A program made the translations under genes and the position numbers. A stretch of 64,000 bases of DNA from contig NZ_JACSNR010000002.1 of the NCBI RefSeq assembly GCF_016901815.1, positions 62,001 through 126,000 on the forward strand, written 5' to 3'. Under the pieces are notes generated by a model that saw only the letters and a program-made list of their open reading frames with translations, did no database searches and had not been told where the DNA came from. Of this stretch, positions 1-64,000 are shown one piece after another (within the stretch, counting starts at the first letter, position 1; each line of letters begins with the position of its first letter). The stretch is from Hydrogenoanaerobacterium saccharovorans (lineage in GTDB: Bacteria > Bacillota > Clostridia > Oscillospirales > Ruminococcaceae).

Positions 1-262
1 ACACCTCAAAGGCCCGGCGATACTCCCCGGCAGCCTCGCCGGAGACGAAATACTCCTTCACACCCGCAGAACGGGCCGCATCAAAAGCTGCCCGCACCAG
101 ACCATCCAGCAGGCCATAGTCCTCGGGGTCCTCCAGCCAGCCGCTCCGGTACCAGACAGTATCCTCCCGGATCTCCGCCTCGGCCCGGCCCAGCTCTTCG
201 CCCCGCTGGGTCGCCCGGCAGAGCAGGGTGTTCCCGGACTGCTCCAGTTCGATCTTCAGCAT
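1..262 (-). CDS. hypothetical protein, partial (3' end outside window)
   Basis: The reading frame starts with ATG at 262 and stays open to the left edge, so only the first 87 residues are visible. The start lies four bases after the rluB stop, with GGAGG inside the end of rluB, so it is probably the last visible gene of the long minus-strand operon. The visible part is acidic and soluble, with no signal peptide or membrane segment. A region of an alternating Leu/Val pattern followed by an Ala-rich helix (about residues 48-75) is vaguely reminiscent of small acetyltransferase-like folds, but I do not recognise the family and assign no function. Confidence 0.6.
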   Translation of the reverse strand, partial: MLKIELEQSGNTLLCRATQRGEELGRAEAEIREDTVWYRSGWLEDPEDYGLLDGLVRAAFDAARSAGVKEYFVSGEAAGEYRRAFEV

Positions 263-266
263 GGCC

Positions 267-1121
267 TTACCTCCGTCCCAGCGGGGTACGGCCCTTGCCG
301 GCGGGCTTCACCGGAGCCTTCTTTGCCGGACGGCTGCCCCGCTCTGCCGCAGCCTTTTCCCCTTCGGCATTCTGCCGGCGGTTCACTGCCTTGTTCATGT
401 AGCCCCGGATGGCACTCAGTTCCGCAGGGGTCAGCTCCCGGTACTCACCCGGCTGGAGCATGCCCAGCTTCACCGGGCCGATGTAGGTGCGCTTCAGACG
501 GGCCACCTCCAGTCCCACTGCCTCGCACATCCGGCGGATCTGCCGGTTCTTGCCCTCGGTGATGGTCATCTGCAGCACCACACGGCCGGGCTGCTGATCC
601 AGCACATGCACCTGGGCAGGCTGGGTGGTGTAGCCGTCATCCAGCAGCACACCGGAGGAGAGCTTCACCAGCTGATCCTCGCTGATGCCCGGACGCACTG
701 TGACCCGATAGGTCTTGCCGATGTGGTTGGCAGGGTGCATCAGGGTGTTGGCAAAGTCGCCGTCATTGGTCATCAGCAGGAGGCCCTCACTGTCCTTGTC
801 CAGCCGTCCCACCGGGTAGAGCCGCACCGGGAAGTCCGCCACCAGGTCAGCCACACTGCGGCGGCCCTTTTCATCGCTCATGGTGGTGACATACCCACGG
901 GGCTTGTGGAGCATTACATAGTAGTTTTTCTTCTTTTTCTGGAACCAGACCCGTTCGCCGTCGATGGCAACAATATCCCGGCGGATGTCGATGGGATGGC
1001 CGGGCTGGGCCGGGCGTCCGTTGACGGTGATCCGTCCCTCCTTGATGAGTTCCTCGGTGCGCCGGCGGGAGAGGATTCCCTGATCGGACAGCACCTTCTG
1101 GATGCGTGCTTTATTTTCCAT
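267..1121 (-). CDS. rluB: rRNA large subunit pseudouridine synthase, RluB family
   Basis: Pseudouridine synthase of the RsuA/RluB family, which in RluB modifies a uridine in 23S rRNA helix 80. The N-terminal 60 residues form an S4 RNA-binding domain (RxxEELIKEGRITVNG pattern). The catalytic Asp lies in the GRLDKDSEG motif near residue 100, and the family motif NRQIRRMCEAVG follows. The last 45 residues are Lys/Arg/Ala-rich, a disordered basic tail common in this family. I chose ATG 1121 because AGGAG sits seven bases upstream; an ATG six bases earlier is almost on top of the Shine-Dalgarno. It is downstream of the DD-carboxypeptidase in the operon. A second RsuA-family gene lies at 53407-54144. 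Confidence 0.93.
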   Translation of the reverse strand: MENKARIQKVLSDQGILSRRRTEELIKEGRITVNGRPAQPGHPIDIRRDIVAIDGERVWFQKKKKNYYVMLHKPRGYVTTMSDEKGRRSVADLVADFPVRLYPVGRLDKDSEGLLLMTNDGDFANTLMHPANHIGKTYRVTVRPGISEDQLVKLSSGVLLDDGYTTQPAQVHVLDQQPGRVVLQMTITEGKNRQIRRMCEAVGLEVARLKRTYIGPVKLGMLQPGEYRELTPAELSAIRGYMNKAVNRRQNAEGEKAAAERGSRPAKKAPVKPAGKGRTPLGRR

Positions 1122-1157
1122 GTTCATTCTCCTGACTCTTTTTATCTTCTCACGGCG

Positions 1158-2309
1158 TCACCGCCCCAGCAGCGAGCCGATAAATTCCAGTATTCCCTGG
1201 CGTTCCCGGGTGAGGGCAGGCACATCGCTGTCCGCCATCAGAGCAGACTGCCATACCACCTTGTCGCCGCTCAGCAGACGGATCTCCCCCAGCACCTGAC
1301 CGGCCTGCACCGGCGCATAGACAAACCGGGGCAATTCCACCTCCCGGGTGAGCTCGTCATATTCCCGTTCCAGCAGGGCCGCTTCCGGCTCGGCTGCGGG
1401 AACCGCCGCCACACTGTCCCGGGTACCGCCGGTCACCGGTACGCTGAGCCCCTCGGTAAAGCCCGAGAGGTCCACCCGGGCCAGCAGCGGGAAGAAGTGC
1501 TCATACAGCCGCATGTGGGTATTCACATCGTCCTTGCCATTGAGGGTGACGATGATCAGCCGGGTGCCGTCCTTTTCCGCCGCTGTCACCAGACAGAGCC
1601 CGGCGTCATCGGTATACCCGGTCTTGACCCCGATGGCATAGGGATAGCGTTCCAGCAGCTTGTTGGTGGTATAGAGACTGCGGTTATAAGGGGGATTGCC
1701 AAAGGCCATGCGGATCTCCTGCTTGGATACAATGTCCTCAAAGTCCTCGTTTTCCAGAGCATGGGCCGCCAGAGCCGCCAGATCCCGGGCAGAGGAGTAA
1801 TGCCCCTCGGCATCCAGTCCGCTGGGATTGCGGTACTGGGTATTCTCAAGGCCCAGCTCTGCCGCCCGCTGATTCATCAGCCGGACAAAGGCCTCTTCAC
1901 TCCCGGCAATCTCCACCGCCGCCGCGTTGGCTGCGTCGTTGCCCGAAGGCAGCAGCATGCCCGCCGCCAGCTGATGGAGGGTCACACTGTCCCCGGGCTG
2001 CAGGCCCATGGTAGTGCCCTCCACCTGGATAGCATCGGAATCCACTGTAAAGTACCGGTCCTGATCGGGCTGCTCCAGAGTGAGCAGCGCTGTCATGATC
2101 TTGGTGGTACTGGCATTGGCAAGCCGTTTATCCGGGTTCTGGGCGTAGAGCAGCCGTCCGCTGTCCGCGTCCATGACCACTGCCGCTTCGGCATTCACTT
2201 CCAGATCCCCGGCCATGACCGCTACGGTCATTTCCCCATAGGAAAACCCCAGGCTCCCCCACAGGAGCCCCACTGCCGCCGCTGCGGCACAAAGAAACTT
2301 TTTCTGCAC
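1158..2309 (-). CDS. D-alanyl-D-alanine carboxypeptidase (penicillin-binding protein, S11)
   Basis: Low-molecular-weight penicillin-binding protein that trims the terminal D-Ala from peptidoglycan stem peptides. It has a signal peptide (residues 1-24, Ala/Leu-rich) and the three S11 active-site motifs: STTK at 67-70, SGN at 122-124 and KTG at 229-231. A C-terminal beta domain follows, typical of the DacB/DacF type. The start is GTG at 2309. Its place just after ytfJ and before rluB matches the Bacillota dacB-type neighbourhood, where the enzyme acts on spore cortex or vegetative wall. Two more S11 genes lie at 19956 and 24155, so the roles are probably divided. The C-terminus has no clear amphipathic anchor that I can point to with certainty. 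Confidence 0.93.
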   Translation of the reverse strand: MQKKFLCAAAAAVGLLWGSLGFSYGEMTVAVMAGDLEVNAEAAVVMDADSGRLLYAQNPDKRLANASTTKIMTALLTLEQPDQDRYFTVDSDAIQVEGTTMGLQPGDSVTLHQLAAGMLLPSGNDAANAAAVEIAGSEEAFVRLMNQRAAELGLENTQYRNPSGLDAEGHYSSARDLAALAAHALENEDFEDIVSKQEIRMAFGNPPYNRSLYTTNKLLERYPYAIGVKTGYTDDAGLCLVTAAEKDGTRLIIVTLNGKDDVNTHMRLYEHFFPLLARVDLSGFTEGLSVPVTGGTRDSVAAVPAAEPEAALLEREYDELTREVELPRFVYAPVQAGQVLGEIRLLSGDKVVWQSALMADSDVPALTRERQGILEFIGSLLGR

Positions 2310-2373
2310 AAAATCACCGCCTCTCCACCATTTTTATGGCGGGGCGAATGATTTTATCCCTGCTTATCCCAGC

Positions 2374-2781
2374 TTATTCCTGGGGCGCGGCGGTGGGTTC
2401 CGGCTTGTGATGAGGTTCCGCGGTGTTCTTGGAGAACAGCCCCGAGATCTTGTCCACCACATCGGGCACCAGGTTCATGGCACGTTCCGCGGTGTTGTTT
2501 TCCCCTGCCAGCTGTACCAGCTGCACATTGCCGTCCTTGACAATCAGGAAGGCGATGGGCTGGATGGTCACGCCGCCGGCTGTGGCGCCGCCGAAGGCCT
2601 CTCGCTTGTTGGTGGGCAGGTCACTGCCGCCCATGCCGTAGCCGAAGGTGACCTTGGACACCGGAATAATGGTGGTGCCGTCGGGGGTGGTGATGGGATC
2701 GCCGATAATGGTGTTTACATCAATGAGCGTCCGCAGGTTTTCAAAGCTGTCGCCCATCAGTCCTTTTACTTTGCTGTCCAT
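2374..2781 (-). CDS. ytfJ: sporulation protein YtfJ (GerW family)
   Basis: A 135-residue GerW/YtfJ-family protein. In Bacillus subtilis GerW is a forespore protein needed for germination with some germinants; its biochemistry is not settled. The family features are visible: an N-terminal helix with NLRTLIDVNTIIGDPI, the conserved TTPDGTTIIPVSKVTFGYGMGG block, a Gly-rich GGATAGGVTIQPIAF segment, and a short helical end with a Pro/Glu-rich tail. It follows the DUF2953 gene by three bases, the same ytfI-ytfJ pairing as in Bacillus, which supports the assignment. It implies that the host makes endospores. Confidence 0.92.
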   Translation of the reverse strand: MDSKVKGLMGDSFENLRTLIDVNTIIGDPITTPDGTTIIPVSKVTFGYGMGGSDLPTNKREAFGGATAGGVTIQPIAFLIVKDGNVQLVQLAGENNTAERAMNLVPDVVDKISGLFSKNTAEPHHKPEPTAAPQE

Positions 2782-2784
2782 AAT

Positions 2785-3429
2785 TTACTGCACCTCAGTT
2801 TCATTGGGATCAGCTCCTGCCGCCTGGGCGGAACTGTCATTGGTCTGTTCACGTTCCTGCCGGCGCTTCACCAGCCGGATCACAAATCCGGCTCCAAAGG
2901 CCAGCAGTGCCACGGGCCGCAGGGTAACACGGCTTTCGGCATAGATATTGTCCTCCTCCCGGAAGAAATCCGGCAGGATCAGGATCTCAGGATAATCCAC
3001 GGTGAAGATCCGTCCCAGCGCCAGATAGACGCTGTATACGGCGGCACTGGTATGTCCCGCCCGGACAGCTGCCTCTGCGGCATCACTGCCCGTTGTGAGA
3101 ACCCGCACCGCGGTATGGTGGATATGCACCCGCCGGAGCAGTTTTGCCAGCGGCGCCGGAAGCGATGCCGCCAGATCCAGCACCAGCCCGGCATTCACCT
3201 TCTCCGGGAACAGGGATTTCTTTTTCTTCTTTTCCTTTGGTGTGTCCTGCTTCTGTCCGGGTTCCGGCTTGGGCGGTTCCGGGGATTCCCCGGTGGTCTC
3301 ATAGACCCGGGCCAGCAGTGGCCCCACCCCGGCCCAGACCGTCAGGCGGGAATTATAGCGCACCCGGACGCTCAGCGGCAGCCAGAGCAGAACAACCAGC
3401 AGGACCGGGATCAGCAGCAGCCATTTCAC
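2785..3429 (-). CDS. DUF2953 (YtfI-like) membrane-anchored protein
   Basis: Starts with GTG at 3429, overlapping the scpB stop by four bases (GTGA), so it is translationally coupled to scpB. It has one N-terminal membrane segment (residues 2-20), then a beta-rich region that begins SVRVRYNSRLTVWAGVGPLLARVY, a highly charged Pro/Lys/Glu linker of about 30 residues, and a C-terminal helical domain ending in a second hydrophobic stretch. This is the DUF2953 layout. The family has no proven biochemical role. Its fixed position next to ytfJ points to a sporulation or envelope function. Confidence 0.85.
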   Translation of the reverse strand: MKWLLLIPVLLVVLLWLPLSVRVRYNSRLTVWAGVGPLLARVYETTGESPEPPKPEPGQKQDTPKEKKKKKSLFPEKVNAGLVLDLAASLPAPLAKLLRRVHIHHTAVRVLTTGSDAAEAAVRAGHTSAAVYSVYLALGRIFTVDYPEILILPDFFREEDNIYAESRVTLRPVALLAFGAGFVIRLVKRRQEREQTNDSSAQAAGADPNETEVQ

Positions 3430-4022
3430 GGCTCTTCCCCCTGTCCGTCTGCCGGGGTCAGGGAGAGCTGTTCCAGCTGCTCCTGTGCCTGAGCCGCCGC
3501 GGTGATGTCCGGCAGCTCATCCAGGCTCTGCAGCCCGAAGCACCGCAGGAAATTGGCAGTGGTCCGGTAGGCGATGGGTCGTCCGGGCAGTTCCAGCCGT
3601 CCGGCTTCCTCCACCAGGTCCCGTACCACCAGCGAATTCACCGCTGAGCTGGAATCCACGCCCCGGATCTGCTCCACAAAAGCACGGGTCACCGGCTGGT
3701 TGTAGGCGATGATCGCCAGCACCTCCATCGCCGACTGGGACAGCGGAGTGCTGCGCTTCTGGCTGAGCACCGAGCGGATCAGGTCGCCGTATTCCTCCGC
3801 TGTGGCAAGCTGGACATTCTCCTCCAGCTCCAGCAGCTCAAAGGGGAGCCCGGCTTCCCGGAGCCTGCCCCGGAGCCGTTCCAGTGTCTGGCGCATGGCA
3901 GCCTTGTCCACTCCCAGCCCCTCGGCAAGCCGTTCCAGTTCCAGCGGTTCCCCGGCTGCAAACAGCACTGCCAGAATCCGCCGGTCCCCGGCATCAAAGA
4001 GCGGTATTTGTTTCTCGTTCAT
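3426..4022 (-). CDS. scpB: segregation and condensation protein B
   Basis: ScpB is the winged-helix dimer subunit of the SMC-ScpA-ScpB condensin that compacts and segregates the chromosome. The protein has two winged-helix domains: the first around residues 10-75 (GEPLELERLAEGLG), the second containing the family motif LAIIAYNQPVTRAFVEQIRGVDS and RPIAYRTT. A Gln/Glu-rich tail follows. I placed the start at ATG 4022, which has GGAGGACGAAG before it; the frame is open upstream to 4085 but that part looks like readthrough of scpA sequence. The gene overlaps the scpA end by 29 bases and the DUF2953 start by four. Confidence 0.95.
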   Translation of the reverse strand: MNEKQIPLFDAGDRRILAVLFAAGEPLELERLAEGLGVDKAAMRQTLERLRGRLREAGLPFELLELEENVQLATAEEYGDLIRSVLSQKRSTPLSQSAMEVLAIIAYNQPVTRAFVEQIRGVDSSSAVNSLVVRDLVEEAGRLELPGRPIAYRTTANFLRCFGLQSLDELPDITAAAQAQEQLEQLSLTPADGQGEEP

Positions 4023-4791
4023 CTTCGTCCTCCTGCTCTGTCTGCGGTGCGGCAAACTGCCGGTCCGCTTCTGCAAGTTCCTCATCGGTCAGGCTGCGGT
4101 AATCGGTCACTTCCACATCGCCGTCGTCATTTAGGCACACCCGTCCGGATTTCATCAGTTCCAGCAGGGCCAGAAAGGTGGCGACCATCTCACTGCGTTC
4201 CCGGCTGTGGGAAAAGAGCCCGGCAAAGCTCACCCGGCTGGAATGATAGAGCCGGCGCAGGATGGAAACAATGCGGGAGCCCACCGATACGAACCGGGCT
4301 GCCACCAGCGGACGGAACACCTCTGCCGGCGGAGGCTTGAGCCGTTCGCCCTTGCCCAGGGCACTGCGGTATGCCGCAAGGAGCAGTGCCGGGGAGTGAC
4401 TGAGCCGGTAGGTGAGGTCCACATCCAGCGGCATGGGCTGTCGGGTAAACACACTGCCCATCCGGCTCTGGGCACCCAGGAGTGCCGCCGCCTGACGGCA
4501 GGCCTGGTATTCCAACAGCTGTCCGGTGAGTTCCCGGCGGGGGTCCTCGTCCTTTTCATGCTTGGGAAGCAGTTCCACCGTCTTGATATAGACCAGCCTG
4601 GCTGCCATCTCGATGAATTCGCTGCCCACTTCCAGGTCTGCTTCCTCCATCTCACGCACAGCAGCAGTATACTGTTCCACCAGGGTGGAAATCTCGATGT
4701 CGTAGATATTGAGCTTGTGCCGGGCAATCAGGGTAAGGATCAGGTCAAGAGGGCCTTCCACCTCACCGGCCCGGAAGGAAAGTTTCTCCAT
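3994..4791 (-). CDS. scpA: segregation and condensation protein A
   Basis: ScpA is the kleisin that bridges the SMC heads. The N-terminal domain shows the typical FRAGEVEGPLDLILTLIARHKLNIYDIEI start, a helical middle, and a C-terminal winged helix with FLALLELMKSGRVCLNDDGDVEV near residues 215-240. Its 265 residues match the family. It lies 10 bases after the M50 protease gene and overlaps scpB, the common Clostridia arrangement. Confidence 0.96.
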   Translation of the reverse strand: MEKLSFRAGEVEGPLDLILTLIARHKLNIYDIEISTLVEQYTAAVREMEEADLEVGSEFIEMAARLVYIKTVELLPKHEKDEDPRRELTGQLLEYQACRQAAALLGAQSRMGSVFTRQPMPLDVDLTYRLSHSPALLLAAYRSALGKGERLKPPPAEVFRPLVAARFVSVGSRIVSILRRLYHSSRVSFAGLFSHSRERSEMVATFLALLELMKSGRVCLNDDGDVEVTDYRSLTDEELAEADRQFAAPQTEQEDEDERETNTAL

Positions 4792-4801
4792 CTGGCGCCC
4801 C

Positions 4802-5470
4802 CTACACGATCAGCTCCGGGATAAAGGCCGTAATGGCATACATGCCATCGAGGATATACCCGGTGAAATAGTAGATGATGTTGGTAAACACATCGGTAAA
4901 GAGCAGCACAAACAAAAAAATGGTATTGATGGCTCTGGCATAGCGGTAATAGGTCATCAGCCAGCGGCGGGGCAGCAGATATTCCAGCAGGCGGCTGCCA
5001 TCCAGCGGCGGCACCGGCAGGAGGTTAAAGACTGCCAGCGATACGCTGATGGAGGCGATGGTCTGCAGGATCAGCACCATATAATAAAGTGTGTCCACAT
5101 TTGCGCCGTTATAATAGCCCCGGACCCAAAATCCCAGCGAAACCTGTGCCAGGATCAGGAACAGGAAGCCCATGATCAGGTTGGCAAAGGGGCCAGCCAT
5201 GGCGGTGATGACCATATCCCGACGGGGATTCTTGTAATAGCGGGGGTCCACCGGTACCGGTTTGGCCCAGCCGATGCCCACCAGCAGCATGAGCAGCGAT
5301 CCCACAGGATCGAGATGCACCAGCGGATTGAGGTCGAGCCGTCCGTCATTGGCGGCAGTGGGGTCCCCGAGGGCATAGCTCACCCGGGCATGGGCGTACT
5401 CATGCACCGGCAGGAGCAGCAGGAGCACTGCCGCCCGGCTGAGGAGATTGATCATCATTGTATTGTCCAT
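4802..5470 (-). CDS. site-2 protease family (M50) integral membrane metalloprotease
   Basis: A 222-residue polytopic membrane protein of the short M50B rhomboid-unrelated site-2 protease type. The zinc motif HEYAH is at residues 23-27 in the first membrane helix. The second active-site motif NLLPVPPLDG ends at residues 157-158 and supplies the third ligand (Asp157). About six hydrophobic segments are visible. It is the first gene of the scpA-scpB-ytfI-ytfJ-dac-rluB run, as in many Clostridia. The natural substrate is unknown; a role in regulated intramembrane proteolysis follows from the family. The start ATG 5470 has GGGAGG upstream. Confidence 0.93.
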   Translation of the reverse strand: MDNTMMINLLSRAAVLLLLLPVHEYAHARVSYALGDPTAANDGRLDLNPLVHLDPVGSLLMLLVGIGWAKPVPVDPRYYKNPRRDMVITAMAGPFANLIMGFLFLILAQVSLGFWVRGYYNGANVDTLYYMVLILQTIASISVSLAVFNLLPVPPLDGSRLLEYLLPRRWLMTYYRYARAINTIFLFVLLFTDVFTNIIYYFTGYILDGMYAITAFIPELIV

Positions 5471-5511
5471 GGGGTTCCTCCCGTAAAAAATCAGATACTG
5501 TCACAGGATAT

Positions 5512-5540
5512 ATTGTAGCATAAACCCGCTGGTTTTTCCA
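5512..5540 (-). promoter_or_regulatory. sigma-A promoter of the M50-scpA-scpB operon
   Basis: On the minus strand TGGAAA and TACAAT are separated by 17 bases, and TGC just before the -10 makes it an extended -10. It lies about 45 bases upstream of the M50 gene start. Confidence 0.6.
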
Positions 5541-5578
5541 CCATTCCCGGTGATTTTTCCTCCTTCCGCCCGGGACAG

Positions 5579-5614
5579 AAAAAACTCCGCCTGCCCTCCG
5601 GCAGACAGAGTTTT
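5579..5614 (-). terminator. intrinsic terminator of the lipoprotein gene
   Basis: Imperfect GC-rich hairpin (GGCAGACAGAGTTTT pairing with AAAACTCCGCCTGCC) followed on the minus strand by a T tract. It lies about 60 bases past the stop of the lipoprotein gene. Confidence 0.7.
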
Positions 5615-5675
5615 CCACAAATGGGAATTCAGTTGGTGGAAAGGGCAGCTGTTTCGCCGCTGTCCCCGTTCCGGT

Positions 5676-6566
5676 TCAGTTCAGCTGGGAGGCCATCTCC
5701 TGCGCATAGAGCGCCAGGCACTGGTCAAATACGCCCTCCGGCACCTTCCAGATCACCTGGTTCTGGTAGTCAAAGAGCTCGTCCGTCCCCCGGAACATAT
5801 AGTACAAAGTCCCCTTGGGTGTTTCCGCGGCGATATAATAGATCGTCCCGCCGGTGACCAGCTCAAACGGCACCGTTTCGGTGACGCTTTCCAGCGCCGC
5901 TGTCAGCTCTTCTGCCCGCTCCCCGTCTTTCAGGGTCAGGAACAGGGGCTGATCCTCCCAGTTCCACACACAGAGCTTCAGGGTGCTGCCCTCCGGCACC
6001 GCAAGCGGCCCGGCAGGCTCTGTGCCCCAGGCGTCAGGCTCGTCCTCGGGCCAGGCAAGCTCAGTGCGCTCCACCCGGGACTCTGCCGCCGCAATAAACC
6101 CGGACACTCCCCGCTGGAACGAGAACGCCAGCTGATCCATTCCCAGCCAGTAGGTCTGTCCGTTCTGCTCGGTGCAGAGCCCGCCGTCCAGCAGCACCCG
6201 GTAGACATAGTCCTCGCCGTCATCGGTGATGGTGAGCTCCACCCCCGTCTGGATCCAGTCCACGGTTTCCGGCGGGGTCTGGGGCGTCAGGGCGCCCAGC
6301 CCTTCCAGAAAGCCGGTGTCAAACTCCCCGGCCTCCAGTGCCGGGGACCGCTCTCCGTCTCCGGTCAGGCAGAAGGTCGCCGCCTGTACCTCCCCATCGT
6401 AGGTGTGCAGCACGGCATCGGTGCTGCCCCACTCGGTTTCGGTCCGGGCTGCGGCTTGACTGCTCCCGCCGCCGTCATCTGCGGCTGGGGAAGGATCTCC
6501 GCTCCCGGTGCAGCCGGTGAGCAGCAGGGAAATCGCCAGCATCATGGCAAACCATTTGGATCGCAT
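5676..6566 (-). CDS. putative lipoprotein of unknown function
   Basis: A 296-residue secreted protein with a type II signal peptide. The lipobox LLTGC ends at about residue 19, followed by a Ser/Gly/Asp-rich linker to about residue 45. The mature part is acidic, Trp-containing and predicted largely beta (for example FEVTGGTIYYIAAETPKG-like segments near residue 240). No catalytic motif is evident. It has its own promoter and terminator and is not clearly co-transcribed with neighbours. I do not recognise the family. Confidence 0.8.
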   Translation of the reverse strand: MRSKWFAMMLAISLLLTGCTGSGDPSPAADDGGGSSQAAARTETEWGSTDAVLHTYDGEVQAATFCLTGDGERSPALEAGEFDTGFLEGLGALTPQTPPETVDWIQTGVELTITDDGEDYVYRVLLDGGLCTEQNGQTYWLGMDQLAFSFQRGVSGFIAAAESRVERTELAWPEDEPDAWGTEPAGPLAVPEGSTLKLCVWNWEDQPLFLTLKDGERAEELTAALESVTETVPFELVTGGTIYYIAAETPKGTLYYMFRGTDELFDYQNQVIWKVPEGVFDQCLALYAQEMASQLN

Positions 6567-6619
6567 CGGAACTCCTCCTTTTTAATCGGCTGCGCAGCGG
6601 CAGCCGCTTCTCTGATTTT

Positions 6620-6648
6620 ATCCTATCACATCCGCCAGGGAATGCAAA
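6620..6648 (-). promoter_or_regulatory. probable promoter of the lipoprotein gene
   Basis: Minus strand TTTGCA, 17-base spacer, TAGGAT, about 55 bases before the start at 6566. Confidence 0.5.
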
Positions 6649-6666
6649 GCGGTTTCCGGCAAAGCC

Positions 6667-6695
6667 TTGCATTTTGTTCCGCCCCGTGGTACAAC
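6667..6695 (+). promoter_or_regulatory. probable promoter of the 6735 gene
   Basis: TTGCAT, 17-base spacer, TACAAC, with the gene start 40 bases downstream. The -10 is a weak match. Confidence 0.45.
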
Positions 6696-6734
6696 AGAAT
6701 TATTCCCACAGTATTTCAGAGAGGAGGCAGAAGG

Positions 6735-7178
6735 ATGGAACCCTTTGGCCCTGATTTCCGGTTCCGGGAGGCGCCTCCCGCTTTTGCGGATTACCAGCGG
6801 TTTATCCTGGAACACTATGACGCCGAGGAAGTCCCCATCAGCGCCTTTTCCCATTCGCTGGACCGGATGCTGCGCTTTAACTGCTTTCACTCGGTCGATA
6901 ACCGGCCCCGGCGCAGCATGGATGACTTTGTCTTTACAGCCTATCTGCTGCCCCGCACGCCCCGGAATGAAGAACTGTACGAACGCCCCTGGAACGGGAA
7001 AAAGCCCCACTATGTGGTGCTGGAGCAGCTGCTCGGCGTTGTGGACACCAGCTGCGCCAAGCTCTCGCTGCTCATGCATATCGCCATGGGCATCACACGG
7101 GAGGATTATGAGAGCAAATCCCTGCGCTATAAAATCCATCTCCGTTCCGTGGAGGCACTGGAAAAAGGCGAGTATTAA
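6735..7178 (+). CDS. hypothetical soluble protein, 147 aa
   Basis: Starts with ATG 6735 after GAGGAGGCAGAAGG. It has no signal peptide or membrane segment. It is rich in Arg, Pro, Phe and Tyr, with a central basic patch (NRPRRSMDDF, about residues 54-65). The C-terminal half has the helical stretch VLEQLLGVVDTSCAKLSLLM. No known domain is recognisable. It has its own promoter and is followed by the independent rpmB promoter, so it looks monocistronic. Codon use resembles its neighbours, so I see no sign of recent transfer. Confidence 0.7.
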   Translation: MEPFGPDFRFREAPPAFADYQRFILEHYDAEEVPISAFSHSLDRMLRFNCFHSVDNRPRRSMDDFVFTAYLLPRTPRNEELYERPWNGKKPHYVVLEQLLGVVDTSCAKLSLLMHIAMGITREDYESKSLRYKIHLRSVEALEKGEY

Positions 7179-7193
7179 AATTTCAAAAAAGGC

Positions 7194-7222
7194 TTGCTTT
7201 TCTTCTGGAAATCTGATAGAAT
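7194..7222 (+). promoter_or_regulatory. rpmB promoter
   Basis: TTGCTT, 17-base spacer, TAGAAT, with the AAGGAGG of rpmB about 30 bases downstream. Confidence 0.75.
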
Positions 7223-7265
7223 ACCAATGTTGACTTTACCGATACCCAGAAGGAGGTGCAGACAA

Positions 7266-7454
7266 ATGGCAAAGTGCGATATCTGCGGTAAGGGTGTAAC
7301 TTTCGGCATTAAGGTTTCCCATTCTCATAGAAGATCCAACCGGACCTGGAAGCCCAATGTAAGACGAGTTAAGGCTATGGTAGACGGTTCTCCCAAGTAC
7401 ATTCACGCCTGCACCCGCTGCATTCGTTCCGGCAAGGTAACCCGCGCCATCTAA
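7266..7454 (+). CDS. rpmB: 50S ribosomal protein L28
   Basis: A 62-residue L28 of the zinc-binding type: CDIC at residues 4-7 and CTRC near the C-terminus form the four-Cys zinc site. The family sequence VSHSHRRSNRTWKPNV is present. ATG 7266 follows AGAAGGAGGTGCAGACAA. It has its own promoter and an intrinsic terminator. The Cys-containing form is the one replaced by Cys-less paralogs under zinc starvation in some bacteria; no paralog is in this window. Confidence 0.97.
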   Translation: MAKCDICGKGVTFGIKVSHSHRRSNRTWKPNVRRVKAMVDGSPKYIHACTRCIRSGKVTRAI

Positions 7455-7480
7455 CGAACGCTCAATACTGTAACACAAAG

Positions 7481-7509
7481 GCTGTTCCGATTCCTGGGAC
7501 AGCTTTTTT
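7481..7509 (+). terminator. rpmB intrinsic terminator
   Basis: GGCTGTTCC and GGGACAGC form a hairpin followed by TTTTTT, 27 bases past the rpmB stop. Confidence 0.85.
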
Positions 7510-7542
7510 GTTTGCCCGGCAGACTCTCCTACTCTCCTATGC

Positions 7543-7583
7543 AAAAAAGGACTCCCCTCTTTTTTCCGAGGGGAGTCCTTTTT
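7543..7583 (-). terminator. gpsA operon terminator
   Basis: A perfect 11-bp stem (GGACTCCCCTC with GAGGGGAGTCC) flanked by A and T tracts on both sides, so it could work in both directions. It lies 17 bases past the gpsA stop. Confidence 0.9.
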
Positions 7584-7600
7584 GTATTTCTGATTCCGGC

Positions 7601-8626
7601 TCAGCGGGAGAGATTTCCCTCCTGCAGCCAGGTGTATTCCGATTCGTGCCGGCGGGGACGGCCCATCAGGTCGGCAATGGCCTGACGGATATCCTTGCCC
7701 TCATACAGCACCTTGTACACTTCGTTGGTGATGGGCATTTCCACACCCAGACGGCGGCCCATCTCATAGGCGTTCTTGGTGTTGGTGTAGCCCTCAACGG
7801 TCATGCCCACCTGCTTGACTGCCTCAGCGCCCGAGAGGCCCTGTCCCACCAGGATACCGCACCGCCGGTTCCGGGAGTGCATACTGGTACAGGTCACGAT
7901 CAGGTCCCCCATGCCCGACAGTCCGCCGAAAGTCTCGGTACGGGCGCCGCAGGCCACGCCCAGACGGGCGATCTCAGTGAGGCCGCGGGTCATCAGCGCC
8001 GCCTTGGTGTTATCCCCCAGACCCAGACCGTCCAGGGCACCGGCTGCCAGCGCAATGACATTCTTGAGGGCGCCGCCCAGCTCTGCGCCGATGACATCAT
8101 CGGTGACATAGATGCGGAAGGTGTCGCCCGAGAGGGTCATCTGTACCCGCTCTGCCATATCCAGATCCCGGCAGGCTGCCACCACCGTGGTGGGGATTCC
8201 CTTGGCGACCTCCTCGGCATGGCTCGGTCCCGAGAGGATCACACAGGGATTCTCGGGCAGCTCCTCGGCGATGACCTCATCCATCCGCTTGAGGGTCTCG
8301 GGCTCAAAGCCCTTGGATACGCAGACCGCCACAGCTCCGAGAGCCAGTCTGCCATGCAGCTGGGCCGAAACCGACCGCACTGCCGAACTGGGGACAGCGA
8401 TGAGCACCAGCTCCGCTTCGCCCAGGGCAGCGAAATCGGTGACAATGGCGATCTCCTCCGGGATCTTCACACCCGGCAGCAGACGGCGGTTTTCCCGGTC
8501 AGTCCGGAGCTGTGCCGCTTCGTCCTCCCGGTAGGACCACATGGTCACCTCATGTCCGTTTGCCTGGGACATCACAGCCAGCGCCGTACCAAAGCCACCG
8601 GCGCCCAGAATAAACAGTTTTGCCAT
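7601..8626 (-). CDS. gpsA: NAD(P)H-dependent glycerol-3-phosphate dehydrogenase
   Basis: Makes sn-glycerol 3-phosphate from dihydroxyacetone phosphate for phospholipid synthesis. The N-terminal Rossmann motif GAGGFGTALA is at residues 8-17. The substrate-binding Lys is in the KNVIALAAGALDGL region and the family motif GLSGMGDLIVTC is present. I placed the start at ATG 8626 with GGAGG seven bases upstream; the frame continues 69 bases further but includes plsY sequence. It is the last gene of der-plsY-gpsA; PlsY uses its product. Confidence 0.96.
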   Translation of the reverse strand: MAKLFILGAGGFGTALAVMSQANGHEVTMWSYREDEAAQLRTDRENRRLLPGVKIPEEIAIVTDFAALGEAELVLIAVPSSAVRSVSAQLHGRLALGAVAVCVSKGFEPETLKRMDEVIAEELPENPCVILSGPSHAEEVAKGIPTTVVAACRDLDMAERVQMTLSGDTFRIYVTDDVIGAELGGALKNVIALAAGALDGLGLGDNTKAALMTRGLTEIARLGVACGARTETFGGLSGMGDLIVTCTSMHSRNRRCGILVGQGLSGAEAVKQVGMTVEGYTNTKNAYEMGRRLGVEMPITNEVYKVLYEGKDIRQAIADLMGRPRRHESEYTWLQEGNLSR

Positions 8627-8657
8627 ATTCATTCCTCCAAACAGCGGCGCCGGAAGT

Positions 8658-9305
8658 TTACTTTCCGGGACGGCCGATTTTTTTCTCGGTGCCATTGAGC
8701 AGGCGCTTGATATTCTCCCGGTGCATATAGAGGATCAGCGCCACACAGATGAGCGCGAAGGTCACATCCAGCAGCGGAGGCCGCCCGATCAGCCGGCATT
8801 TTATGTACACCAGGATCGGGTAGGCCGAAGCGCCCAGCACCGAAGCCAGCGAAACGATCCGGGTGATGAAGGCGATGGGCACAAATCCGATGAACAGCAC
8901 CACAAACAGATCCGGGTTCATCAGGAGGATAGCGCCGCAGGCTGCCAGGATACCCTTTCCGCCCTTGAAGTGGAAGAAGATCGGGAACAGATGCCCCAGC
9001 AGCACGCCGATGGCGCCCACCCAGCCCCCGTCAAAGGGGAGTTCCACACCCAGGGAACCGATGATGGTCCGGGCGATGAGCACCGACGCGGTGCCCTTGA
9101 AGAAGTCGCCCAGGCCGGTGAGAAAGGCTGCTTTTTTGCCGTAGGTGCGCAGCATATTGGTCATGCCGGCATTGCCGCTGCCGTAGTTGCGCACATCGTC
9201 ATGGTAGAGCAGCCGGGACACGATCACCGCAAAATTCAGGCTGCCCAGCAGATAGGTCAGCACAAAGGAGAGTCCCATGGCAAGAAGCACATCGGAACCA
9301 AACAT
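8658..9305 (-). CDS. plsY: glycerol-3-phosphate acyltransferase PlsY
   Basis: Membrane enzyme that transfers the acyl group of acyl-phosphate to glycerol 3-phosphate, the first committed phospholipid step in most bacteria. It has five or more membrane helices and the three conserved cytoplasmic motifs: SLNFAVIVSR (about residues 22-31), GSGNAGMTNMLRTYGKK (about 42-58) and FKGGKGI (about 113-119). The length (215) is normal. It sits between der and gpsA, the usual Bacillota order, and gpsA supplies its substrate. Confidence 0.96.
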   Translation of the reverse strand: MFGSDVLLAMGLSFVLTYLLGSLNFAVIVSRLLYHDDVRNYGSGNAGMTNMLRTYGKKAAFLTGLGDFFKGTASVLIARTIIGSLGVELPFDGGWVGAIGVLLGHLFPIFFHFKGGKGILAACGAILLMNPDLFVVLFIGFVPIAFITRIVSLASVLGASAYPILVYIKCRLIGRPPLLDVTFALICVALILYMHRENIKRLLNGTEKKIGRPGK

Positions 9306-9338
9306 ACAGAAATCAACCCTCTTTCCTTACAGCCTGTA

Positions 9339-10667
9339 TTACTTGCTGTCCTTGCCCCGCTCCCGGGGAATGATGCGGATCGGGGTACCGTCCAGACCGA
9401 AGGTCTCCCGGATCTGGTTTTCCAGATACCGCTGGTAGGAGAAGTGGAACAGATCCAGGCTGTTGCAGAAGATCACAAAGGCCGGCGGCTTGGTGGAAGC
9501 CTGAGTGATATAGAAGAGCCGCAGCCGCTTGCCCTTATCCGATGGGGGCTGTACCCGGGCAGTGGCATAGGCCAGCATATCATTGAGCATACCGGTGGAA
9601 ATACGCCGGGCATTCTGCTCACAGACATAGTTGATCAGGTCGTAGAGTTTGTCCACCCGCTGACCGGTGAGCGCCGAAATAAAGATGAACGGCACATAGC
9701 TCATGAAGGAGAAGTCATTCTCCAGCTTCTTGCGGTACTCATCCATGGTCTTACCGTCCTTTTCCACGGCGTCCCACTTGTTGATGACCACAATGCTGGC
9801 CTTGCCCTGTTCATGGGCATAGCCTGCCACCTTGGAATCCTGTTCGGTGAAGCCCTCAGTGGCGTCGATGACGATGAGGCAGACATCCGCCCGGTCCACT
9901 GCCATATAGGCACGCAGGACGCTGTACTTCTCGATGTCGTCATCCACACGGGATTTGCGGCGGATACCGGCGGTGTCGATGAGCACATACTTGCCGTGTT
10001 CGTTTTCCAGGATGCTGTCGGTGGCGTCCCGGGTAGTGCCGGCAATATTGGATACAATGGCCCGCTCCTGACCGGTCATGCGGTTCACCAGCGAGCTCTT
10101 GCCCACATTGGGCTTGCCGATGATGGCAACCTTGATGTACTCCTCGTCATACTCTTCCCGGTTCTCGAAGTCGATGTGCTCGAAGCAGGCGTCCAGCAGG
10201 TCACCGGTGCCATGACCATGAACCGAGGAAACGGGAATGGGATCACCCAGACCCAGGTTGTAGAACTCATAGTATTCCGGCGGAACATCGCCGATGGTAT
10301 CCACCTTGTTGACACAGAGCACCACCGGCTTGCCGCTCTTGAGCAGCATGGAGGCCACTTCCTGGTCGTTGGCAGTGACGCCGGTGCGCAGGTCGGTGAC
10401 CAGTACGATGACATCAGCGCTCTCGATGGCGAGCTGGGCCTGGCGGCGCATCTGGGAGAGGATCACATCATTGGAATAGGGTTCGATACCGCCGGTATCC
10501 ACCAGCATGACCTCCTTGCCCCGCCATTCGCAGGGGGAGTAGATGCGGTCCCGGGTCACGCCGGGGGTATCCTTTACAATGGAAAGACGCTGGCCCACCA
10601 GCTTGTTGAACAGGGTGCTTTTTCCCACATTGGGACGTCCCACAATGGCAATAATCGGTTTCGCCAT
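9339..10667 (-). CDS. der: ribosome biogenesis GTPase Der (EngA)
   Basis: Tandem-GTPase needed for 50S subunit maturation. Two G domains are visible: the first with GRPNVGKSTLFNKL at residues 8-21 and DTPG, the second with GKPNVGKSSLVNRM near residue 180, DTAG and NKWD. A KH-like C-terminal domain ends in TPIRIIPRERGK. I chose ATG 10667 (MAKPIIAIVG), nine bases after AGGAGG; an ATG two codons earlier is only three bases from it. Confidence 0.97.
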   Translation of the reverse strand: MAKPIIAIVGRPNVGKSTLFNKLVGQRLSIVKDTPGVTRDRIYSPCEWRGKEVMLVDTGGIEPYSNDVILSQMRRQAQLAIESADVIVLVTDLRTGVTANDQEVASMLLKSGKPVVLCVNKVDTIGDVPPEYYEFYNLGLGDPIPVSSVHGHGTGDLLDACFEHIDFENREEYDEEYIKVAIIGKPNVGKSSLVNRMTGQERAIVSNIAGTTRDATDSILENEHGKYVLIDTAGIRRKSRVDDDIEKYSVLRAYMAVDRADVCLIVIDATEGFTEQDSKVAGYAHEQGKASIVVINKWDAVEKDGKTMDEYRKKLENDFSFMSYVPFIFISALTGQRVDKLYDLINYVCEQNARRISTGMLNDMLAYATARVQPPSDKGKRLRLFYITQASTKPPAFVIFCNSLDLFHFSYQRYLENQIRETFGLDGTPIRIIPRERGKDSK

Positions 10668-10760
10668 AAGCATTTCCCTCCTTCTTCTTTATAAAAGGAC
10701 AGCCATGGATTGCAGACTGTCCGGGAGAATCATTTCCTGCATTTTCATACGATCATTCTG

Positions 10761-10789
10761 AGTATACCATAAAATCCGGCGATTTAACA
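10761..10789 (-). promoter_or_regulatory. probable promoter of der-plsY-gpsA
   Basis: Minus strand TGTTAA, 17-base spacer, TATACT, about 90 bases before der. The -35 is weak. Confidence 0.45.
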
Positions 10790-10821
10790 CCTTTTCCGGC
10801 TGTATGATGAGAAAATGCAGA

Positions 10822-10856
10822 CAAAAAGCCGGGCAATCGAACAGGGATTGCCCGGC
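10822..10856 (-). terminator. rpmF terminator
   Basis: Perfect 11-bp stem (GCCGGGCAATC with GATTGCCCGGC) followed on the minus strand by TTTTT, 40 bases past the rpmF stop. Confidence 0.9.
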
Positions 10857-10896
10857 TTCTATCATCTTTCGTTATAAAACAGATCCGGCAATGCGA

Positions 10897-11091
10897 TTAG
10901 GCATTTACTTCGGGATCCATCTTGATCACTTCTCTGCCCTTGTAGAAGCCGCAGTTCTTGCAGACTCTGTGGGGAACAGTCAGTACGCCGCAGTTGGGGC
11001 ACTTGCTGAACGCAGGAGCGCTGATCTTCCAGACATTGGATCTTCTCTTGTTCTTTCTTGCTTTGGACGACTTTCTCTTCGGTACTGCCAT
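10897..11091 (-). CDS. rpmF: 50S ribosomal protein L32
   Basis: A 64-residue L32 of the zinc type with CPNC and CKNC forming a four-Cys site. It starts [18 protein letters not shown], the standard L32 N-terminus. ATG 11091 has GAGG upstream. It follows the yceD gene, as in most bacteria, and ends at a strong terminator. Confidence 0.97.
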
Positions 11092-11122
11092 GATGGCGCC
11101 TCCTCAAATCAAAATAAATGGT

Positions 11123-11632
11123 TTAATCTTCATTTTCGTCAAGGAGCGTAAGAAGCACGCTCAGACGGGAGTCCACCTCTTTTTCCTGAGAACAGTTGCA
11201 GGTCGACTCATTCAAGTTCGTTCCACATTTCGGACATAGCCCCTTGCAGTCTTCCCTGCAAAGGATCCTTGTTGGTAGCTCAAGAAGAATGTCCATTGCC
11301 ACAAGCTCGTCCAAGTCCAGGGTATAATCCCCACAGACGATGAATTCCTCCTCGTCTTCGCCGGCCAGCTCATGCACAAGAATGTGTTCAAAGTTCATAG
11401 AGAGATCTCTCTCAACGGGGGTCAAGCAGCGGTCGCACAGCGTATTTAGCGTAAACGTGGCCAGGTAACCTAAAGTAACTATGCCCGTTCTGTTTTCCAC
11501 CGTACCTATGATATGAACCGGCTTTACCAGCGGATGCCCTGCTCCGTGCCGCAGATGCGACAGGTCCAGATCGTATTCAAACGACTGCTTTTCCCCAGCC
11601 CTGTCGAAAAGGTCTTTCAGCTGAAGAACCAT
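11123..11632 (-). CDS. yceD: YceD family (DUF177) metal-binding protein
   Basis: Co-conserved with rpmF across bacteria; YceD has been linked to 23S rRNA maturation. The N-terminal half is beta-rich; DRCLTPVERDL gives one Cys, and the C-terminal CREDCKGLCPKCG plus CNC gives a cluster that looks like a metal site. I chose ATG 11632, eight bases after GGAGGAGGG; the frame is open further up but overlaps the promoter. Length 169 is normal. Confidence 0.9.
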   Translation of the reverse strand: MVLQLKDLFDRAGEKQSFEYDLDLSHLRHGAGHPLVKPVHIIGTVENRTGIVTLGYLATFTLNTLCDRCLTPVERDLSMNFEHILVHELAGEDEEEFIVCGDYTLDLDELVAMDILLELPTRILCREDCKGLCPKCGTNLNESTCNCSQEKEVDSRLSVLLTLLDENED

Positions 11633-11721
11633 CGTTTGAACCCTCCTCCCATTCCGGTAAAACACTCGATCCACCTTGATTTTGGGCGCAAAAACACCGC
11701 AAAACCAGATGGTACTCAAAT

Positions 11722-11750
11722 ATTATATATAGAGAAACTCCCTTTGTCAA
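11722..11750 (-). promoter_or_regulatory. consensus sigma-A promoter of yceD-rpmF
   Basis: On the minus strand a perfect TTGACA and a perfect TATAAT are separated by exactly 17 bases. This fits strong ribosomal-protein expression. Confidence 0.9.
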
Positions 11751-11820
11751 GCGGTTTCCGGCAAAATTCCTGTTCTTTTTCCGAAGAAACAAAACAGCCG
11801 GGTTTCTCCCCTCTGCCCCA

Positions 11821-12885
11821 TTAGGCGCCGGACAATACCGGGTCCACTTCGATCTTGGCCCGGGGCGAACCATCGGTCAGGGAGGTGGACACACTGTCGA
11901 ACTCCTCCATGCCGGACAGCCGTTTCCGGATGGATTCCGAGGCGGTCTCCAGGTCGCCGAGATCCGGACCGCTCAGCCGCAGTTCCACACCGCTGCTGCC
12001 AAAGGACATGGACTCCTGCTTGGATACCTCCACCGAGCAGTTTTTCAGGCCGCTGGTCTTTTCACGCAGGTTCTGCACATAGGTGTCGGTATCCACCGAG
12101 GCATCGTCCTTGAGGGTGATGGACACCGAACCGGCAGAACTGCTGCCCATCATGCCCATGCCGCCGCCTCCGCCGCTGACACGCAGGGAGTAGCTTTCCA
12201 CATCGGGATCTTCGCTGATCATGCTCTCGATCTCTTCCATAATGGCGTTGGTGTTCTCCAGATCCAATCCGGAGCGGGTCCCCACCGAAACACTGATGGT
12301 GTTGGTGCTGCCGGCGGGCATCAGCTCCATATCGATCTGTGTGAACAGGAAGCCCGCTATGGCAAGGCAGGCAATGGCAGAGGCCACCACAGTTTTTCCG
12401 GCCCGCAGCGCCCGGCGCAGCAGAGCTTCATACTTGCCCTCCAGCACATGCATCATCACATGGGAACGGGAGGTGAGCTTTTCTCTCGGACGCATCTTCA
12501 CAAAGAGCAGCGGTACCAGCGTGAGGGCGCCGAGCATCGAAGCCAGGGCGGAAGTGATGTCCTGGTACTTGTCATCGGTGTCCACATCGTAGCCAAATTC
12601 CAGCATGATCATGGAAGATCCCTCACTGGAGGTGGAGGTCATCGACTCCACTTCGGTGATGCCCGAAAGAGCCGATTCGATCTTCTGGGTGACCATCTCG
12701 TCCACCTCATCCGGCGAGGCATCGGGATAGCTGGTCATAATGGTCATGGTGGGCATATTCATCTCCGGCGTGGACTCCAGCGGCATCTCAAAGACCGAGG
12801 AAACACCGAACAGAATCAGGCTGACCAGACAGATAAAGACGCAGACCGGCCGCTTGACTGAAAAATCCGGCAGAGAAAACATCAT
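11821..12885 (-). pseudogene. RND/HAE1-family efflux permease, internally deleted and C-terminally truncated
   Basis: RND permeases of the AcrB/MexB-like family are about 1000-1050 residues with 12 membrane helices. Here only 354 residues remain. Residues 1-114 match the normal N-terminus: helix 1, then PLESTPEMNMPTMTIMTSYP and the start of the porter domain. At about residue 115 (near 12540) the frame passes directly into SMLGALTLVPLLF, which belongs to helix 6 some 350 residues later in the family. Helix 7 and the second porter domain follow, and the protein stops inside it at KIEVDPVLSGA. Most membrane helices are gone, so pumping is not expected. GGAGG precedes two adjacent ATG codons at 12885 and 12882. 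It overlaps the adaptor fragment stop by four bases. Confidence 0.8.
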
Positions 12886-13003
12886 TGAGCCTCCTTCTGT
12901 TCACTGGGGGCAGTCTGAGCTGCGTCACCGGCTTCCGGACTGGTTTCCGGGGCTGCTTCCCCCTCCCCGTCCGGTGTTTCCGCGGCGGAGGATTCCGCCA
13001 TCC
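12882..13003 (-). pseudogene. C-terminal remnant of an RND periplasmic adaptor (membrane fusion protein)
   Basis: About 40 codons, ending at TGA 12882 inside the ATGATG of the RND gene. They encode an acidic, Ala/Glu/Pro-rich tail (SSAAETPDGEGEAAPETSPE and onward), the kind of low-complexity tail found at the end of adaptor proteins. Upstream of about 13003 the same frame is only antisense to the histidine kinase. The body, start and promoter of the gene are missing. That it was an adaptor is inferred from its position just before an RND permease. Confidence 0.5.
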
Positions 13004-13005
13004 GG

Positions 13006-13795
13006 TGCGACACCCACAGCCCCATTCTGGAGGTGCGGCAGATTGCCCGGAACCTCAACGCCATGGTGGAGGAACTGGGGATGGTGGAAACCCTGCGGGA
13101 GGACTTCATTGCCGGGGTATCCCATGAGCTCAAGACGCCGCTCACCGCCATTGAGGGCTATGCGGTGCTGCTGGGGGAACCGGACATCACCGCGGCGGAA
13201 CAGCGCCAGTATACTCAGGAGATTCTGGACAGCTCCCGGCGGCTCTCCCGGATGGCGAGCAGCATTCTGCACCTCTCCAGCCTGGACCATTGCAGTGAAC
13301 TGCCCGGCTACCGGGAATTCTCCCTGGACGAACAGCTCCGGCAGTGCCTGCTGGAACTGGAGCCTCACTGGACCCGGAAGCATCTGGAACTGGATCTGGA
13401 GCTGCCGGAGGTGCGCTGTACCGGCTCGGAGGAACTGTGCCGGCAGATCTGGCAGAACCTCTACTCCAACGCCATCAAATTCACGCCGGGCGGCGGCACC
13501 ATCACCACCCGGATCACCACCGAACCGGGCTGGGTGACCGTTTCAATCTCGGATACCGGCATCGGAATGCCTGGGGAAGTACAGAAGCACATCTTTGAAA
13601 AGTTCTACCAGGGGGACGCCTCACACAGCACCAATGGCACCGGCCTCGGGCTGGCGCTGGCAAAGCAGATCACCGACCTGCACGGCGGCTCCATCTCGGT
13701 GCGCAGCGCCCCGGGCGAGGGCTCCTGTTTTTTCGGTGCGGCTGCCGGTGCAGCCCGCCTCCCGGCGGCTCTGTGCCAAATCAGGTCAATCATAA
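13006..13795 (+). pseudogene. sensor histidine kinase fragment: N-terminus missing, frameshift near the end
   Basis: The frame carries the end of a HAMP-like linker (PILEVRQIARNLNAMVEEL), the phospho-acceptor H box GVSHELKTPLTAIEGY, the N box QNLYSNAIKF, G1 SDTGIGM, the F box FEKFYQG and G2 GTGLGLALAKQI. The sensor domain, membrane helices and start codon are absent; the frame begins at the junction with the adaptor remnant. At the T run 13728-13733 the frame leaves the family pattern. Removing one T would give GSCFSVRLPVQPAS and a stop at 13795, the expected kinase end. As written the frame runs on to 13911 through the purL terminator. No response regulator gene is adjacent. Confidence 0.75.
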
Positions 13796-13799
13796 AAAA

Positions 13800-13841
13800 G
13801 GAGCCGTGGGTCTCCCCTGTTCGGGGAAAACCCACGGCTCC
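13800..13841 (-). terminator. purL intrinsic terminator
   Basis: Long hairpin (GGAGCCGTGGGT with ACCCACGGCTCC, plus inner CCCC/GGGG) followed on the minus strand by TTTTTT, 42 bases past the purL stop. Confidence 0.9.
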
Positions 13842-13882
13842 TGCCACAGTCCGTTTCCGGTCAGCCGGGAACGGATCTTTTT

Positions 13883-16800
13883 TTACTTATAGTACTTTAC
13901 AGCGCCCTTGAAGACCGGCTGATACTTGTGGCCCTCAATGTTGCGGTATACGCCCTCGGAGAAGCGCTCGAAGTGCGCCATCTTGCCGAATACACGGCCG
14001 TCCGGCGAGGTGATGCCCTCCACGGCGTAGCTCGAACCGTTGGGATTGTATTCCACTGCCATGCTCGGCTTGCCGCTGAGATCCACATACTGGCTGGCGA
14101 TCTGACCATTTGCTACCAGCTCGGCAAACTGCTTCTCGCTGCAGACGAACCGGCCCTCGCCATGGGACAGACCCACAGTGTAGACACCGCCCAGTTCGCA
14201 CTCGCTCAGCCAGGGAGACCGGTTGGAAACCACCTTGGTGCGCACCATAGTGGACTGGTGGCGTCCGATCTTGTTGAAGGTGAGGGTGGGATCGCTGGCC
14301 TTGATGTCCACGATTTCGCCGTAGGGCACCAGACCCAGCTTGATCAGAGCCTGGAAGCCGTTGCAGATACCGTTCATCAGGCCGTCCCGGTTCCGGAGCA
14401 GCTCCATCACTGCCTCGGTGACAGCCGGGCTGCGGAAGAAGGCTGTGATGAACTTGCCCGAGCCATCCGGCTCATCGCCGCCGGAGAAGCCGCCGGGGAT
14501 GGAGACGATCTGGCTCTGACGGATCAGCTGGGCGAAGGCGTTAGCCGACTCCTCGATTTCAGCGGAGGTACGGTTGCGCACCACGAAGATCTCGGGGACA
14601 GCGCCCTCCATGGCAAAGACTCTTGCCACATCGTATTCGCAGTTGGTGCCCGGGAATACGGGAATCAGCACACGGGGCTTGGCAAACTTTTCGCTGGCAG
14701 CGATCACCATGCCGCCGTCCCAGCGCACTTCCGGAGCAGCCTCCTTGGGGGTGGGCATGTGGTAGGGATAGACGCTGTGGAGGGTCTCCTCCCAGCGGCC
14801 CCGCATATCCAGGCCGCCGATGGTCTCGCCGTCCAGACGAATCGCAAAGTCCTCGGTGGTGTGGCCCAGCAGTTCGCCGCCGTCACACTCGCCCACGCAC
14901 TCCAGCAGGATAGCGCCGTGCAGCGGAGCAAAGACACGGTCCACATCGGTGCCCTCTTCAAAGGCAAAGCCGATGCCGTTGCCCAGAGCCATCTTGGTGA
15001 TGCCCTCGCAGATGCCGCCGGCACCCACTGCCCAGCCGGTTACCGCTGTGCCGTCCGCAATGCGGTCCCGGACAGTGTCCAGCATGGTGCGCAGGCTCTC
15101 GAAGTCAGGCAGGCCGTTTTCGTCAGTCCTGGGGGCGAACAGATAAACCGGATGTCCTGCCGCCTTGAACTCGGTGGAGATAATGCGGTCGATCTTCTGG
15201 GTGGAAACCGCAAAGGAGATCAGAGTCGGAGGAACATGGATGTCCTCGAAGCTGCCGCTCATGGAATCCTTGCCGCCGATGGCGCCGGCACCCAGCTCGA
15301 GCTGTGCCCGCAGCGCGCCCAGCAGAGCGGCAAAGGGCTTGCCCCAGCGGTCAGCGTCCCGGCCCAGCTTCTCGAAGTACTCCTGGAAGGAGAGCCAGCA
15401 GTGCCGCCAATCCGCACCGGCTGCGGTGAGCTTGGCAATGGATTCGATCACGGCATACATGGCGCCGTGGTAGGGGCTCTGCTCGGACAGGTAGGGATCG
15501 AAGCCCCAGGCCATCATCGAGCAGGTAGTGGTCTTGCCGTCCAGGACGGGGATCTTGGCAGCCATCACCTGAGAGGGGGACAACTGGTGCTTGCCGCCGA
15601 AGGGCAGCAGCACAGTACCGCCGCTGATGGTGGAGTCAAAGCGCTGTACCAGGCCCTTCTGGGAGGCCACATTCAGCGAGCCGACCCGCTGCATCCAGCG
15701 CTCGGAGGCCGAACCGGTCTCCTGCTCGGGCTGACGCAGGGCGGGGGCAGCTACCTCCACCGAAATATGCTTGGCAGCGCCGTTGGAGTTCAGGAAGTCA
15801 CGGGACAGGTCCACGATGGTACGTCCGTTCCAGTGCATAACCAGACGGTTCTTGTCGGTCACCACTGCCACGGGGGTAGCCGAGAGGTTCTCCTTCTCGG
15901 CAGCGGCGATGAAGCGGTCAGCGTTCTCAGCCGAAACCACCACTGCCATACGCTCCTGGGACTCACTGATTGCCAGCTCGGTGCCGTCCAGGCCCTCATA
16001 CTTCTTGGGCACACGGTCCAGCTGGATATCCAGGCCGTCTGCCAGCTCGCCGATGGCAACCGATACACCTCCAGCACCGAAGTCGTTGCAGCGGCGGATC
16101 AGACGGGTGACCTCCGGGTTGCGGAACAGGCGCTGGATCTTGCGCTCTTCGGGCGCGTTGCCCTTCTGCACCTCTGCGCCGCAGGTGGTCAGCGACTGGG
16201 CGGTATGGCTCTTGGAGGAACCGGTGGCACCGCCGCAGCCGTCCCGTCCGGTGGCGCCGCCCAGCAGGATCACCACATCGCCGGGGGCGGGAACTTCCCG
16301 TACCACAGCGTCAGCGGGAGCAGCACCCATGACTGCGCCCACTTCCATACGCTTGGCTACATAGCCGGGGTGATATACCTCTGCCACATGACCGGTAGCC
16401 AGACCGATCTGGTTGCCGTAGGAGCTGTAACCAGCGGCAGCGGTGGTGACGATCTTGCGCTGGGGCAGCTTGCCGGGCAGGGTCTGGGAAGCCGGGGTGA
16501 GGGGATTGCCCGCACCGGTGAGGCGCATGGCCTGGTATACATAGCTGCGTCCCGACAGCGGGTCACGGATGGCGCCGCCCAGACAGGTGGCAGCACCGCC
16601 GAAGGGTTCGATCTCGGTGGGGTGGTTGTGTGTTTCATTCTTGAACATCAGCAGCCAGTCCTCAGCCTTGCCGTCGTGATCCACGGTGATCTTCACCGAA
16701 CAGGCGTTGATCTCCTCGCTCTCGTCCAGGTCGGTGAGAATGCCCGCCCGGCGCAGTTCCTTGGCGCCGATGGTGGCAAGATCCATCAGGGTCACCGGCT

Positions 16801-17587
16801 TGTTCTTGCCGGCATGGACAGTACCCCGCAGTTCCAGATAGTTCTTGTATTCCTCGGCAATGTAGTCACAGCCGATCTTCACATCGTCGATCTGGGTGGC
16901 AAAGGTGGTGTGCCGGCAGTGATCCGACCAGTAGGTGTCGATCATCTTCACCTCGGTGATGGTGGGGTCACGGTGCTCGGTATCCCGGAAGTAGGCCTGA
17001 CAGCAGAGTGCGTCGTCCAGATCCATGGCAAGGCCCTGGGTACGGATAAACTCCTCCAGACCGGCCCGGTCCAGAGCGGTAAAGCCCTCTACTGTGGCAA
17101 CGGTCTCCGGAACAGCATAGCGGGCCTCCAGGGTCTCAGGCATCTCCAGCGAAGCCTCCCGGGATTCCACCGGGTTGATCAGATAGGTCTTGATCCGCTC
17201 GAGTTCCTCATCGGTGATGTCGCCCTCCAGTACATAGACCCGGGCATTCTGCACGGTGGGACGCTCGCACAGGGTGGCGAGCTGGATGCACTGGGCGCAG
17301 GAATCGGCCCGCTGGTCGAACTGACCGGGCAGGTACTCAATGGCAAAGACCTTGCCGTCACCGGCAGGGAGCTCGTCATAGACCATATCCACCGGGGGCT
17401 CGGAGAAGACGGTATCCCGCACCGAATCGAATACCTCCCGGCTGATGCCCTCCACATCATACCGGTTCAGCAGCCGGACATGGCGGAGCTTCGAAAGCCC
17501 GAGATCGTTCCGGAGCGACGCCAGAACCCCGGCAGCCTCCACGGCAAAGGGTTCCTTCTTCTCCACATAGATCCTGTAAACAGACAT
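13883..17587 (-). CDS. purL: phosphoribosylformylglycinamidine synthase, single-chain
   Basis: Fourth step of purine synthesis: FGAR plus glutamine plus ATP gives FGAM. At 1234 residues it is the long fused form (PurS-like N-terminus, linker, two AIRS-like halves, C-terminal glutaminase). Visible marks are DTYWSDHCRHTTF (about residue 225), the FKNETHNHPTEIEPFGGAAT nucleotide site, and GGKDSMSGSF. In the amidotransferase domain the nucleophile Cys is present in GICNGFQALIK, and His/Glu are in AHFER. I chose ATG 17587, nine bases after AAGGAG; a TTG nine bases earlier abuts the Shine-Dalgarno. No other pur gene is adjacent. Confidence 0.97.
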   Translation of the reverse strand: MSVYRIYVEKKEPFAVEAAGVLASLRNDLGLSKLRHVRLLNRYDVEGISREVFDSVRDTVFSEPPVDMVYDELPAGDGKVFAIEYLPGQFDQRADSCAQCIQLATLCERPTVQNARVYVLEGDITDEELERIKTYLINPVESREASLEMPETLEARYAVPETVATVEGFTALDRAGLEEFIRTQGLAMDLDDALCCQAYFRDTEHRDPTITEVKMIDTYWSDHCRHTTFATQIDDVKIGCDYIAEEYKNYLELRGTVHAGKNKPVTLMDLATIGAKELRRAGILTDLDESEEINACSVKITVDHDGKAEDWLLMFKNETHNHPTEIEPFGGAATCLGGAIRDPLSGRSYVYQAMRLTGAGNPLTPASQTLPGKLPQRKIVTTAAAGYSSYGNQIGLATGHVAEVYHPGYVAKRMEVGAVMGAAPADAVVREVPAPGDVVILLGGATGRDGCGGATGSSKSHTAQSLTTCGAEVQKGNAPEERKIQRLFRNPEVTRLIRRCNDFGAGGVSVAIGELADGLDIQLDRVPKKYEGLDGTELAISESQERMAVVVSAENADRFIAAAEKENLSATPVAVVTDKNRLVMHWNGRTIVDLSRDFLNSNGAAKHISVEVAAPALRQPEQETGSASERWMQRVGSLNVASQKGLVQRFDSTISGGTVLLPFGGKHQLSPSQVMAAKIPVLDGKTTTCSMMAWGFDPYLSEQSPYHGAMYAVIESIAKLTAAGADWRHCWLSFQEYFEKLGRDADRWGKPFAALLGALRAQLELGAGAIGGKDSMSGSFEDIHVPPTLISFAVSTQKIDRIISTEFKAAGHPVYLFAPRTDENGLPDFESLRTMLDTVRDRIADGTAVTGWAVGAGGICEGITKMALGNGIGFAFEEGTDVDRVFAPLHGAILLECVGECDGGELLGHTTEDFAIRLDGETIGGLDMRGRWEETLHSVYPYHMPTPKEAAPEVRWDGGMVIAASEKFAKPRVLIPVFPGTNCEYDVARVFAMEGAVPEIFVVRNRTSAEIEESANAFAQLIRQSQIVSIPGGFSGGDEPDGSGKFITAFFRSPAVTEAVMELLRNRDGLMNGICNGFQALIKLGLVPYGEIVDIKASDPTLTFNKIGRHQSTMVRTKVVSNRSPWLSECELGGVYTVGLSHGEGRFVCSEKQFAELVANGQIASQYVDLSGKPSMAVEYNPNGSSYAVEGITSPDGRVFGKMAHFERFSEGVYRNIEGHKYQPVFKGAVKYYK

Positions 17588-17610
17588 ATTGCACAACTCC
17601 TTAAACCTCT

Positions 17611-17634
17611 GCCGCCCCGAAAGCGGCGTTTTTT
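17611..17634 (+). terminator. plus-strand hairpin with T tract in the purL leader
   Basis: GCCGC and GCGGC pair around a short loop and are followed on the plus strand by TTTTTT. No plus-strand gene lies upstream. On the purL mRNA it is a 5'-leader hairpin preceded by A residues. It may stop antisense transcripts or have no role. Confidence 0.35.
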
Positions 17635-17655
17635 GTTTTGCACTGTTTTTCCTGT

Positions 17656-17683
17656 TCTATATCGTTAATCCCTGTCCTGTCAG
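17656..17683 (-). promoter_or_regulatory. probable purL promoter
   Basis: Minus strand CTGACA, 16-base spacer, TATAGA, about 70 bases before the purL start. Confidence 0.5.
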
Positions 17684-17698
17684 GGAGAAACGGCTCTG

Positions 17699-18991
17699 TT
17701 ATCCGGCAAAGACGCCGGTACAGCCCTCCGGGCCGGCCTCTGTAATCCGGACCGGAAGGAGCTCTCCCCGGCGGTCATCCGCACAGCGGACCCGCACCGG
17801 GGTGTAGTTGGGAGTATAGCCCCGGACCCAGTCCGGCTCCCGCTTCTTTTCAATCAGCACCATCTGCACGGTGCCCACCTGGGCCTCGTAAAACGCCCGG
17901 GCACTGCCGGCGGTGATCTCCGCCAGTTCCGAAGCCCGGCGGCGGCGCTCCTCCATGGGGACCGGGTCGGGCATGGAAGCAGCCGCTGTGCCCCGGCGCT
18001 CCGAATAAGGGAAGATATGTACCATGGCGAAACCCATCTCCCGGACAAAGCCGCAGGTCTCTGCGAACTCCTCGGGAGTCTCCCCGGGGAAGCCGGTGAT
18101 CACATCGGTGGTGATGGCACACCCGGGAAACTTCTCCCGGAGCGCCCCGGCGATCTCCCGGTAGCGGGCGGTGGTGTAATGGCGGTTCATCCGGGCCAGA
18201 GTGGCGTCACAGCCGCTCTGGAGCGAGAGATGGAACTGCCCGCAGAGCTGCGGCATTGCCGCCAGCCGGGCGATGTCCGCATCGGTGAGCAGTTCCGGCT
18301 CCAGGGAACCGATGCGCACCCGGTCGATGCCCGGCACCGAGGCCGCTGCCTCCACCGCGTCGGGCAGACGCAGCCCCAGCTCCCGTCCGTAGAGGGAGAG
18401 GTTGATGCCGGTGAGCACCACTTCCCGGTAGCCTGCCGCCGCCAGTCCCGCTACCTCCTCCCGGAGAGCGGAGAGCTCCTTGGAGCGCAGCGGCCCCCGG
18501 GCATAGGGTATGATGCAGTAGGCGCAGAACTGGGTGCAGCCGTCCTGGATTTTTAAGAAGGCCCGTGTGTGATCTTCGTCCCCCAGGGCCTCCAGCGGCT
18601 CGAAGGGCTCGCTCTTCTCATGGGGCAGCACCCGCACCAGCCGCTGCCGGTGGGTGAGGTACTCCTCCACCGCGTCCACCACCGCCCGGCGCTCCCGGGT
18701 GCCCAGCACCAGGTCGGCTTCGGGCAGTTCCTCGGCGGCATGGGGATCGGTCTGGGGCAGGCAGCCGGTGAGAGCCACCACTGCCAGCGGATGTTCCCGG
18801 CGCAGCCGCCGGACGATCTGCCGGGTCTTTTTATCACCGGAGGAGGTGACGGTGCAGGAGTTGACGATGTAGAGATCCGCCTCCTGTGCCGGCGGTACGA
18901 TCTCATACCCCCGGCGGCGGAACAGCTCCTCCATGGCCTGGGATTCATACTGGTTGACCTTGCAGCCCAGCGTATAAAATGCGGCCTTCAT
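17699..18991 (-). CDS. mtaB: tRNA t6A37 C2-methylthiotransferase
   Basis: Radical-SAM enzyme that methylthiolates N6-threonylcarbamoyladenosine at tRNA position 37. The N-terminal UPF0004 domain has Cys at LGCKVNQYES, NSCTVT and LTGCLPQ (three ligands of one cluster). The radical-SAM motif CTQFCAYC is near residues 150-157. A TRAM-like C-terminal domain follows. The opening LGCKVNQYES and the 430-residue length separate MtaB from MiaB and RimO. It precedes purL but purL has its own promoter. Confidence 0.95.
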   Translation of the reverse strand: MKAAFYTLGCKVNQYESQAMEELFRRRGYEIVPPAQEADLYIVNSCTVTSSGDKKTRQIVRRLRREHPLAVVALTGCLPQTDPHAAEELPEADLVLGTRERRAVVDAVEEYLTHRQRLVRVLPHEKSEPFEPLEALGDEDHTRAFLKIQDGCTQFCAYCIIPYARGPLRSKELSALREEVAGLAAAGYREVVLTGINLSLYGRELGLRLPDAVEAAASVPGIDRVRIGSLEPELLTDADIARLAAMPQLCGQFHLSLQSGCDATLARMNRHYTTARYREIAGALREKFPGCAITTDVITGFPGETPEEFAETCGFVREMGFAMVHIFPYSERRGTAAASMPDPVPMEERRRRASELAEITAGSARAFYEAQVGTVQMVLIEKKREPDWVRGYTPNYTPVRVRCADDRRGELLPVRITEAGPEGCTGVFAG

Positions 18992-19058
18992 CGTCCACCT
19001 CCATGTGGGAAATCAAAATGGCGGCAAAAATCCTGTTATTTCTGCCGTCCTACCTTAG

Positions 19059-19087
19059 ATTATAAACAATCCGGCAGGAAATTACAA
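19059..19087 (-). promoter_or_regulatory. mtaB promoter
   Basis: Minus strand TTGTAA, 17-base spacer, perfect TATAAT, 67 bases before mtaB. Confidence 0.7.
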
Positions 19088-19256
19088 TCTCACCGGGCAT
19101 TCCGGGCCGCATTTCCCGGCAGTTTGGACAGTTTCACACAAAACCGGAAATTTCCCGGCAGCTTTTAAGCGATTTCCCCATTCCCGGGCTGTCAATTTCT
19201 TTGGGGCTGTGCTATGATAAAGACAAATCCAAGCGGTACGGAAAGGAAGGAAGCGT

Positions 19257-19820
19257 ATGGTCTTCGCAAACAAAGGCTGGGAGAATACTCCCGAAGCTGC
19301 CCGGCTGGCCTGTGACTATGCCCGGGAACACGGCATCAAACATGTGGTGATCGCCTCCAAAACCGGCTATACCACCGACATCTTCATGGACACCTTTGCC
19401 AAGGCAGGTGTGGATGTCCACTTTGTGAATGTCACCCACTGCTATGGCGACCTGGGCCCCGGTCAGTGTGAAATGACCCCCGAAAAGCGCCGGGAACTCA
19501 CCGACAAGGGCGTGACTGTCATCACTGCCACCCATGCCCTCTCAGGTGCGGAACGGGGCATCGTCAACAAGTACGGCGGCGTCACCCCGGCTATCCTCAT
19601 GGCGGACACCCTCAAGATGCTCGGACAGGGCATGAAGGTGGGCGTGGAGATCTCCCTGATGGCTATGGACAACGGCGCTGTTCCCTACGGCGAGGAGATC
19701 CTGGCGGTAGGCGGCTGCGGTCATGGCGCCGACTATGTCATCAGCCTGATCCCCGGCCACTCCAACAACCTCTTTGAAACCAAGGTCATCGACATCATCT
19801 GCAAGCCGAGAATTTCCTGA
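19257..19820 (+). CDS. stand-alone pyruvate kinase alpha/beta (C-terminal) domain protein
   Basis: A 187-residue protein that resembles the C-terminal domain of pyruvate kinase (the allosteric alpha/beta domain) without the catalytic barrel. Marks are NTPEAARLACDYAREHGIKHVVIASKTGYTT at the start and a Gly-rich GGCGHGADYVISLIPGHSN near the end. Such single-domain homologues occur in Clostridia and archaea and have no established function. Start ATG 19257 follows GGAAGGAAGC. It has its own terminator and is monocistronic. Confidence 0.75.
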   Translation: MVFANKGWENTPEAARLACDYAREHGIKHVVIASKTGYTTDIFMDTFAKAGVDVHFVNVTHCYGDLGPGQCEMTPEKRRELTDKGVTVITATHALSGAERGIVNKYGGVTPAILMADTLKMLGQGMKVGVEISLMAMDNGAVPYGEEILAVGGCGHGADYVISLIPGHSNNLFETKVIDIICKPRIS

Positions 19821-19834
19821 CCCCTCCCGAAAAA

Positions 19835-19858
19835 GACAGCTCCCGGGCTGTCTTTTTT
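19835..19858 (+). terminator. intrinsic terminator
   Basis: GACAGC and GCTGTC around a short loop, then TTTTTT, 15 bases past the stop of the PK-C gene. Confidence 0.85.
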
Positions 19859-19955
19859 CTTTTTCCTGCCGGGGATCACAGCTATTTGTCCCCTTTGCCG
19901 CATAGATATAAAGGGATCGTATCCGATTTTTTTGCGGACAAAGGAGTGCTGACCT

Positions 19956-21125
19956 ATGAAAAAACACCTGTGCAGAGCTCTGCTGGCTCTGACGCTGGCA
20001 CTGGCGGTGACGGGAACCACCCTTCCCACCGCCTGGGCCGCTGAATCAGAGGAGAATGCCCCTCTGGACTGTGCCTCCGCCCTGCTGATGGAAGCGGAAA
20101 GCAGACGGGTACTGTTTGAATACAATGCCGATGACCGCCATGCTCCGGCCTCCATCACCAAGATCATGACCATGCTGCTGGTCTGCGAGGCGGTGGACGC
20201 CGGGCAGATCTCCCTGGACGACACTGTCACCACCTCCCCCTATGCCTCCTCCATGGGCGGATCGGAGATCTGGCTCGAGCCCTATGAAACCATGACGGTG
20301 GACGAGATGCTCCGGGCCACTGCCATTGCCTCCGCCAATGACGCCGCTGTGGCCCTGGGAGAACACCTGGCGGGCACCGAAGCCATGTTCGCCGATAAGA
20401 TGAACCAGAAGGCGGCACAGCTGGGCATGGACTCCACCCACTTTGTTAACGCCTGCGGGCTGGACGAAGAGGGCCACTACACCACCGCCCGGGACATTGC
20501 AGTCATGGCAAGGGAACTGCTTCAGCACCGGTGGATCACCGACTACACCACTGTCTGGCAGGATACCCTCCGGGGCGGCGAAACCGAGCTGGTGAACACC
20601 AACCGTCTGGTGCGGTTCTATGACGGGTGCATCGGGCTCAAGACCGGCACCACCGACGATGCCGGCTGCTGTGTCTGCGCGGTGGCGGAGCGGGACGGCA
20701 TGACCCTCATCGCCGTGATCCTGGGCGCCCCGGACAGCGACACCCGCTTTGAGAGCGCCAAGAGCCTGCTGGACTATGGCTTCGCAAGCTATGCCCTGGC
20801 CCCGGCTCCCGAAGTGGAGGGTCAGCTCTCGCCGGTACCGGTGCGCCATGGAACTGAACCCACGGTGACCCCGGTGCCGGACGCTCCGGAGGGCATTCTG
20901 GTGGAGAAGGCCCGCCGGAACGACCTGACCTGCGAAGCGGAACTCCTGCCCGAAGTGGAGGCGCCGGTGGAGGAGGGACAGGTGCTGGGAAGCGTCAAAG
21001 TCCTCCTTGACGGCGAGGCTCTGACAGAATATGATATTATCGCCTCCCAGGCAGTGCCCCGTATGGAATTCGGTACGGCGTTCTGTCGGCTCCTGAGCGC
21101 CCTTTGCGGGGCTGATGTAGAGTAA
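19956..21125 (+). CDS. D-alanyl-D-alanine carboxypeptidase (S11), DacF-like
   Basis: Second S11 penicillin-binding protein of the window. Signal peptide 1-29 ends TAWAA. Active-site motifs are SITK at 66-69, SAN at 126-128 and KTG at 229-231. A C-terminal beta domain follows. It contains several extra Cys residues (for example GCCVCAVAERDG, about residues 237-248), unlike the other two copies, which may form disulfides outside the cell. ATG 19956 follows AAGGAGTGCTGACCT. It is probably expressed alone; pgi downstream has its own promoter. Confidence 0.93.
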   Translation: MKKHLCRALLALTLALAVTGTTLPTAWAAESEENAPLDCASALLMEAESRRVLFEYNADDRHAPASITKIMTMLLVCEAVDAGQISLDDTVTTSPYASSMGGSEIWLEPYETMTVDEMLRATAIASANDAAVALGEHLAGTEAMFADKMNQKAAQLGMDSTHFVNACGLDEEGHYTTARDIAVMARELLQHRWITDYTTVWQDTLRGGETELVNTNRLVRFYDGCIGLKTGTTDDAGCCVCAVAERDGMTLIAVILGAPDSDTRFESAKSLLDYGFASYALAPAPEVEGQLSPVPVRHGTEPTVTPVPDAPEGILVEKARRNDLTCEAELLPEVEAPVEEGQVLGSVKVLLDGEALTEYDIIASQAVPRMEFGTAFCRLLSALCGADVE

Positions 21126-21180
21126 ATCAAGAATTATTTGTTAATAATCAATAAAATGATTCAGGGGAGTAAAGTATATC

Positions 21181-21209
21181 TTGAAAAAATGAACAAGATA
21201 GAGTAGAAT
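21181..21209 (+). promoter_or_regulatory. pgi promoter
   Basis: TTGAAA, 17-base spacer, TAGAAT, with AAAGGAG of pgi about 12 bases beyond the likely start of transcription. Confidence 0.8.
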
Positions 21210-21237
21210 AGTGTTAAAGCACAAAGGAGTAAAAAAG

Positions 21238-22530
21238 ATGTCCCTGATTTTAGATGAACAGTTTTTGAGCGGCTTTGTTACCCAGTCGGAACTGGACGCG
21301 TATACCGGACGGCTTGCGGCAGCGCGGGAGCGCCTGCACACTCCGGACGGACAGCCCAAGGGCTGGCGCACCCTCCCGTGTGATACCGGAGAGGAACTCC
21401 TCTCGGCTGTGGAAACCGCAGCCCGGACAATCCGGGAAGAGGCGGACATCCTGCTGGTGATCGGCATCGGCGGCTCCTATCTCGGTGCCAAGGCCGCACT
21501 GGACTTCCTGCCCGGTGCCAATGGCCCCGAAGTGCTGTTCCTCGGCAACGATATGAGTCCCTCCCATCTCTCGGAGGTCCTCTCCCGGTGTGAAGGCCGG
21601 GAGATCGCCGTCAATGTCATCTCCAAATCCGGTTCCACCACCGAGCCGGCCATTGCGTTCCGGCTGGTTCTGGAACTGATGCAGCGGCGATATGGCAGCG
21701 AGGCTGCCCGCAGGATCTGGTGCACCACCGATCCTGCCAGCGGTATTCTCCGGCAGATGTGTGAGGAAGAGGGCTGGGGCCGGTTCGAAATCCCCCGGGA
21801 TGTGGGCGGACGGTTCTCGGTACTGACTCCGGTGGGACTGCTTCCCATCGCCGCCGCGGGACATGACATCCGGGCCCTGATGGAAGGTGCCCGCACCGCA
21901 CAGCGGCTCTATGATGAGCCGGACCATGATCTGCTTCTCAATCCGGCATACCGTTATGCCGCGATTCAGGATATTCTTTCCCGGAAGGGAAAAAGTGTGG
22001 AACTCTTCGGCGCCTATGAACCTTTCGCCAGCGGTCTTTCCCTGTGGCTGATCCAGCTGTACGGAGAGAGCTGCGGCAAGGACGGAAAGGGGCTGTTCCC
22101 CGCTTCGGCGCAGTTTTCCACCGATCTCCACTCTCTGGGACAGTACATCCAGGAGGGCCAGCGCATCCTGTGTGAAACAGTGCTGGACTTTGCCGATACC
22201 GGCTGCGGTCTCACCGTTCCGGTACTGGGCAGCGACCATGACGGTCTGGGTTATCTGGAAGGCAGAAGCCTTGGCGAGATCAACCGCATTGCCCTGATGG
22301 CGACTGCCGAAGCCCATTGGAACGGCGGCGTACCGGTGACGCTGGTCACCGCACCCCGACGGGACGCGCAGACCCTGGGCGAACTCTTCTACTTCTTCGA
22401 ACTGAGCTGTGCTGTATCCGGGTATCTGCTGGGGATCAATCCCTTCGACCAGCCGGGTGTGGAACAGTACAAGCGCAATATGTTCCGTCTGCTGGGCAAG
22501 CCGGGCTATACCGGAACAGAGGCAAAATAA
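21238..22530 (+). CDS. pgi: glucose-6-phosphate isomerase
   Basis: Interconverts glucose 6-phosphate and fructose 6-phosphate. The short bacterial form (430 residues) is typical of Bacillota. The phosphosugar-binding signatures are IGIGGSYLGAKAALDFL (about residues 71-87) and NVISKSGSTTEPAIAFR (about 126-142). I chose ATG 21238 after AAAGGAGTAAAAAAG; the frame begins 27 bases earlier but without a ribosome site. It stands alone here; pgk, tpiA and gpmI are 35 kb away. Confidence 0.96.
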   Translation: MSLILDEQFLSGFVTQSELDAYTGRLAAARERLHTPDGQPKGWRTLPCDTGEELLSAVETAARTIREEADILLVIGIGGSYLGAKAALDFLPGANGPEVLFLGNDMSPSHLSEVLSRCEGREIAVNVISKSGSTTEPAIAFRLVLELMQRRYGSEAARRIWCTTDPASGILRQMCEEEGWGRFEIPRDVGGRFSVLTPVGLLPIAAAGHDIRALMEGARTAQRLYDEPDHDLLLNPAYRYAAIQDILSRKGKSVELFGAYEPFASGLSLWLIQLYGESCGKDGKGLFPASAQFSTDLHSLGQYIQEGQRILCETVLDFADTGCGLTVPVLGSDHDGLGYLEGRSLGEINRIALMATAEAHWNGGVPVTLVTAPRRDAQTLGELFYFFELSCAVSGYLLGINPFDQPGVEQYKRNMFRLLGKPGYTGTEAK

Positions 22531-22597
22531 AGATTGTTGTAATCACTGTATTCGTTACAGCGGATATACAAATTAAAGTGACAGGGAGGAATTTACT

Positions 22598-23008
22598 ATG
22601 ATTAGACTGATCGTTGGACTGAAAGGCAGCGGCAAGACCACAAGACTGATTGAAATGGTCAATGAGGCTGTGGCAGCGGAAAAGGGCGATGTGATCTGCG
22701 TGGAAAAGACCACCAAGCTCAACAATGACCTGGACCGCCGGGTACGCCTGATCGACATGGACGACTATGAGGTTGGCAATTTTGATGGCCTCTATGGGTT
22801 CCTGACCGGTCTGTATGCCGCAAATTACGACACAACTGATATCTTTGTGGACCAGACCCTGAAGATCGCCGGCGATGACCTCACCGAACTGGCGAAGATG
22901 ATCGAGCGGCTGGACGCCACAGCTGCGAAGGAAGGCTTTGCCATTACCTTCACTATTTCGGCTGATCCCTCTGCTCTCCCTGCAGCGCTTGGTAAATATG
23001 TGATCTGA
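22598..23008 (+). CDS. small P-loop protein of unknown function
   Basis: A 136-residue protein with a Walker A motif GLKGSGKTT at residues 7-15. A possible Walker B hydrophobic strand ends in TTDIFVDQ near residue 85. No other ATPase domain motifs are present. Proteins of this size and pattern are common in Clostridia and are usually left as uncharacterised. ATG 22598 has GGGAGG upstream. It follows pgi by 67 bases and may be co-transcribed with it. Confidence 0.75.
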   Translation: MIRLIVGLKGSGKTTRLIEMVNEAVAAEKGDVICVEKTTKLNNDLDRRVRLIDMDDYEVGNFDGLYGFLTGLYAANYDTTDIFVDQTLKIAGDDLTELAKMIERLDATAAKEGFAITFTISADPSALPAALGKYVI

Positions 23009-23084
23009 CCTAATTCAGAACCGTATGGAAAAACCGGCGCGGCCCTGCGGCTGCGCTGTTTTTCTGTGTCAATCTCCCCCTGTG

Positions 23085-23123
23085 AAAAAAGCGGACCGTC
23101 CTCCCCGGACGATCCGCTTTTTT
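23085..23123. terminator. bidirectional terminator between convergent genes
   Basis: GCGGACCGTCC pairs with GGACGATCCGC between A and T tracts. It serves the P-loop gene on the plus strand and the phosphoesterase on the minus strand. Confidence 0.85.
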
Positions 23124-23130
23124 ATGCTGT

Positions 23131-23799
23131 TTACCGCTGTTCTGCCGGGACTACTTCCCGGAATACCGCCTGCTGCCGGGGCGGGATCTTTTTATCCTTG
23201 TGCAGCCGTCCGAAATACCAGCTGCCGAACTGCATCTCCTGTTCCACCCGGTCCAGGAAGGCCCCCAGGGGCGAGATTTCGGTGCGGTCGCCGCCCAGGA
23301 AGATGCGCATCCGGTCGGACGGCTGATGGGTGATGATAAGATCCACCCCGCCGCTTTGGGTCAGGCGTTCTTCCGCGGCTGCCAGCTCCTCGGCTGTGGG
23401 CATCTCCTCACTGTGCCAGGTGCCGCTCTCCAGACGCTCATCCATATCCTCGCTGACTCCGCCGCCCAGGAAGAATACCTTCTTCCCCTCCAGCGTCAGG
23501 ATCGTCCCGCGTTCGGCATAGAGCAGATTCCCTTCAATGCGGCGCACTGTGCCGCCGGCATATTCCTCCTCCGGGAACTTCCGGATCATGGGCAGGTTGT
23601 CATGGGTGCCGTCCACAAAGATGGTGGTGTACTTCTGCTTGCCGATCTTCCGGCGCAGCTTCAGTTCTGCCGGGCTCCCATCCCATACAAAGCCAAAATC
23701 CCCGCATACCAGCAGGGTATCCCCTTTTTTCAGCCGCCGGAGCGCCTTGTCCGAAAGCCGTGCCGGATCACCGTGCAGATCACCTGTTACATAAATCAA
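23131..23799 (-). CDS. calcineurin-like metallophosphoesterase
   Basis: Two-metal phosphoesterase fold. Visible metal motifs are GDLHG (residues 6-10), GDFGFVWDG (about 33-41), GTHDN (about 63-67) and ITHQP (about 158-162). Two positions depart from the general pattern: GNH[D/E] reads GTHDN, and the final GHxH reads GRLH (FGRLHKDK). Thr at the first position seems tolerated in this subfamily, but Arg for a metal-ligand His is unusual. Substrate unknown. It is transcribed away from the dac leader. Confidence 0.85.
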   Translation of the reverse strand: MIYVTGDLHGDPARLSDKALRRLKKGDTLLVCGDFGFVWDGSPAELKLRRKIGKQKYTTIFVDGTHDNLPMIRKFPEEEYAGGTVRRIEGNLLYAERGTILTLEGKKVFFLGGGVSEDMDERLESGTWHSEEMPTAEELAAAEERLTQSGGVDLIITHQPSDRMRIFLGGDRTEISPLGAFLDRVEQEMQFGSWYFGRLHKDKKIPPRQQAVFREVVPAEQR

Positions 23800-23861
23800 A
23801 GCTCCATCCCTCCCGGGGAATTGTAAAAATTTTTACCCGGCTTTTAATCCCCGGGCAGGTT

Positions 23862-23870
23862 TGCTATAAT
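23862..23870 (+). promoter_or_regulatory. extended -10 promoter of the third DD-carboxypeptidase gene
   Basis: TGCTATAAT, an extended -10 with a perfect TATAAT. At 17-base spacing the -35 is only TTTTAA. Transcription would start near 23877, about 280 bases before the coding start. Confidence 0.6.
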
Positions 23871-23877
23871 GATATTG

Positions 23878-24154
23878 TATTGACTGTTTTCCTGTGCCCG
23901 GAACAATCCCGGTGAAAATCCCGCCGGAGATGCCATATGCCGGCACAGCGGTCATTGTACCGCCGTTTCCCTCTCTGGGGAGAAACAGTCCGATGCAGCT
24001 ATTATACCATGTTTTTCGCCTCATGGAAAAACAGGGGCATCTTTTTCATCTGCCCTGTCCAGGACAGGTACCGGACCTCAGAGGCCCATTATTATGACTG
24101 CATACCGGTCATTATATCATATTCATTCAGCCGTGGGAAAGGAATATCAAACGG
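23878..24154 (+). promoter_or_regulatory. long structured 5' leader, candidate cis-regulatory RNA
   Basis: This stretch without a gene holds several exact pairings: GACTGTTT 23882-23889 with AAACAGTC 23983-23990; CTGTGCC 23892-23898 with GGCACAG 23942-23948; GCGGT/ACCGC at 23948-23963; GTTTC 23965-23969 with GAAAC 23982-23986; TGTTTTTC/GAAAAACA at 24010-24033; and CCTGTCC/GGACAGG near 24053-24067. The first and fourth pairings use the same bases and cannot form together. I cannot match it to a known riboswitch class. Confidence 0.4.
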
Positions 24155-25483
24155 ATGCGTAAACTCAAAACTGTCGCCAGTCTGCTGCTGGCTGTTGTAA
24201 TCACCGGACTTTCTGCCATCACACCAGCCTTTGCCGATTATGATCCGGGCTTCGATGTGGATGCCGAAGCGGTTTACTTCATCAATCTGGATACCGGCAA
24301 GGTGATCTATGAAAAGGACGCCGATAAAAAGGTCTATCCGGCGTCCACCACCAAAATCATGACCGCCCTGCTGGCACTGGAAAATATCCCGGATCTGGAC
24401 ACACCGCAGATCGAGCTCAAGCTCTACATCCAGAATGCCCTGAGCGGCACCGGCGCTTCGCTGGCAGGTATTCTCCGGGGCGAGACCTTCACCCCCAGGG
24501 AACTGCTCTATGCGGCGTTGCTCCCCTCGGGCAACGAAGCCGCCATGATGCTCGGCGACTATGTGGGCGACGGCAGCCTGGACTACTTCGCCGAGATGAT
24601 GAATGAAAAGGCCGCGGAACTCGGAGCGGTCAACACCCACTTTGTCAACGCCAGCGGCATGCATGACGATGACCATTACACCACTGCCTATGATATGTAT
24701 CTGATCACCATGGCAGCCCTGGAGAATGAAACCTTCCGGGAGATCGTTTCCACCAACTACTACTATGCCGGAGAGGATCAGAACGGCAATCCCCTGCACT
24801 GGAACACCACCAACTTCCTGATCTCGCCCGGCAGTACCTATTATTATCCCTATGCAACCGGCGTCAAAACCGGTACCACCGATGAAGCCGGACGCTGTCT
24901 GGTGAGCACCGCGGAAAAGGACGGCTATCACTACCTGATGGTGATGATGGGTGCGCCCCAGTACGATTCCAATGGCGAAAAGCTGGAGGAAAACATGGTC
25001 TTCAAGCAGACCATTGAGCTCTATGACTGGGCGTTCAGCTCCTTCTCCAACAAGACCCTCATCGAAAAGGATGTGGGTGTGGGCGAAGTCCCGCTGAAGC
25101 TCGCCCGGGGCGGCAAGGATTACCTGCTCATCAAGAGCGGTGAAGTATTCACCGACCTGCTCCCCAATGAGATCGAAGCCAGCTCCATTACCATGGAACT
25201 GGATCTGCCCGCCGTGGTGAATGCCCCCATTAAGGAGGGCGACCAGGTGGGCACCATCCGCCTGATGCTCGCCGGTGAGGAGATCGGCAGTGTCCCGGCT
25301 GTGGCAGCCGAAGATGTGGACGCCAGCCTGATCGCCACCCTCATCGATCAGTTCAAGCGTCTGTTCCGCAGCTTCCTTGCCAAGTTCATTGTGGTCTTTG
25401 TGATCCTGAGCATCATTGCCTATATCACCATCACCGTCCTGCGGGGCCGCAATAAAAACCGCTATTACCGCCGCCGGGGCTGA
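24155..25483 (+). CDS. D-alanyl-D-alanine carboxypeptidase (S11) with C-terminal membrane anchor
   Basis: Third S11 enzyme of the window, 442 residues. Signal peptide 1-27 ends TPAFA. Motifs are STTK 64-67, SGN 125-127 and KTG 238-240. Unlike the other two it ends in a clear membrane helix (about residues 405-427, FIVVFVILSIIAYITITVL) followed by the basic tail RGRNKNRYYRRRG, so it should be anchored at the outer face of the membrane. ATG 24155 has GGGAAAGG upstream. The long leader sets it apart. Confidence 0.94.
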   Translation: MRKLKTVASLLLAVVITGLSAITPAFADYDPGFDVDAEAVYFINLDTGKVIYEKDADKKVYPASTTKIMTALLALENIPDLDTPQIELKLYIQNALSGTGASLAGILRGETFTPRELLYAALLPSGNEAAMMLGDYVGDGSLDYFAEMMNEKAAELGAVNTHFVNASGMHDDDHYTTAYDMYLITMAALENETFREIVSTNYYYAGEDQNGNPLHWNTTNFLISPGSTYYYPYATGVKTGTTDEAGRCLVSTAEKDGYHYLMVMMGAPQYDSNGEKLEENMVFKQTIELYDWAFSSFSNKTLIEKDVGVGEVPLKLARGGKDYLLIKSGEVFTDLLPNEIEASSITMELDLPAVVNAPIKEGDQVGTIRLMLAGEEIGSVPAVAAEDVDASLIATLIDQFKRLFRSFLAKFIVVFVILSIIAYITITVLRGRNKNRYYRRRG

Positions 25484-25523
25484 TTTCTCAGTATAATACC
25501 GCAGAAATTCAACAATGCGTATA

Positions 25524-25562
25524 AAAAACACCGGGCTTTCCGCAGGGAAAACCCGGTGTTTT
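25524..25562. terminator. bidirectional terminator
   Basis: AACACCGGG and CCCGGTGTT with inner TTTCC/GGAAA, flanked by A and T tracts, between the convergent dac and spoIIE genes. Confidence 0.9.
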
Positions 25563-25586
25563 CTTCTATTGTCAGAGGCGTGCGGC

Positions 25587-27911
25587 TCAGTCCGCCCGGA
25601 ACAGATCCGCCACCAGGACAGTGATGTCGTCCTCCCGTCCGGGCTGCTGACGCTCCCGGGCAGTCCTGGCAAGATCCTCCGCCAGCTGCTGGGCCGAGAG
25701 TTCCGCCCCGGCTTCCAGCTGGGACTTGACCCAGTCCGCTCCGGTGGCTGTGACTCCGTCCGACACCAGCACCAGCCGGTCCCCCTCCCGGAGGGTCAGG
25801 CTGCTCTTTTCAAAGGCGGCGCCCTCCAGAATGCCCGCCGGCAGCGAATCAGACTGCACATACCCGGCCCGTCCGTTCTTTACCAGGAAGGTGGGAGCGG
25901 CACCGGCCTTATAGAACTCTGCCCGCCCGGTGAAGAGATCCACTGCCGCCACATCGGCGGTGGCAAGGGTCTCCTCCCCGCTCTTGAGCAGCAGCGCCGA
26001 GTTGACGATCTTCAGGGCGGCATCACAGCCCACCCCCGCTTCCAGCAGCCGCCGGAGCAGATCGGAGGTCATGGCGCTGTCCACCGCCGCATTGCCGCCG
26101 GTGCCCATGCCGTCCGAAAGAATCAGCACAAACCGTCCGGTGTCGGTGGTCAGGCTGCGGTAGGCGTCCCCGGTGATCCTCGACCCCGTTTCGGTGAGCT
26201 GACTGGAACCCCAGTCCACCGTATAGACTGCCCGCTCCTGCCAGCTGAGGTAGGCATGTCCGCCCACTGTGCGCACCTGGGGCAGTTCCAGATCCCGTCC
26301 CAGCAGCTCCCCCATCTCCAGAGCCAGGGCTGTCTTGTCCAGCCTCGGCAGTTTGAGGGGGTTGATCTCACACTCCATCAGGAGTCGGTTCTCCCGGTCC
26401 AGATTGCAGCAGATCTCCCCCGGGTCCAGTCCCTGGGCTGCCAGACAGCTCCGGGCCTTCTCCTCAAGTTTCGCGTCCCGGCGGCAGAAGTTCTCCCACC
26501 GTCCGGACAGCTCCTCCACCAGCATAGCCAGCCCTTCAAACTGATCGGTGACCACACCCCGGATCTGACTGACCTTCCGGCGGCTGCCCAGCTCTGCCTG
26601 GTACCGGGCATAACCCGCTGTCAGGGCAGCTGCCAGCTCATCCGGCGCCCGGCAGACACTCCGGAGCGTTTCGGGGATCTGTCCGCTCTCCAGCTGACCG
26701 TCCCGGCGCAGGATCAGCATACAGTTGTTCACGGCGTCCATGGTCTGGTCGAATTCACTCTGCCAGCACCGGTATCGCCGGGGACATTTCCGACAGACAG
26801 TATCCATGGTCTGCTGCCACACATCTTCCACACTGCACAGGTGCATGCTGCCCAGCTTCCGGGATACCTCCCGGGTGGTGTCGCCGATCTCCCGCAGCGC
26901 CTGGGCAAACCGCTCCATCTGCATCCGCAGAGCCATCCGCTCGGCGGAGGTCTCCCCGGCGGCATTCTCCCGGGCGGGCTGGACAAACCGCACCACCTTG
27001 CCCGGCAGCACCAGCACGATCAGGCAGGCCAGCAGGTTTTCCGCCAGAGCGATCTGCATCATCCGGGAGGATGGCGAGGTCACCGAGACCAGTGCCGTCA
27101 CCGCCAGATAGCACAGCGCCGTGGGAATGCGCCCGAACCGGTTCGCCATCCCTGCCAGCAGGCCGCCGGCGGCATAACTGCCCATGAGGAAGGCGGTGTC
27201 CTTGCCCAGTGCCAGAGCCACCAGGCCGGCGCCCACTCCCAGCACGGCTCCGGCAGCGGGCCCCCCGGCAAAGGCAAAGAGCAGCACTCCGGCGGAGGCC
27301 AGCACCCGTCCGGCGGAGATCCCCGCTACGGCGACCTGACCCAGTCCGGCGGCAATGAGCAGAAAGGTGACATAGAGGCAGCCCAGTTCCTCCTGGTAAG
27401 CGGAGGCCACCCGGCTGCGGAGGATCACAAAGGACCGGGCAAAAAACCAGGCGCTGCCCGCTGCCAGCATGGACACTGCCACTGCCATGAGCAGACGATA
27501 GGGGTCACCGCCCAGGGCGAAGGCCGCAGCCACCCCTCCCACCAGCATGCAGCCCCCAGCCAGCACAGCCGGCGCCTGGGGAATGCGTTTCCACAGGCTG
27601 CCGCTGGAGAGGGTCCACCGCACCCCGCCCAGCAGCAGGATGGCAGCGGCATATTCCATGGCACTGCCCGGCGCCGGGAACCAGAGGTATCCGAACAGCG
27701 CCCCGAACAGCGCCGGCAGGAACAGTCCCTCCGGCACCGCGGCAGCCAGCGCCACCCCGAATGGAGCAATCCCGCCCAGGATATGCGCTCCGGCAAAGAC
27801 AGCGCCTCCGGCGGCAGCTGCTGCCATTTCCAATGCGCGCCGGTACTGTCCGGCGGTCTGCCTGAGCCTGTCCCGGATGGGAAGCCCGGCATAATCGGTT
27901 CTGTTTTGCAT
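25587..27911 (-). CDS. spoIIE: stage II sporulation protein E
   Basis: Membrane-bound PP2C-family phosphatase that dephosphorylates SpoIIAA and so activates sigma-F in the forespore. The first 300 residues hold about ten hydrophobic segments. A cytoplasmic linker with a small Cys cluster (CRKCPRRYRCW, about residue 370) follows. The C-terminal PP2C domain has the metal residues in LILSDGMGTGGNA, LVSDGVTATG and GREDDITVLV. Length (774) fits the family. It confirms that the organism sporulates. Confidence 0.95.
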   Translation of the reverse strand: MQNRTDYAGLPIRDRLRQTAGQYRRALEMAAAAAGGAVFAGAHILGGIAPFGVALAAAVPEGLFLPALFGALFGYLWFPAPGSAMEYAAAILLLGGVRWTLSSGSLWKRIPQAPAVLAGGCMLVGGVAAAFALGGDPYRLLMAVAVSMLAAGSAWFFARSFVILRSRVASAYQEELGCLYVTFLLIAAGLGQVAVAGISAGRVLASAGVLLFAFAGGPAAGAVLGVGAGLVALALGKDTAFLMGSYAAGGLLAGMANRFGRIPTALCYLAVTALVSVTSPSSRMMQIALAENLLACLIVLVLPGKVVRFVQPARENAAGETSAERMALRMQMERFAQALREIGDTTREVSRKLGSMHLCSVEDVWQQTMDTVCRKCPRRYRCWQSEFDQTMDAVNNCMLILRRDGQLESGQIPETLRSVCRAPDELAAALTAGYARYQAELGSRRKVSQIRGVVTDQFEGLAMLVEELSGRWENFCRRDAKLEEKARSCLAAQGLDPGEICCNLDRENRLLMECEINPLKLPRLDKTALALEMGELLGRDLELPQVRTVGGHAYLSWQERAVYTVDWGSSQLTETGSRITGDAYRSLTTDTGRFVLILSDGMGTGGNAAVDSAMTSDLLRRLLEAGVGCDAALKIVNSALLLKSGEETLATADVAAVDLFTGRAEFYKAGAAPTFLVKNGRAGYVQSDSLPAGILEGAAFEKSSLTLREGDRLVLVSDGVTATGADWVKSQLEAGAELSAQQLAEDLARTARERQQPGREDDITVLVADLFRAD

Positions 27912-28008
27912 ACGCTTTCACCTGTTTCTGTGCATAACCTGTCCGTTTCCGGTCAAAAATTTCCCGGAATCCGGGCAGGCCTGTCCATTTATAGTATTTT
28001 ACAGCCTG

Positions 28009-28056
28009 ATTATAACTTTTTGTATAGTGCGAAAGCAGTCAGAACCCGGTGTCGAA
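28009..28056 (-). promoter_or_regulatory. candidate spoIIE control region with a Spo0A-like box
   Basis: On the minus strand a perfect TATAAT (28014 down to 28009) lacks a good -35 at 17 bases. A TGTCGAA, matching the core 0A box TGNCGAA, lies at 28050-28056 on the plus strand. In Bacillus spoIIE is driven by sigma-A with Spo0A~P. The box is short and could be chance; it is also close to the gltX promoter. Confidence 0.35.
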
Positions 28057-28091
28057 ACCCGGTGTGTCCCCGGGAAAACGAATGGTTTTTC

Positions 28092-28120
28092 TTGACAAAC
28101 ATACCCCTGAGAGATAGTAT
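28092..28120 (+). promoter_or_regulatory. gltX promoter
   Basis: Perfect TTGACA, 17-base spacer, TAGTAT, 75 bases before gltX. The short leader has no T-box features. Confidence 0.8.
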
Positions 28121-28194
28121 TATTAGTAAGTATCTTTTTGTGCGGTTTCTGCAAGCCGCCTGTCAATAAACATTCCAAAACGGAGGCTTTGACC

Positions 28195-29655
28195 ATGAAA
28201 TTTGACCATGTACGCACCCGATTTGCCCCCAGTCCGACCGGCTATATGCATGTCGGTAACCTGCGGACAGCCCTGTATGCCTATCTTACTGCCAAGAGCA
28301 TGGGCGGTAAAATGATCCTGCGGATCGAGGATACTGACCAGGAGCGTCAGGTGGAAGGCGCCGTGGATATTATCTACAACACCATGCGGGACACCGGCCT
28401 GCTGTGGGACGAGGGTCCGGATATCGGCGGCCCGGTAGGCCCCTATGTACAGAGTGAGCGCATAGGCATCTATAAGGAATATGCCCTCAAGCTGGTAGAG
28501 CTGGGCGCCGCTTACTACTGCTTCTGCGACAAGGAGCGTCTGGAGGAGGTCCGGGAGCTGCAGAAGGCTTCGGGCATTGCTCCCCAGTATGACCGCCACT
28601 GCCGCAACCTCACCCCCGAGGAGGTTCAGGCCAAGCTGGATGCCGGCGAACCCTATGTAATCCGTCAGAAGGTGCCGCTGGAAGGCACTACCACCTTTGA
28701 TGATGTAGTCTATGGCTCCATCACGGTGGAAAACAGCACCCTGGACGATCAGGTCCTGCTGAAGGCTGACGGCTTCCCCACCTATAACTTTGCCAACGTT
28801 GTGGACGACCATCTCATGGGCATCACCCATGTAATCCGCGGCAGTGAGTATCTCTCCTCCGCCCCCAAGTACAACCTGCTCTATGAGGCTTTCGGCTGGG
28901 AGATCCCGATCTATATGCACTGCCCGCCGGTTATGAAGGACGCCACCCACAAGCTCTCCAAGCGCAACGGTGACGCCTCCTATCAGGATCTGGTGGCTCA
29001 GGGCTACCTCAAGGAAGCCATCCTCAACTACATCCTGCTGCTGGGCTGGAGCCCCAAGGGTGAAAAGGAAGTCTTCTCCCTCCCGGAGATGATCGAGGCC
29101 TTTGATATCCATGGCATTTCCAAGTCCCCGGCGATCTTCGATACCGTCAAGCTGCGCTTCCTCAACGGTGAGTATATCCGTGCCCTGACCCCCGAGCAGT
29201 TCCATGATATGGCTCTGCCGTGGATTCGCAAGGGTGTAAAGCGGGAAGATGTGGATACCAAGCTCATCGCTTCCCTGCTGCAGCCCCGCTGCGAAGTTCT
29301 GGGCGATATTCCCGAGCAGCTGGACTTCATTGACGAGCTGCCCGACTACTCCACCGACCTCTATGTGAGCAAGAAGATGAAGACCAACGAGGAGACCTCG
29401 CTGGAGATCCTGCGTCAGATCCTGCCGGTGATGGAGGCCATGGACGACTTCTCAGACGAGGCTGTTCATACTGCCATGTTCGACCTGATTGCCAAGCTGG
29501 GCGTCAAGAACGGCTACCTGCTGTGGCCGCTGCGCATTGCCCTGAGCGGCAAGCAGTTCACCCCCGGCGGCGGCGTGGAAATTGCTGCGATCCTCGGCAA
29601 GGAGGAGAGCCTGAAGCGCCTCAAGAAGGGCATCGAAAAGCTGGAAAACCGCTGA
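28195..29655 (+). CDS. gltX: glutamyl-tRNA synthetase
   Basis: Class I synthetase charging tRNA-Glu (and in many Bacillota also tRNA-Gln). The HIGH-type motif is [12 protein letters not shown] at residues 11-22 and the KMSKS-type motif is KLSKRNG. Length 486 is normal. ATG 28195 follows CGGAGGCTTTGACC. It has its own promoter and terminator. Confidence 0.97.
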
Positions 29656-29667
29656 ATCAACCCATAA

Positions 29668-29698
29668 GAAAAAGGCTGGAATTTCTTCCAGCCTTTTT
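29668..29698. terminator. bidirectional terminator of gltX and the XRE operon
   Basis: GGCTGGAA and TTCCAGCC with A and T tracts on both sides; it lies two bases from the XRE stop. Confidence 0.9.
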
Positions 29699-29699
29699 G

Positions 29700-29906
29700 T
29701 TATGCCTGGGCAGAGCTGTCGGGCGTGAACAGTTCGTCCACCCGCACCCCCAGCTCCGCAGCCAGATGGAACGCCAGTGCCAGGGTGGGGTCATACTTGT
29801 TGTTCTCGATGGCGTTGATGGTCTGGCGGGATACGCCGCAGCGCCGGGCCAGTTCCTCCTGGGAAAGCCCCTGTTCCCGCCGCAGATCCCGGATCTGGTT
29901 CTTCAT
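29700..29906 (-). CDS. XRE-family small transcriptional regulator
   Basis: A 68-residue Cro/C1-type helix-turn-helix protein: IRDLRREQGLSQEELARRCGVSRQTINAIE forms the DNA-binding unit and the rest is a short dimer helix. It is the type found with small membrane proteins in Bacillota. It is downstream of the membrane gene by two bases, so coupled. Duplicated near-palindromes over the operon promoter suggest that it represses its own operon. Confidence 0.92.
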   Translation of the reverse strand: MKNQIRDLRREQGLSQEELARRCGVSRQTINAIENNKYDPTLALAFHLAAELGVRVDELFTPDSSAQA

Positions 29907-29908
29907 AG

Positions 29909-30229
29909 TCAGTCACCGTACCGTCTTTTATAGTAGCAGAGGGAAACACAGTAGACCAGCGCCGCTGTCATCAGCAGCACCAGCGGATTCTTCTCCCCCA
30001 TGGGAATGCCCTGGGTGATGCTTCCCGCCACACCCAGAATGATCTCCAGCAGCAGCATTCCCACAAAGGCGGAAAAACTGGTGCTCCCGGCATGGAGCAG
30101 GATCAGCCTGCGGCGTTCATCGCCCTGGCGCAGGATGGAAACAAACATCACCCCGGTCAGCCCCAGCAGCAGAAAGAATCCCGCAAAGAAAAGCCAGCCC
30201 CACCAGGGCATTGCCTGTGCTGTATTCAT
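29909..30229 (-). CDS. small membrane protein paired with the XRE regulator
   Basis: A 106-residue protein with three hydrophobic segments (about residues 9-32, 48-67 and 79-97) and short polar loops; the first loop is basic (RQGDERRRL). ATG 30229 lies after AGGAGG. It is the first gene of the two-gene operon. The function is unknown; such pairs are widespread in Clostridia and Bacilli. Confidence 0.8.
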   Translation of the reverse strand: MNTAQAMPWWGWLFFAGFFLLLGLTGVMFVSILRQGDERRRLILLHAGSTSFSAFVGMLLLEIILGVAGSITQGIPMGEKNPLVLLMTAALVYCVSLCYYKRRYGD

Positions 30230-30248
30230 TCTTCATTCCTCCTTCAAG

Positions 30249-30314
30249 ATGTCAAATACTTTTTACATCTTTACTGTATCACACCAAAGGAGGAATGTCA
30301 AATATTTTTTACAT
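30249..30314 (-). promoter_or_regulatory. promoter with two near-identical operators, XRE/membrane-protein operon
   Basis: On the minus strand TTGACA (30296-30301) and TACAGT (30273-30278) are 17 bases apart. A 20-base near-palindrome ATGTCAAATAYTTTTTACAT occurs twice, at 30249-30268 and 30295-30314, with one mismatch and a 46-base period. The distal copy covers the -35; the proximal copy lies just downstream of the start point. Confidence 0.7.
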
Positions 30315-30348
30315 TTTTTGAAAGTTGCCCCGCTAAAGCGGTTTCTAC

Positions 30349-30377
30349 TTTTCTTCCACCCGGGTTTGTGCTACAAT
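30349..30377 (+). promoter_or_regulatory. probable promoter of the aminotransferase gene
   Basis: Extended -10 TGCTACAAT with a weak TTTTCT at -35 spacing 17; AAGGAG of the gene is about 30 bases on. Confidence 0.5.
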
Positions 30378-30424
30378 AGAAACAGTATTTTCCGGCGGAT
30401 TTCCGCCAAAAGGAGTTGAGGAAA

Positions 30425-31609
30425 ATGCAGTTCCATCGTTCCGCCCATGCCGGATCGCTGCGGCCCACCGCCGCCAATAAAATCCTGGACATGGGTGCTG
30501 ATCCCGCCATCATTTCGCTGGCAGCAGGCAATCCCGCACCCGAGGCCTATCCCATCGCCGCGGTACAGGACATCACCCGCCGGATTCTGGAGGAGGAGCC
30601 TCTGGAGGCGCTCCAGTACAGTGTCCCCCAGGGCGACCCGTCCCTGCGCCGGGCTGTGACCGACTGGATGCGGTCCCGCTATGGCTGCGGCAGGGAGTTT
30701 GATGACTGTGTCATCGTCTCCGGCGCTCAGCAGGGCGGTGATCTCACCGCCCGGATTCTCTGCGATCCCGGCGACATCGTCCTCTGTGAGGAGCCCACCT
30801 TCCTGGGCTGTCTGGATGCCTTCCGTGCTGCGGGAGCCCGGCTCCGGGGTGTGCCCATGCAGGAGGACGGTATCGATGTGGACGCACTGGAAGCCGCTCT
30901 GCGGGAAGGCGGTCCCATCCGTTTCCTCTACACCATTCCCAACTTCCAGAATCCCACCGGCATCACCATGTCGATGGAAAAGCGCCGCCGGGTCTATGAA
31001 CTGGCAGTGCAGTATGACATTCTGATCCTGGAGGACAACCCCTATGGCGATCTCCGCTTCCGTGGGGAAGCCCTGCCGCCCATCAAGAGCCTGGATGAAA
31101 CCGGTCATGTGATCTACATGGGCAGTTTTTCCAAGATCCTGGCTCCGGGAGTGCGCACGGGTTATGTCCTTGCCCACCGGGATCTCATCGCACAGTATAC
31201 TACCCTGAAAAGCGCCTGTGATGTCCATTCCAATATCCTGGCGCAGAAGATCTGTTACCGGTTCCTCACCGAACAGGATATGGATGCGCACCTTGCCGGC
31301 CTGGCCGCAGTATATCGCCGCAAGAGTACGCTGATGCTCGATGCATTCGACCGCTGCTTTGACAGCCGTGTGACCCGCACCGAGCCGGACGGCGGCCTGT
31401 TTGTTTGGTGTACCCTGCCTGAGGGCTGTGATTCCCAGCCGTTTGCCGCGTCCGCCGCCGAAGCCGGTGTGCTGGTTGTGCCCGGAGCCGGATTCATGAC
31501 CGAACCGGAAACCATCAGCCGCAGCTTCCGGCTCAACTACTCCACCCCTTCGGATGAGGCCATTCTCCGGGGTATGGAGATCCTGGGCCGGCTCACCCAT
31601 TCTCTGTAA
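30425..31609 (+). CDS. PLP-dependent aminotransferase, class I/II (2-aminoadipate aminotransferase type)
   Basis: Fold-type I aminotransferase. Marks are SLAAGNPAPEAYP near the start, YSVPQGDPSLRRAV, FLYTIPNFQNPTGITM (cofactor-contacting Asn), LEDNPYGDLRF (cofactor Asp/Tyr) and the Schiff-base Lys in GSFSKILAPGVRTGY. This is the MocR-like/LysN clade, which uses aminoadipate, aromatic or branched amino acids; the substrate cannot be told from sequence. I chose ATG 30425, nine bases after AAGGAG, over a TTG at 30416. trpS follows 30 bases later. Confidence 0.9.
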   Translation: MQFHRSAHAGSLRPTAANKILDMGADPAIISLAAGNPAPEAYPIAAVQDITRRILEEEPLEALQYSVPQGDPSLRRAVTDWMRSRYGCGREFDDCVIVSGAQQGGDLTARILCDPGDIVLCEEPTFLGCLDAFRAAGARLRGVPMQEDGIDVDALEAALREGGPIRFLYTIPNFQNPTGITMSMEKRRRVYELAVQYDILILEDNPYGDLRFRGEALPPIKSLDETGHVIYMGSFSKILAPGVRTGYVLAHRDLIAQYTTLKSACDVHSNILAQKICYRFLTEQDMDAHLAGLAAVYRRKSTLMLDAFDRCFDSRVTRTEPDGGLFVWCTLPEGCDSQPFAASAAEAGVLVVPGAGFMTEPETISRSFRLNYSTPSDEAILRGMEILGRLTHSL

Positions 31610-31639
31610 TTCAATGACGATTTTGGAGGAATAAATACC

Positions 31640-32650
31640 ATGGATAATCAGAATCAGAAAAAGCCGGTTGTATTCTCGGGCATTCAGCCCACCGGTGTGA
31701 TGACACTCGGCAACTATCTGGGCGCGCTCAAGAACTGGGTCAAGCTCCAGGACGACTATGACTGTTACTACTGCATCGTGGATATGCACGCTCTCACTGT
31801 GCGGCAGGACCCGGTGCAGTTCCGCAAGAATATCCTGGATGCCTATGCCCTGATGCTGGCCTGCGGCATTGATCCCGACCGCAGCACTGCCTTTATCCAG
31901 AGCCATGTCAAGACCCATGCCGAGCTGGCCTGGGTACTCAACTGCAATACTCCCTTCGGGGAACTGAGCCGTATGACCCAGTTCAAGGACAAGAGCCAGA
32001 AGCACCCTGACAATGTCAATGCCGGTCTGTTCACCTACCCCACCCTGATGGCAGCGGATATTCTGCTCTATCAGGCTGACCTGGTACCGGTGGGTGTGGA
32101 TCAGAAGCAGCATCTGGAACTGACCCGGAACATTGCCCAGCGCTTCAACCAGGCCTATGGCGATACCTTCGTAGTGCCGGACGGCTATATCCCCGCTGCC
32201 AATGAGGGCGCCAAGATCATGTCCCTGCAGGAACCCACCAAGAAGATGTCCAAGTCGGACGAGAACCCCAACGCCTTCATCACCATTCTGGATGACAAGG
32301 ATACCATTGTGCGCAAGTTCAAGCGTGCGGTCACCGACTCGGATATGGAGATTCGCTATGCCGAGGGCAAGGACGGCATCAACAACCTGCTGACCATCTA
32401 CTCGGTGGTAACCGGCAAGAGCATTGCCGAAGCAGAGGCAGAGTTTGCCGGCAAGGGCTATGGCGACTTCAAGCTGGCTGTGGGCGAAGCAGTGGCAGAC
32501 CACCTGAAGCCCATCCGGGATCGCTTTGCCGAGCTGCGTTCGGATAAGACCCAGCTGGAGGGCTTCTACCATGCTGGTGCTGACAAGGCCCTGTATGTTT
32601 CCCAGAAGACCCTGAGCAAGGTTTACAAGAAGATCGGCTTTATCCGCTGA
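31640..32650 (+). CDS. trpS: tryptophanyl-tRNA synthetase
   Basis: Class Ic synthetase for tRNA-Trp. The HIGH-type motif is in [17 protein letters not shown] (about residues 14-30) and KMSKS is present exactly in [10 protein letters not shown]. Length 336 is normal. ATG 31640 follows TTGGAGGAATAAATACC. No T-box leader is present in the 30-base gap, so it is probably read from the aminotransferase promoter. Confidence 0.97.
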
Positions 32651-32666
32651 CCTCTATACGAATAGT

Positions 32667-32705
32667 AAAAAACAGGACGGAATATACAGTTCCGCCCTGT
32701 TTTTT
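32667..32705. terminator. trpS terminator, also ends the minus-strand RNA
   Basis: CAGGACGGAA and TTCCGCCCTG form the stem; A6 and T6 tracts flank it, so it can act in both directions. Confidence 0.9.
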
Positions 32706-32938
32706 GCTGGATCAGCAGACCTTTGCCTGTATGGAGCCGGGCTGCTGTTCCATGTGCTGTGCAGGCCAGCCCCGCTGCCCACATGCTGCCGGCGTTGGCA
32801 AATGCCATCTGGGCAGCAATCCTCAGACCCGTGGGGTGGGCGCAAGCGGCATTCTGCGGACTGCGCATCCGGAGTCTGTCTGTCCCCCAGCGGGGCCATG
32901 GAAAGCCGTCCTGCAAATGCTGTCCACAGTCGAAAATC
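32668..32938 (-). ncRNA. candidate structured noncoding RNA, about 270 nt
   Basis: No gene is supported in 32651-33148. On the minus strand a promoter-like pair precedes a unit that ends at the trpS/RNA terminator. The 5' segment (complement of 32913-32926) pairs with the 3' segment (complement of 32708-32726) over about 14 bp with a four-base bulge. Inside are hairpins at 32824-32878 (CAGAC/GTCTG plus GCGCA/TGCGC), 32774-32817 (perfect 8 bp GCTGCCCA/TGGGCAGC) and 32725-32766. The shape is a closed multibranch RNA. I could not match it to 6S, SRP, RNase P or tmRNA signature sequences. Confidence 0.4.
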
Positions 32939-32944
32939 TGTGAT

Positions 32945-32972
32945 ATTCTATCCGGTTATTCTAATCTGTATA
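32945..32972 (-). promoter_or_regulatory. candidate promoter of the minus-strand RNA
   Basis: Minus strand TATACA, 16-base spacer, TAGAAT. The -35 matches TTGACA at four of six positions. Confidence 0.4.
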
Positions 32973-33099
32973 GTGGCTTCTGTGCGCAGTAAAAGCCTGT
33001 CAGAGCCAGTCACACCTCTCCCCTGCCTCAATGGAGCTGCCGGGTGACCTGTGGCAGGCATTATTTCTCCACATGCCGCACCCGGTTCCCGCTGCCATC

Positions 33100-33132
33100 A
33101 AAAAAGCCGTCCCCGGCCGGGGACGGCTTTTT
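33100..33132. terminator. pyr operon terminator
   Basis: Perfect 11-bp self-complementary GCCGTCCCCGG/CCGGGGACGGC at 33106-33127 with A6 and T5 on the two sides, 16 bases past the carB stop. Confidence 0.9.
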
Positions 33133-33148
33133 CTATGCGATGGGATCA

Positions 33149-36100
33149 TCAGATCTTGGTGATGTCGACCAGGTCCACATCGTTGATGGTTGTATCCATG
33201 AGCAGGCACTCGGTCAGAGCCATGGCAGTATCCACGGCAGTCAGACAGGCGATGGACCGCTCAACAGCCTTGCGGCGCATCTGCACCGAATGCTCAGCCG
33301 GCTTGCGTCCGGTGGCATTGGTGGAGATCAGGTAGTCGATCTTGTTCTCCTCGAACAGGTCGAGAATGTTCGGCGACGGCTCCTCGATCTTGCGCACCAC
33401 ATTGGCAGCGATCATGTTGCTGTTCAGGGTCTTGGCGGTACCGGCAGTAGCGTAGATGGTGAAGCCCAGCCGCTCGAACCGGTCTGCCACCTCGATGATC
33501 TCCTGCTTGTCGCCGTCCTTCACCGAGATCAGCACGCCGCCTTCCTTCTTCATCTTGTAGCCGGCTGCTACCAGGCCCTTGTAGAGAGCCTCCTCAAAGG
33601 TCTTGGCAATGCCCAGTACCTCACCGGTGGACTTCATCTCCGGTCCGAGCTGAATATCCACATCGTGCAGCTTTTCGAAGCTGAACACCGGTACCTTGAC
33701 AGCTACATAGTCGCCCTGAGGATAGAGGCCGGTGCCATAACCCAGGTCAGCCAGCTTTTCGCCCAGCATTACCTTGGTGGCGAGATCCACCATGGGCACA
33801 TTGGCAACCTTGCTGATATAGGGCACGGTACGGGAAGAACGGGGGTTTACTTCGATGACATAAACTTCGCCGTTATAAACCACATACTGGATGTTCACCA
33901 GGCCGACCACCTTCAGCGCACGGGCCAGACGACCGGTGTAGTCGATGATGGTGGCACGGACCTTCTGGCTCAGGGTCTGGGCCGGGTAAACCGAGATGGA
34001 GTCGCCCGAGTGGATACCGGCACGCTCGATATGCTGCATGATACCGGGGATCAGATAGTCGTTGCCGTCACAGATGGCATCGACTTCCACTTCGGTACCC
34101 ATGAGGTACTTGTCCACCAGGACGGGGTTCTCGATCTCATGAGAGGTGATGATACCCATGTACTCCCGGACATCCGACTCGGAATAGGCGATGATCATAT
34201 TCTGACCGCCCAGTACATAGGACGGACGCAGCAGCACCGGATAACCCAGCTCGTCAGCAGCCTTGACTGCTTCCTCAGTGGTAAATACGGTGGTACCCTT
34301 GGCACGCGGGATACCGCACTGCTCCAGCACCTCATCGAAGCGCTCCCGGTCCTCGGCGGCATCGATGCTGTCTGCCGAAGTACCCAGGATATTCACGCCC
34401 TTCTCCTGCAGATGCTTGGTGAGCTTGATGGCGGTCTGACCGCCGAACTGTACCACAGCACCCCAGGGCTTCTCGATCTCCAGAACGCTGTCCACATCTT
34501 CGGGGGTCAGCGGGTCAAAGTACAGACGGTCGGAGGTATCGAAGTCGGTGGATACGGTTTCGGGGTTGTTGTTGATGATGACAGCCTCGTAGCCGTGCTC
34601 CTTCAGCGCCCAGACACAGTGTACCGAGCAGTAGTCGAACTCGATGCCCTGTCCGATCCGGATGGGGCCGGAACCGAATACCAGGACCTTCTTCTTGTCG
34701 TTCTTGTTGCGCTCCAGGAAGATCTCCGCCTCGTTCTCCTCATCAAAGGTGGAGTAGAAGTAAGGGGTCTGGGCCTGGAATTCCGCAGCGCAGGTATCTA
34801 CCATCTTGTAGGCAGCCTTGCGGTGATACGGAGCGCAGCTCACGCCGGAAATGCGCTCGATGGTCTTGTCCAGGAAGCCGGCGTCCTTGGCCTCGAGATA
34901 GAGCTCGTTGTCCAGGCTGCCCTTCTCCAGCTCATGTTCGATGCGGGCCAGGTTCCACAGCTTGCCCAGGAACCACTTGTCGATCTTGGTGGCGGCATAG
35001 ATGGTATCAAAGTCGATGCCGCGGTAGAGTGCCTCGAATACGGCGAAGATACGCTCGTCGTCCTGCACATGCAGCAGTTCCCGGATCTCGTCGTCGGTCT
35101 TGTCGGCATTCTTGGGCAGACGCAGGGTGTCGAGACCCAGCTCGATGGAGCGGACCGCCTTCATAATGGCCTGCTCGAAGCTGGAACCGATGGACATTAC
35201 CTCACCGGTGGCCTTCATCTGGGTGCCCAGGGTACGCTTGCCGTATACAAACTTATCAAAGGGCCACTTGGGGAACTTGCAGACGATGTAGTCCACAGTG
35301 GGCTCGTTGCAGGCCCAGGTGGAACCGGTTACCGCGTTGCGGATCTCGTCCAGACGGTAGCCGATGGCGATCTTGGTGGCAACCTTGGCGATGGGATAAC
35401 CGGTGGCCTTGGAAGCCAGTGCCGACGAACGGGATACACGGGGGTTTACCTCAATGACGGCATATTCCTTGGAGCCCGGCTCCAGAGCGAACTGACAGTT
35501 GCAGCCGCCCTCAACGCCCAGCTCGTTTACAATGTCAATGGCAGCTTCCCGCAGCATGCCGAACTCCTCGGTGGAGAGACTCACTGCCGGAGCGATTACG
35601 ATGGAGTCACCGGTGTGGATGCCCACAGGGTCCATGTTCTCCATGGAGCAGACGGTGATGGAGTTGCCCACGCTGTCCCGGATGACCTCGAACTCGATCT
35701 CCTTCCAGCCGGAGATGCACTTTTCAACCAGGATCTGGGTAATGGGCGACAGACGCAGACCATTTTCAGCGATCTCATGGAGTTCTTCCATGGTGGTGGC
35801 AATACCGCCGCCGGTACCGCCCATGGTGAAGGCCGGACGGATGATGACAGGCAGGCCGATCTCCTCGGTGAAGGCGATGGCATCAGGCAGATTTTCCACA
35901 ACCTTGGAGGGGATACAGGGCTGACCGATCTTCTCCATGGTGTCCTTGAACATCTGGCGGTCCTCTGCCTTATCGATGGTGGAGCGCTTGGCACCCAGCA
36001 GACGCACATTGTGTTCCGCCAGGAAGCCGTCCTTATCCAGCTGCATCGACAGGGTCAGGCCGGTCTGTCCGCCCAGGGTGGAGAGCAGGCCATCGGGCTT

Positions 36101-36343
36101 TTCAATTTCAATGATGCGCTTGACCACATCCAGGGTCAGCGGTTCGATATAGACCTTGTCTGCCATGGCCTTATCGGTCATGATGGTAGCAGGGTTGGAG
36201 TTGACCAGTACCACTTCCAGTCCCTCTTCCTTGAGGGCCCGGCAGGCCTGGGTACCGGCATAGTCAAATTCGGCAGCCTGACCGATGATGATCGGACCAG
36301 AGCCGATTACCATTACTTTCTTCAGATCATTTCTCAGCGGCAT
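33149..36343 (-). CDS. carB: carbamoyl-phosphate synthase large subunit
   Basis: Makes carbamoyl phosphate from bicarbonate, ammonia and two ATP. At 1064 residues it has the full layout: two ATP-grasp halves (GSGPIIIGQAAEFDYAGTQACRAL in the first, GSGPIRIGQGIEFDYCSVHCVWAL in the second) and a C-terminal methylglyoxal-synthase-like regulatory domain (about the last 130 residues). It follows carA by five bases and is the last gene of the pyr operon. Nothing looks altered here, in contrast to carA. Ammonia normally arrives by a tunnel from CarA. Confidence 0.97.
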   Translation of the reverse strand: MPLRNDLKKVMVIGSGPIIIGQAAEFDYAGTQACRALKEEGLEVVLVNSNPATIMTDKAMADKVYIEPLTLDVVKRIIEIEKPDGLLSTLGGQTGLTLSMQLDKDGFLAEHNVRLLGAKRSTIDKAEDRQMFKDTMEKIGQPCIPSKVVENLPDAIAFTEEIGLPVIIRPAFTMGGTGGGIATTMEELHEIAENGLRLSPITQILVEKCISGWKEIEFEVIRDSVGNSITVCSMENMDPVGIHTGDSIVIAPAVSLSTEEFGMLREAAIDIVNELGVEGGCNCQFALEPGSKEYAVIEVNPRVSRSSALASKATGYPIAKVATKIAIGYRLDEIRNAVTGSTWACNEPTVDYIVCKFPKWPFDKFVYGKRTLGTQMKATGEVMSIGSSFEQAIMKAVRSIELGLDTLRLPKNADKTDDEIRELLHVQDDERIFAVFEALYRGIDFDTIYAATKIDKWFLGKLWNLARIEHELEKGSLDNELYLEAKDAGFLDKTIERISGVSCAPYHRKAAYKMVDTCAAEFQAQTPYFYSTFDEENEAEIFLERNKNDKKKVLVFGSGPIRIGQGIEFDYCSVHCVWALKEHGYEAVIINNNPETVSTDFDTSDRLYFDPLTPEDVDSVLEIEKPWGAVVQFGGQTAIKLTKHLQEKGVNILGTSADSIDAAEDRERFDEVLEQCGIPRAKGTTVFTTEEAVKAADELGYPVLLRPSYVLGGQNMIIAYSESDVREYMGIITSHEIENPVLVDKYLMGTEVEVDAICDGNDYLIPGIMQHIERAGIHSGDSISVYPAQTLSQKVRATIIDYTGRLARALKVVGLVNIQYVVYNGEVYVIEVNPRSSRTVPYISKVANVPMVDLATKVMLGEKLADLGYGTGLYPQGDYVAVKVPVFSFEKLHDVDIQLGPEMKSTGEVLGIAKTFEEALYKGLVAAGYKMKKEGGVLISVKDGDKQEIIEVADRFERLGFTIYATAGTAKTLNSNMIAANVVRKIEEPSPNILDLFEENKIDYLISTNATGRKPAEHSVQMRRKAVERSIACLTAVDTAMALTECLLMDTTINDVDLVDITKI

Positions 36344-36348
36344 TGTAC

Positions 36349-37440
36349 TCAGTTCCTCCCTGTCGACATCAGTTCCATAAACCGGCGATATACGGCGCCC
36401 TTATCCCGACCGCCTACCACACTCTCGGGATTGTACTGTACCGAGAAGGCCGGCATTCCATCATAGACAATGGCGGCAGTGGTATCATCGTTGAGGTTCT
36501 TTTCAGTGACCTTTGCAAAGGCCGGCAGGCTGTCCGCCTTGACCGCATAGCTGTGGTTCTGGGTGGTGACATACACATGACCGGTCTCCAGGTTCTTCAC
36601 CGGCTGGTTGGCGCCCCGGTGACCATGGAGCAGCTTTTCACAGGCAGCGCCCTGGCTCAGTGCCATGAGCTGGTGACCCAGCCCCAGGCCCAGTACCGGT
36701 CTGCCCGACTCCATCAGAGCCTTGACTGCCGGCAGATACTTCTCACAGGCAGCGGGATCGCCGGGGCCCTCGGAGAGGACATAGCCATCGCACTTCACTG
36801 CCAGCAGCTCCTCCACCGGAGTAGTGCAGGGCAGGACAGTCACGCCGATGCCATAGTGGTTAAGGGCAGCCACCGAGCCGTTTCTCCGGCCAAAGTCCAC
36901 CATGCAGACATGCTTCTTCTCCTCTGCTGCCGGGTACTCGCCGCCGGCAGACACAACGCTTTCCACAGCCTTTTCCATCTTCCAGGAGCGGATCTGTTCC
37001 AGCACCTCAGCGGTGGGCTCCAGATGCTCGGTGGAGATCATGGCGTTCATGGAACCGAAGTCCCGGATATGCCGGGTGATGGCACGGGTATCCACATCTT
37101 CGATGCCCACAACGCCCTGCTCAGTCACGAACTGACCGAGGGTTTCGGTCATCTTGTAGTTGGAAGGCAGCTCGGTGACGCTGCGTACCACATAGCCGCT
37201 GAGATGGCAGCGGTCGGAGGCATAGTCGTCCTTGTTGACGCCGTAGCCGCCCACAGACGGGAAGGTCTGCACCACGATCTGACCAAAATTGGAGGGATCA
37301 GTCAGGGTTTCCTGGAAGCCGGATACACCGGTGGTGAATACGATCTCACCAAAGACAGTGCCGGCAGCGCCGAAGCTCACACCCCGGTAAACAGTCCCGT
37401 CGGCCAGAATCAGCGCGGCGGATTTACGATTTTCGCTCAT
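36349..37440 (-). CDS. carA: carbamoyl-phosphate synthase small subunit lacking the glutaminase catalytic Cys and His
   Basis: The family hydrolyses glutamine to feed ammonia to CarB. The 363-residue protein has the CarA N-terminal domain (TTGVSGFQETLTDPSNFGQIV) and a class I amidotransferase domain (SEGPGDP, QNHSYAV). The nucleophile elbow, normally G-[IL]-C-L-G-H-Q, reads GLGLGHQ: residue 253 is Gly (codon GGG). The catalytic His, normally in Q-[GY]-H-P-E, is Asn337 (codon AAT) in QYNPES; Glu339 is kept. Two independent codon changes argue against a read error. I expect no glutaminase activity; the subunit may remain as a structural partner of an ammonia-using CarB. I chose ATG 37440, ten bases after AGGAGG, over a TTG six bases earlier. 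Confidence 0.93.
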   Translation of the reverse strand: MSENRKSAALILADGTVYRGVSFGAAGTVFGEIVFTTGVSGFQETLTDPSNFGQIVVQTFPSVGGYGVNKDDYASDRCHLSGYVVRSVTELPSNYKMTETLGQFVTEQGVVGIEDVDTRAITRHIRDFGSMNAMISTEHLEPTAEVLEQIRSWKMEKAVESVVSAGGEYPAAEEKKHVCMVDFGRRNGSVAALNHYGIGVTVLPCTTPVEELLAVKCDGYVLSEGPGDPAACEKYLPAVKALMESGRPVLGLGLGHQLMALSQGAACEKLLHGHRGANQPVKNLETGHVYVTTQNHSYAVKADSLPAFAKVTEKNLNDDTTAAIVYDGMPAFSVQYNPESVVGGRDKGAVYRRFMELMSTGRN

Positions 37441-37467
37441 ACTCAAAAGACCTCCTGTGTCTGGGAA

Positions 37468-38397
37468 TTAGAGTCGGATTTCGGGAAGGTACTGGGTGAT
37501 GTCGTCCCGCATGCGGATCGCCTCGTCCCGGGCGGCAGCGGCATATTCGCTGCCGGGACGGTTCTGCTTCTGCCAGGCAGTGAGAACCGCACGGGAGGAG
37601 TTGACGATGGCACCGAGGCCCTTCTCATCAAAGGCGCCGATGACATCCTTGGCGCCGCCGCCCTGGGCACCATAGCCGGGTACCAGCAGGAAGGTGTGCG
37701 GCATGGCCTTGCGCATCTCAGCCAGCTGCTCGGGATAGGTAGCGCCTACCACAGCGCCCACAGCCGAGTAACCCAGCTCACCCATGCAGCTCTCGCCCCA
37801 CTTCTCGCACATCTCACCCATGGCGGCGTAGAGGGGACGGCCTTCCAGGCTGCGGTCCTGCAGCTCGCCGGAAGAGGGGTTGGAAGTCTTGACCAGTACA
37901 AAGATACCGGCGTCCTTCTTGACGCAGATGTCGGTGAGCGGAGAGATCCCATCGGTGCCCAGGTAACCGTTTACAGTGAGGGCATCGCCGCCGAAGGGAG
38001 TGTAAACCTCGCCTTCCACCTCCACATCGCCCAGGTGGGCCACTGCATAGGCAGTCATAGTGGAGCCGATGTCATTGCGCTTGCCGTCGATGATGACGAA
38101 CATGCCCTTTTCCTTGGCATAGGCAATGGTTTCAGCCAGTGCCTTCATGCCCTGCCAGCCGAACCGCTCATAGAAAGCGCACTGGGGCTTGACGGCGGGA
38201 ACCACATCACAGATGGCATCGATAATACCCTTGTTGAAGCTGAGAATGGCTTCAGCAGCGCCTTCCAGGGTCTTGCCGTACTTGGCATAGGCCTCTGCCT
38301 TCAGTTCTTCGGGGATATATTCCAGCTTGGGGTCCAGACCCACTACGGTGGGGTTCTTGGTTTCCACGATCTTTCGGATCAGTCGGTCAAATGACAT
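37468..38397 (-). CDS. pyrF: orotidine 5'-phosphate decarboxylase (type 2)
   Basis: Last step of UMP synthesis. The 309-residue length and opening NPTVVGLDPKLEYIPEEL mark the longer type 2 form. The catalytic Lys-Asp array is in VIIDGKRNDIGSTM (about residues 101-114). It lies between pyrC and carA, 22 to 55 bases from its neighbours. The start is ATG 38397 with GGAGGAGAA upstream. Confidence 0.96.
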   Translation of the reverse strand: MSFDRLIRKIVETKNPTVVGLDPKLEYIPEELKAEAYAKYGKTLEGAAEAILSFNKGIIDAICDVVPAVKPQCAFYERFGWQGMKALAETIAYAKEKGMFVIIDGKRNDIGSTMTAYAVAHLGDVEVEGEVYTPFGGDALTVNGYLGTDGISPLTDICVKKDAGIFVLVKTSNPSSGELQDRSLEGRPLYAAMGEMCEKWGESCMGELGYSAVGAVVGATYPEQLAEMRKAMPHTFLLVPGYGAQGGGAKDVIGAFDEKGLGAIVNSSRAVLTAWQKQNRPGSEYAAAARDEAIRMRDDITQYLPEIRL

Positions 38398-38452
38398 AAT
38401 TCTTCTCCTCCGTCTTGTCAGTCTTTATGATCACACGCCAGGGCGTGTCCGC

Positions 38453-39727
38453 TTACTTCTTGAGCTGCCAGGTGATCTCGCCGCCCTTGATGGTGCAGTG
38501 TACCCGGCCGGTGAATTCGGTGCCCAGGAACGGGGTATTCCGGGACTTGGAGCCGATGTCTGCCTCGGTGAAGGTCCAGCGCTCCTCCGGGGCCAGCAGC
38601 ACCAGGTCTGCCGGGCCGCCCACCCTGATCTCGCCGCCGGGGATCGAAAGAATCCGGCAGGGATTGACGCTCATCAGTTCAATGAGCCGGGCCAGGCTCA
38701 TCCGGCCCGAGGCCACCAGAGCTGTGCAGCTGGCTGCGAAGCTGGTTTCCAGGCCGATGATACCGTTGGGGGCCTTTTCAAAGTCGGCCTTCTCCTCCGG
38801 GGAGTGGGGAGCGTGGTCGGTGATCATCGCATCGATGGTCCCATCGCAGAAGCCCTCAATGATGGCTTCGCAGTCCCGCTGTTCCCGGAGCGGGGGATTC
38901 ATGCGCCAGTTGGCGTCCCGCCGCAGCAGTTCCTTGTCGGTGAGCAGCATATAGTGGGGAGCACTCTCGCAGGTGACCTGTACGCCCCGCTTCTTGGCGT
39001 CCCGGATCAGCGCCACCGAAGTTTCGGTGGACACATGGCAGATGTGGATGCGGGTGCCGGTGCTCTCTGCCAGGGTCACTTCCCGGGCAGTGATGGTGTC
39101 CTCACTGGTGCGGTCCATGCCCTTGACCCCCAGCGCCTCGGACACAGCACCCTTGTTGATGATGCCTCCGGCGATGATGTCCAGATCCTCGCAGTGGCTC
39201 ACCACCGGCAGATCCAGCTTGTAACAGGCTTCCATACCCGCCTGCATCACTGCGGCATTGGCTACCGGCTTGCCGTCATCACTGGCGGCAACCGCTCCGG
39301 CTGCCTTCAGCGCCGCAAAATCGCTGAGCTCGGTGCCCTTCATGCCCCGGGTGATGGTGCACACCGGATAGACCCGGGCTTTGGCATGTTCCGCCTTTTC
39401 CAGAATGTAGCGGATGGTATCGGTATTATCAATGGGGGGATTGGTATTGGGCATGCATACCACTGAGGTGAATCCGCCCCGGGCTGCCGCTTCACAGCCG
39501 GTGAGGATATCCTCCTTATAGGTCAGGCCCGGGTCCCGCAGATGGACATGCATATCCACCAGACCGGGAGCCAGCACCAGACCGTCTGCCTCCAGGACGG
39601 TGTCCGCCTGGGTGCGGGTGCTGTCCAGTTCGGTGATGACGCCGTTTTCCACATAGACATTCATCACACGGTCAAGGTCATTTGCCGGGGAAAGTACCCG
39701 GGCATTGCGAATCAGGATACTGCTCAA
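38453..39727 (-). CDS. pyrC: dihydroorotase
   Basis: Class I dihydroorotase that closes carbamoyl aspartate. The metal motif DMHVHLRDPG is near residue 56; further ligands are in the SHCED and ICHVST segments and the catalytic Asp in ITDHAPHS. The best start is a TTG at 39727 seven bases after GGAGG, giving MSSILIRNARVLSP and 424 residues. A GTG further up (39745) would overlap the Shine-Dalgarno itself. No pyrB (aspartate transcarbamylase) lies in the operon; it must be elsewhere. Confidence 0.95.
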   Translation of the reverse strand: MSSILIRNARVLSPANDLDRVMNVYVENGVITELDSTRTQADTVLEADGLVLAPGLVDMHVHLRDPGLTYKEDILTGCEAAARGGFTSVVCMPNTNPPIDNTDTIRYILEKAEHAKARVYPVCTITRGMKGTELSDFAALKAAGAVAASDDGKPVANAAVMQAGMEACYKLDLPVVSHCEDLDIIAGGIINKGAVSEALGVKGMDRTSEDTITAREVTLAESTGTRIHICHVSTETSVALIRDAKKRGVQVTCESAPHYMLLTDKELLRRDANWRMNPPLREQRDCEAIIEGFCDGTIDAMITDHAPHSPEEKADFEKAPNGIIGLETSFAASCTALVASGRMSLARLIELMSVNPCRILSIPGGEIRVGGPADLVLLAPEERWTFTEADIGSKSRNTPFLGTEFTGRVHCTIKGGEITWQLKK

Positions 39728-39741
39728 AATCTTCCCTCCTG

Positions 39742-40266
39742 TCACTTTACAATGGCTACGCAGTCCTCAGGACCGCCGTCTGCCTGGACCTCCACCATCT
39801 CCTCCTTGGAGGTGGGCAGGTTCTTGCCGATGAAGTCCGCCCGGATGGGCAGCTCCCGGTGGCCCCGGTCCACCAGGATCGCCAGCTGGATGTTCCGGGG
39901 GCGTCCCCGGCTCATAATGGCATCGATGGCAGCCCGGACACTGCGTCCGGTATAGATTACATCATCAATGAGCACCACACGCTTCCCGTCAATGGAGAAA
40001 TCCAGGCGGGAATGGTCCTCATAGCCCTCCGGCGCGCTGCCGTCGTCCCGGAACAGGGTGATGTCCAGTTCCCCGCATTCCACCGGACGGTTTTCGATCT
40101 CTCCGATGCGGTCAGCGATCCGACGGGCCAGTACGGCGCCGCCGCTGCGGATGCCGATCAGACACAGATCCTCCGCACCCCGGTTGCGCTCTACGATCTC
40201 AAAGGAGATCCGGGTAATTGCCCGGCTGATGGCCTGGGCGTCCATAATTACGGTTTTTTCCGCCAT
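39742..40266 (-). CDS. pyrR: bifunctional pyr operon regulator / uracil phosphoribosyltransferase
   Basis: PyrR binds a pyr-mRNA loop when UMP is high and promotes termination; it is also a weak uracil phosphoribosyltransferase. The PRPP-binding motif VVLIDDVIYTGRSVRAAI is near residue 95. I chose ATG 40266 (MAEKTVIMDAQAI); upstream codons overlap the attenuator terminator. It is the first gene of the operon and overlaps nothing else. Its target site is directly upstream. Confidence 0.95.
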   Translation of the reverse strand: MAEKTVIMDAQAISRAITRISFEIVERNRGAEDLCLIGIRSGGAVLARRIADRIGEIENRPVECGELDITLFRDDGSAPEGYEDHSRLDFSIDGKRVVLIDDVIYTGRSVRAAIDAIMSRGRPRNIQLAILVDRGHRELPIRADFIGKNLPTSKEEMVEVQADGGPEDCVAIVK

Positions 40267-40293
40267 AACTGCGGTTTCCTCCCCTCCGGCTGC

Positions 40294-40329
40294 AAAAAGA
40301 AAAAGCCTTATCCGCATGGCAGATAAGGC
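40294..40329 (-). terminator. pyr attenuator terminator
   Basis: Perfect 8-bp GCCTTATC/GATAAGGC stem (40305-40329) followed on the minus strand by TTTTTCTTTTT. It sits in the leader, just before pyrR, so it must be conditional. Confidence 0.85.
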
Positions 40330-40415
40330 TTCAGCTATCCAAAATCACTCCGGAATCCCGGGAAACTTCCCCGGTGTTCCGTACAGGATCTGTTCTCTAT
40401 TCGACGCAGCCGATT

Positions 40416-40446
40416 CCTTGTCAGCCTCACGGGACCAACTTAAAGG
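40416..40446 (-). promoter_or_regulatory. PyrR-binding loop of the pyr leader
   Basis: On the minus strand GGTCCCGTGAGGCT (40436 down to 40423) matches the PyrR consensus ARUCCNGNGAGGYU at all but the first base. CCTT and AAGG close the stem. PyrR binding here would stop an antiterminator and favour the downstream terminator. Confidence 0.85.
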
Positions 40447-40461
40447 TTTTGCTTTGTCCTT

Positions 40462-40490
40462 ATTATACTCTCCCATCCGCCATTTGTCTA
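40462..40490 (-). promoter_or_regulatory. pyr operon promoter
   Basis: Minus strand TAGACA, 17-base spacer, perfect TATAAT. The leader to pyrR is about 190 bases, filled by the PyrR loop and attenuator. Confidence 0.8.
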
Positions 40491-40504
40491 TAAAAAATTG
40501 CGGA

Positions 40505-40541
40505 TTCCGGACGAAATTTCCATAGAAGTTCCGTCCCGGAA
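40505..40541 (-). terminator. possible terminator of the CmpB-type gene
   Basis: TTCCGG-ACG pairs with CGT-CCGGAA with one bulged base; a TTTTTT tract follows eight bases later on the minus strand and overlaps the pyr -35 area. Confidence 0.4.
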
Positions 40542-40573
40542 TAAGCAGATTTTAAGGCAATCTGCCGGAGCGG

Positions 40574-41908
40574 TCAGTCGGTGTGGACAGCATTGGGATA
40601 GACCCGCCGCATCCGCTCATCGGGATAGTGTTCGTCCAGGAAGGTGCTCAGGGCAGTGGGCGGTGTATCCACGCCCGAAGCCCGCTGGGAATACCGGGCC
40701 AGAGCCAGGCCGGACAGGGTGATATTCACCGACATGAACACCACAAAGACCCAGGTGAGCACCCGGCCCAGCCGGATGGGCAGGCGTTCGATGCGGTCGG
40801 ACAGGAAGGGATAGACTCCCTTGATCCACACCACTGCCGCCATGCCCCAGAAGAAGCAGTAGAGCAGGTTGATGCGTCCGCCGAGGTTGAATTTGAAGGC
40901 GCTGTAATCCCAGAACACCGTTCCGAACATCACTTCGGTAAAGACGCTGCACACATATTCATACACGCCGCCCAGAACAGTGCCTGCCAGAAAGACAGCG
41001 ACGCTGTCCCGGTGGCGGAGGCGTTCGAGCATGACGGTCATCAGTACGGCGCCCAGTCCCCACACGATGCTGAACGGACCGTACAGCACACTGCTGCGGC
41101 TCATCCACACCCCCGCGGTAGCATGGCAGTAGATGGTTTCGATGATGTCACCCAGGAAAGCGCCGATGCCGAAGAGCCATACCAGCTTATAGAAGCCGCA
41201 GCCATAGGCAAAGACGCCGCTGGCAGCTTTCTGGTGTTCCCGGAAGGCCCGGGCAGCTTCCTCATGCCGGGAGAGCTGGGGAACGGTGCGCTCCATACGG
41301 CGCTGGATGCGTCCGAGGATGGCTTCGCTGAGCCGTCCCGGGAGGCTGGCAGCCTGTTCCAGGGCCTCCATCTGCTCGGGGGTAAGGGCAAACTGACGGC
41401 GCATCCGCACCATGGTGCCGGCGGTGGCGATCAGGTCCAGGCCGAGCAGGATCACACAGCCCAGCAGGATCACCCGACCGACGGGAACGGGGATCAGCTG
41501 CACCAGCCGGACAACCAGGGGGTTGATCCAGCGGACGATGGCCACAGCGCCCGCGCCCCAGAAGGCGGAAAACGGCAGGCAGACATAGCCGCCGAAGTGG
41601 AAGCGGAACCGGCTGTAATCCCACCACTTGGTACCGGTGAGGCCTTCCAGGAAGCGGTTGGTGGCATATTCCAGCACGGTGGCAACGACGGTGCTGCCCA
41701 CAAAGAGGAAGAACAGATCATTCCGCAGTGGTTCCAGGAAGCGCAGGATAAACAGGATGCCCACGCCATAGATGGGACAGACCGGGCCGGTGAGGAAACC
41801 GGTATTGACAAACTTTTTGCGGCTCACAGCCGAGAAGGCGACTTCAGCCAGCCATCCGAAGAAGGAATAGAGGAAGAAGAGCCCCAATGCAAGATACAGC
41901 GAATCCAT
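40574..41908 (-). CDS. membrane protein with two tandem CmpB-type (putative ABC permease type IV) domains
   Basis: The 444-residue protein has about ten membrane segments in two similar halves. Half one: FFLYSFFGWLAEVAFSAV, then GPVCPIYGVG, GSTVVATVLEYATNRF, WWDYSRFRFHFGGYVCL. Half two: FGIGAFLGDIIETIYC, then YGPFSIVWGLG, GTVLGGVYEYVCSVF, FWDYSAFKFNLGGRINL. The paired motifs (GW/GD-E, GP-Y/FS-WG, EY, WDYS-F-F-GG) show an internal duplication. The halves are joined by a charged helical linker (about residues 170-245). Function unknown; no ATPase gene is adjacent. ATG 41908 lies eight bases after AAGGAG. Confidence 0.8.
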   Translation of the reverse strand: MDSLYLALGLFFLYSFFGWLAEVAFSAVSRKKFVNTGFLTGPVCPIYGVGILFILRFLEPLRNDLFFLFVGSTVVATVLEYATNRFLEGLTGTKWWDYSRFRFHFGGYVCLPFSAFWGAGAVAIVRWINPLVVRLVQLIPVPVGRVILLGCVILLGLDLIATAGTMVRMRRQFALTPEQMEALEQAASLPGRLSEAILGRIQRRMERTVPQLSRHEEAARAFREHQKAASGVFAYGCGFYKLVWLFGIGAFLGDIIETIYCHATAGVWMSRSSVLYGPFSIVWGLGAVLMTVMLERLRHRDSVAVFLAGTVLGGVYEYVCSVFTEVMFGTVFWDYSAFKFNLGGRINLLYCFFWGMAAVVWIKGVYPFLSDRIERLPIRLGRVLTWVFVVFMSVNITLSGLALARYSQRASGVDTPPTALSTFLDEHYPDERMRRVYPNAVHTD

Positions 41909-42056
41909 AAAAAACACTCCTTATACACATACAGCCAACACAACACAGTATACCTTTTTCTGGCATAAAAGTTGTAACCTGGGGCTGAACATTTCCAGAA
42001 TCCTGTGAATTGCTGTCCATGAATCATTCACAATCCAGACATTTTTACCGGCATAC

Positions 42057-42092
42057 AAAAAAGCGAACCGGAGAAGGATCTCTCCGATTCGC
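42057..42092 (-). terminator. lysS terminator
   Basis: GCGAA-CGGAGA pairs with TCTCCG-TTCGC, followed on the minus strand by TTTTTT. Confidence 0.9.
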
Positions 42093-42118
42093 TTGATTGG
42101 TTCATATCAGGGGATCAC

Positions 42119-44089
42119 TCAGTAGAGCTTGGCGCCGGCGGGGATGCGGTCGTCCACCATCAGCAGATTGAGCCCTTCCTTGCCGTCCTCACTGTGTACG
42201 GCGCTGATAAGCATGCCGCAGGAGTCGATGCCCATCATCTTCCGGGGCAGCAGGTTGGTGATGGCAATCAGGGTCTTGCCCACCAGCTCCTCCGGCTCAT
42301 AGTACTCATGGATGCCGCTGAGGATCACACGGTCCTCACCCGAGCCATCGTCCAGCACGAACTTGAGCAGCTTCTTGCTCTTGGGCACTGCCTCACAGGC
42401 CTTGACCTTCACAACCCGGTAATCCGACTTGGCAAAGGTCTCGTAGTCGATCATATCCTGGAACAGCGGCTCGATCTCCACCTTGGAGAAGTCTGTCGGC
42501 TCTGTGACTGCTTCCTTCATGGGAACCGCAGCCGGAGCGGCAGCTGCTGCCTTTTCCTCCCGGCGGTCACCGGTGCCCAGCGGCTTCATGGTGGGGAACA
42601 GAATTACTTCCCGGATTGTATCCGAGTTGGTGAGCATCATGACTGCACGGTCAATGCCCATGCCCATACCACCCGTGGGCGGCATGGCGTATTCCAGTGC
42701 CATGAGGAAGTCCTCATCCAGCATCTCAGTTTCATCATCGCCGCGGTCACGCAGTTCCACCTGCTTTTCAAACCGCTGACGCTGGTCGATGGGATCGTTG
42801 AGCTCGGAATAGGCGTTTGCCAGCTCGCTGTGGCAGACAAACAGCTCGAACCGCTCGGTCAGGCGGGGGTCCTTGGGGCTGCGCTTGGTCAGCGGGGATA
42901 CCTCCACCGGATACATGGTGATGAAAGTCGGCTGGATCAGCCTCTCTTCTACCTTCTGATCGAAGCAGGCATAGAGTGCGTTGCCCCAGGTCTTGTCGGC
43001 AGTTTCAGCCAGCTCCACGCCCACGGCCTTGGCAGCAGCCACAGCTTCAGCATCGTCGGTGATGGCATCAAAGTCAATGCCCACATACTCCCGTACGGCC
43101 TCTACCATGGTCAGACGGCGCCAGCCGGGGGTCAGGTCGATGGTCTCGCCCTGCCACTGGATCTCATAGGTGCCCAGGATCTCCTTGGCAGCGCCCGAGA
43201 GAATGCCCTCGGCAATATCCATCATGCCATGGAAATCAGTGTAGGCCTGGTAGAGCTCCACCGTGGTGAATTCGGGGTTGTGCTTGGGGTCCATGCCCTC
43301 ATTGCGGAAGATGCGTCCGATCTCATAGACGCGCTCCATACCACCCACGATCAGACGCTTCAGCGGCAGCTCGGTGGCGATGCGCATATACATATCAATG
43401 TCCAGCGTATTGTGATGGGTGATGAACGGACGGGCAGCGGCACCGCCGGCAATGGTATTGAGCACCGGGGTTTCCACTTCGATATAGCCCATATCGTCCA
43501 GATAGCTGCGCATGAACTTGATGAACTTGGAACGGGTGATGAAGGTCTTCTTCACATCGGGGTTCACCATCAGGTCCAGATAGCGCTGACGGTACCGGGC
43601 ATCGGTGTCCTTAAGGCCATGCCACTTTTCCGGCAGCGGACGCAGGCTCTTGGAGAGCAGGGTCAGCTTTTCAGCCTTCACCGAGATCTCACCCCGGCGG
43701 GTGCGGAATACTTCGCCTTCCACGCCGATGATGTCGCCCAGGTCCCACTTGCCGAACTGACGGAAAGCTTCCTCGCCGATCTCATTGATCTTTACATAGA
43801 TCTGGATGCGGCCGCTGCCATCCTGCAGGTCGATGAAGTTGGCCTTACCCATATCACGCCAGCTCATAATACGGCCGGCAATGGATACATGACGGCCCTC
43901 AAAGCCATTGTCAAAGCCATCCACAATTTCCTTGGCATGGGCATCTACATCAAAACGGGTGATCTCATAGGGATTCTGACCCGATTCCATCAGTTCATTG
44001 AGCTTGTTCCGTCGGATCTGGAGCAGTTCCGAAAGGCTCTCGCCGGTCTGAACTTCCTCCTGTACGGGGGTATTGTTCCGTTCACTCAT
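42119..44089 (-). CDS. lysS: lysyl-tRNA synthetase (class II) fused to a C-terminal tRNA-binding domain
   Basis: The first about 500 residues are a normal class II LysRS: OB-fold anticodon domain, motif 2 region FRNEGMDPKHNPEFT and motif 3 GGMGMGIDRAVM. After an Ala/Pro/Glu linker of about 30 residues comes a domain of about 115 residues (SDYRVVKVKACEAVPKSKKL, LPRKMMGIDSCGMLISA) of the MetG-C/Trbp111/EMAP-II type, which binds tRNA outside the anticodon. LysRS is usually about 500 residues, so 656 reflects a true fusion. GGGAGTG-type Shine-Dalgarno lies before ATG 44089. Confidence 0.95.
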   Translation of the reverse strand: MSERNNTPVQEEVQTGESLSELLQIRRNKLNELMESGQNPYEITRFDVDAHAKEIVDGFDNGFEGRHVSIAGRIMSWRDMGKANFIDLQDGSGRIQIYVKINEIGEEAFRQFGKWDLGDIIGVEGEVFRTRRGEISVKAEKLTLLSKSLRPLPEKWHGLKDTDARYRQRYLDLMVNPDVKKTFITRSKFIKFMRSYLDDMGYIEVETPVLNTIAGGAAARPFITHHNTLDIDMYMRIATELPLKRLIVGGMERVYEIGRIFRNEGMDPKHNPEFTTVELYQAYTDFHGMMDIAEGILSGAAKEILGTYEIQWQGETIDLTPGWRRLTMVEAVREYVGIDFDAITDDAEAVAAAKAVGVELAETADKTWGNALYACFDQKVEERLIQPTFITMYPVEVSPLTKRSPKDPRLTERFELFVCHSELANAYSELNDPIDQRQRFEKQVELRDRGDDETEMLDEDFLMALEYAMPPTGGMGMGIDRAVMMLTNSDTIREVILFPTMKPLGTGDRREEKAAAAAPAAVPMKEAVTEPTDFSKVEIEPLFQDMIDYETFAKSDYRVVKVKACEAVPKSKKLLKFVLDDGSGEDRVILSGIHEYYEPEELVGKTLIAITNLLPRKMMGIDSCGMLISAVHSEDGKEGLNLLMVDDRIPAGAKLY

Positions 44090-44127
44090 CTATTTTACAC
44101 TCCCTGTATAATTAACGTTACCTTTTT

Positions 44128-44155
44128 ATTTTATCATGTTTTAGCCGTTTGTCCA
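44128..44155 (-). promoter_or_regulatory. probable lysS promoter
   Basis: Minus strand TGGACA, 16-base spacer, TAAAAT, about 40 bases before lysS. Confidence 0.55.
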
Positions 44156-44191
44156 GCGGCGGAATTTGACTTTTTCCCATAGAAACACAAA

Positions 44192-44213
44192 ATGCGGACA
44201 TTTCTGTCCGCAT
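44192..44213 (-). terminator. greA terminator
   Basis: Perfect 9-bp ATGCGGACA/TGTCCGCAT with a four-base loop; the minus-strand tail is TTTGTGTTTC. Confidence 0.75.
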
Positions 44214-44231
44214 CTGTCAAAACACTGTTCT

Positions 44232-44702
44232 TTACCGGGAGATTTCCAGGATCTTGAAGCTGATCACGCCAGCCGGAGCCTGAACCTCTACCACTTCGCC
44301 CACCTTATGGCCCAGCAGAGCCTGGCCTACCGGCGACTTATCGGTGATGGTTTCTCCTTCGCCGCCCGATTCCAGGGACGATACAATGCGATAGGTCATC
44401 TCATCGCCGTATTCCACATCCAGGATCTTGACCAGCGAACCAACCGATACAGCATCGGTGGCAATATCATCATGGTCGATGATCTCCACATGCTTGAGCT
44501 GTTCCTCCAGCTGTGCGATGCGGGCTTCCATGACAGCCTGGTCATTCTTGGCCTCATCATACTCACTGTTCTCGGACAGGTCACCGAATCCACGGGCTAT
44601 ACGGATCTTCTCGGATACTTCCGCACGACCAGTGGTGCGCAGCTGATGCAGTTCTTCCTGGAGCTTGTCAAAGCCCTCCTGTGTCATCAAAATCTTATCC
44701 AA
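44232..44702 (-). CDS. greA: transcription elongation factor GreA
   Basis: Rescues backtracked RNA polymerase by stimulating transcript cleavage. The N-terminal coiled coil carries the acidic tip in GDLSENSEYDEAK (about residues 39-51); the C-terminal domain ends SPVGQALLGHKVGEVVEV. I favour a TTG start at 44702 (MDKILMTQEGF), about nine bases after AAAGG, giving 156 residues, the standard length; a GTG nine bases earlier abuts the Shine-Dalgarno. Confidence 0.96.
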   Translation of the reverse strand: MDKILMTQEGFDKLQEELHQLRTTGRAEVSEKIRIARGFGDLSENSEYDEAKNDQAVMEARIAQLEEQLKHVEIIDHDDIATDAVSVGSLVKILDVEYGDEMTYRIVSSLESGGEGETITDKSPVGQALLGHKVGEVVEVQAPAGVISFKILEISR

Positions 44703-44767
44703 AGCAATCACCCTTTCTGGTGCAGTTCAGTCAAACAAATGTGCGTCCTGCGACGCATAATATCAGT

Positions 44768-44796
44768 ATTATAGTAAAATCAGTCCCCGGTGTCAA
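44768..44796 (-). promoter_or_regulatory. consensus greA promoter
   Basis: Minus strand perfect TTGACA, 17-base spacer, perfect TATAAT. Confidence 0.9.
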
Positions 44797-44844
44797 GTGC
44801 GAAAGCTGTCTGATCCGCACTTCCCGGTGATTTATTTTGGCAAA

Positions 44845-44876
44845 ACAGGCGGCAGATACTGGAATCTGCCGCCTGT
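44845..44876 (-). terminator. ctpA operon terminator
   Basis: Perfect 13-bp ACAGGCGGCAGAT/ATCTGCCGCCTGT stem followed by TTTT on the minus strand. Confidence 0.85.
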
Positions 44877-44906
44877 GGGATTTTTCCCTTGGTATTCAGT
44901 TGGAGC

Positions 44907-46253
44907 TTATGCAGCTTCGTCCTCGGAAGAGCTCTCTTCGCTGCTCTCCTCCTCCGACGAAGTCTCCTCCGAAGCGGTCTCCTCTTCGCTGGAGGTATCC
45001 TCCTCGGTCTCCTCCTCCGAGCTGCTCTCGGGGATCTCGCTCAGGCCGTCAAAGCCGCCGGTCTTGATCACCGCTTCCGCCAGCTCCAGTGCCTTCTTCA
45101 GCTGGGGATCGGTCTCCTCGTACAGCTCATAGAAGTTGCGCTGCTGTTCCGCTGTGAGCTGCACCGCGTAATCCGGCTTGACGCCTACCCCGTCAAAGTT
45201 CTCGCTCTTGGGGGGATTGTACTTGGCTACGGTGATGCTCAGGGCGCCGCCGTCGCTCAGGGGATAGATGGTCTGCATTACGCCCTTGCCATAGGTCTGG
45301 GTGCCTACGGTACGGCCCTTGTTGTAATCCTTGATGGCCTGGGCGAACAGCTCTGCCGCACTGGCGGTATTCTCGTTGGTGATTACCACCATGGGGAGGT
45401 TCACCTCATCGGCGTCACTGGTGCCCAGCACCTCGGTGTGACCGTCGTGATAGGTAGCCGATACCAGATCGCCTTCGGGCAGCAGGGTATCCAGCATATC
45501 CACCACCGAGTCAATGGTGCCGCCGGGGTTGTTGCGCACATCAAAAATCAGCGCCTTGACGCCATTGCCGGTGAGCTGCTTGAGGGCAGTATTGAACTGG
45601 GCAGGAGTATTGTTGTGGAACTCCTTGATCCTGATGTAGCCCACATCGCCGTACTGTTCCCAGGTGACCATGGGCACTTCGATATTCCGGCGGACGATCT
45701 CCACATCATCGTCCTGGCTGTCCCGGCGGACCACCAGATTCAGGGTGGAGCCTTCCTCGCCGCCCATGGAGGTGCTCAGTTCCGAATAGTTATCGGCAGT
45801 GACCATGGTGCCTTCCACTTCCACGATGAGGTCGCCCACTTCAATGCCGGCTTCCTCTGCCGGGGAATCGGCAAAGACCTCGATGACCTTCATATAACCG
45901 CTGGGGTCCATGACAACGCTGACGCCGATGGAGGCCTTCTGGCTCTCATAGGCTTCCATCTGTGCCTGATATTCCTCGGGGGTCATATACCGGGCATACT
46001 TGTCGCCCAGGCCGCTGACATAGCCCTTGGCTACGGCATTCATCAGTTCTTCCTCATCAATATCCCCATAAAAGTTCTGACGGACATATCCGTCGATCTC
46101 ATTGAGTTTGCTGTACATGACTTCACTTTCCCGCAGGCTTTGCATCCGGCCGTTGAAGTCGTACATGGAGTAGCCTGCCGTAATGACAATGGCTACCGCC
46201 GCTGCCAGGGACATCAGCGCAATGGCGACGCCCAGTGAAATTTTTCTGTTCAT
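44907..46253 (-). CDS. ctpA: S41 family carboxyl-terminal processing peptidase
   Basis: Exported serine protease with a Ser-Lys dyad. Residues 8-28 form a membrane anchor, a PDZ domain follows (SIGVSVVMDPSGYMKVIEV), and the protease core has Ser in NENTASAAELFAQAI and Lys in GTQTYGKGVMQT. The last 35 residues are almost only Ser and Glu, an unusual acidic tail. I chose ATG 46253 eight bases after GGAG. It lies downstream of ftsE-ftsX-M23, so it may process envelope hydrolases. Confidence 0.94.
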   Translation of the reverse strand: MNRKISLGVAIALMSLAAAVAIVITAGYSMYDFNGRMQSLRESEVMYSKLNEIDGYVRQNFYGDIDEEELMNAVAKGYVSGLGDKYARYMTPEEYQAQMEAYESQKASIGVSVVMDPSGYMKVIEVFADSPAEEAGIEVGDLIVEVEGTMVTADNYSELSTSMGGEEGSTLNLVVRRDSQDDDVEIVRRNIEVPMVTWEQYGDVGYIRIKEFHNNTPAQFNTALKQLTGNGVKALIFDVRNNPGGTIDSVVDMLDTLLPEGDLVSATYHDGHTEVLGTSDADEVNLPMVVITNENTASAAELFAQAIKDYNKGRTVGTQTYGKGVMQTIYPLSDGGALSITVAKYNPPKSENFDGVGVKPDYAVQLTAEQQRNFYELYEETDPQLKKALELAEAVIKTGGFDGLSEIPESSSEEETEEDTSSEEETASEETSSEEESSEESSSEDEAA

Positions 46254-46397
46254 TGATTCAACTCCTGCCTCTGGTTCTGCCGCATGGGACGGCAGAGATC
46301 TACCGGTATAGTATAACACAGTTTCCACAGCCTTGGGGACAGAATCTGTGCCCCGAAGGTAAAAATTCTGTGAACACCCGGGATTTTCCCATGAAAA

Positions 46398-46435
46398 ACA
46401 GGCTGCCGCCTCCCACGGGGAAAGCCGCAGCCTGT
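46398..46435 (-). terminator. terminator after the M23 gene
   Basis: ACAGGCTGC-GC pairs with GC-GCAGCCTGT, then TTTTT on the minus strand, so ctpA is partly separated from the upstream genes. Confidence 0.8.
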
Positions 46436-46457
46436 CTGAACATGCTGTTCTGTGTGA

Positions 46458-47666
46458 TCAGGGCTTGAGATAGCCGCTGAGCGGATTGACAGCGGTACCG
46501 TTTTCACGCACCTCGAAGTGCAGATGCGGGCCGGTACTCCAGCCGGTGGAACCCACCTTGGCAATGGCCTGTCCGCGGGTGACATGATCGCCCTCGGATA
46601 CCAGCAGCTGGCTGGTATGACCATACAGGGTGGAGATATTGCCGCCATGGTCGATGATGAGGTACCGTCCATAGCCTACGCCCTGGACATAGGTCTCCTG
46701 GGCCTTGATGACAACGCCGTCCGCTGCCGCCACGATATTCTGTCCGTAGATATTGGAGCCGGAAATATCAATGCCGGTGTGGAAGTCGGTGTTGTTGAAG
46801 CGCCAGCCATAGTAACTGGTGATGCCGGTGTAACCGGGTACAGGCCAGGTCATGACGCCGCCGGTATATTCGCCCTGGGACTCATAGGAGGCATAGATGT
46901 CGTTGATTTCGCTCTGTACCTGCGCCATCATCTTGTCGATCTCTGCCTTGTTGGCCTCATACTGCTTCTGCAGGGCATCGATGTCCTCGATCTGCCCCTG
47001 GATCTGGCTCACCTGACCATTGAGCTGCTGCTTCTTCTCGTCCAGGGTACCCTTGGACTCGTTGAGATCCGCCTTGTTGGCCTCATTTTCCTCCTGGAGC
47101 TTTTCCAGCTCCGCAATGTTGGCTTCCAGGCCGGCAATGATCTCCCGGTCATTTTCCGCTACCCGGGCGGTGATGTCCGCCTTCATCAGGAAGTCGGAAA
47201 AGCTGTCAGCACCCAGCAGCAGGCTGATGGTGCTGCTGTCCCCGGACATATAGGAAGCCCGGGCCCGCTGACGGAAGATCTCATAATCCTTGTCGATCTC
47301 CTCTTCCAGATCCGCAATGCTTGCGTTGTTCTCCGCGATCATATTGTCCAGCAGGGTGATCTTGTCGGTGAGCACATTGATCTGCGCCTGGGTATTGTCG
47401 ATCTGACCATTGAGCTGATTCTTCTCTGCCAGATACTTGTCCTTTTCACTCTTGGCTGCGTCGATCTGCGCCTGGATCTCCTTCTGATGTTCCTCCAGTT
47501 CTTCATACTGGTTGTTCAGGTCGTCGATCTGCGCCTGGTCATCCGAGCTCACGGTGGTGTCCGCATAGCTCACCTGCCAGAGCTTCTCCGACTGTGTACT
47601 GAATGCTGTGGTGATCAGGCCGGCACAGAGTGTCAGCGCGATCAGCCGTCTGTATGTCTGATGCAT
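46458..47666 (-). CDS. murein hydrolase activator / M23 peptidase with coiled coil (EnvC/PcsB-like)
   Basis: Signal peptide (1-23), a long coiled coil rich in Glu/Gln/Asn (about residues 40-265), then an M23 LytM domain with HTGID (first zinc ligands) and HLHFE (last ligand). The architecture matches EnvC and PcsB-like partners that FtsEX activates at the division septum. It is directly downstream of ftsX. All zinc and catalytic motifs are present, so it may be an active hydrolase rather than a degenerate activator. Confidence 0.93.
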   Translation of the reverse strand: MHQTYRRLIALTLCAGLITTAFSTQSEKLWQVSYADTTVSSDDQAQIDDLNNQYEELEEHQKEIQAQIDAAKSEKDKYLAEKNQLNGQIDNTQAQINVLTDKITLLDNMIAENNASIADLEEEIDKDYEIFRQRARASYMSGDSSTISLLLGADSFSDFLMKADITARVAENDREIIAGLEANIAELEKLQEENEANKADLNESKGTLDEKKQQLNGQVSQIQGQIEDIDALQKQYEANKAEIDKMMAQVQSEINDIYASYESQGEYTGGVMTWPVPGYTGITSYYGWRFNNTDFHTGIDISGSNIYGQNIVAAADGVVIKAQETYVQGVGYGRYLIIDHGGNISTLYGHTSQLLVSEGDHVTRGQAIAKVGSTGWSTGPHLHFEVRENGTAVNPLSGYLKP

Positions 47667-47712
47667 GGGGTATCGCCTCTTTTTCTGTCCATCCCCGGGG
47701 GAATGGCCGCCG

Positions 47713-48630
47713 TTATACTTTCAGGTATTTACGCACAAAGATTATGCTGCCCAGGGTGCCGATGGCAACTCCCACAAACAGGAAGCAGCCCATGAGCGGC
47801 AGTGCCATAGAGCCGAAGGGCACCAGGTTCTCGGTGAGGAAGGTCAGCCAGCCCACACCCTCGCCTGCCAGCCAGTGTACCAGCAGGGAATAGAGCCCCC
47901 AGATCAGCAGGAAGGCCACCGAAGCGGAGAGCAGGCCGAGCAGAAGCCCTTCCACAATAAAGGGCAGGCGGATAAACATATCCGTTGCGCCCACATACTT
48001 CATGATGCTGATTTCCTTGCGGCGGTTGAATACGGTGATCTTGATGGTGTTGGCAATGATCATCGATGCCACGCCGATGAGCAGCAGCACAATGGCTGCG
48101 CCGCCCAGGTTGACAGCATGCTTGATGATGGTGATGGTCTGGGCCACCTGTTCCGGCGCCCGGACATAGTCCACATCATCGTAATCGGACAGCACCTGTA
48201 CGGTGGCGTCCAGCTGGGAAAGATCCCGGATGGTCACGCTGAAGGAATCGGGCATGATATTGTCCTCATAGAGGGGGGCAAACAGCTCCTCGCTGTTTTC
48301 AGCCACACCGCTCATGGACTGTACCCAGCTGTTCAGACCCTCTTCCTTGCTGATGAACCGGACTGCCGATACATTCTCGGTATTCTTCAGCTGCTGTTCC
48401 ACTTCGGAAATGCGGTCGTCACTCAGGTTATCCTTGAGGAACACCACTACTTCATTCTGTGCTTCCACATAGCCTACAAAGCTGTTGGCATTGAAGCTGA
48501 ACACAATGGAAGCACCGATCAGCAGCATACAGGCCACCAGTACACCGATGGCTGCCACCGACATCTGTTTGTTTGCATAGATATTCCGGGCGCCTTCCCG
48601 CAGAAGGTACCCGATACTACTTCCTCCCAT
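47713..48630 (-). CDS. ftsX: cell division protein FtsX
   Basis: Permease-like partner of FtsE. It has an N-terminal cytoplasmic segment, membrane helix 1 (about 20-45), an extracellular loop of about 130 residues, and three C-terminal helices. The extracellular loop normally contacts the murein hydrolase, here encoded next door. The start overlaps ftsE by 14 bases. Length 305 is normal. Confidence 0.96.
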   Translation of the reverse strand: MGGSSIGYLLREGARNIYANKQMSVAAIGVLVACMLLIGASIVFSFNANSFVGYVEAQNEVVVFLKDNLSDDRISEVEQQLKNTENVSAVRFISKEEGLNSWVQSMSGVAENSEELFAPLYEDNIMPDSFSVTIRDLSQLDATVQVLSDYDDVDYVRAPEQVAQTITIIKHAVNLGGAAIVLLLIGVASMIIANTIKITVFNRRKEISIMKYVGATDMFIRLPFIVEGLLLGLLSASVAFLLIWGLYSLLVHWLAGEGVGWLTFLTENLVPFGSMALPLMGCFLFVGVAIGTLGSIIFVRKYLKV

Positions 48631-49312
48631 TGTGACCTCCTATTTTGCCGGTATCCGCCACCAGGCGGCCCTTTTCGATCTGAATGATGCGATGATCGAA
48701 CTGCGCAACCAGTTCATGTTCATGGGTGACCATCACAATGGTGGTACCCACTTTATTGATCTCGGTGAGCAGTTCCACGATCTCATAGGAGAGTTCCGGG
48801 TCGATATTGCCGGTGGGCTCGTCCGCCAGGATGAGATCCGGATTGTTGACCAGCGCCCGGGCCAGGGCCACACGCTGCTGTTCGCCGCCGGAGATCTGCT
48901 CCGGCATGCTGCGGGCTTTTCCCTGCAGGCCCACCAGATTGAGAATATAGGGCACACGCTGCCGGATATCCTTATTGGATACATTGGTGGCACGCAGGGC
49001 AAAGGCCACATTGTCATACACATTCATTGTGGGAATCAGGCGGAAATCCTGAAACACCACGCCGAGCGTCCGCCGGAAATAGGGGATATCACGCCGCTTC
49101 ATCTCCCCTACATTCCGACCATTTACAATCACACGGCCGGAAGTGGGAGTTTCTTCCCGAAGCAAAAGGCGCATCAGCGTACTCTTGCCCGCTCCCGAAG
49201 AGCCGACAATAAACACAAATTCGCCTTTATCGATATCCAAACTCACATTGTCGAGTGCCAGATTTCCGGAAGGGTACCGCTTGGATACATTTGTCAGTTT
49301 AATCACACTCAA
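48617..49312 (-). CDS. ftsE: cell division ATP-binding protein FtsE
   Basis: ABC ATPase: Walker [10 protein letters not shown] at residues 37-45, signature [14 protein letters not shown], Walker [13 protein letters not shown], and a switch His in MVTHEHEL. With FtsX it turns ATP hydrolysis into activation of a wall hydrolase at the septum. It is the first gene of the ftsE-ftsX-M23 run, 80 bases after the CdaR-type regulator. Confidence 0.97.
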
Positions 49313-49392
49313 TTACCGCCTTGCAGACAATGACTCATTTGGGATTATACGGTCTTTTTCAGAACTGTCAGGTGCTGGTTCCCGCAGCGGGA

Positions 49393-50478
49393 TCAATACT
49401 TGACGGGATTGGCTGTCAGATACTTCTTGACCATCAGGGCAACCTTGAAGATGATGGCGTGATCGAACTCCCGCAGATCCAGACCGGTGAGCTTCTTGAT
49501 CTTCTCCAGCCGGTAAACCAGGGTATTGCGGTGTACGAACAGCTTTCTGGAAGTTTCCGATACATTCAGATTGTTTTCAAAGAACTTCTGGATGGTGAAC
49601 AGAGTCTCCTGATCCAGGCTCTCGATGGAACCCTTCTTGAATACTTCCTTGAGGAACATTTCACACAGGGTGGTGGGAAGCTGATAGATCAGACGGGCGA
49701 TGCCCAGGTTATCATAGCTGACAATGGCCTTTTCGGTATCGAATACCTTGCCCACTTCCAGCGCGACCTGTGCTTCCTTGAAGCTCTTGGCCAGATCCTT
49801 GACGCCCACAACAGTGGTGCCGATGCCCACAACAACCTTGGTATAGAACTCGCCGCCCAGAGTATCCACAATGGAACGGGCCAGCTTTTCCAGGTCCTTG
49901 GAATCGATGCCGGCCTTGATCTCCTTGACCAGCACGATGTCACTCTCGCTGATATTGAAGACAAAGTCCTTCTGCTTGTTGGGGAACAGGTTCTGGATCA
50001 CATCGAAGGCGGAGATATCATTGGAGGAGACGATCCGCACCAGCAGAACCACCCGGCTCACATCCGAATTGAAGTGCATTTCCCGGGCCTTGACATAGAT
50101 GTCGCCGGGCAGGATGTTGTCGAGGATTACATTCTTGATGAAGTTGTTGCGGTCATACTTCTCGTCATAATACTGCTTGATGCCGGACAATGCCACAGCC
50201 AGAATGCCGCAGTACCGGGCAGCCATTTCGTCCGAGCCCTCCACAAAGACCGCAAACTCCGGCTTGGACTTGGAACCGAACGGCTTGTAGGTATATCCAT
50301 CCCGCACAAACAGATCCTGATTTTCCCCCATGTCCAGCATGAGATATTCACTGGTCTCCCCGATGCGGGTGAGATCGCTGCAGGAGATAACGGTAGCAGT
50401 ATCGTCCACAACGCCGATCACACGGTCGATGGAATCCCGCATCTGGTGGATAATGCCCTGGAATAACCGGTTAGACAT
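49393..50478 (-). CDS. CdaR/PucR family transcriptional regulator
   Basis: The 361-residue protein has an N-terminal ligand-type region (about 1-120), a GGDEF-like middle, and the C-terminal PucR helix-turn-helix with NLNVSETSRKLFVHRNTLVYRLEKIKKLTGLDL (residues about 309-341). This is the CdaR-type layout. It lies immediately upstream of ftsE in the same direction, a neighbourhood seen in Clostridia, so it may govern the division module; the ligand is unknown. Confidence 0.9.
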   Translation of the reverse strand: MSNRLFQGIIHQMRDSIDRVIGVVDDTATVISCSDLTRIGETSEYLMLDMGENQDLFVRDGYTYKPFGSKSKPEFAVFVEGSDEMAARYCGILAVALSGIKQYYDEKYDRNNFIKNVILDNILPGDIYVKAREMHFNSDVSRVVLLVRIVSSNDISAFDVIQNLFPNKQKDFVFNISESDIVLVKEIKAGIDSKDLEKLARSIVDTLGGEFYTKVVVGIGTTVVGVKDLAKSFKEAQVALEVGKVFDTEKAIVSYDNLGIARLIYQLPTTLCEMFLKEVFKKGSIESLDQETLFTIQKFFENNLNVSETSRKLFVHRNTLVYRLEKIKKLTGLDLREFDHAIIFKVALMVKKYLTANPVKY

Positions 50479-50523
50479 AATTCTTTACCCCTCTTCGCTA
50501 TGATTTCAGTGCAAACTTTCGTC

Positions 50524-50552
50524 AGTATAGCCAATACACACACTATTGTACA
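50524..50552 (-). promoter_or_regulatory. promoter of the CdaR-type regulator and ftsEX run
   Basis: Minus strand TGTACA, 17-base spacer, TATACT, about 46 bases before the start. Confidence 0.6.
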
Positions 50553-51000
50553 TAAAACCCGCCTGTTTTGCAATAGAAACCACGATAAAAGTTGCAAGTT
50601 TTTGTCTATTTTTTGCTAACTTTCCGGCAGATTGCCTATTTTGCGCCTGGATTTCCCTGGATTTTGTATTGAAGCACAAAGCTTAGGTTCCCAAAACTCC
50701 CCCCTTTCTTCTGACAGATTCCACTATACTGTGCAGGATTTTTTAGATATTATTGCAGAGAATTTTTTCCAGAACGGGCAGGTGCTGGGAATGCTTTGTG
50801 CAATTTGACGCTATCCCCCGGCCTCCCTGCATTTTCCCCGGCTGCTTGTGCAGACCGGCAAAATAGGCGGTATTTCCCCGGATTTTTTCGTCCGGTATCC
50901 CACTTTCTTTTTCGTCTGCCCCGTGGTAGAATCTCGGGTGCGGGCGTGGAAGGCTTCTTCTGCCTCCCTATTTTCAGAAAAAAGAGAGGTCTTTTGCTCC
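50553..51000. other. AT-rich intergenic region upstream of the MATE gene
   Basis: No gene is supported here. The left 200 bases are AT-rich with scattered T runs. A TAGAAT at 50927-50932 with a weak TTTCTT 17 bases upstream may be the MATE promoter. I saw no strong hairpin or repeat. Confidence 0.5.
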
Positions 51001-51957
51001 ATGACTGCTTCTGTGTCCATCGATCCGGCCGTGCGCCGGGAGGTGCAGAGTGATTACTTCCGCTATCTGCTCCCCACCCTCATCGGACAGATCGCCCATT
51101 CCTTCTACTGTATGGCAGATGTGTTCTTTGTGGGGGCGGCTGTGGGCAGCGACGGCCTGGCTGCCCTGAATGTGGCCTTGCCGGTATTCACCCTCTTTTC
51201 CGCTTTCAGCCTGATGGTGGGCGTCGGTACTGCCACCACTGCCTCCATCCTCACCGGACAGGGACAGACCCAGCAGACCAACCGGGTCTTTACCCAGTCG
51301 ATGGTACTGCTGGCAGTTGTGGGCCTGACCCTGACCCTGCTCACCTCGGTGTTCATTGTGCCGCTGGCCCGGGTATTCGGCGCCACTGACCGCATCCTCA
51401 CCGAAGTGGTGGACTATATGCGTCCCATCAACCTGCTCGCCTTTGCCTATATCTTCTCCGGCGCCCTGGGCGTCATCATCCGGGCGGACGGCAACCCCCG
51501 TCTGGTGATGATCGCCGGCACCACCGGCAATATCTGCAATATCGTGCTGGACTATGTCTTTACCATGAAGCTGGGCATGGGCATGTTCGGCGCCGGTCTG
51601 GCAACCATCCTCGGACACTGTGTGGCTGTGCTGTTCTACCTGCTCCACTTTGCCCTGCACCAGAACCACCTGCACCTGACCCGGAACTTCTTTGACCCCG
51701 CCGCCTGTGTCCGGGTGCTCCGGAACGGCATCGGCTCCAGCATTCTGGAACTCTCCGCCGGGCTCATCGTCCTGCTTTTCAACATCGCCCTGCTCCGGGT
51801 CAGCGGCGAAGCGGCTGTGGCCATCTTCTCGGTGCTCTCCAACATCGCCTATGTGGGCAAGGGCGTCTTCAACGGCATGGCCCAGGCTGCCCAGCCCATC
51901 CTCAGCACCAGCTACGGCGCCGGACGGTATGACCGTGTCCGTCCCGCCCTGCGCTGA
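51001..51957 (+). pseudogene. MATE-family efflux transporter, C-terminally truncated
   Basis: MATE transporters are about 440-460 residues with 12 membrane helices in two halves. This one starts normally (LPTLIGQIAHSFYCMADVFFVG) and carries GVIIRADGNPRLVMIAGTTGNICNIVLDY of the first half and AQAAQPILSTSYGAGRYDRVRPALR of the second, then stops at residue 318, about four helices short. Neither other frame continues the family after the stop, so a single-base error does not explain it. The terminator begins 25 bases later. ATG 51001 has GAGAGG upstream. The protein is probably nonfunctional. Confidence 0.8.
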
Positions 51958-51979
51958 GCCCCGGCCCTTGCCATAAACC

Positions 51980-52018
51980 AAAAATCCCCTTCCCGGAATC
52001 ACGGGAAGGGGATTTTTT
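51980..52018. terminator. bidirectional terminator
   Basis: ATCCCCTTCCCG and CGGGAAGGGGAT stem between A and T tracts, between the convergent MATE fragment and the 52036 gene. Confidence 0.9.
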
Positions 52019-52035
52019 ACTGCACCGGCAGATGG

Positions 52036-52998
52036 TTACATCCGGGTGCCGGACTTTTCCAGACGGTAGATGCGGCTTGCGTTGGCACGGGACACCAGCG
52101 AATTGCGCACAGTGGGAACCATGCCCAGCAGCAGGAAGAGATAGAGCATCACCAGGTTGGTCCAGTAGGAGGAGGCCTCGATGATGTCTGCCTCAATGAG
52201 CGCGGGGATCAGGCGGAAGGAGGTCAGGAAGCTGTATCCCAGCTCCCGGGACACCAGGATCGCCCAGTCCAGACGGTCGCCCACGAAGGTCATCGCCAGC
52301 ATGAGCACCACGCAGAGTGCCACACCCTTGCGGGAGAGGTTTCCGCCGAGCATTTCATAGCCCTTGAGGGTGCAGACTGCCATGATCACGCCCGAGAGGG
52401 CCGCCACATAGCCCAGCTGGCTGAAGATGATGATGCTCACCACGCCCACCAGACTGCCGAGCAGGGCGCCCACCAGACCGCCGGTGATGTTCTCGCCCTT
52501 GCCGGCCTGCCGCATGGACTCCTGGTTTCTGCTCTGCTGGAGGGCTGCATAGCAGTCCGGGCAGAGGTGCTCATAGGCGCCTGCCACACAGCACGGATCG
52601 GTTTCTGTCACCTTGCCGCAGGACTGGCAGCAGTCGGTGAAGCCGGCGCCGCGCAGGTAGGCGGTTGTATCCTCCAGCGACTGCACAAAGTTTTCCCGGA
52701 GGTGCTTCTGTCCCATGCCGCCCCGGATGACCATGGTGATCTGCCATCCATTCTGGCTGAGATCCGCCGCGGCCTTATGCTCCTTGAGGAACTGCTTGCA
52801 TTCCTCCTTGGTGAGGGGGCCATCCGGACGGCTGGAGGAGAACACCGCGCACATCTGGTACGGATAGGAAGGGTTGGGGGCCAGGACTGCTACGCCATAC
52901 CCCTTGTAAGTGCCGTACAGGGCACCGCCCTCGGGGTCCAGGCGCAGGCCGGACATCGCAGCCAGCTCCTCGTAGAACCGACGGACTTTTCCATTCAT
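52036..52998 (-). CDS. hypothetical membrane protein with an internal zinc-ribbon-like Cys cluster
   Basis: The 320-residue protein has a soluble N-terminal part (about 1-120), a Cys-rich stretch CCQSCG...CC...CPDC (about 122-150) that looks like a zinc ribbon, then four hydrophobic segments (about 172-193, 197-212, 225-243 and 277-297). The middle hinge QQSRNQESMRQAGKGEN is polar. The layout of soluble region, zinc ribbon and membrane bundle recurs in uncharacterised Clostridia proteins. I do not know its role. ATG 52998 has GGAGTGAACAGAA upstream. Confidence 0.75.
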   Translation of the reverse strand: MNGKVRRFYEELAAMSGLRLDPEGGALYGTYKGYGVAVLAPNPSYPYQMCAVFSSSRPDGPLTKEECKQFLKEHKAAADLSQNGWQITMVIRGGMGQKHLRENFVQSLEDTTAYLRGAGFTDCCQSCGKVTETDPCCVAGAYEHLCPDCYAALQQSRNQESMRQAGKGENITGGLVGALLGSLVGVVSIIIFSQLGYVAALSGVIMAVCTLKGYEMLGGNLSRKGVALCVVLMLAMTFVGDRLDWAILVSRELGYSFLTSFRLIPALIEADIIEASSYWTNLVMLYLFLLLGMVPTVRNSLVSRANASRIYRLEKSGTRM

Positions 52999-53120
52999 TT
53001 CTGTTCACTCCTCTGATCTGATACTACAATACACTACCCGGATATTCTATCACAGGGCATCGGGTGAATCAATTCAAATGGTGGTTTTTGTATCACTGTC
53101 CAAACAAATTGTATATAAAA

Positions 53121-53157
53121 AGCACCGGCTCCGGAGAAGGTCTCTCCGGCCAGGTGC
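53121..53157 (-). terminator. terminator of the rsuA-family operon
   Basis: GCACC...TCCGGAGA pairs with TCTCCGG...GGTGC, followed by TTTTT on the minus strand. Confidence 0.85.
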
Positions 53158-53167
53158 GGCTGCGTAT

Positions 53168-53410
53168 TTATGTACGGCGGCGCGGGCGGCTGCGCTCCAG
53201 ACGGCGGGTTGCCCGGCAGACGCCCAGGAACCCTCCGGCGGTCCACACTGCCGGCGGAATCCAGACCAGCTTGCTGATCTTCCACAGGCGGAACCGCTGC
53301 ACCGTCCCGGCTGTGAAGATGCCCGCAGCCATGCTCAGGGTTCCGGTGAATACCGACACGCCCCACCGGAGCTGCCGGAATCCCCGGGACAGACGATCCC
53401 ATCGTTTCAC
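53168..53410 (-). CDS. small basic membrane protein, 80 aa
   Basis: GTG start at 53410 overlapping the stop of the pseudouridine synthase by four bases (GTGA), with GGAGAGG seven bases upstream, so it is translationally coupled. One or two hydrophobic segments (about residues 18-35 and 45-62) lie between very basic ends; the C-terminus is RRLERSRPRRRT. A terminator follows directly. I do not recognise the family, but the coupling and terminator support a real gene. Confidence 0.6.
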   Translation of the reverse strand: MKRWDRLSRGFRQLRWGVSVFTGTLSMAAGIFTAGTVQRFRLWKISKLVWIPPAVWTAGGFLGVCRATRRLERSRPRRRT

Positions 53411-54144
53411 TGTGCGTCCTCTCCTTCCTTCTCCTCCAGACGGTGGAGTTCCTCATCGGTCAGCTCCCGGCAGGCGCCCTTGGGCAGGGCGGGGTCCAGG
53501 GGCAGACCGCCGATCTGTTCCCGCTTGAGGTAGATCACCCGATAGCCGAACCGCTCGAACATCCGCTTGATCTGATGGTACATTCCCTCGCAGATGATCA
53601 CCGATACCCGGGGGTTTTCCCCGTTTTCCAGGATGGTGAGCTCTGCCGGCAGGGTGTGATCCCCGCCGCCGATGTCCACGCCCTTTTCAAACTCACCGAT
53701 CACCGCCGGGTCCAGACGGTGATCCAGCACTGCGGTGTACCGCTTGGGGAGCTTGTTCTTCGGGGCGAGGATGCGGTGGGCGAAGGCGCCGTCATCGGTG
53801 ATGAGCACAAAGCCCTCGGTATCCTTGTCCAGCCGGCCCGCAGGGAAGAGATTCTTCCGGCGCAGTTCCGGCGGCACCAGATCCACTACAGTGGGCTGAT
53901 GCCGGTCCTCGGTGGCGGATACCACCCCCTGGGGCTTGTGGAGCATGAGATAGACATGTTCCCGCACCCGCAGCGGGACGCCATCCACCTCAATCACATC
54001 GGTCAGCGGCTCCACCTGCCGGTCCGCTGCCTTTTCCGGCTGACCATTCACTGTCACCCGGCCTTTCCGGATCAGTTCCCGGACCTCCTTGCGGGTCTGG
54101 GTGCCCTGTCCGGCCAACAGCCGGTCCAGACGCATCTTTGCCAT
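53407..54144 (-). CDS. pseudouridine synthase, RsuA/RluE family
   Basis: S4 domain at residues 1-60 (MRLDRLLAGQGTQTRKEVRELIRKGRVTVNG), catalytic Asp in GRLDKDTEG (about residue 103), and the family motif GMYHQIKRMFERFGYRV. At 245 residues and by the RsuA-like spacing, it is likely to modify 16S rRNA position 516, but RluE/RluF types look similar. It is distinct from the RluB-type gene at 267-1121. ATG 54144 follows AGGAGTACCCC. Confidence 0.93.
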   Translation of the reverse strand: MAKMRLDRLLAGQGTQTRKEVRELIRKGRVTVNGQPEKAADRQVEPLTDVIEVDGVPLRVREHVYLMLHKPQGVVSATEDRHQPTVVDLVPPELRRKNLFPAGRLDKDTEGFVLITDDGAFAHRILAPKNKLPKRYTAVLDHRLDPAVIGEFEKGVDIGGGDHTLPAELTILENGENPRVSVIICEGMYHQIKRMFERFGYRVIYLKREQIGGLPLDPALPKGACRELTDEELHRLEEKEGEDAQ

Positions 54145-54212
54145 GGGGTACTCCTCCTTCGGTTTGCTGATTCAAGGATACCATACCCCGGCTGTTTTCT
54201 CAAGTGCGCAGG

Positions 54213-54731
54213 TCAGGCAAGCTGCTCCAGTCCCAGCCATACCGACGAGGAGGCGTCAAACCCATGCATGAACCCATCCGCTGACGGCGAACTGATGTCC
54301 CCGCCGATGACCCGGTCCTTGTAGATCAGCAGGGTAATGCGCGCGTCCTCCACGCCGCCCGGGTACCCCGGCAGCGCATAGACATACTTCCGGCACACCT
54401 TGCCCCGGTACCGGCTCAGATCAAAGCCCTGCTGCTTCTGGATGTAGTTGTATTTCTCATAGGTTTCGTCAAACTCGCTGGGGATCAGCACCTCCTGGAT
54501 CTCCAGCGGTTCCTCCTCCACCTCCCAGCCGTACGCCGCCATAAAATCCCGGCGCTGCTGTTCATTGGCGGCAGCTGTATTCACCTTCCGGGCGGATACG
54601 GTGCTCTCCGCCGGCAGCACATTCTGCCAGAGCATCTGCTTGGCGCACACCGCTCCCGCCCCTGCCAGAGCCAGGGCCAGCACCAGAGCCGCCAGACGCT
54701 TCTTATCCATACGCAGTGAAATGGTAATCAT
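54213..54731 (-). CDS. DUF4830 domain-containing secreted protein
   Basis: One N-terminal membrane segment (about 11-30) followed by a small extracellular domain of about 130 residues with the DUF4830 pattern: a conserved AANEQQRRDFMAAYGWEV and a C-terminal strand LLIYKDRVIGGDI. I chose ATG 54731 after GGAGGGATAGT; the frame starts 87 bases earlier without a ribosome site. It runs alone between the rsuA-family gene and the kinase-like gene. Function is unknown. Confidence 0.8.
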   Translation of the reverse strand: MITISLRMDKKRLAALVLALALAGAGAVCAKQMLWQNVLPAESTVSARKVNTAAANEQQRRDFMAAYGWEVEEEPLEIQEVLIPSEFDETYEKYNYIQKQQGFDLSRYRGKVCRKYVYALPGYPGGVEDARITLLIYKDRVIGGDISSPSADGFMHGFDASSSVWLGLEQLA

Positions 54732-54894
54732 ACTATCCCTCCTGTCCCCATATTTATCCCCTGGGGCGGAAGAATATGCGTCCATGTCCCCGCTCCCGGG
54801 CCGGATTCTCCGCCGCATCCGGCAACTTATTCATAACAATAAGTTGGTTCAGTTTATTTTGCAGTAATAAAAATAGAAAAGTATATATTTTTTG

Positions 54895-54923
54895 TTGATT
54901 TCTTCCAAGTCTTGTGCTATAAT
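54895..54923 (+). promoter_or_regulatory. promoter of the cytidylate kinase-like gene
   Basis: TTGATT, 17-base spacer, perfect TATAAT with an extended -10 TGC. Confidence 0.85.
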
Positions 54924-55002
54924 AAAGCTGAACAAAGAGAATCGGAACTCTTTGATCCATCGTCCGTTTTCCGGATATCTATATAAGAAAGAAGGGCTGT
55001 TT

Positions 55003-55641
55003 ATGAAAAACAACACCATCATTACCATCAGCCGTCAGTATGGTTCGGGCGGACGACTCATCGGTCAGAAGCTGGCAGAACGGCTGGGCATCCCCTTCTA
55101 TGACAAGGAACTGATTACACTGGCTGCTGAGGAAAGCGGCTTTGCAGAACATCTCTTTGAAAAGAATGACCGCAATATCACCAACAGCCTGCTCTATTCG
55201 CTGTCCATGTACGGGAATACCATGGGACTCTACGATATGCCGCTCAACGATAAGCTGTTTATCGCCCAGTCCAAAACCATCCAGAGCGTGGCAGAAAAAG
55301 GCCCGTGCGTTATTGTCGGGCGCTGCGCGGACTATGTCCTGCGCAATAAGCCCAATGTGCTCAATGTCTTTATCCACTCGGATATGGAGAGCAAGGTCCG
55401 CCGTGTTGTAGAGGATTACGGCGTGGAGAGCGACAATGTGGTTGAGCTCATCAACAAGACCGACAAGCGCCGTGCCAACTACTACAACTACTACACCGGC
55501 ATGAAGTGGGGCCGGGCAGAGAACTATCATCTGGCCCTGCGCACCGACTGCATCGGCATTGACGGCGCAGTGGAAACCCTGATCCGTTTCATCGAAGCCA
55601 AGAATGCTGAAATGGAAAAGGAAGCGGCGGAAGCCAAGTAA
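55003..55641 (+). CDS. cytidylate kinase-like family protein
   Basis: The 212-residue protein has a P-loop variant SRQYGSGGRLIGQKLAERLG (residues 10-29) rather than a classic GxxxxGKS, plus VIVGRCADYVL (about 103-113) and the lid-like VVELINKTDKRRANYY region. This is the cytidylate-kinase-like Pfam family of Clostridia, separate from the housekeeping Cmk; its substrate is not established. I chose ATG 55003 after AAGGGCTGTTT; the frame is open upstream but runs through the promoter. Confidence 0.9.
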   Translation: MKNNTIITISRQYGSGGRLIGQKLAERLGIPFYDKELITLAAEESGFAEHLFEKNDRNITNSLLYSLSMYGNTMGLYDMPLNDKLFIAQSKTIQSVAEKGPCVIVGRCADYVLRNKPNVLNVFIHSDMESKVRRVVEDYGVESDNVVELINKTDKRRANYYNYYTGMKWGRAENYHLALRTDCIGIDGAVETLIRFIEAKNAEMEKEAAEAK

Positions 55642-55676
55642 ATTCTGAATCTCATCTGTTTTCTCCTCCTTAATAC

Positions 55677-55719
55677 AAAAACCGTCCGGGGCTGTATCAA
55701 ACAGCTCCGGACGGTTTTT
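55677..55719. terminator. bidirectional terminator
   Basis: ACCGTCCGG...GCTGT and ACAGC...CCGGACGGT with A and T tracts, between two convergent genes. Confidence 0.9.
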
Positions 55720-55734
55720 GCGTATAAAGAGGGA

Positions 55735-56274
55735 TCACACTTCCCGGCTGTGCACCTCGAAGAAGCCCTGGGCCTTGCCGCAGAGCGGACAGCGCATCGG
55801 AGCCGCCTCCCCCTCGTGGATATGCCCGCAGTACCGGCAGATCCACACAGTCTTTTCGGCACGCTTGGAAAGGGAGCCCTGTTCCAGATGCCCGATCAGG
55901 CTCCGGTACCGGGCCTCATGCTCCGCCTCCACCCTGGCAGTCAGCTCAAAGGCCGCCGCCAGACGGGTATAGCCCTCCTCCCGGGCGATCTCGGCATAGT
56001 CCTTGTACATGCTGCTCCACTCAAAATGCTCGCCCTGGGCCGCGTCCTGGAGATTGACCAGGGTATCCGGCAGGGCGCCTTCATGGAGGGCTTCCAGCCA
56101 GATTGACGCATGGGCCAGCTCATTGGCGGCAGTGGCCCGGAAGATGGCCGCGATCTGCTCATAGCCCTGTTCCGAAGCCTTCTGGGCATAATTTTCATAC
56201 TTGGTCCGGGCCTGACTTTCACCTGCAAAGGCACTCATCAGATTGGCCCAGGTCCTGCTTTTCTCAAATTCCAT
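55735..56274 (-). CDS. rbr: rubrerythrin
   Basis: Non-heme diiron peroxidase of anaerobes. The N-terminal four-helix domain supplies carboxylate/His ligands (AFAGESQARTKYENYA; ANELAHASIW; EVEAEHEARYR-type). The C-terminal rubredoxin-like domain has CRYCG and CPLCG. I chose ATG 56274 nine bases after AAGGAG. 179 residues is normal. It protects against peroxide, fitting a strict anaerobe. Confidence 0.95.
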   Translation of the reverse strand: MEFEKSRTWANLMSAFAGESQARTKYENYAQKASEQGYEQIAAIFRATAANELAHASIWLEALHEGALPDTLVNLQDAAQGEHFEWSSMYKDYAEIAREEGYTRLAAAFELTARVEAEHEARYRSLIGHLEQGSLSKRAEKTVWICRYCGHIHEGEAAPMRCPLCGKAQGFFEVHSREV

Positions 56275-56332
56275 GGTACCACGCTCCTTTTCACCCATCA
56301 GTGTGGACATGGGAGCTGTGGTTTATGCGCGG

Positions 56333-56368
56333 AAAAAACTCCCGCCTGTGATCCAGACGGGAGTTTTT
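56333..56368. terminator. terminator between rubrerythrin and the TetR gene
   Basis: ACTCCCG...CTG and CAG...CGGGAGT with A and T tracts. It ends the TetR transcript three bases beyond the stop. Confidence 0.85.
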
Positions 56369-56371
56369 CAC

Positions 56372-56896
56372 TCAGCGGCGATTGATCAGCTTCTGCAGCA
56401 TGGTGACAATCTCTTCAGGTTCTGCCTGGGTGTCGCCGCGAATCCAATCCATTGCCAATCCGATGACTGCATGGGCATAGAACCGGGCAGCCATCTCCTG
56501 TTCCGCCAGAGAAAGCTCTCCCGGGCGGCGGGCCAGCAGGCTGCTTACCATCTGGCTGCAGTCCTCAAACAGACAGCTGCTGAACCGGTCCTGACCCTGA
56601 TTGCGCAGGATACCGGCATAGAATACCCGGCTGCGCTGCAGACGGGCCAGCAGCTCAGTCAGGGCTTCATTCCAGGTGCGTCCGGGGCGGCTGTCCCGGA
56701 GCACCGGACCAAGATCGGTATGGAAGATCCAATCCACCAGTTCCTGTTTATCCCGGAAATGGTAGTAAAATGTGTTGCGGCTCACTTCGCTGCACTCGGT
56801 GATGTCCGCCACAGTGATCTGGTCGAACTCCTGACTGCGCAGCGCAGTTTTCAGCCCTTCGGCCAGGGCTCGTTTGGTCTGTTCCGAATTTGCCAT
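56372..56896 (-). CDS. TetR/AcrR family transcriptional regulator
   Basis: The N-terminal helix-turn-helix is ITVADITECSEVSRNTFYYHFRDKQELVDW (about residues 27-56). The C-terminal ligand/dimer domain of about 115 residues is helical, of the type seen in DhaS-like TetR regulators. ATG 56896 follows AGGAGGAAGTACC. It has its own promoter; no divergent target gene is adjacent, so the target is unknown. Confidence 0.93.
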   Translation of the reverse strand: MANSEQTKRALAEGLKTALRSQEFDQITVADITECSEVSRNTFYYHFRDKQELVDWIFHTDLGPVLRDSRPGRTWNEALTELLARLQRSRVFYAGILRNQGQDRFSSCLFEDCSQMVSSLLARRPGELSLAEQEMAARFYAHAVIGLAMDWIRGDTQAEPEEIVTMLQKLINRR

Positions 56897-56930
56897 GGTA
56901 CTTCCTCCTGTCCTTTAGGCGATATGTTAG

Positions 56931-56959
56931 ATTATAGAATGTTTCCCTCCATCGGTCAA
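56931..56959 (-). promoter_or_regulatory. promoter of the TetR gene
   Basis: Minus strand TTGACC, 17-base spacer, perfect TATAAT. The 250 bases from here to 57146 carry no gene except the next terminator. Confidence 0.8.
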
Positions 56960-57082
56960 GAGGTTTTCAGCAGTTGCTTAGTATAAGTGCTAATTCATAG
57001 AATTCTAATTGTATTTTTTGGAAATCTGCGGGGAAACCCATTTATTTTTGCTGAACCAAATGAAGATTCTTTGGCACAAGTT

Positions 57083-57117
57083 AAAAAACAGGGCCCCGGC
57101 TGTATACCAGGGCCCTG
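57083..57117 (-). terminator. terminator of the acidic membrane protein gene
   Basis: CAGGGCCC and GGGCCCTG stem followed by TTTTTT on the minus strand, about 30 bases past the stop. Confidence 0.85.
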
Positions 57118-57145
57118 CATGGATCGTGGGAACCAGACGGGAGAT

Positions 57146-57391
57146 TTACTTCTCCTCGCTGGCATTGTCCTCGATTACAACCGACTTCTGTGCGTCATCA
57201 TCAATGGCGCATTCACCGCAGTATTCATCCGAGGCATCTTCGTCCTCATCGAAATCGAAATCATAATCGTCATATTCATCGTCACCGATCAGACGGCTGC
57301 CATTGCGGCTGATATAGATGGCGATAGCTGCCAGGGCGCCCGCTACAAAGATAGCAAATGCCGCCAGGGAGATCCAGATACTCTTTTTCAT
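57146..57391 (-). CDS. small membrane protein with an acidic tail, 81 aa
   Basis: ATG 57391 lies eight bases after AAGGAG. Residues 3-25 form one membrane helix (IWISLAAFAIFVAGALAAIA); the rest is a highly acidic tail with runs of Asp/Glu/Tyr and a CGEC motif near residue 59. The tail may bind metal or be simply disordered. The gene has its own promoter and terminator. No known family is recognised; the larger upstream frame is antisense to gpmI and not used. Confidence 0.7.
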   Translation of the reverse strand: MKKSIWISLAAFAIFVAGALAAIAIYISRNGSRLIGDDEYDDYDFDFDEDEDASDEYCGECAIDDDAQKSVVIEDNASEEK

Positions 57392-57467
57392 AAAAACAAC
57401 TCCTTTGCTGGGGTTTTTGATTTCTGTGTCAGATGGCAACAATCCTATTGTATGTATACCTGTTCTT

Positions 57468-57496
57468 ATTATAAATCTTTTCAGCGAAAACCTCAA
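57468..57496 (-). promoter_or_regulatory. promoter of the acidic membrane protein gene
   Basis: Minus strand TTGAGG, 17-base spacer, perfect TATAAT, about 75 bases before the start. Confidence 0.6.
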
Positions 57497-57558
57497 CCGG
57501 TTTTCCTGTGAATACTGGTGAAAAATCATCAATTTTCTGTGAACAGGGCTGAAGTTTT

Positions 57559-59070
57559 TTACATAATCAGCGATGTGCCGGTCATTTCGTCCGGCTGGGA
57601 AAGTCCCATCAGTTCCAGGACAGTGGGAGCCAGGTCTGCCAGGCGTCCGCCGGAGCGCAGTTCCAGCCCCGGGACAGTCACCCACAGCGGCACCGGATTG
57701 GTGGTGTGGGAGGTCTTGGGGCCGCCGTCCTCTGCCAGCATCTCATCGGCATTGCCGTGGTCCGCGGTGATCACCGCCGCCATACCGGCCTCCTCTGCCG
57801 CCGCCAGCACTTCACCCAGGCACTGGTCCACTGTTTCCACCGCCAGTACGGCTGCGGGAATGCTGCCGGTATGCCCGACCATATCACAGTTGGCAAAGTT
57901 GAGCACGATCAGCCCATACTTCCGGCTGCGGATGGCGGCGGTTACCTTTTCGGTGACCTCCGGGGCGCTCATCTCCGGCTGAAGGTCGTAGGTCGCCACC
58001 TGCGGGGACGGCACCAGAATGCGGTCCTCGCCCGGGAAGGGCTCCTCCCGTCCGCCGTTGAGGAAGAAGGTCACATGGGCGTATTTTTCGGTTTCGGCGA
58101 TGCGCAGCTGGGAAAGTCCCGCCTGGGAAACCACTTCGCCCAGGGTCTGGGACGGGCGCTCGGGCGGGAAGGCCACCAGCACCCCTTCGAAGCTGTCGTC
58201 ATAGACGGTGGTGCAGACATAGCAGAGATCCTTCGGGGCTGCCTTCTTTTCAAAGCCGTCAAAGCCCGGCTGGGTCAGCGCCCGGGTGAGCTCTCTGGCC
58301 CGGTCGGGACGGAAGTTGAAGAACATCACGCTGTCCCCGTCCGAAATGCGTCCGCCCTCACAGCAGGCCGCAGGCTTCACGAACTCATCGGTGATCTCCT
58401 GGCGGTAGGACTCCTCCACCCACTGTTCCGGATCGGCGATCTCCGCCGGCGGCAGGGTCAGGGCATCATAGGCCTCTGCCACCCGCTCCCAGCGGTTGTC
58501 CCGGTCCATGGCATAGTACCGTCCGCAGACGGTAGCCAGTGTTCCGGCGCCGATGGCAGAAAGCTCCTGCCGCAGTTCCTTCACAAAGCCCAGGCCCGAC
58601 TTGGGCGGACAGTCCCGTCCGTCCAGGAAGGCATGGACATAGATCTTCTCAGCGCCCAGGCTCCTGGCAGCCCGGATCATGGCATAGAGGTGGGTATTGT
58701 GGCTGTGGACACCGCCGTCCGAGAGCAGCCCCATAAAGTGCAGGCTGCCGCCGGTGGCACGGATATGCTCCACTGCCTGCCGGAGCGCCGGATTCTGTTC
58801 CAGTTCACCGTTCTGAGCGGCACGGGTGATGCGGCTCAGCTCCTGATAGACCACCCGTCCGGCACCGATGTTGGTATGTCCCACCTCGGAGTTGCCCATC
58901 TGACCAGCGGGCAGACCCACATCTTCCCCCGAAGCGGAAAGCTGGGTATGGGGTACCTCCCGCCACAGACGGTCGGTCACCGGGGTCTTTGCCAGCGCAA
59001 TGGCATTCCCCTGGCTGTCCGGCGCAATGCCGAAGCCATCCAGGATAATGAGGATCACCGGCTGTTTCAT
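57559..59070 (-). CDS. gpmI: 2,3-bisphosphoglycerate-independent phosphoglycerate mutase
   Basis: Two-metal enzyme of lower glycolysis converting 3- to 2-phosphoglycerate. The N-terminal LILDGFGIAPDSQGNAI supplies metal ligands; the phospho-Ser is in GNSEVGHTNIGAG (about residues 60-72); ADHGNADEM supplies the second metal site. 503 residues is normal. The start overlaps the tpiA stop by four bases, so it is coupled and is the last gene of pgk-tpiA-gpmI. Confidence 0.97.
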   Translation of the reverse strand: MKQPVILIILDGFGIAPDSQGNAIALAKTPVTDRLWREVPHTQLSASGEDVGLPAGQMGNSEVGHTNIGAGRVVYQELSRITRAAQNGELEQNPALRQAVEHIRATGGSLHFMGLLSDGGVHSHNTHLYAMIRAARSLGAEKIYVHAFLDGRDCPPKSGLGFVKELRQELSAIGAGTLATVCGRYYAMDRDNRWERVAEAYDALTLPPAEIADPEQWVEESYRQEITDEFVKPAACCEGGRISDGDSVMFFNFRPDRARELTRALTQPGFDGFEKKAAPKDLCYVCTTVYDDSFEGVLVAFPPERPSQTLGEVVSQAGLSQLRIAETEKYAHVTFFLNGGREEPFPGEDRILVPSPQVATYDLQPEMSAPEVTEKVTAAIRSRKYGLIVLNFANCDMVGHTGSIPAAVLAVETVDQCLGEVLAAAEEAGMAAVITADHGNADEMLAEDGGPKTSHTTNPVPLWVTVPGLELRSGGRLADLAPTVLELMGLSQPDEMTGTSLIM

Positions 59071-59855
59071 GCCTTCGCCTCCCCTGCTTCACAGGCGCGG
59101 ATAATGGCGGCAAAGCTCTCCGGCTTGAGGGAAGCTCCGCCGATGAGCCCGCCGTCGATCTCCGGCTGGGCCAGCAGTTCCGCGGCGTTCTTCTCATTCA
59201 TCGAGCCGCCGTACAGAATGCGCACCCTGTCGGCTGCCTCTGTACCATACCGCTCTGCCAGCAGGCGGCGGATCTCGCCGCATACCCGGTTGGCCTCCTG
59301 TGCAGTGGCGGTGCGTCCGGTGCCGATGGCCCACACCGGCTCATAGGCGATCATCACATGGGCCAGTGCCTCTGCCGGAATCTCCGCCAGGCCGCCCGCA
59401 AGCTGGGCAGCACAGGTTTCGATCTCCTGTCCGGCCTCCCGCTGTTCCAGGCTCTCGCCCACACAGAGGATACCGCAGAGCCCTCCGGCTACCGCAGCCG
59501 CCAGACGCTTTCCGGCGGTTTCGTTGGTCTCGCCGAAGTACTGCCGGCGCTCGGAATGTCCGATGATGACATGGGTGCAGCCCACTCCGGTGAGCATGGC
59601 GGCAGATACCTCGCCGGTATAGGCACCGGACGGGGCAAAGTGGCAGTTCTGGGCGCCCAGGGCAATGGCGCTGCCCCGGAGGGTGTCGGCTGCCAGTGCC
59701 AGCGCTGTTGCAGGCGGGCAGACTACCACCTCACAGGCCGGAGCCTTGGGGCAGGCCTCCAGCAGACCGCCCAGCAGAGCCGAAGCCTCTGCCGGACTGC
59801 CGCTGTTCATCTTCCAGTTGCCTGCGATCACAGGCGTTCTCTTTTCCCGATTCAT
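59067..59855 (-). CDS. tpiA: triosephosphate isomerase
   Basis: Interconverts the triose phosphates. Marks are GNWKMN (catalytic Lys), GHSERRQ (catalytic His), AYEPVWAIGTG (catalytic Glu) and LYGGSM. 262 residues is normal. It is 15 bases after pgk and overlaps gpmI. Confidence 0.97.
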   Translation of the reverse strand: MNREKRTPVIAGNWKMNSGSPAEASALLGGLLEACPKAPACEVVVCPPATALALAADTLRGSAIALGAQNCHFAPSGAYTGEVSAAMLTGVGCTHVIIGHSERRQYFGETNETAGKRLAAAVAGGLCGILCVGESLEQREAGQEIETCAAQLAGGLAEIPAEALAHVMIAYEPVWAIGTGRTATAQEANRVCGEIRRLLAERYGTEAADRVRILYGGSMNEKNAAELLAQPEIDGGLIGGASLKPESFAAIIRACEAGEAKA

Positions 59856-59870
59856 GCTGTCCTCCTGCGC

Positions 59871-61064
59871 TTACTTGTCTTCCAGGCAGGCGATACCCGG
59901 CAGCACCAGACCCTCCAGGAACTCCAGCGACGCACCGCCGCCGGTGGAGATATGGCTGATGCGGTCGGCATAGCCCAGCTGAGCCGCAGCCGCAGCCGAA
60001 TCGCCGCCGCCGATGATGGTGATGGCATCGCTCTCTGCCAGAGCCTTTGCCACTGCCTCGGTACCGGCAGCGAACTTCTTCATCTCAAAGACGCCCATGG
60101 GTCCGTTCCAGACCACAGTGGCGGCATTCCTGATCTCCTGGGCAAACAGTTCCCGGGTGGCTTCGCCGATGTCCAGACCCTGCCAGCCGTCCGGAATCTC
60201 CCCGGCGGCAACAGTGCGGGTATTGGCCTCCTCACTGAAGGCATCGGCAATCACAGTGTCCACCGGCAGCAGCAGGCGCACACCCTTTTCCCTGGCCTCT
60301 GCCAGCAGATCCCGGGCCAGATCCAGCTTATCCTCCTCGCAGAGCGAGTCACCAATGGCGCCGCCCTGTGCCTTGATAAAGGTATAGGCCATACCGCCGC
60401 CGATGAGCAGGCTGTCCACCTTTTCCAGCAGGCTGCGGATCACACCGATCTTATCCGATACCTTGGCGCCGCCCAGAATGGCAGTAAAGGGACGCTTGGG
60501 GTCTTCCAGCGCGCCGCCCAGGAAGCCGATCTCCTTCTCGATGAGGAAGCCGCAGACAGCGGGCAGATAGTCTGCCACACCGGCAGTGGAGGCATGGGCA
60601 CGATGGGCAGTGCCGAAGGCGTCATTGACATAGAGCTCTGCCAGGGAAGCCAGTTCCTTGGCAAATTCGGGGTCGTTCTTTTCCTCTCTGGGATCGAACC
60701 GCACATTTTCCAGCAGCATGACCTGACCGTCCTTCAGGGAATCAGCCATCCGGTGGGCATCTTCGCCGATGATGTCAGCCGAGAGCGGCACTTCGCAGCC
60801 CAGCAGCTCCGAAAGCCGTGCTGCCACCGGAGCCAGGCTGTACTTGGGGTTCACCTGACCCTTGGGGCGTCCCAGATGGGAGCAGAGGATCACCCGTCCG
60901 CCCTGTTCCAGCAGATAGCGGACGGTGGGCAGCGCCTCGGTGATGCGCTTATCGTCGGTGATGGTGCTGCCATCCAGCGGCACATTGAAGTCACAGCGCA
61001 CCAGGACCCGCTTTCCTTTGGGAGAAATATCCCGGATGCTCTTCTTGTTCAGCATACGATTCAT
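59871..61064 (-). CDS. pgk: phosphoglycerate kinase
   Basis: ATP-forming step of glycolysis. Marks are [15 protein letters not shown] (3-phosphoglycerate site), CSHLGRPKG, and the nucleotide-binding [10 protein letters not shown] and IGGGDSAAA segments. I chose ATG 61064 ([13 protein letters not shown], 397 residues); AGGTG lies about nine bases upstream. The frame extends 66 bases further up, into the end of the DUF3795 gene. First gene of pgk-tpiA-gpmI; no separate gapA here. Confidence 0.97.
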
Positions 61065-61126
61065 AACTAAGACACCTGCTTCTCTTTTATTTTGATGGTC
61101 ATGGGACGGGAAAACTCCCGTCCGAC

Positions 61127-61441
61127 TCAATCGGACTGTTTTTCCAAAAACCGCTGGGCATCCAGAAGGCCGAAATTCCGGTACCGTGCCATGGCAAAGG
61201 CCCGGCGTTCTTCCTCTCCGGCGTCCTCGGACAGGGTCAGCTCATAGAGCTCACAGGGGAACTCCTCACATTCGCCGCAATGGGAAACTCCTGTTTCTGC
61301 CGCACAGGTCACAAAGGGGCAGACCTCCACATCCAGACTGGCACACCACTCCGCTTTTCCGCCTATGGCCGCACAGCCGGGACACTCCCCCGGATACCGC
61401 TCACATTCATCACAGCGGTTTCCGCAGCAGGATATCAGCAT
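61127..61441 (-). CDS. DUF3795 Cys-rich protein
   Basis: A 104-residue protein starting [20 protein letters not shown], with about ten Cys in CxxC-like patterns (CDEC, CPGC, CGEC, CPFVTC), the DUF3795 signature; such proteins probably bind zinc or an iron-sulfur cluster. The C-terminal 40 residues are helical and charged. I chose ATG 61441 after AAAGGAGATGAAGCC. It lies 62 bases upstream of pgk and may be co-transcribed with it. Function unknown. Confidence 0.85.
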
Positions 61442-61489
61442 GGCTTCATCTCCTTTTTTACTCTCACCAGTTGGTGATCTTTCCCCTCT

Positions 61490-61518
61490 ATTGTAGAATA
61501 TCCGCCGTCCTTTGGCAA
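61490..61518 (-). promoter_or_regulatory. promoter of the DUF3795 gene (and possibly pgk run)
   Basis: Minus strand TTGCCA, 17-base spacer, TACAAT, about 50 bases before the start. I saw no terminator between DUF3795 and pgk. Confidence 0.65.
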
Positions 61519-61557
61519 GCCGAAAACCCACCTGCCTGAAAATCTTCTCGCCCCCTC

Positions 61558-61585
61558 TTGACAAACTACACTTTCACAGTATAAT
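61558..61585 (+). promoter_or_regulatory. copA: copper ATPase promoter
   Basis: Perfect TTGACA, 16-base spacer, perfect TATAAT. Confidence 0.85.
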
Positions 61586-61602
61586 TATAGACGAAAAACA
61601 CC

Positions 61603-61620
61603 CCCTCCCCCGGGGGAGGG
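61603..61620 (+). promoter_or_regulatory. candidate copper-repressor (CsoR-type) operator
   Basis: Perfect 18-base palindrome CCCTCCCCCGGGGGAGGG just downstream of the expected start of transcription. CsoR sites are GC-rich inverted repeats of this kind placed over or after the promoter. The repressor gene is not in the window. Confidence 0.5.
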
Positions 61621-61651
61621 TTAACCTACATGAAACTGTTGAGGTGAAACC

Positions 61652-64000
<2,349 letters not shown>

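Follow-up and report, generated by a model that had tools for sequence, protein, structure and literature searches.

The 64,000-nucleotide window analysed here, from Hydrogenoanaerobacterium saccharovorans, carries a pyrimidine operon in the order pyrR-pyrC-pyrF-carA-carB, with all genes in the same direction. The genes carA and carB, for the two subunits of carbamoyl-phosphate synthase (CPS), are separate reading frames and not a single-chain fusion of the CPS I type. The features are as follows.

33149..36343, minus strand: carB, the large synthetase subunit, 1064 aa, intact and unfused (1498 bits to NF003671)
36349..37440, minus strand: carA, a 363-aa CPS small subunit that lacks the Cys and His of the glutaminase (curated family models and structure alignment)
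36424..36426, minus strand: codon 339 of carA, retained Glu (equivalent to E. coli Glu355)
36430..36432, minus strand: codon 337 of carA, AAT (Asn), aligned with E. coli His353
36682..36684, minus strand: codon 253 of carA, GGG (Gly), aligned with E. coli Cys269 in the nucleophile elbow
37468..38397, minus strand: pyrF, orotidine-5'-phosphate decarboxylase (TIGR02127)
38453..39745, minus strand: pyrC, dihydroorotase (TIGR00857)
39742..40317, minus strand: pyrR, pyr operon regulator (NF003549)

Elsewhere in the window (42119-44089, minus strand) lies a lysyl-tRNA synthetase with a MetG-like C-terminal tRNA-binding domain (TIGR00399, region 535-654).

The carA frame spans 363 codons from an ATG at 37440 on the minus strand, and its product scores 372 bits against the curated model NF009475 and 369 bits against TIGR01368, above their respective cut-offs of 221 and 307, with PF00988 and PF00117 both over cut-off as well. 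By alignment to PDB sequences, residue 253 is equivalent to C269 of E. coli CarA (reference entry 1c30, titled as a C269S mutant) and residue 337 to H353. Gly253 stands in place of the nucleophile Cys and Asn337 in place of the catalytic His; the codons GGG and AAT and the alignment agree with the original prediction on both replacements. Glu339, Gly225, Gly227, His256 and Gln257 are retained in the same alignment. The prediction had also held Glu339 and the rest of the fold to be intact, and this is borne out by an AlphaFold model with a mean pLDDT of 95.9, which superposes on E. coli CarA (1cs0_B and 1c30_B) with Z 50.7 and rmsd 1.7 over 356 residues, and on human CPS1 over 344 residues with Z 46.1. 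The model shows a predicted fold undamaged outside the glutaminase site, which speaks to structure and not to function. Passages of PMC6245113 describe Cys269 and His353 as required for glutamine hydrolysis in E. coli, so the window CarA should be without glutaminase activity.

A single carA over the TIGR01368 cut-off is present in the assembly from which the window comes (2.35 Mb, 99.58% complete, 0.08% contamination), and the intact second copy that would have spoken against the prediction was not found in the genome at that cut-off. TIGR01368 gives two more matches, GuaA and a C26-type hydrolase, while the PF00117 proteins of the genome number four, namely CarA, GuaA and two C26-type enzymes (gamma-glutamyl hydrolases). 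A wider loss among class I amidotransferases was considered and rejected, since GuaA and both C26-type enzymes retain the Cys and the HPE motif; the loss is thus specific to CarA. PyrB and PyrE are over cut-off, and a type III glutamine synthetase is present. The genome encodes one transcarbamylase, an aspartate carbamoyltransferase that carries a PyrI-like zinc tail; a match to ornithine carbamoyltransferase was not found in it. Because the sole transcarbamylase is of the aspartate type, carbamoyl phosphate most likely serves pyrimidines only in this organism. As a separate observation, it is the PyrB catalytic chain itself that bears this PyrI-like zinc-binding tail (PF02748; L258:9563-10663, G000:C2).

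Within the genus, Gly occupies position 253 in 3/3 genomes, at 68-72% protein identity, and the order pyrR-pyrC-pyrF-carA-carB is retained in both other genomes, at the same CarA identity. The His is replaced by Asn, Glu or Phe, depending on the genome, so it is the loss that is conserved and not the replacement residue. Relatives possessing both Cys and His had been named as a possible refutation, and all three genus genomes lack both residues; of the two substitutions, that of the Cys is conserved in the genus (Gly in 3/3), and the His is replaced differently each time. Among 80 loci from a genome collection, picked by similarity to the window CarA, nine lacked the Cys, including two from this genus. 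The family sample comprised 119 genomes, 101 with CarA at E 1e-40 or better, and 111 of its 112 CarA matches were read, leaving out a C-terminal fragment in G016. Cys-less CarA was the only form in 14 of the 101 genomes and accompanied a Cys copy in a further 8; among three other two-match genomes, two had Cys in both copies and the third had the unread fragment as its second match. Five of the 14 Cys-less-only genomes are less than 90% complete (G003, G024, G041, G059 and G086), so a second carA could be hidden there. The phylum sample comprised 299 genomes, 214 with CarA, of which 27 were read, hand-picked among the low-scoring (G341 left out, G157 unreadable at the site); 15 of these 27 low-scoring genomes, from 11 other families, had Cys-less CarA only, a lower bound for the phylum. 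Outside the window, carB adjoins 28 of 29 Cys-less carA loci. The change, which the original prediction had framed as that of one lineage, is therefore wider, recurring independently in many families of the phylum.

The number of origins was assessed on a CarA tree of 190 rows, 30 of them Cys-less, with active-site columns excluded; it is a quick tree with long branches, on which single placements are less trustworthy. The Cys state requires 14 changes on this tree, 8 of them forced by starred branches, and in a 61-row subset (12 changes) a tree that groups all Cys-less rows together was rejected (AU p 1.8e-47). The nucleophile appears to have been lost many times independently among relatives. 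A Cys-less paralogue clade, as suggested by the two-copy genomes, was rejected on the same grounds, the Cys-less rows being scattered on the tree and their single grouping rejected in the 61-row subset.

Constraint on the two subunits was compared at 116 loci whose CarB reaches at least 1000 aa, of which 27 are Cys-less and 89 have the Cys. On average, CarB lay about equally far from Cys-type relatives at Cys-less and Cys loci (mean distance 0.478 vs 0.475), whereas distance in the CarA glutaminase domain was 0.939 vs 0.584 (residual test p 4e-15), with the CarA N-terminal domain less affected (0.756 vs 0.636). Of 305 CarB columns with 97% or higher conservation among Cys-type relatives, the window CarB deviates at 4, and no CarB change unique to Cys-less lineages was found in the comparison. 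With CarB showing no extra drift, decay of the whole complex is not borne out. Cys-less lineages have a higher overall rate of CarA evolution, which a gene in decay would show as well.

Within CarA, 67 columns with at least 97% conservation among Cys rows were scored across the 30 Cys-less rows, and 30 of the 67 never change, including G225, H256, Q294, H296 and D318. Departures occur at residue 50 (E. coli Ser47) in 17 rows, at 224 in 24, at 337 in 26, at 339 in 13 and at 343 (Gly359) in 15, while Asn295 departs in one row and Gly227 in two. Position 253 itself is Gly in 24 rows and Ser in 4, with Ala and Asp in the remainder; Gly is the residue expected there if the tight elbow turn is still under selection. 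Cys-less lineages are thus characterized by drifting glutaminase residues, fixed scaffold residues and a CarB constrained as elsewhere. The catalytic His is retained in 4 of the 30 Cys-less rows and replaced in none of the 160 Cys rows, one of which is unreadable because its contig ends. Since the His survives in some Cys-less rows whereas a Cys row without it does not occur among the readable ones, the Cys seems, from these alignments, to have been lost first and other glutaminase residues later.

We consider it probable, at roughly 0.7, that carAB encodes an ammonia-fed CPS in which CarA is retained as a scaffold, convergent with vertebrate CPS I. CarA would keep its fold and its contacts with CarB while lacking the thiol nucleophile and the general base, so that the glutamyl-thioester could not form. 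CarB, with both ATP-grasp halves retained, would most likely draw ammonia from solution, perhaps, as a guess, by way of the empty glutaminase pocket, and its carbamoyl phosphate would pass to PyrB and the pyrimidine operon. In relatives, repeated loss of the Cys would have been followed by drift of the remaining glutaminase residues. The original prediction that glutamine hydrolysis is lost and CarA persists as a structural partner is well supported at the level of sequence, given that only glutaminase-site residues are relaxed, CarB is constrained and carA is single. The use of free ammonia, most likely by likeness to vertebrate CPS I, is the weakest part of this explanation. The E. coli enzyme, according to passages of PMC6245113, requires very high and probably unphysiological concentrations of ammonia, so either a better CarB affinity or high cytosolic ammonium would be required. 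An advantage in an ammonia-rich hindgut can be guessed at.

Several known systems resemble this arrangement in part. Vertebrate CPS1 retains the small-chain fold with a broken glutaminase triad, as does the window CarA. CPS1 is a single chain of the urea cycle, activated by N-acetylglutamate. In contrast, the window CPS is encoded by two bacterial genes in a pyrimidine operon, and its kind of loss has occurred many times independently. The absence of the catalytic Cys from vertebrate CPS I and its use of free ammonia are described in parts of PMC7657897, which also report a shift from glutamine to ammonia through glutaminase-site damage in Alcolapia fish CPS III and frog CPS I. Glutaminase-site damage is common to these and the window CarA; however, in the fish and frog enzymes the triad stays and glutamine-binding residues change, whereas in the window CarA the triad is lost. 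E. coli CarAB is a member of this enzyme family, its CarA matching the window CarA at rmsd 1.7 and 38-39% identity across 356 residues. The C269S, H353N and G359F mutants made from it in the laboratory offer a close parallel, the window CarA being changed at the C269 and H353 positions, although here both catalytic residues are missing in the wild type. The residue equivalent to Gly359 is also changed in half of the Cys-less relatives, and the G359F mutation reportedly opens an escape route for ammonia (work on structure 1m6v). Archaeal carbamate-kinase-like and other routes make carbamoyl phosphate from ammonia (PMC6245113, PMC13260591). They share with the reaction proposed for the window CPS a prokaryotic setting and free ammonia as the nitrogen source, but they use unrelated enzymes, neither CarA nor CarB.

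An alternative is that de novo pyrimidine synthesis is being abandoned in a life of salvage, the glutaminase being lost first and carAB next. Evidence in its favor concerns CTP synthase. PyrG is absent from the window's 99.6% complete genome despite the de novo pyrimidine operon, which leaves the pyrimidine route of this genome open-ended and counts against the ammonia-fed reading. It is also absent from 22 other genomes of the 119 in the family, and within the family its absence is concentrated in Cys-less-only genomes (11/14 vs 4/87 other CarA genomes; Fisher p 2.8e-9). The four genomes that lack PyrG and possess a Cys CarA are G019, G043, G054 and G108, the last two of which also carry a Cys-less copy. 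At the thresholds used, CarA and PyrG are both absent from 8 of 119 family genomes, four of which are more than 90% complete or near it (G078, G106 and G107 among them), which suggests pyrimidine auxotrophs within the same family. As a separate association, a type I glutamine synthetase match, with the split set by hand at E 1e-40, was absent from more Cys-less than Cys single-CarA genomes (11/14 vs 22/77, p 6e-4). Among independent pairs on the CarA tree, about 4 of 6 agreed with the direction of the PyrG association and none opposed it (sign test, median p 0.125, not significant); the same comparison for glutamine synthetase also fell short of significance (median p 0.125). Against disuse, CarB is under the same constraint as in Cys lineages and frames are open, the operon order persists in both other genus genomes at 68-72% CarA identity, and PyrB and PyrE are still present. 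Outside the family, PyrG was found in 15/15 Cys-less-only genomes, so its loss is not part of a general syndrome, and a pyrimidine-wide loss of glutamine use was rejected as a general rule for the same reason. Overall, we regard disuse as unlikely.

Supply of ammonia in trans by another glutaminase, such that the complex would still be glutamine-fed, is considerably less probable. The type III glutamine synthetase and the two C26-type gamma-glutamyl hydrolases retained in the genome would fit such a supply; nonetheless, beyond CarA itself the PF00117 matches in the genome are limited to GuaA and the two C26 enzymes, none of which adjoins carAB, and the docking site for a replacement glutaminase is still taken by CarA. 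Slightly more improbable again is that a new residue serves as nucleophile and CarA still hydrolyses glutamine. The window CarA does retain the oxyanion and glutamine-site residues Gly225, Gly227, Gln257 and Asn295, but His337 is lost too, with many different residues at that position, Ser50 departs in 17 of the 30 Cys-less rows, and no new residue is common to these rows except Gly at 253. A sequencing or assembly artefact has a negligible probability even with relatives that are often draft or metagenome assemblies, as GGG lies two positions from either Cys codon, which excludes a single miscalled base, the frame is intact, and three genus genomes and many other genera agree.

Returning to an ammonia-fed CPS, genomes with one copy of each type show how the two are placed. 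Of these 8 mixed genomes, 7 have the Cys-less copy beside pyrC and pyrF or pyrR; in the eighth, G074, no pyr gene occurs around it in the 17.8 kb examined. Around all 8 Cys partner copies, pyrR, pyrB, pyrC and pyrF are absent within the stretch examined. A dapF-like gene or fusion is found at 5 of these 8 partners, two of which (L165 and L176) have no detected carB. Among the Cys-less-only genomes (the 14 plus G001), 11 of 15 have a pyr context, three a carB-dapF fusion and one a position beside argF. Cys CarA also occurs in pyr operons at 39 loci, so the Cys state is not dictated by the operon. It is conceivable, though rather doubtful, that bacterial carbamoyl-phosphate synthesis has repeatedly been freed from glutamine, that in two-copy genomes nitrogen sources are split by pathway, usually with an ammonia-type copy for the pyr operon and a glutamine-type copy elsewhere, and that in this family loss of CTP synthase, the second pyrimidine enzyme dependent on glutamine, completes a glutamine-free pyrimidine route, CTP coming from cytidine salvage or a new enzyme.

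The prediction that this bacterial form was undescribed agrees with the open-licence literature, in which no description of a bacterial CarA without its Cys was found. Glutamine is the physiological nitrogen donor of E. coli CPS, a rule extended to all bacterial CPSases in passages of PMC6245113. If the ammonia-fed reading is true, this rule fails for a sizeable minority of genomes in the phylum, even though the curated glutamine-hydrolysing model still recognizes their carA, and pathway models that charge the two-subunit bacterial CPS to glutamine would be wrong for these gut bacteria. The 8 or more independent losses would then constitute a natural replicate series of the step between glutamine-type CPS and CPS I, allowing the question of which changes let a synthetase live on free ammonia.

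Two further features were observed among the loci surveyed. In 22 of 111 family loci CarB and a diaminopimelate epimerase form one chain, with the epimerase at the C-terminus (PF01678 at 170 bits in L145:435-4490 and at 165 bits in L060:7055-11125, with others in the family), a fusion on which nothing was found in the open-licence literature; the window CarB is unfused. Some phylum loci (L232-L234, L242, L229 and L230) have CarA matches inside open frames of 559-1049 aa, either fusions or merely long stretches free of stops, with the Cys retained.
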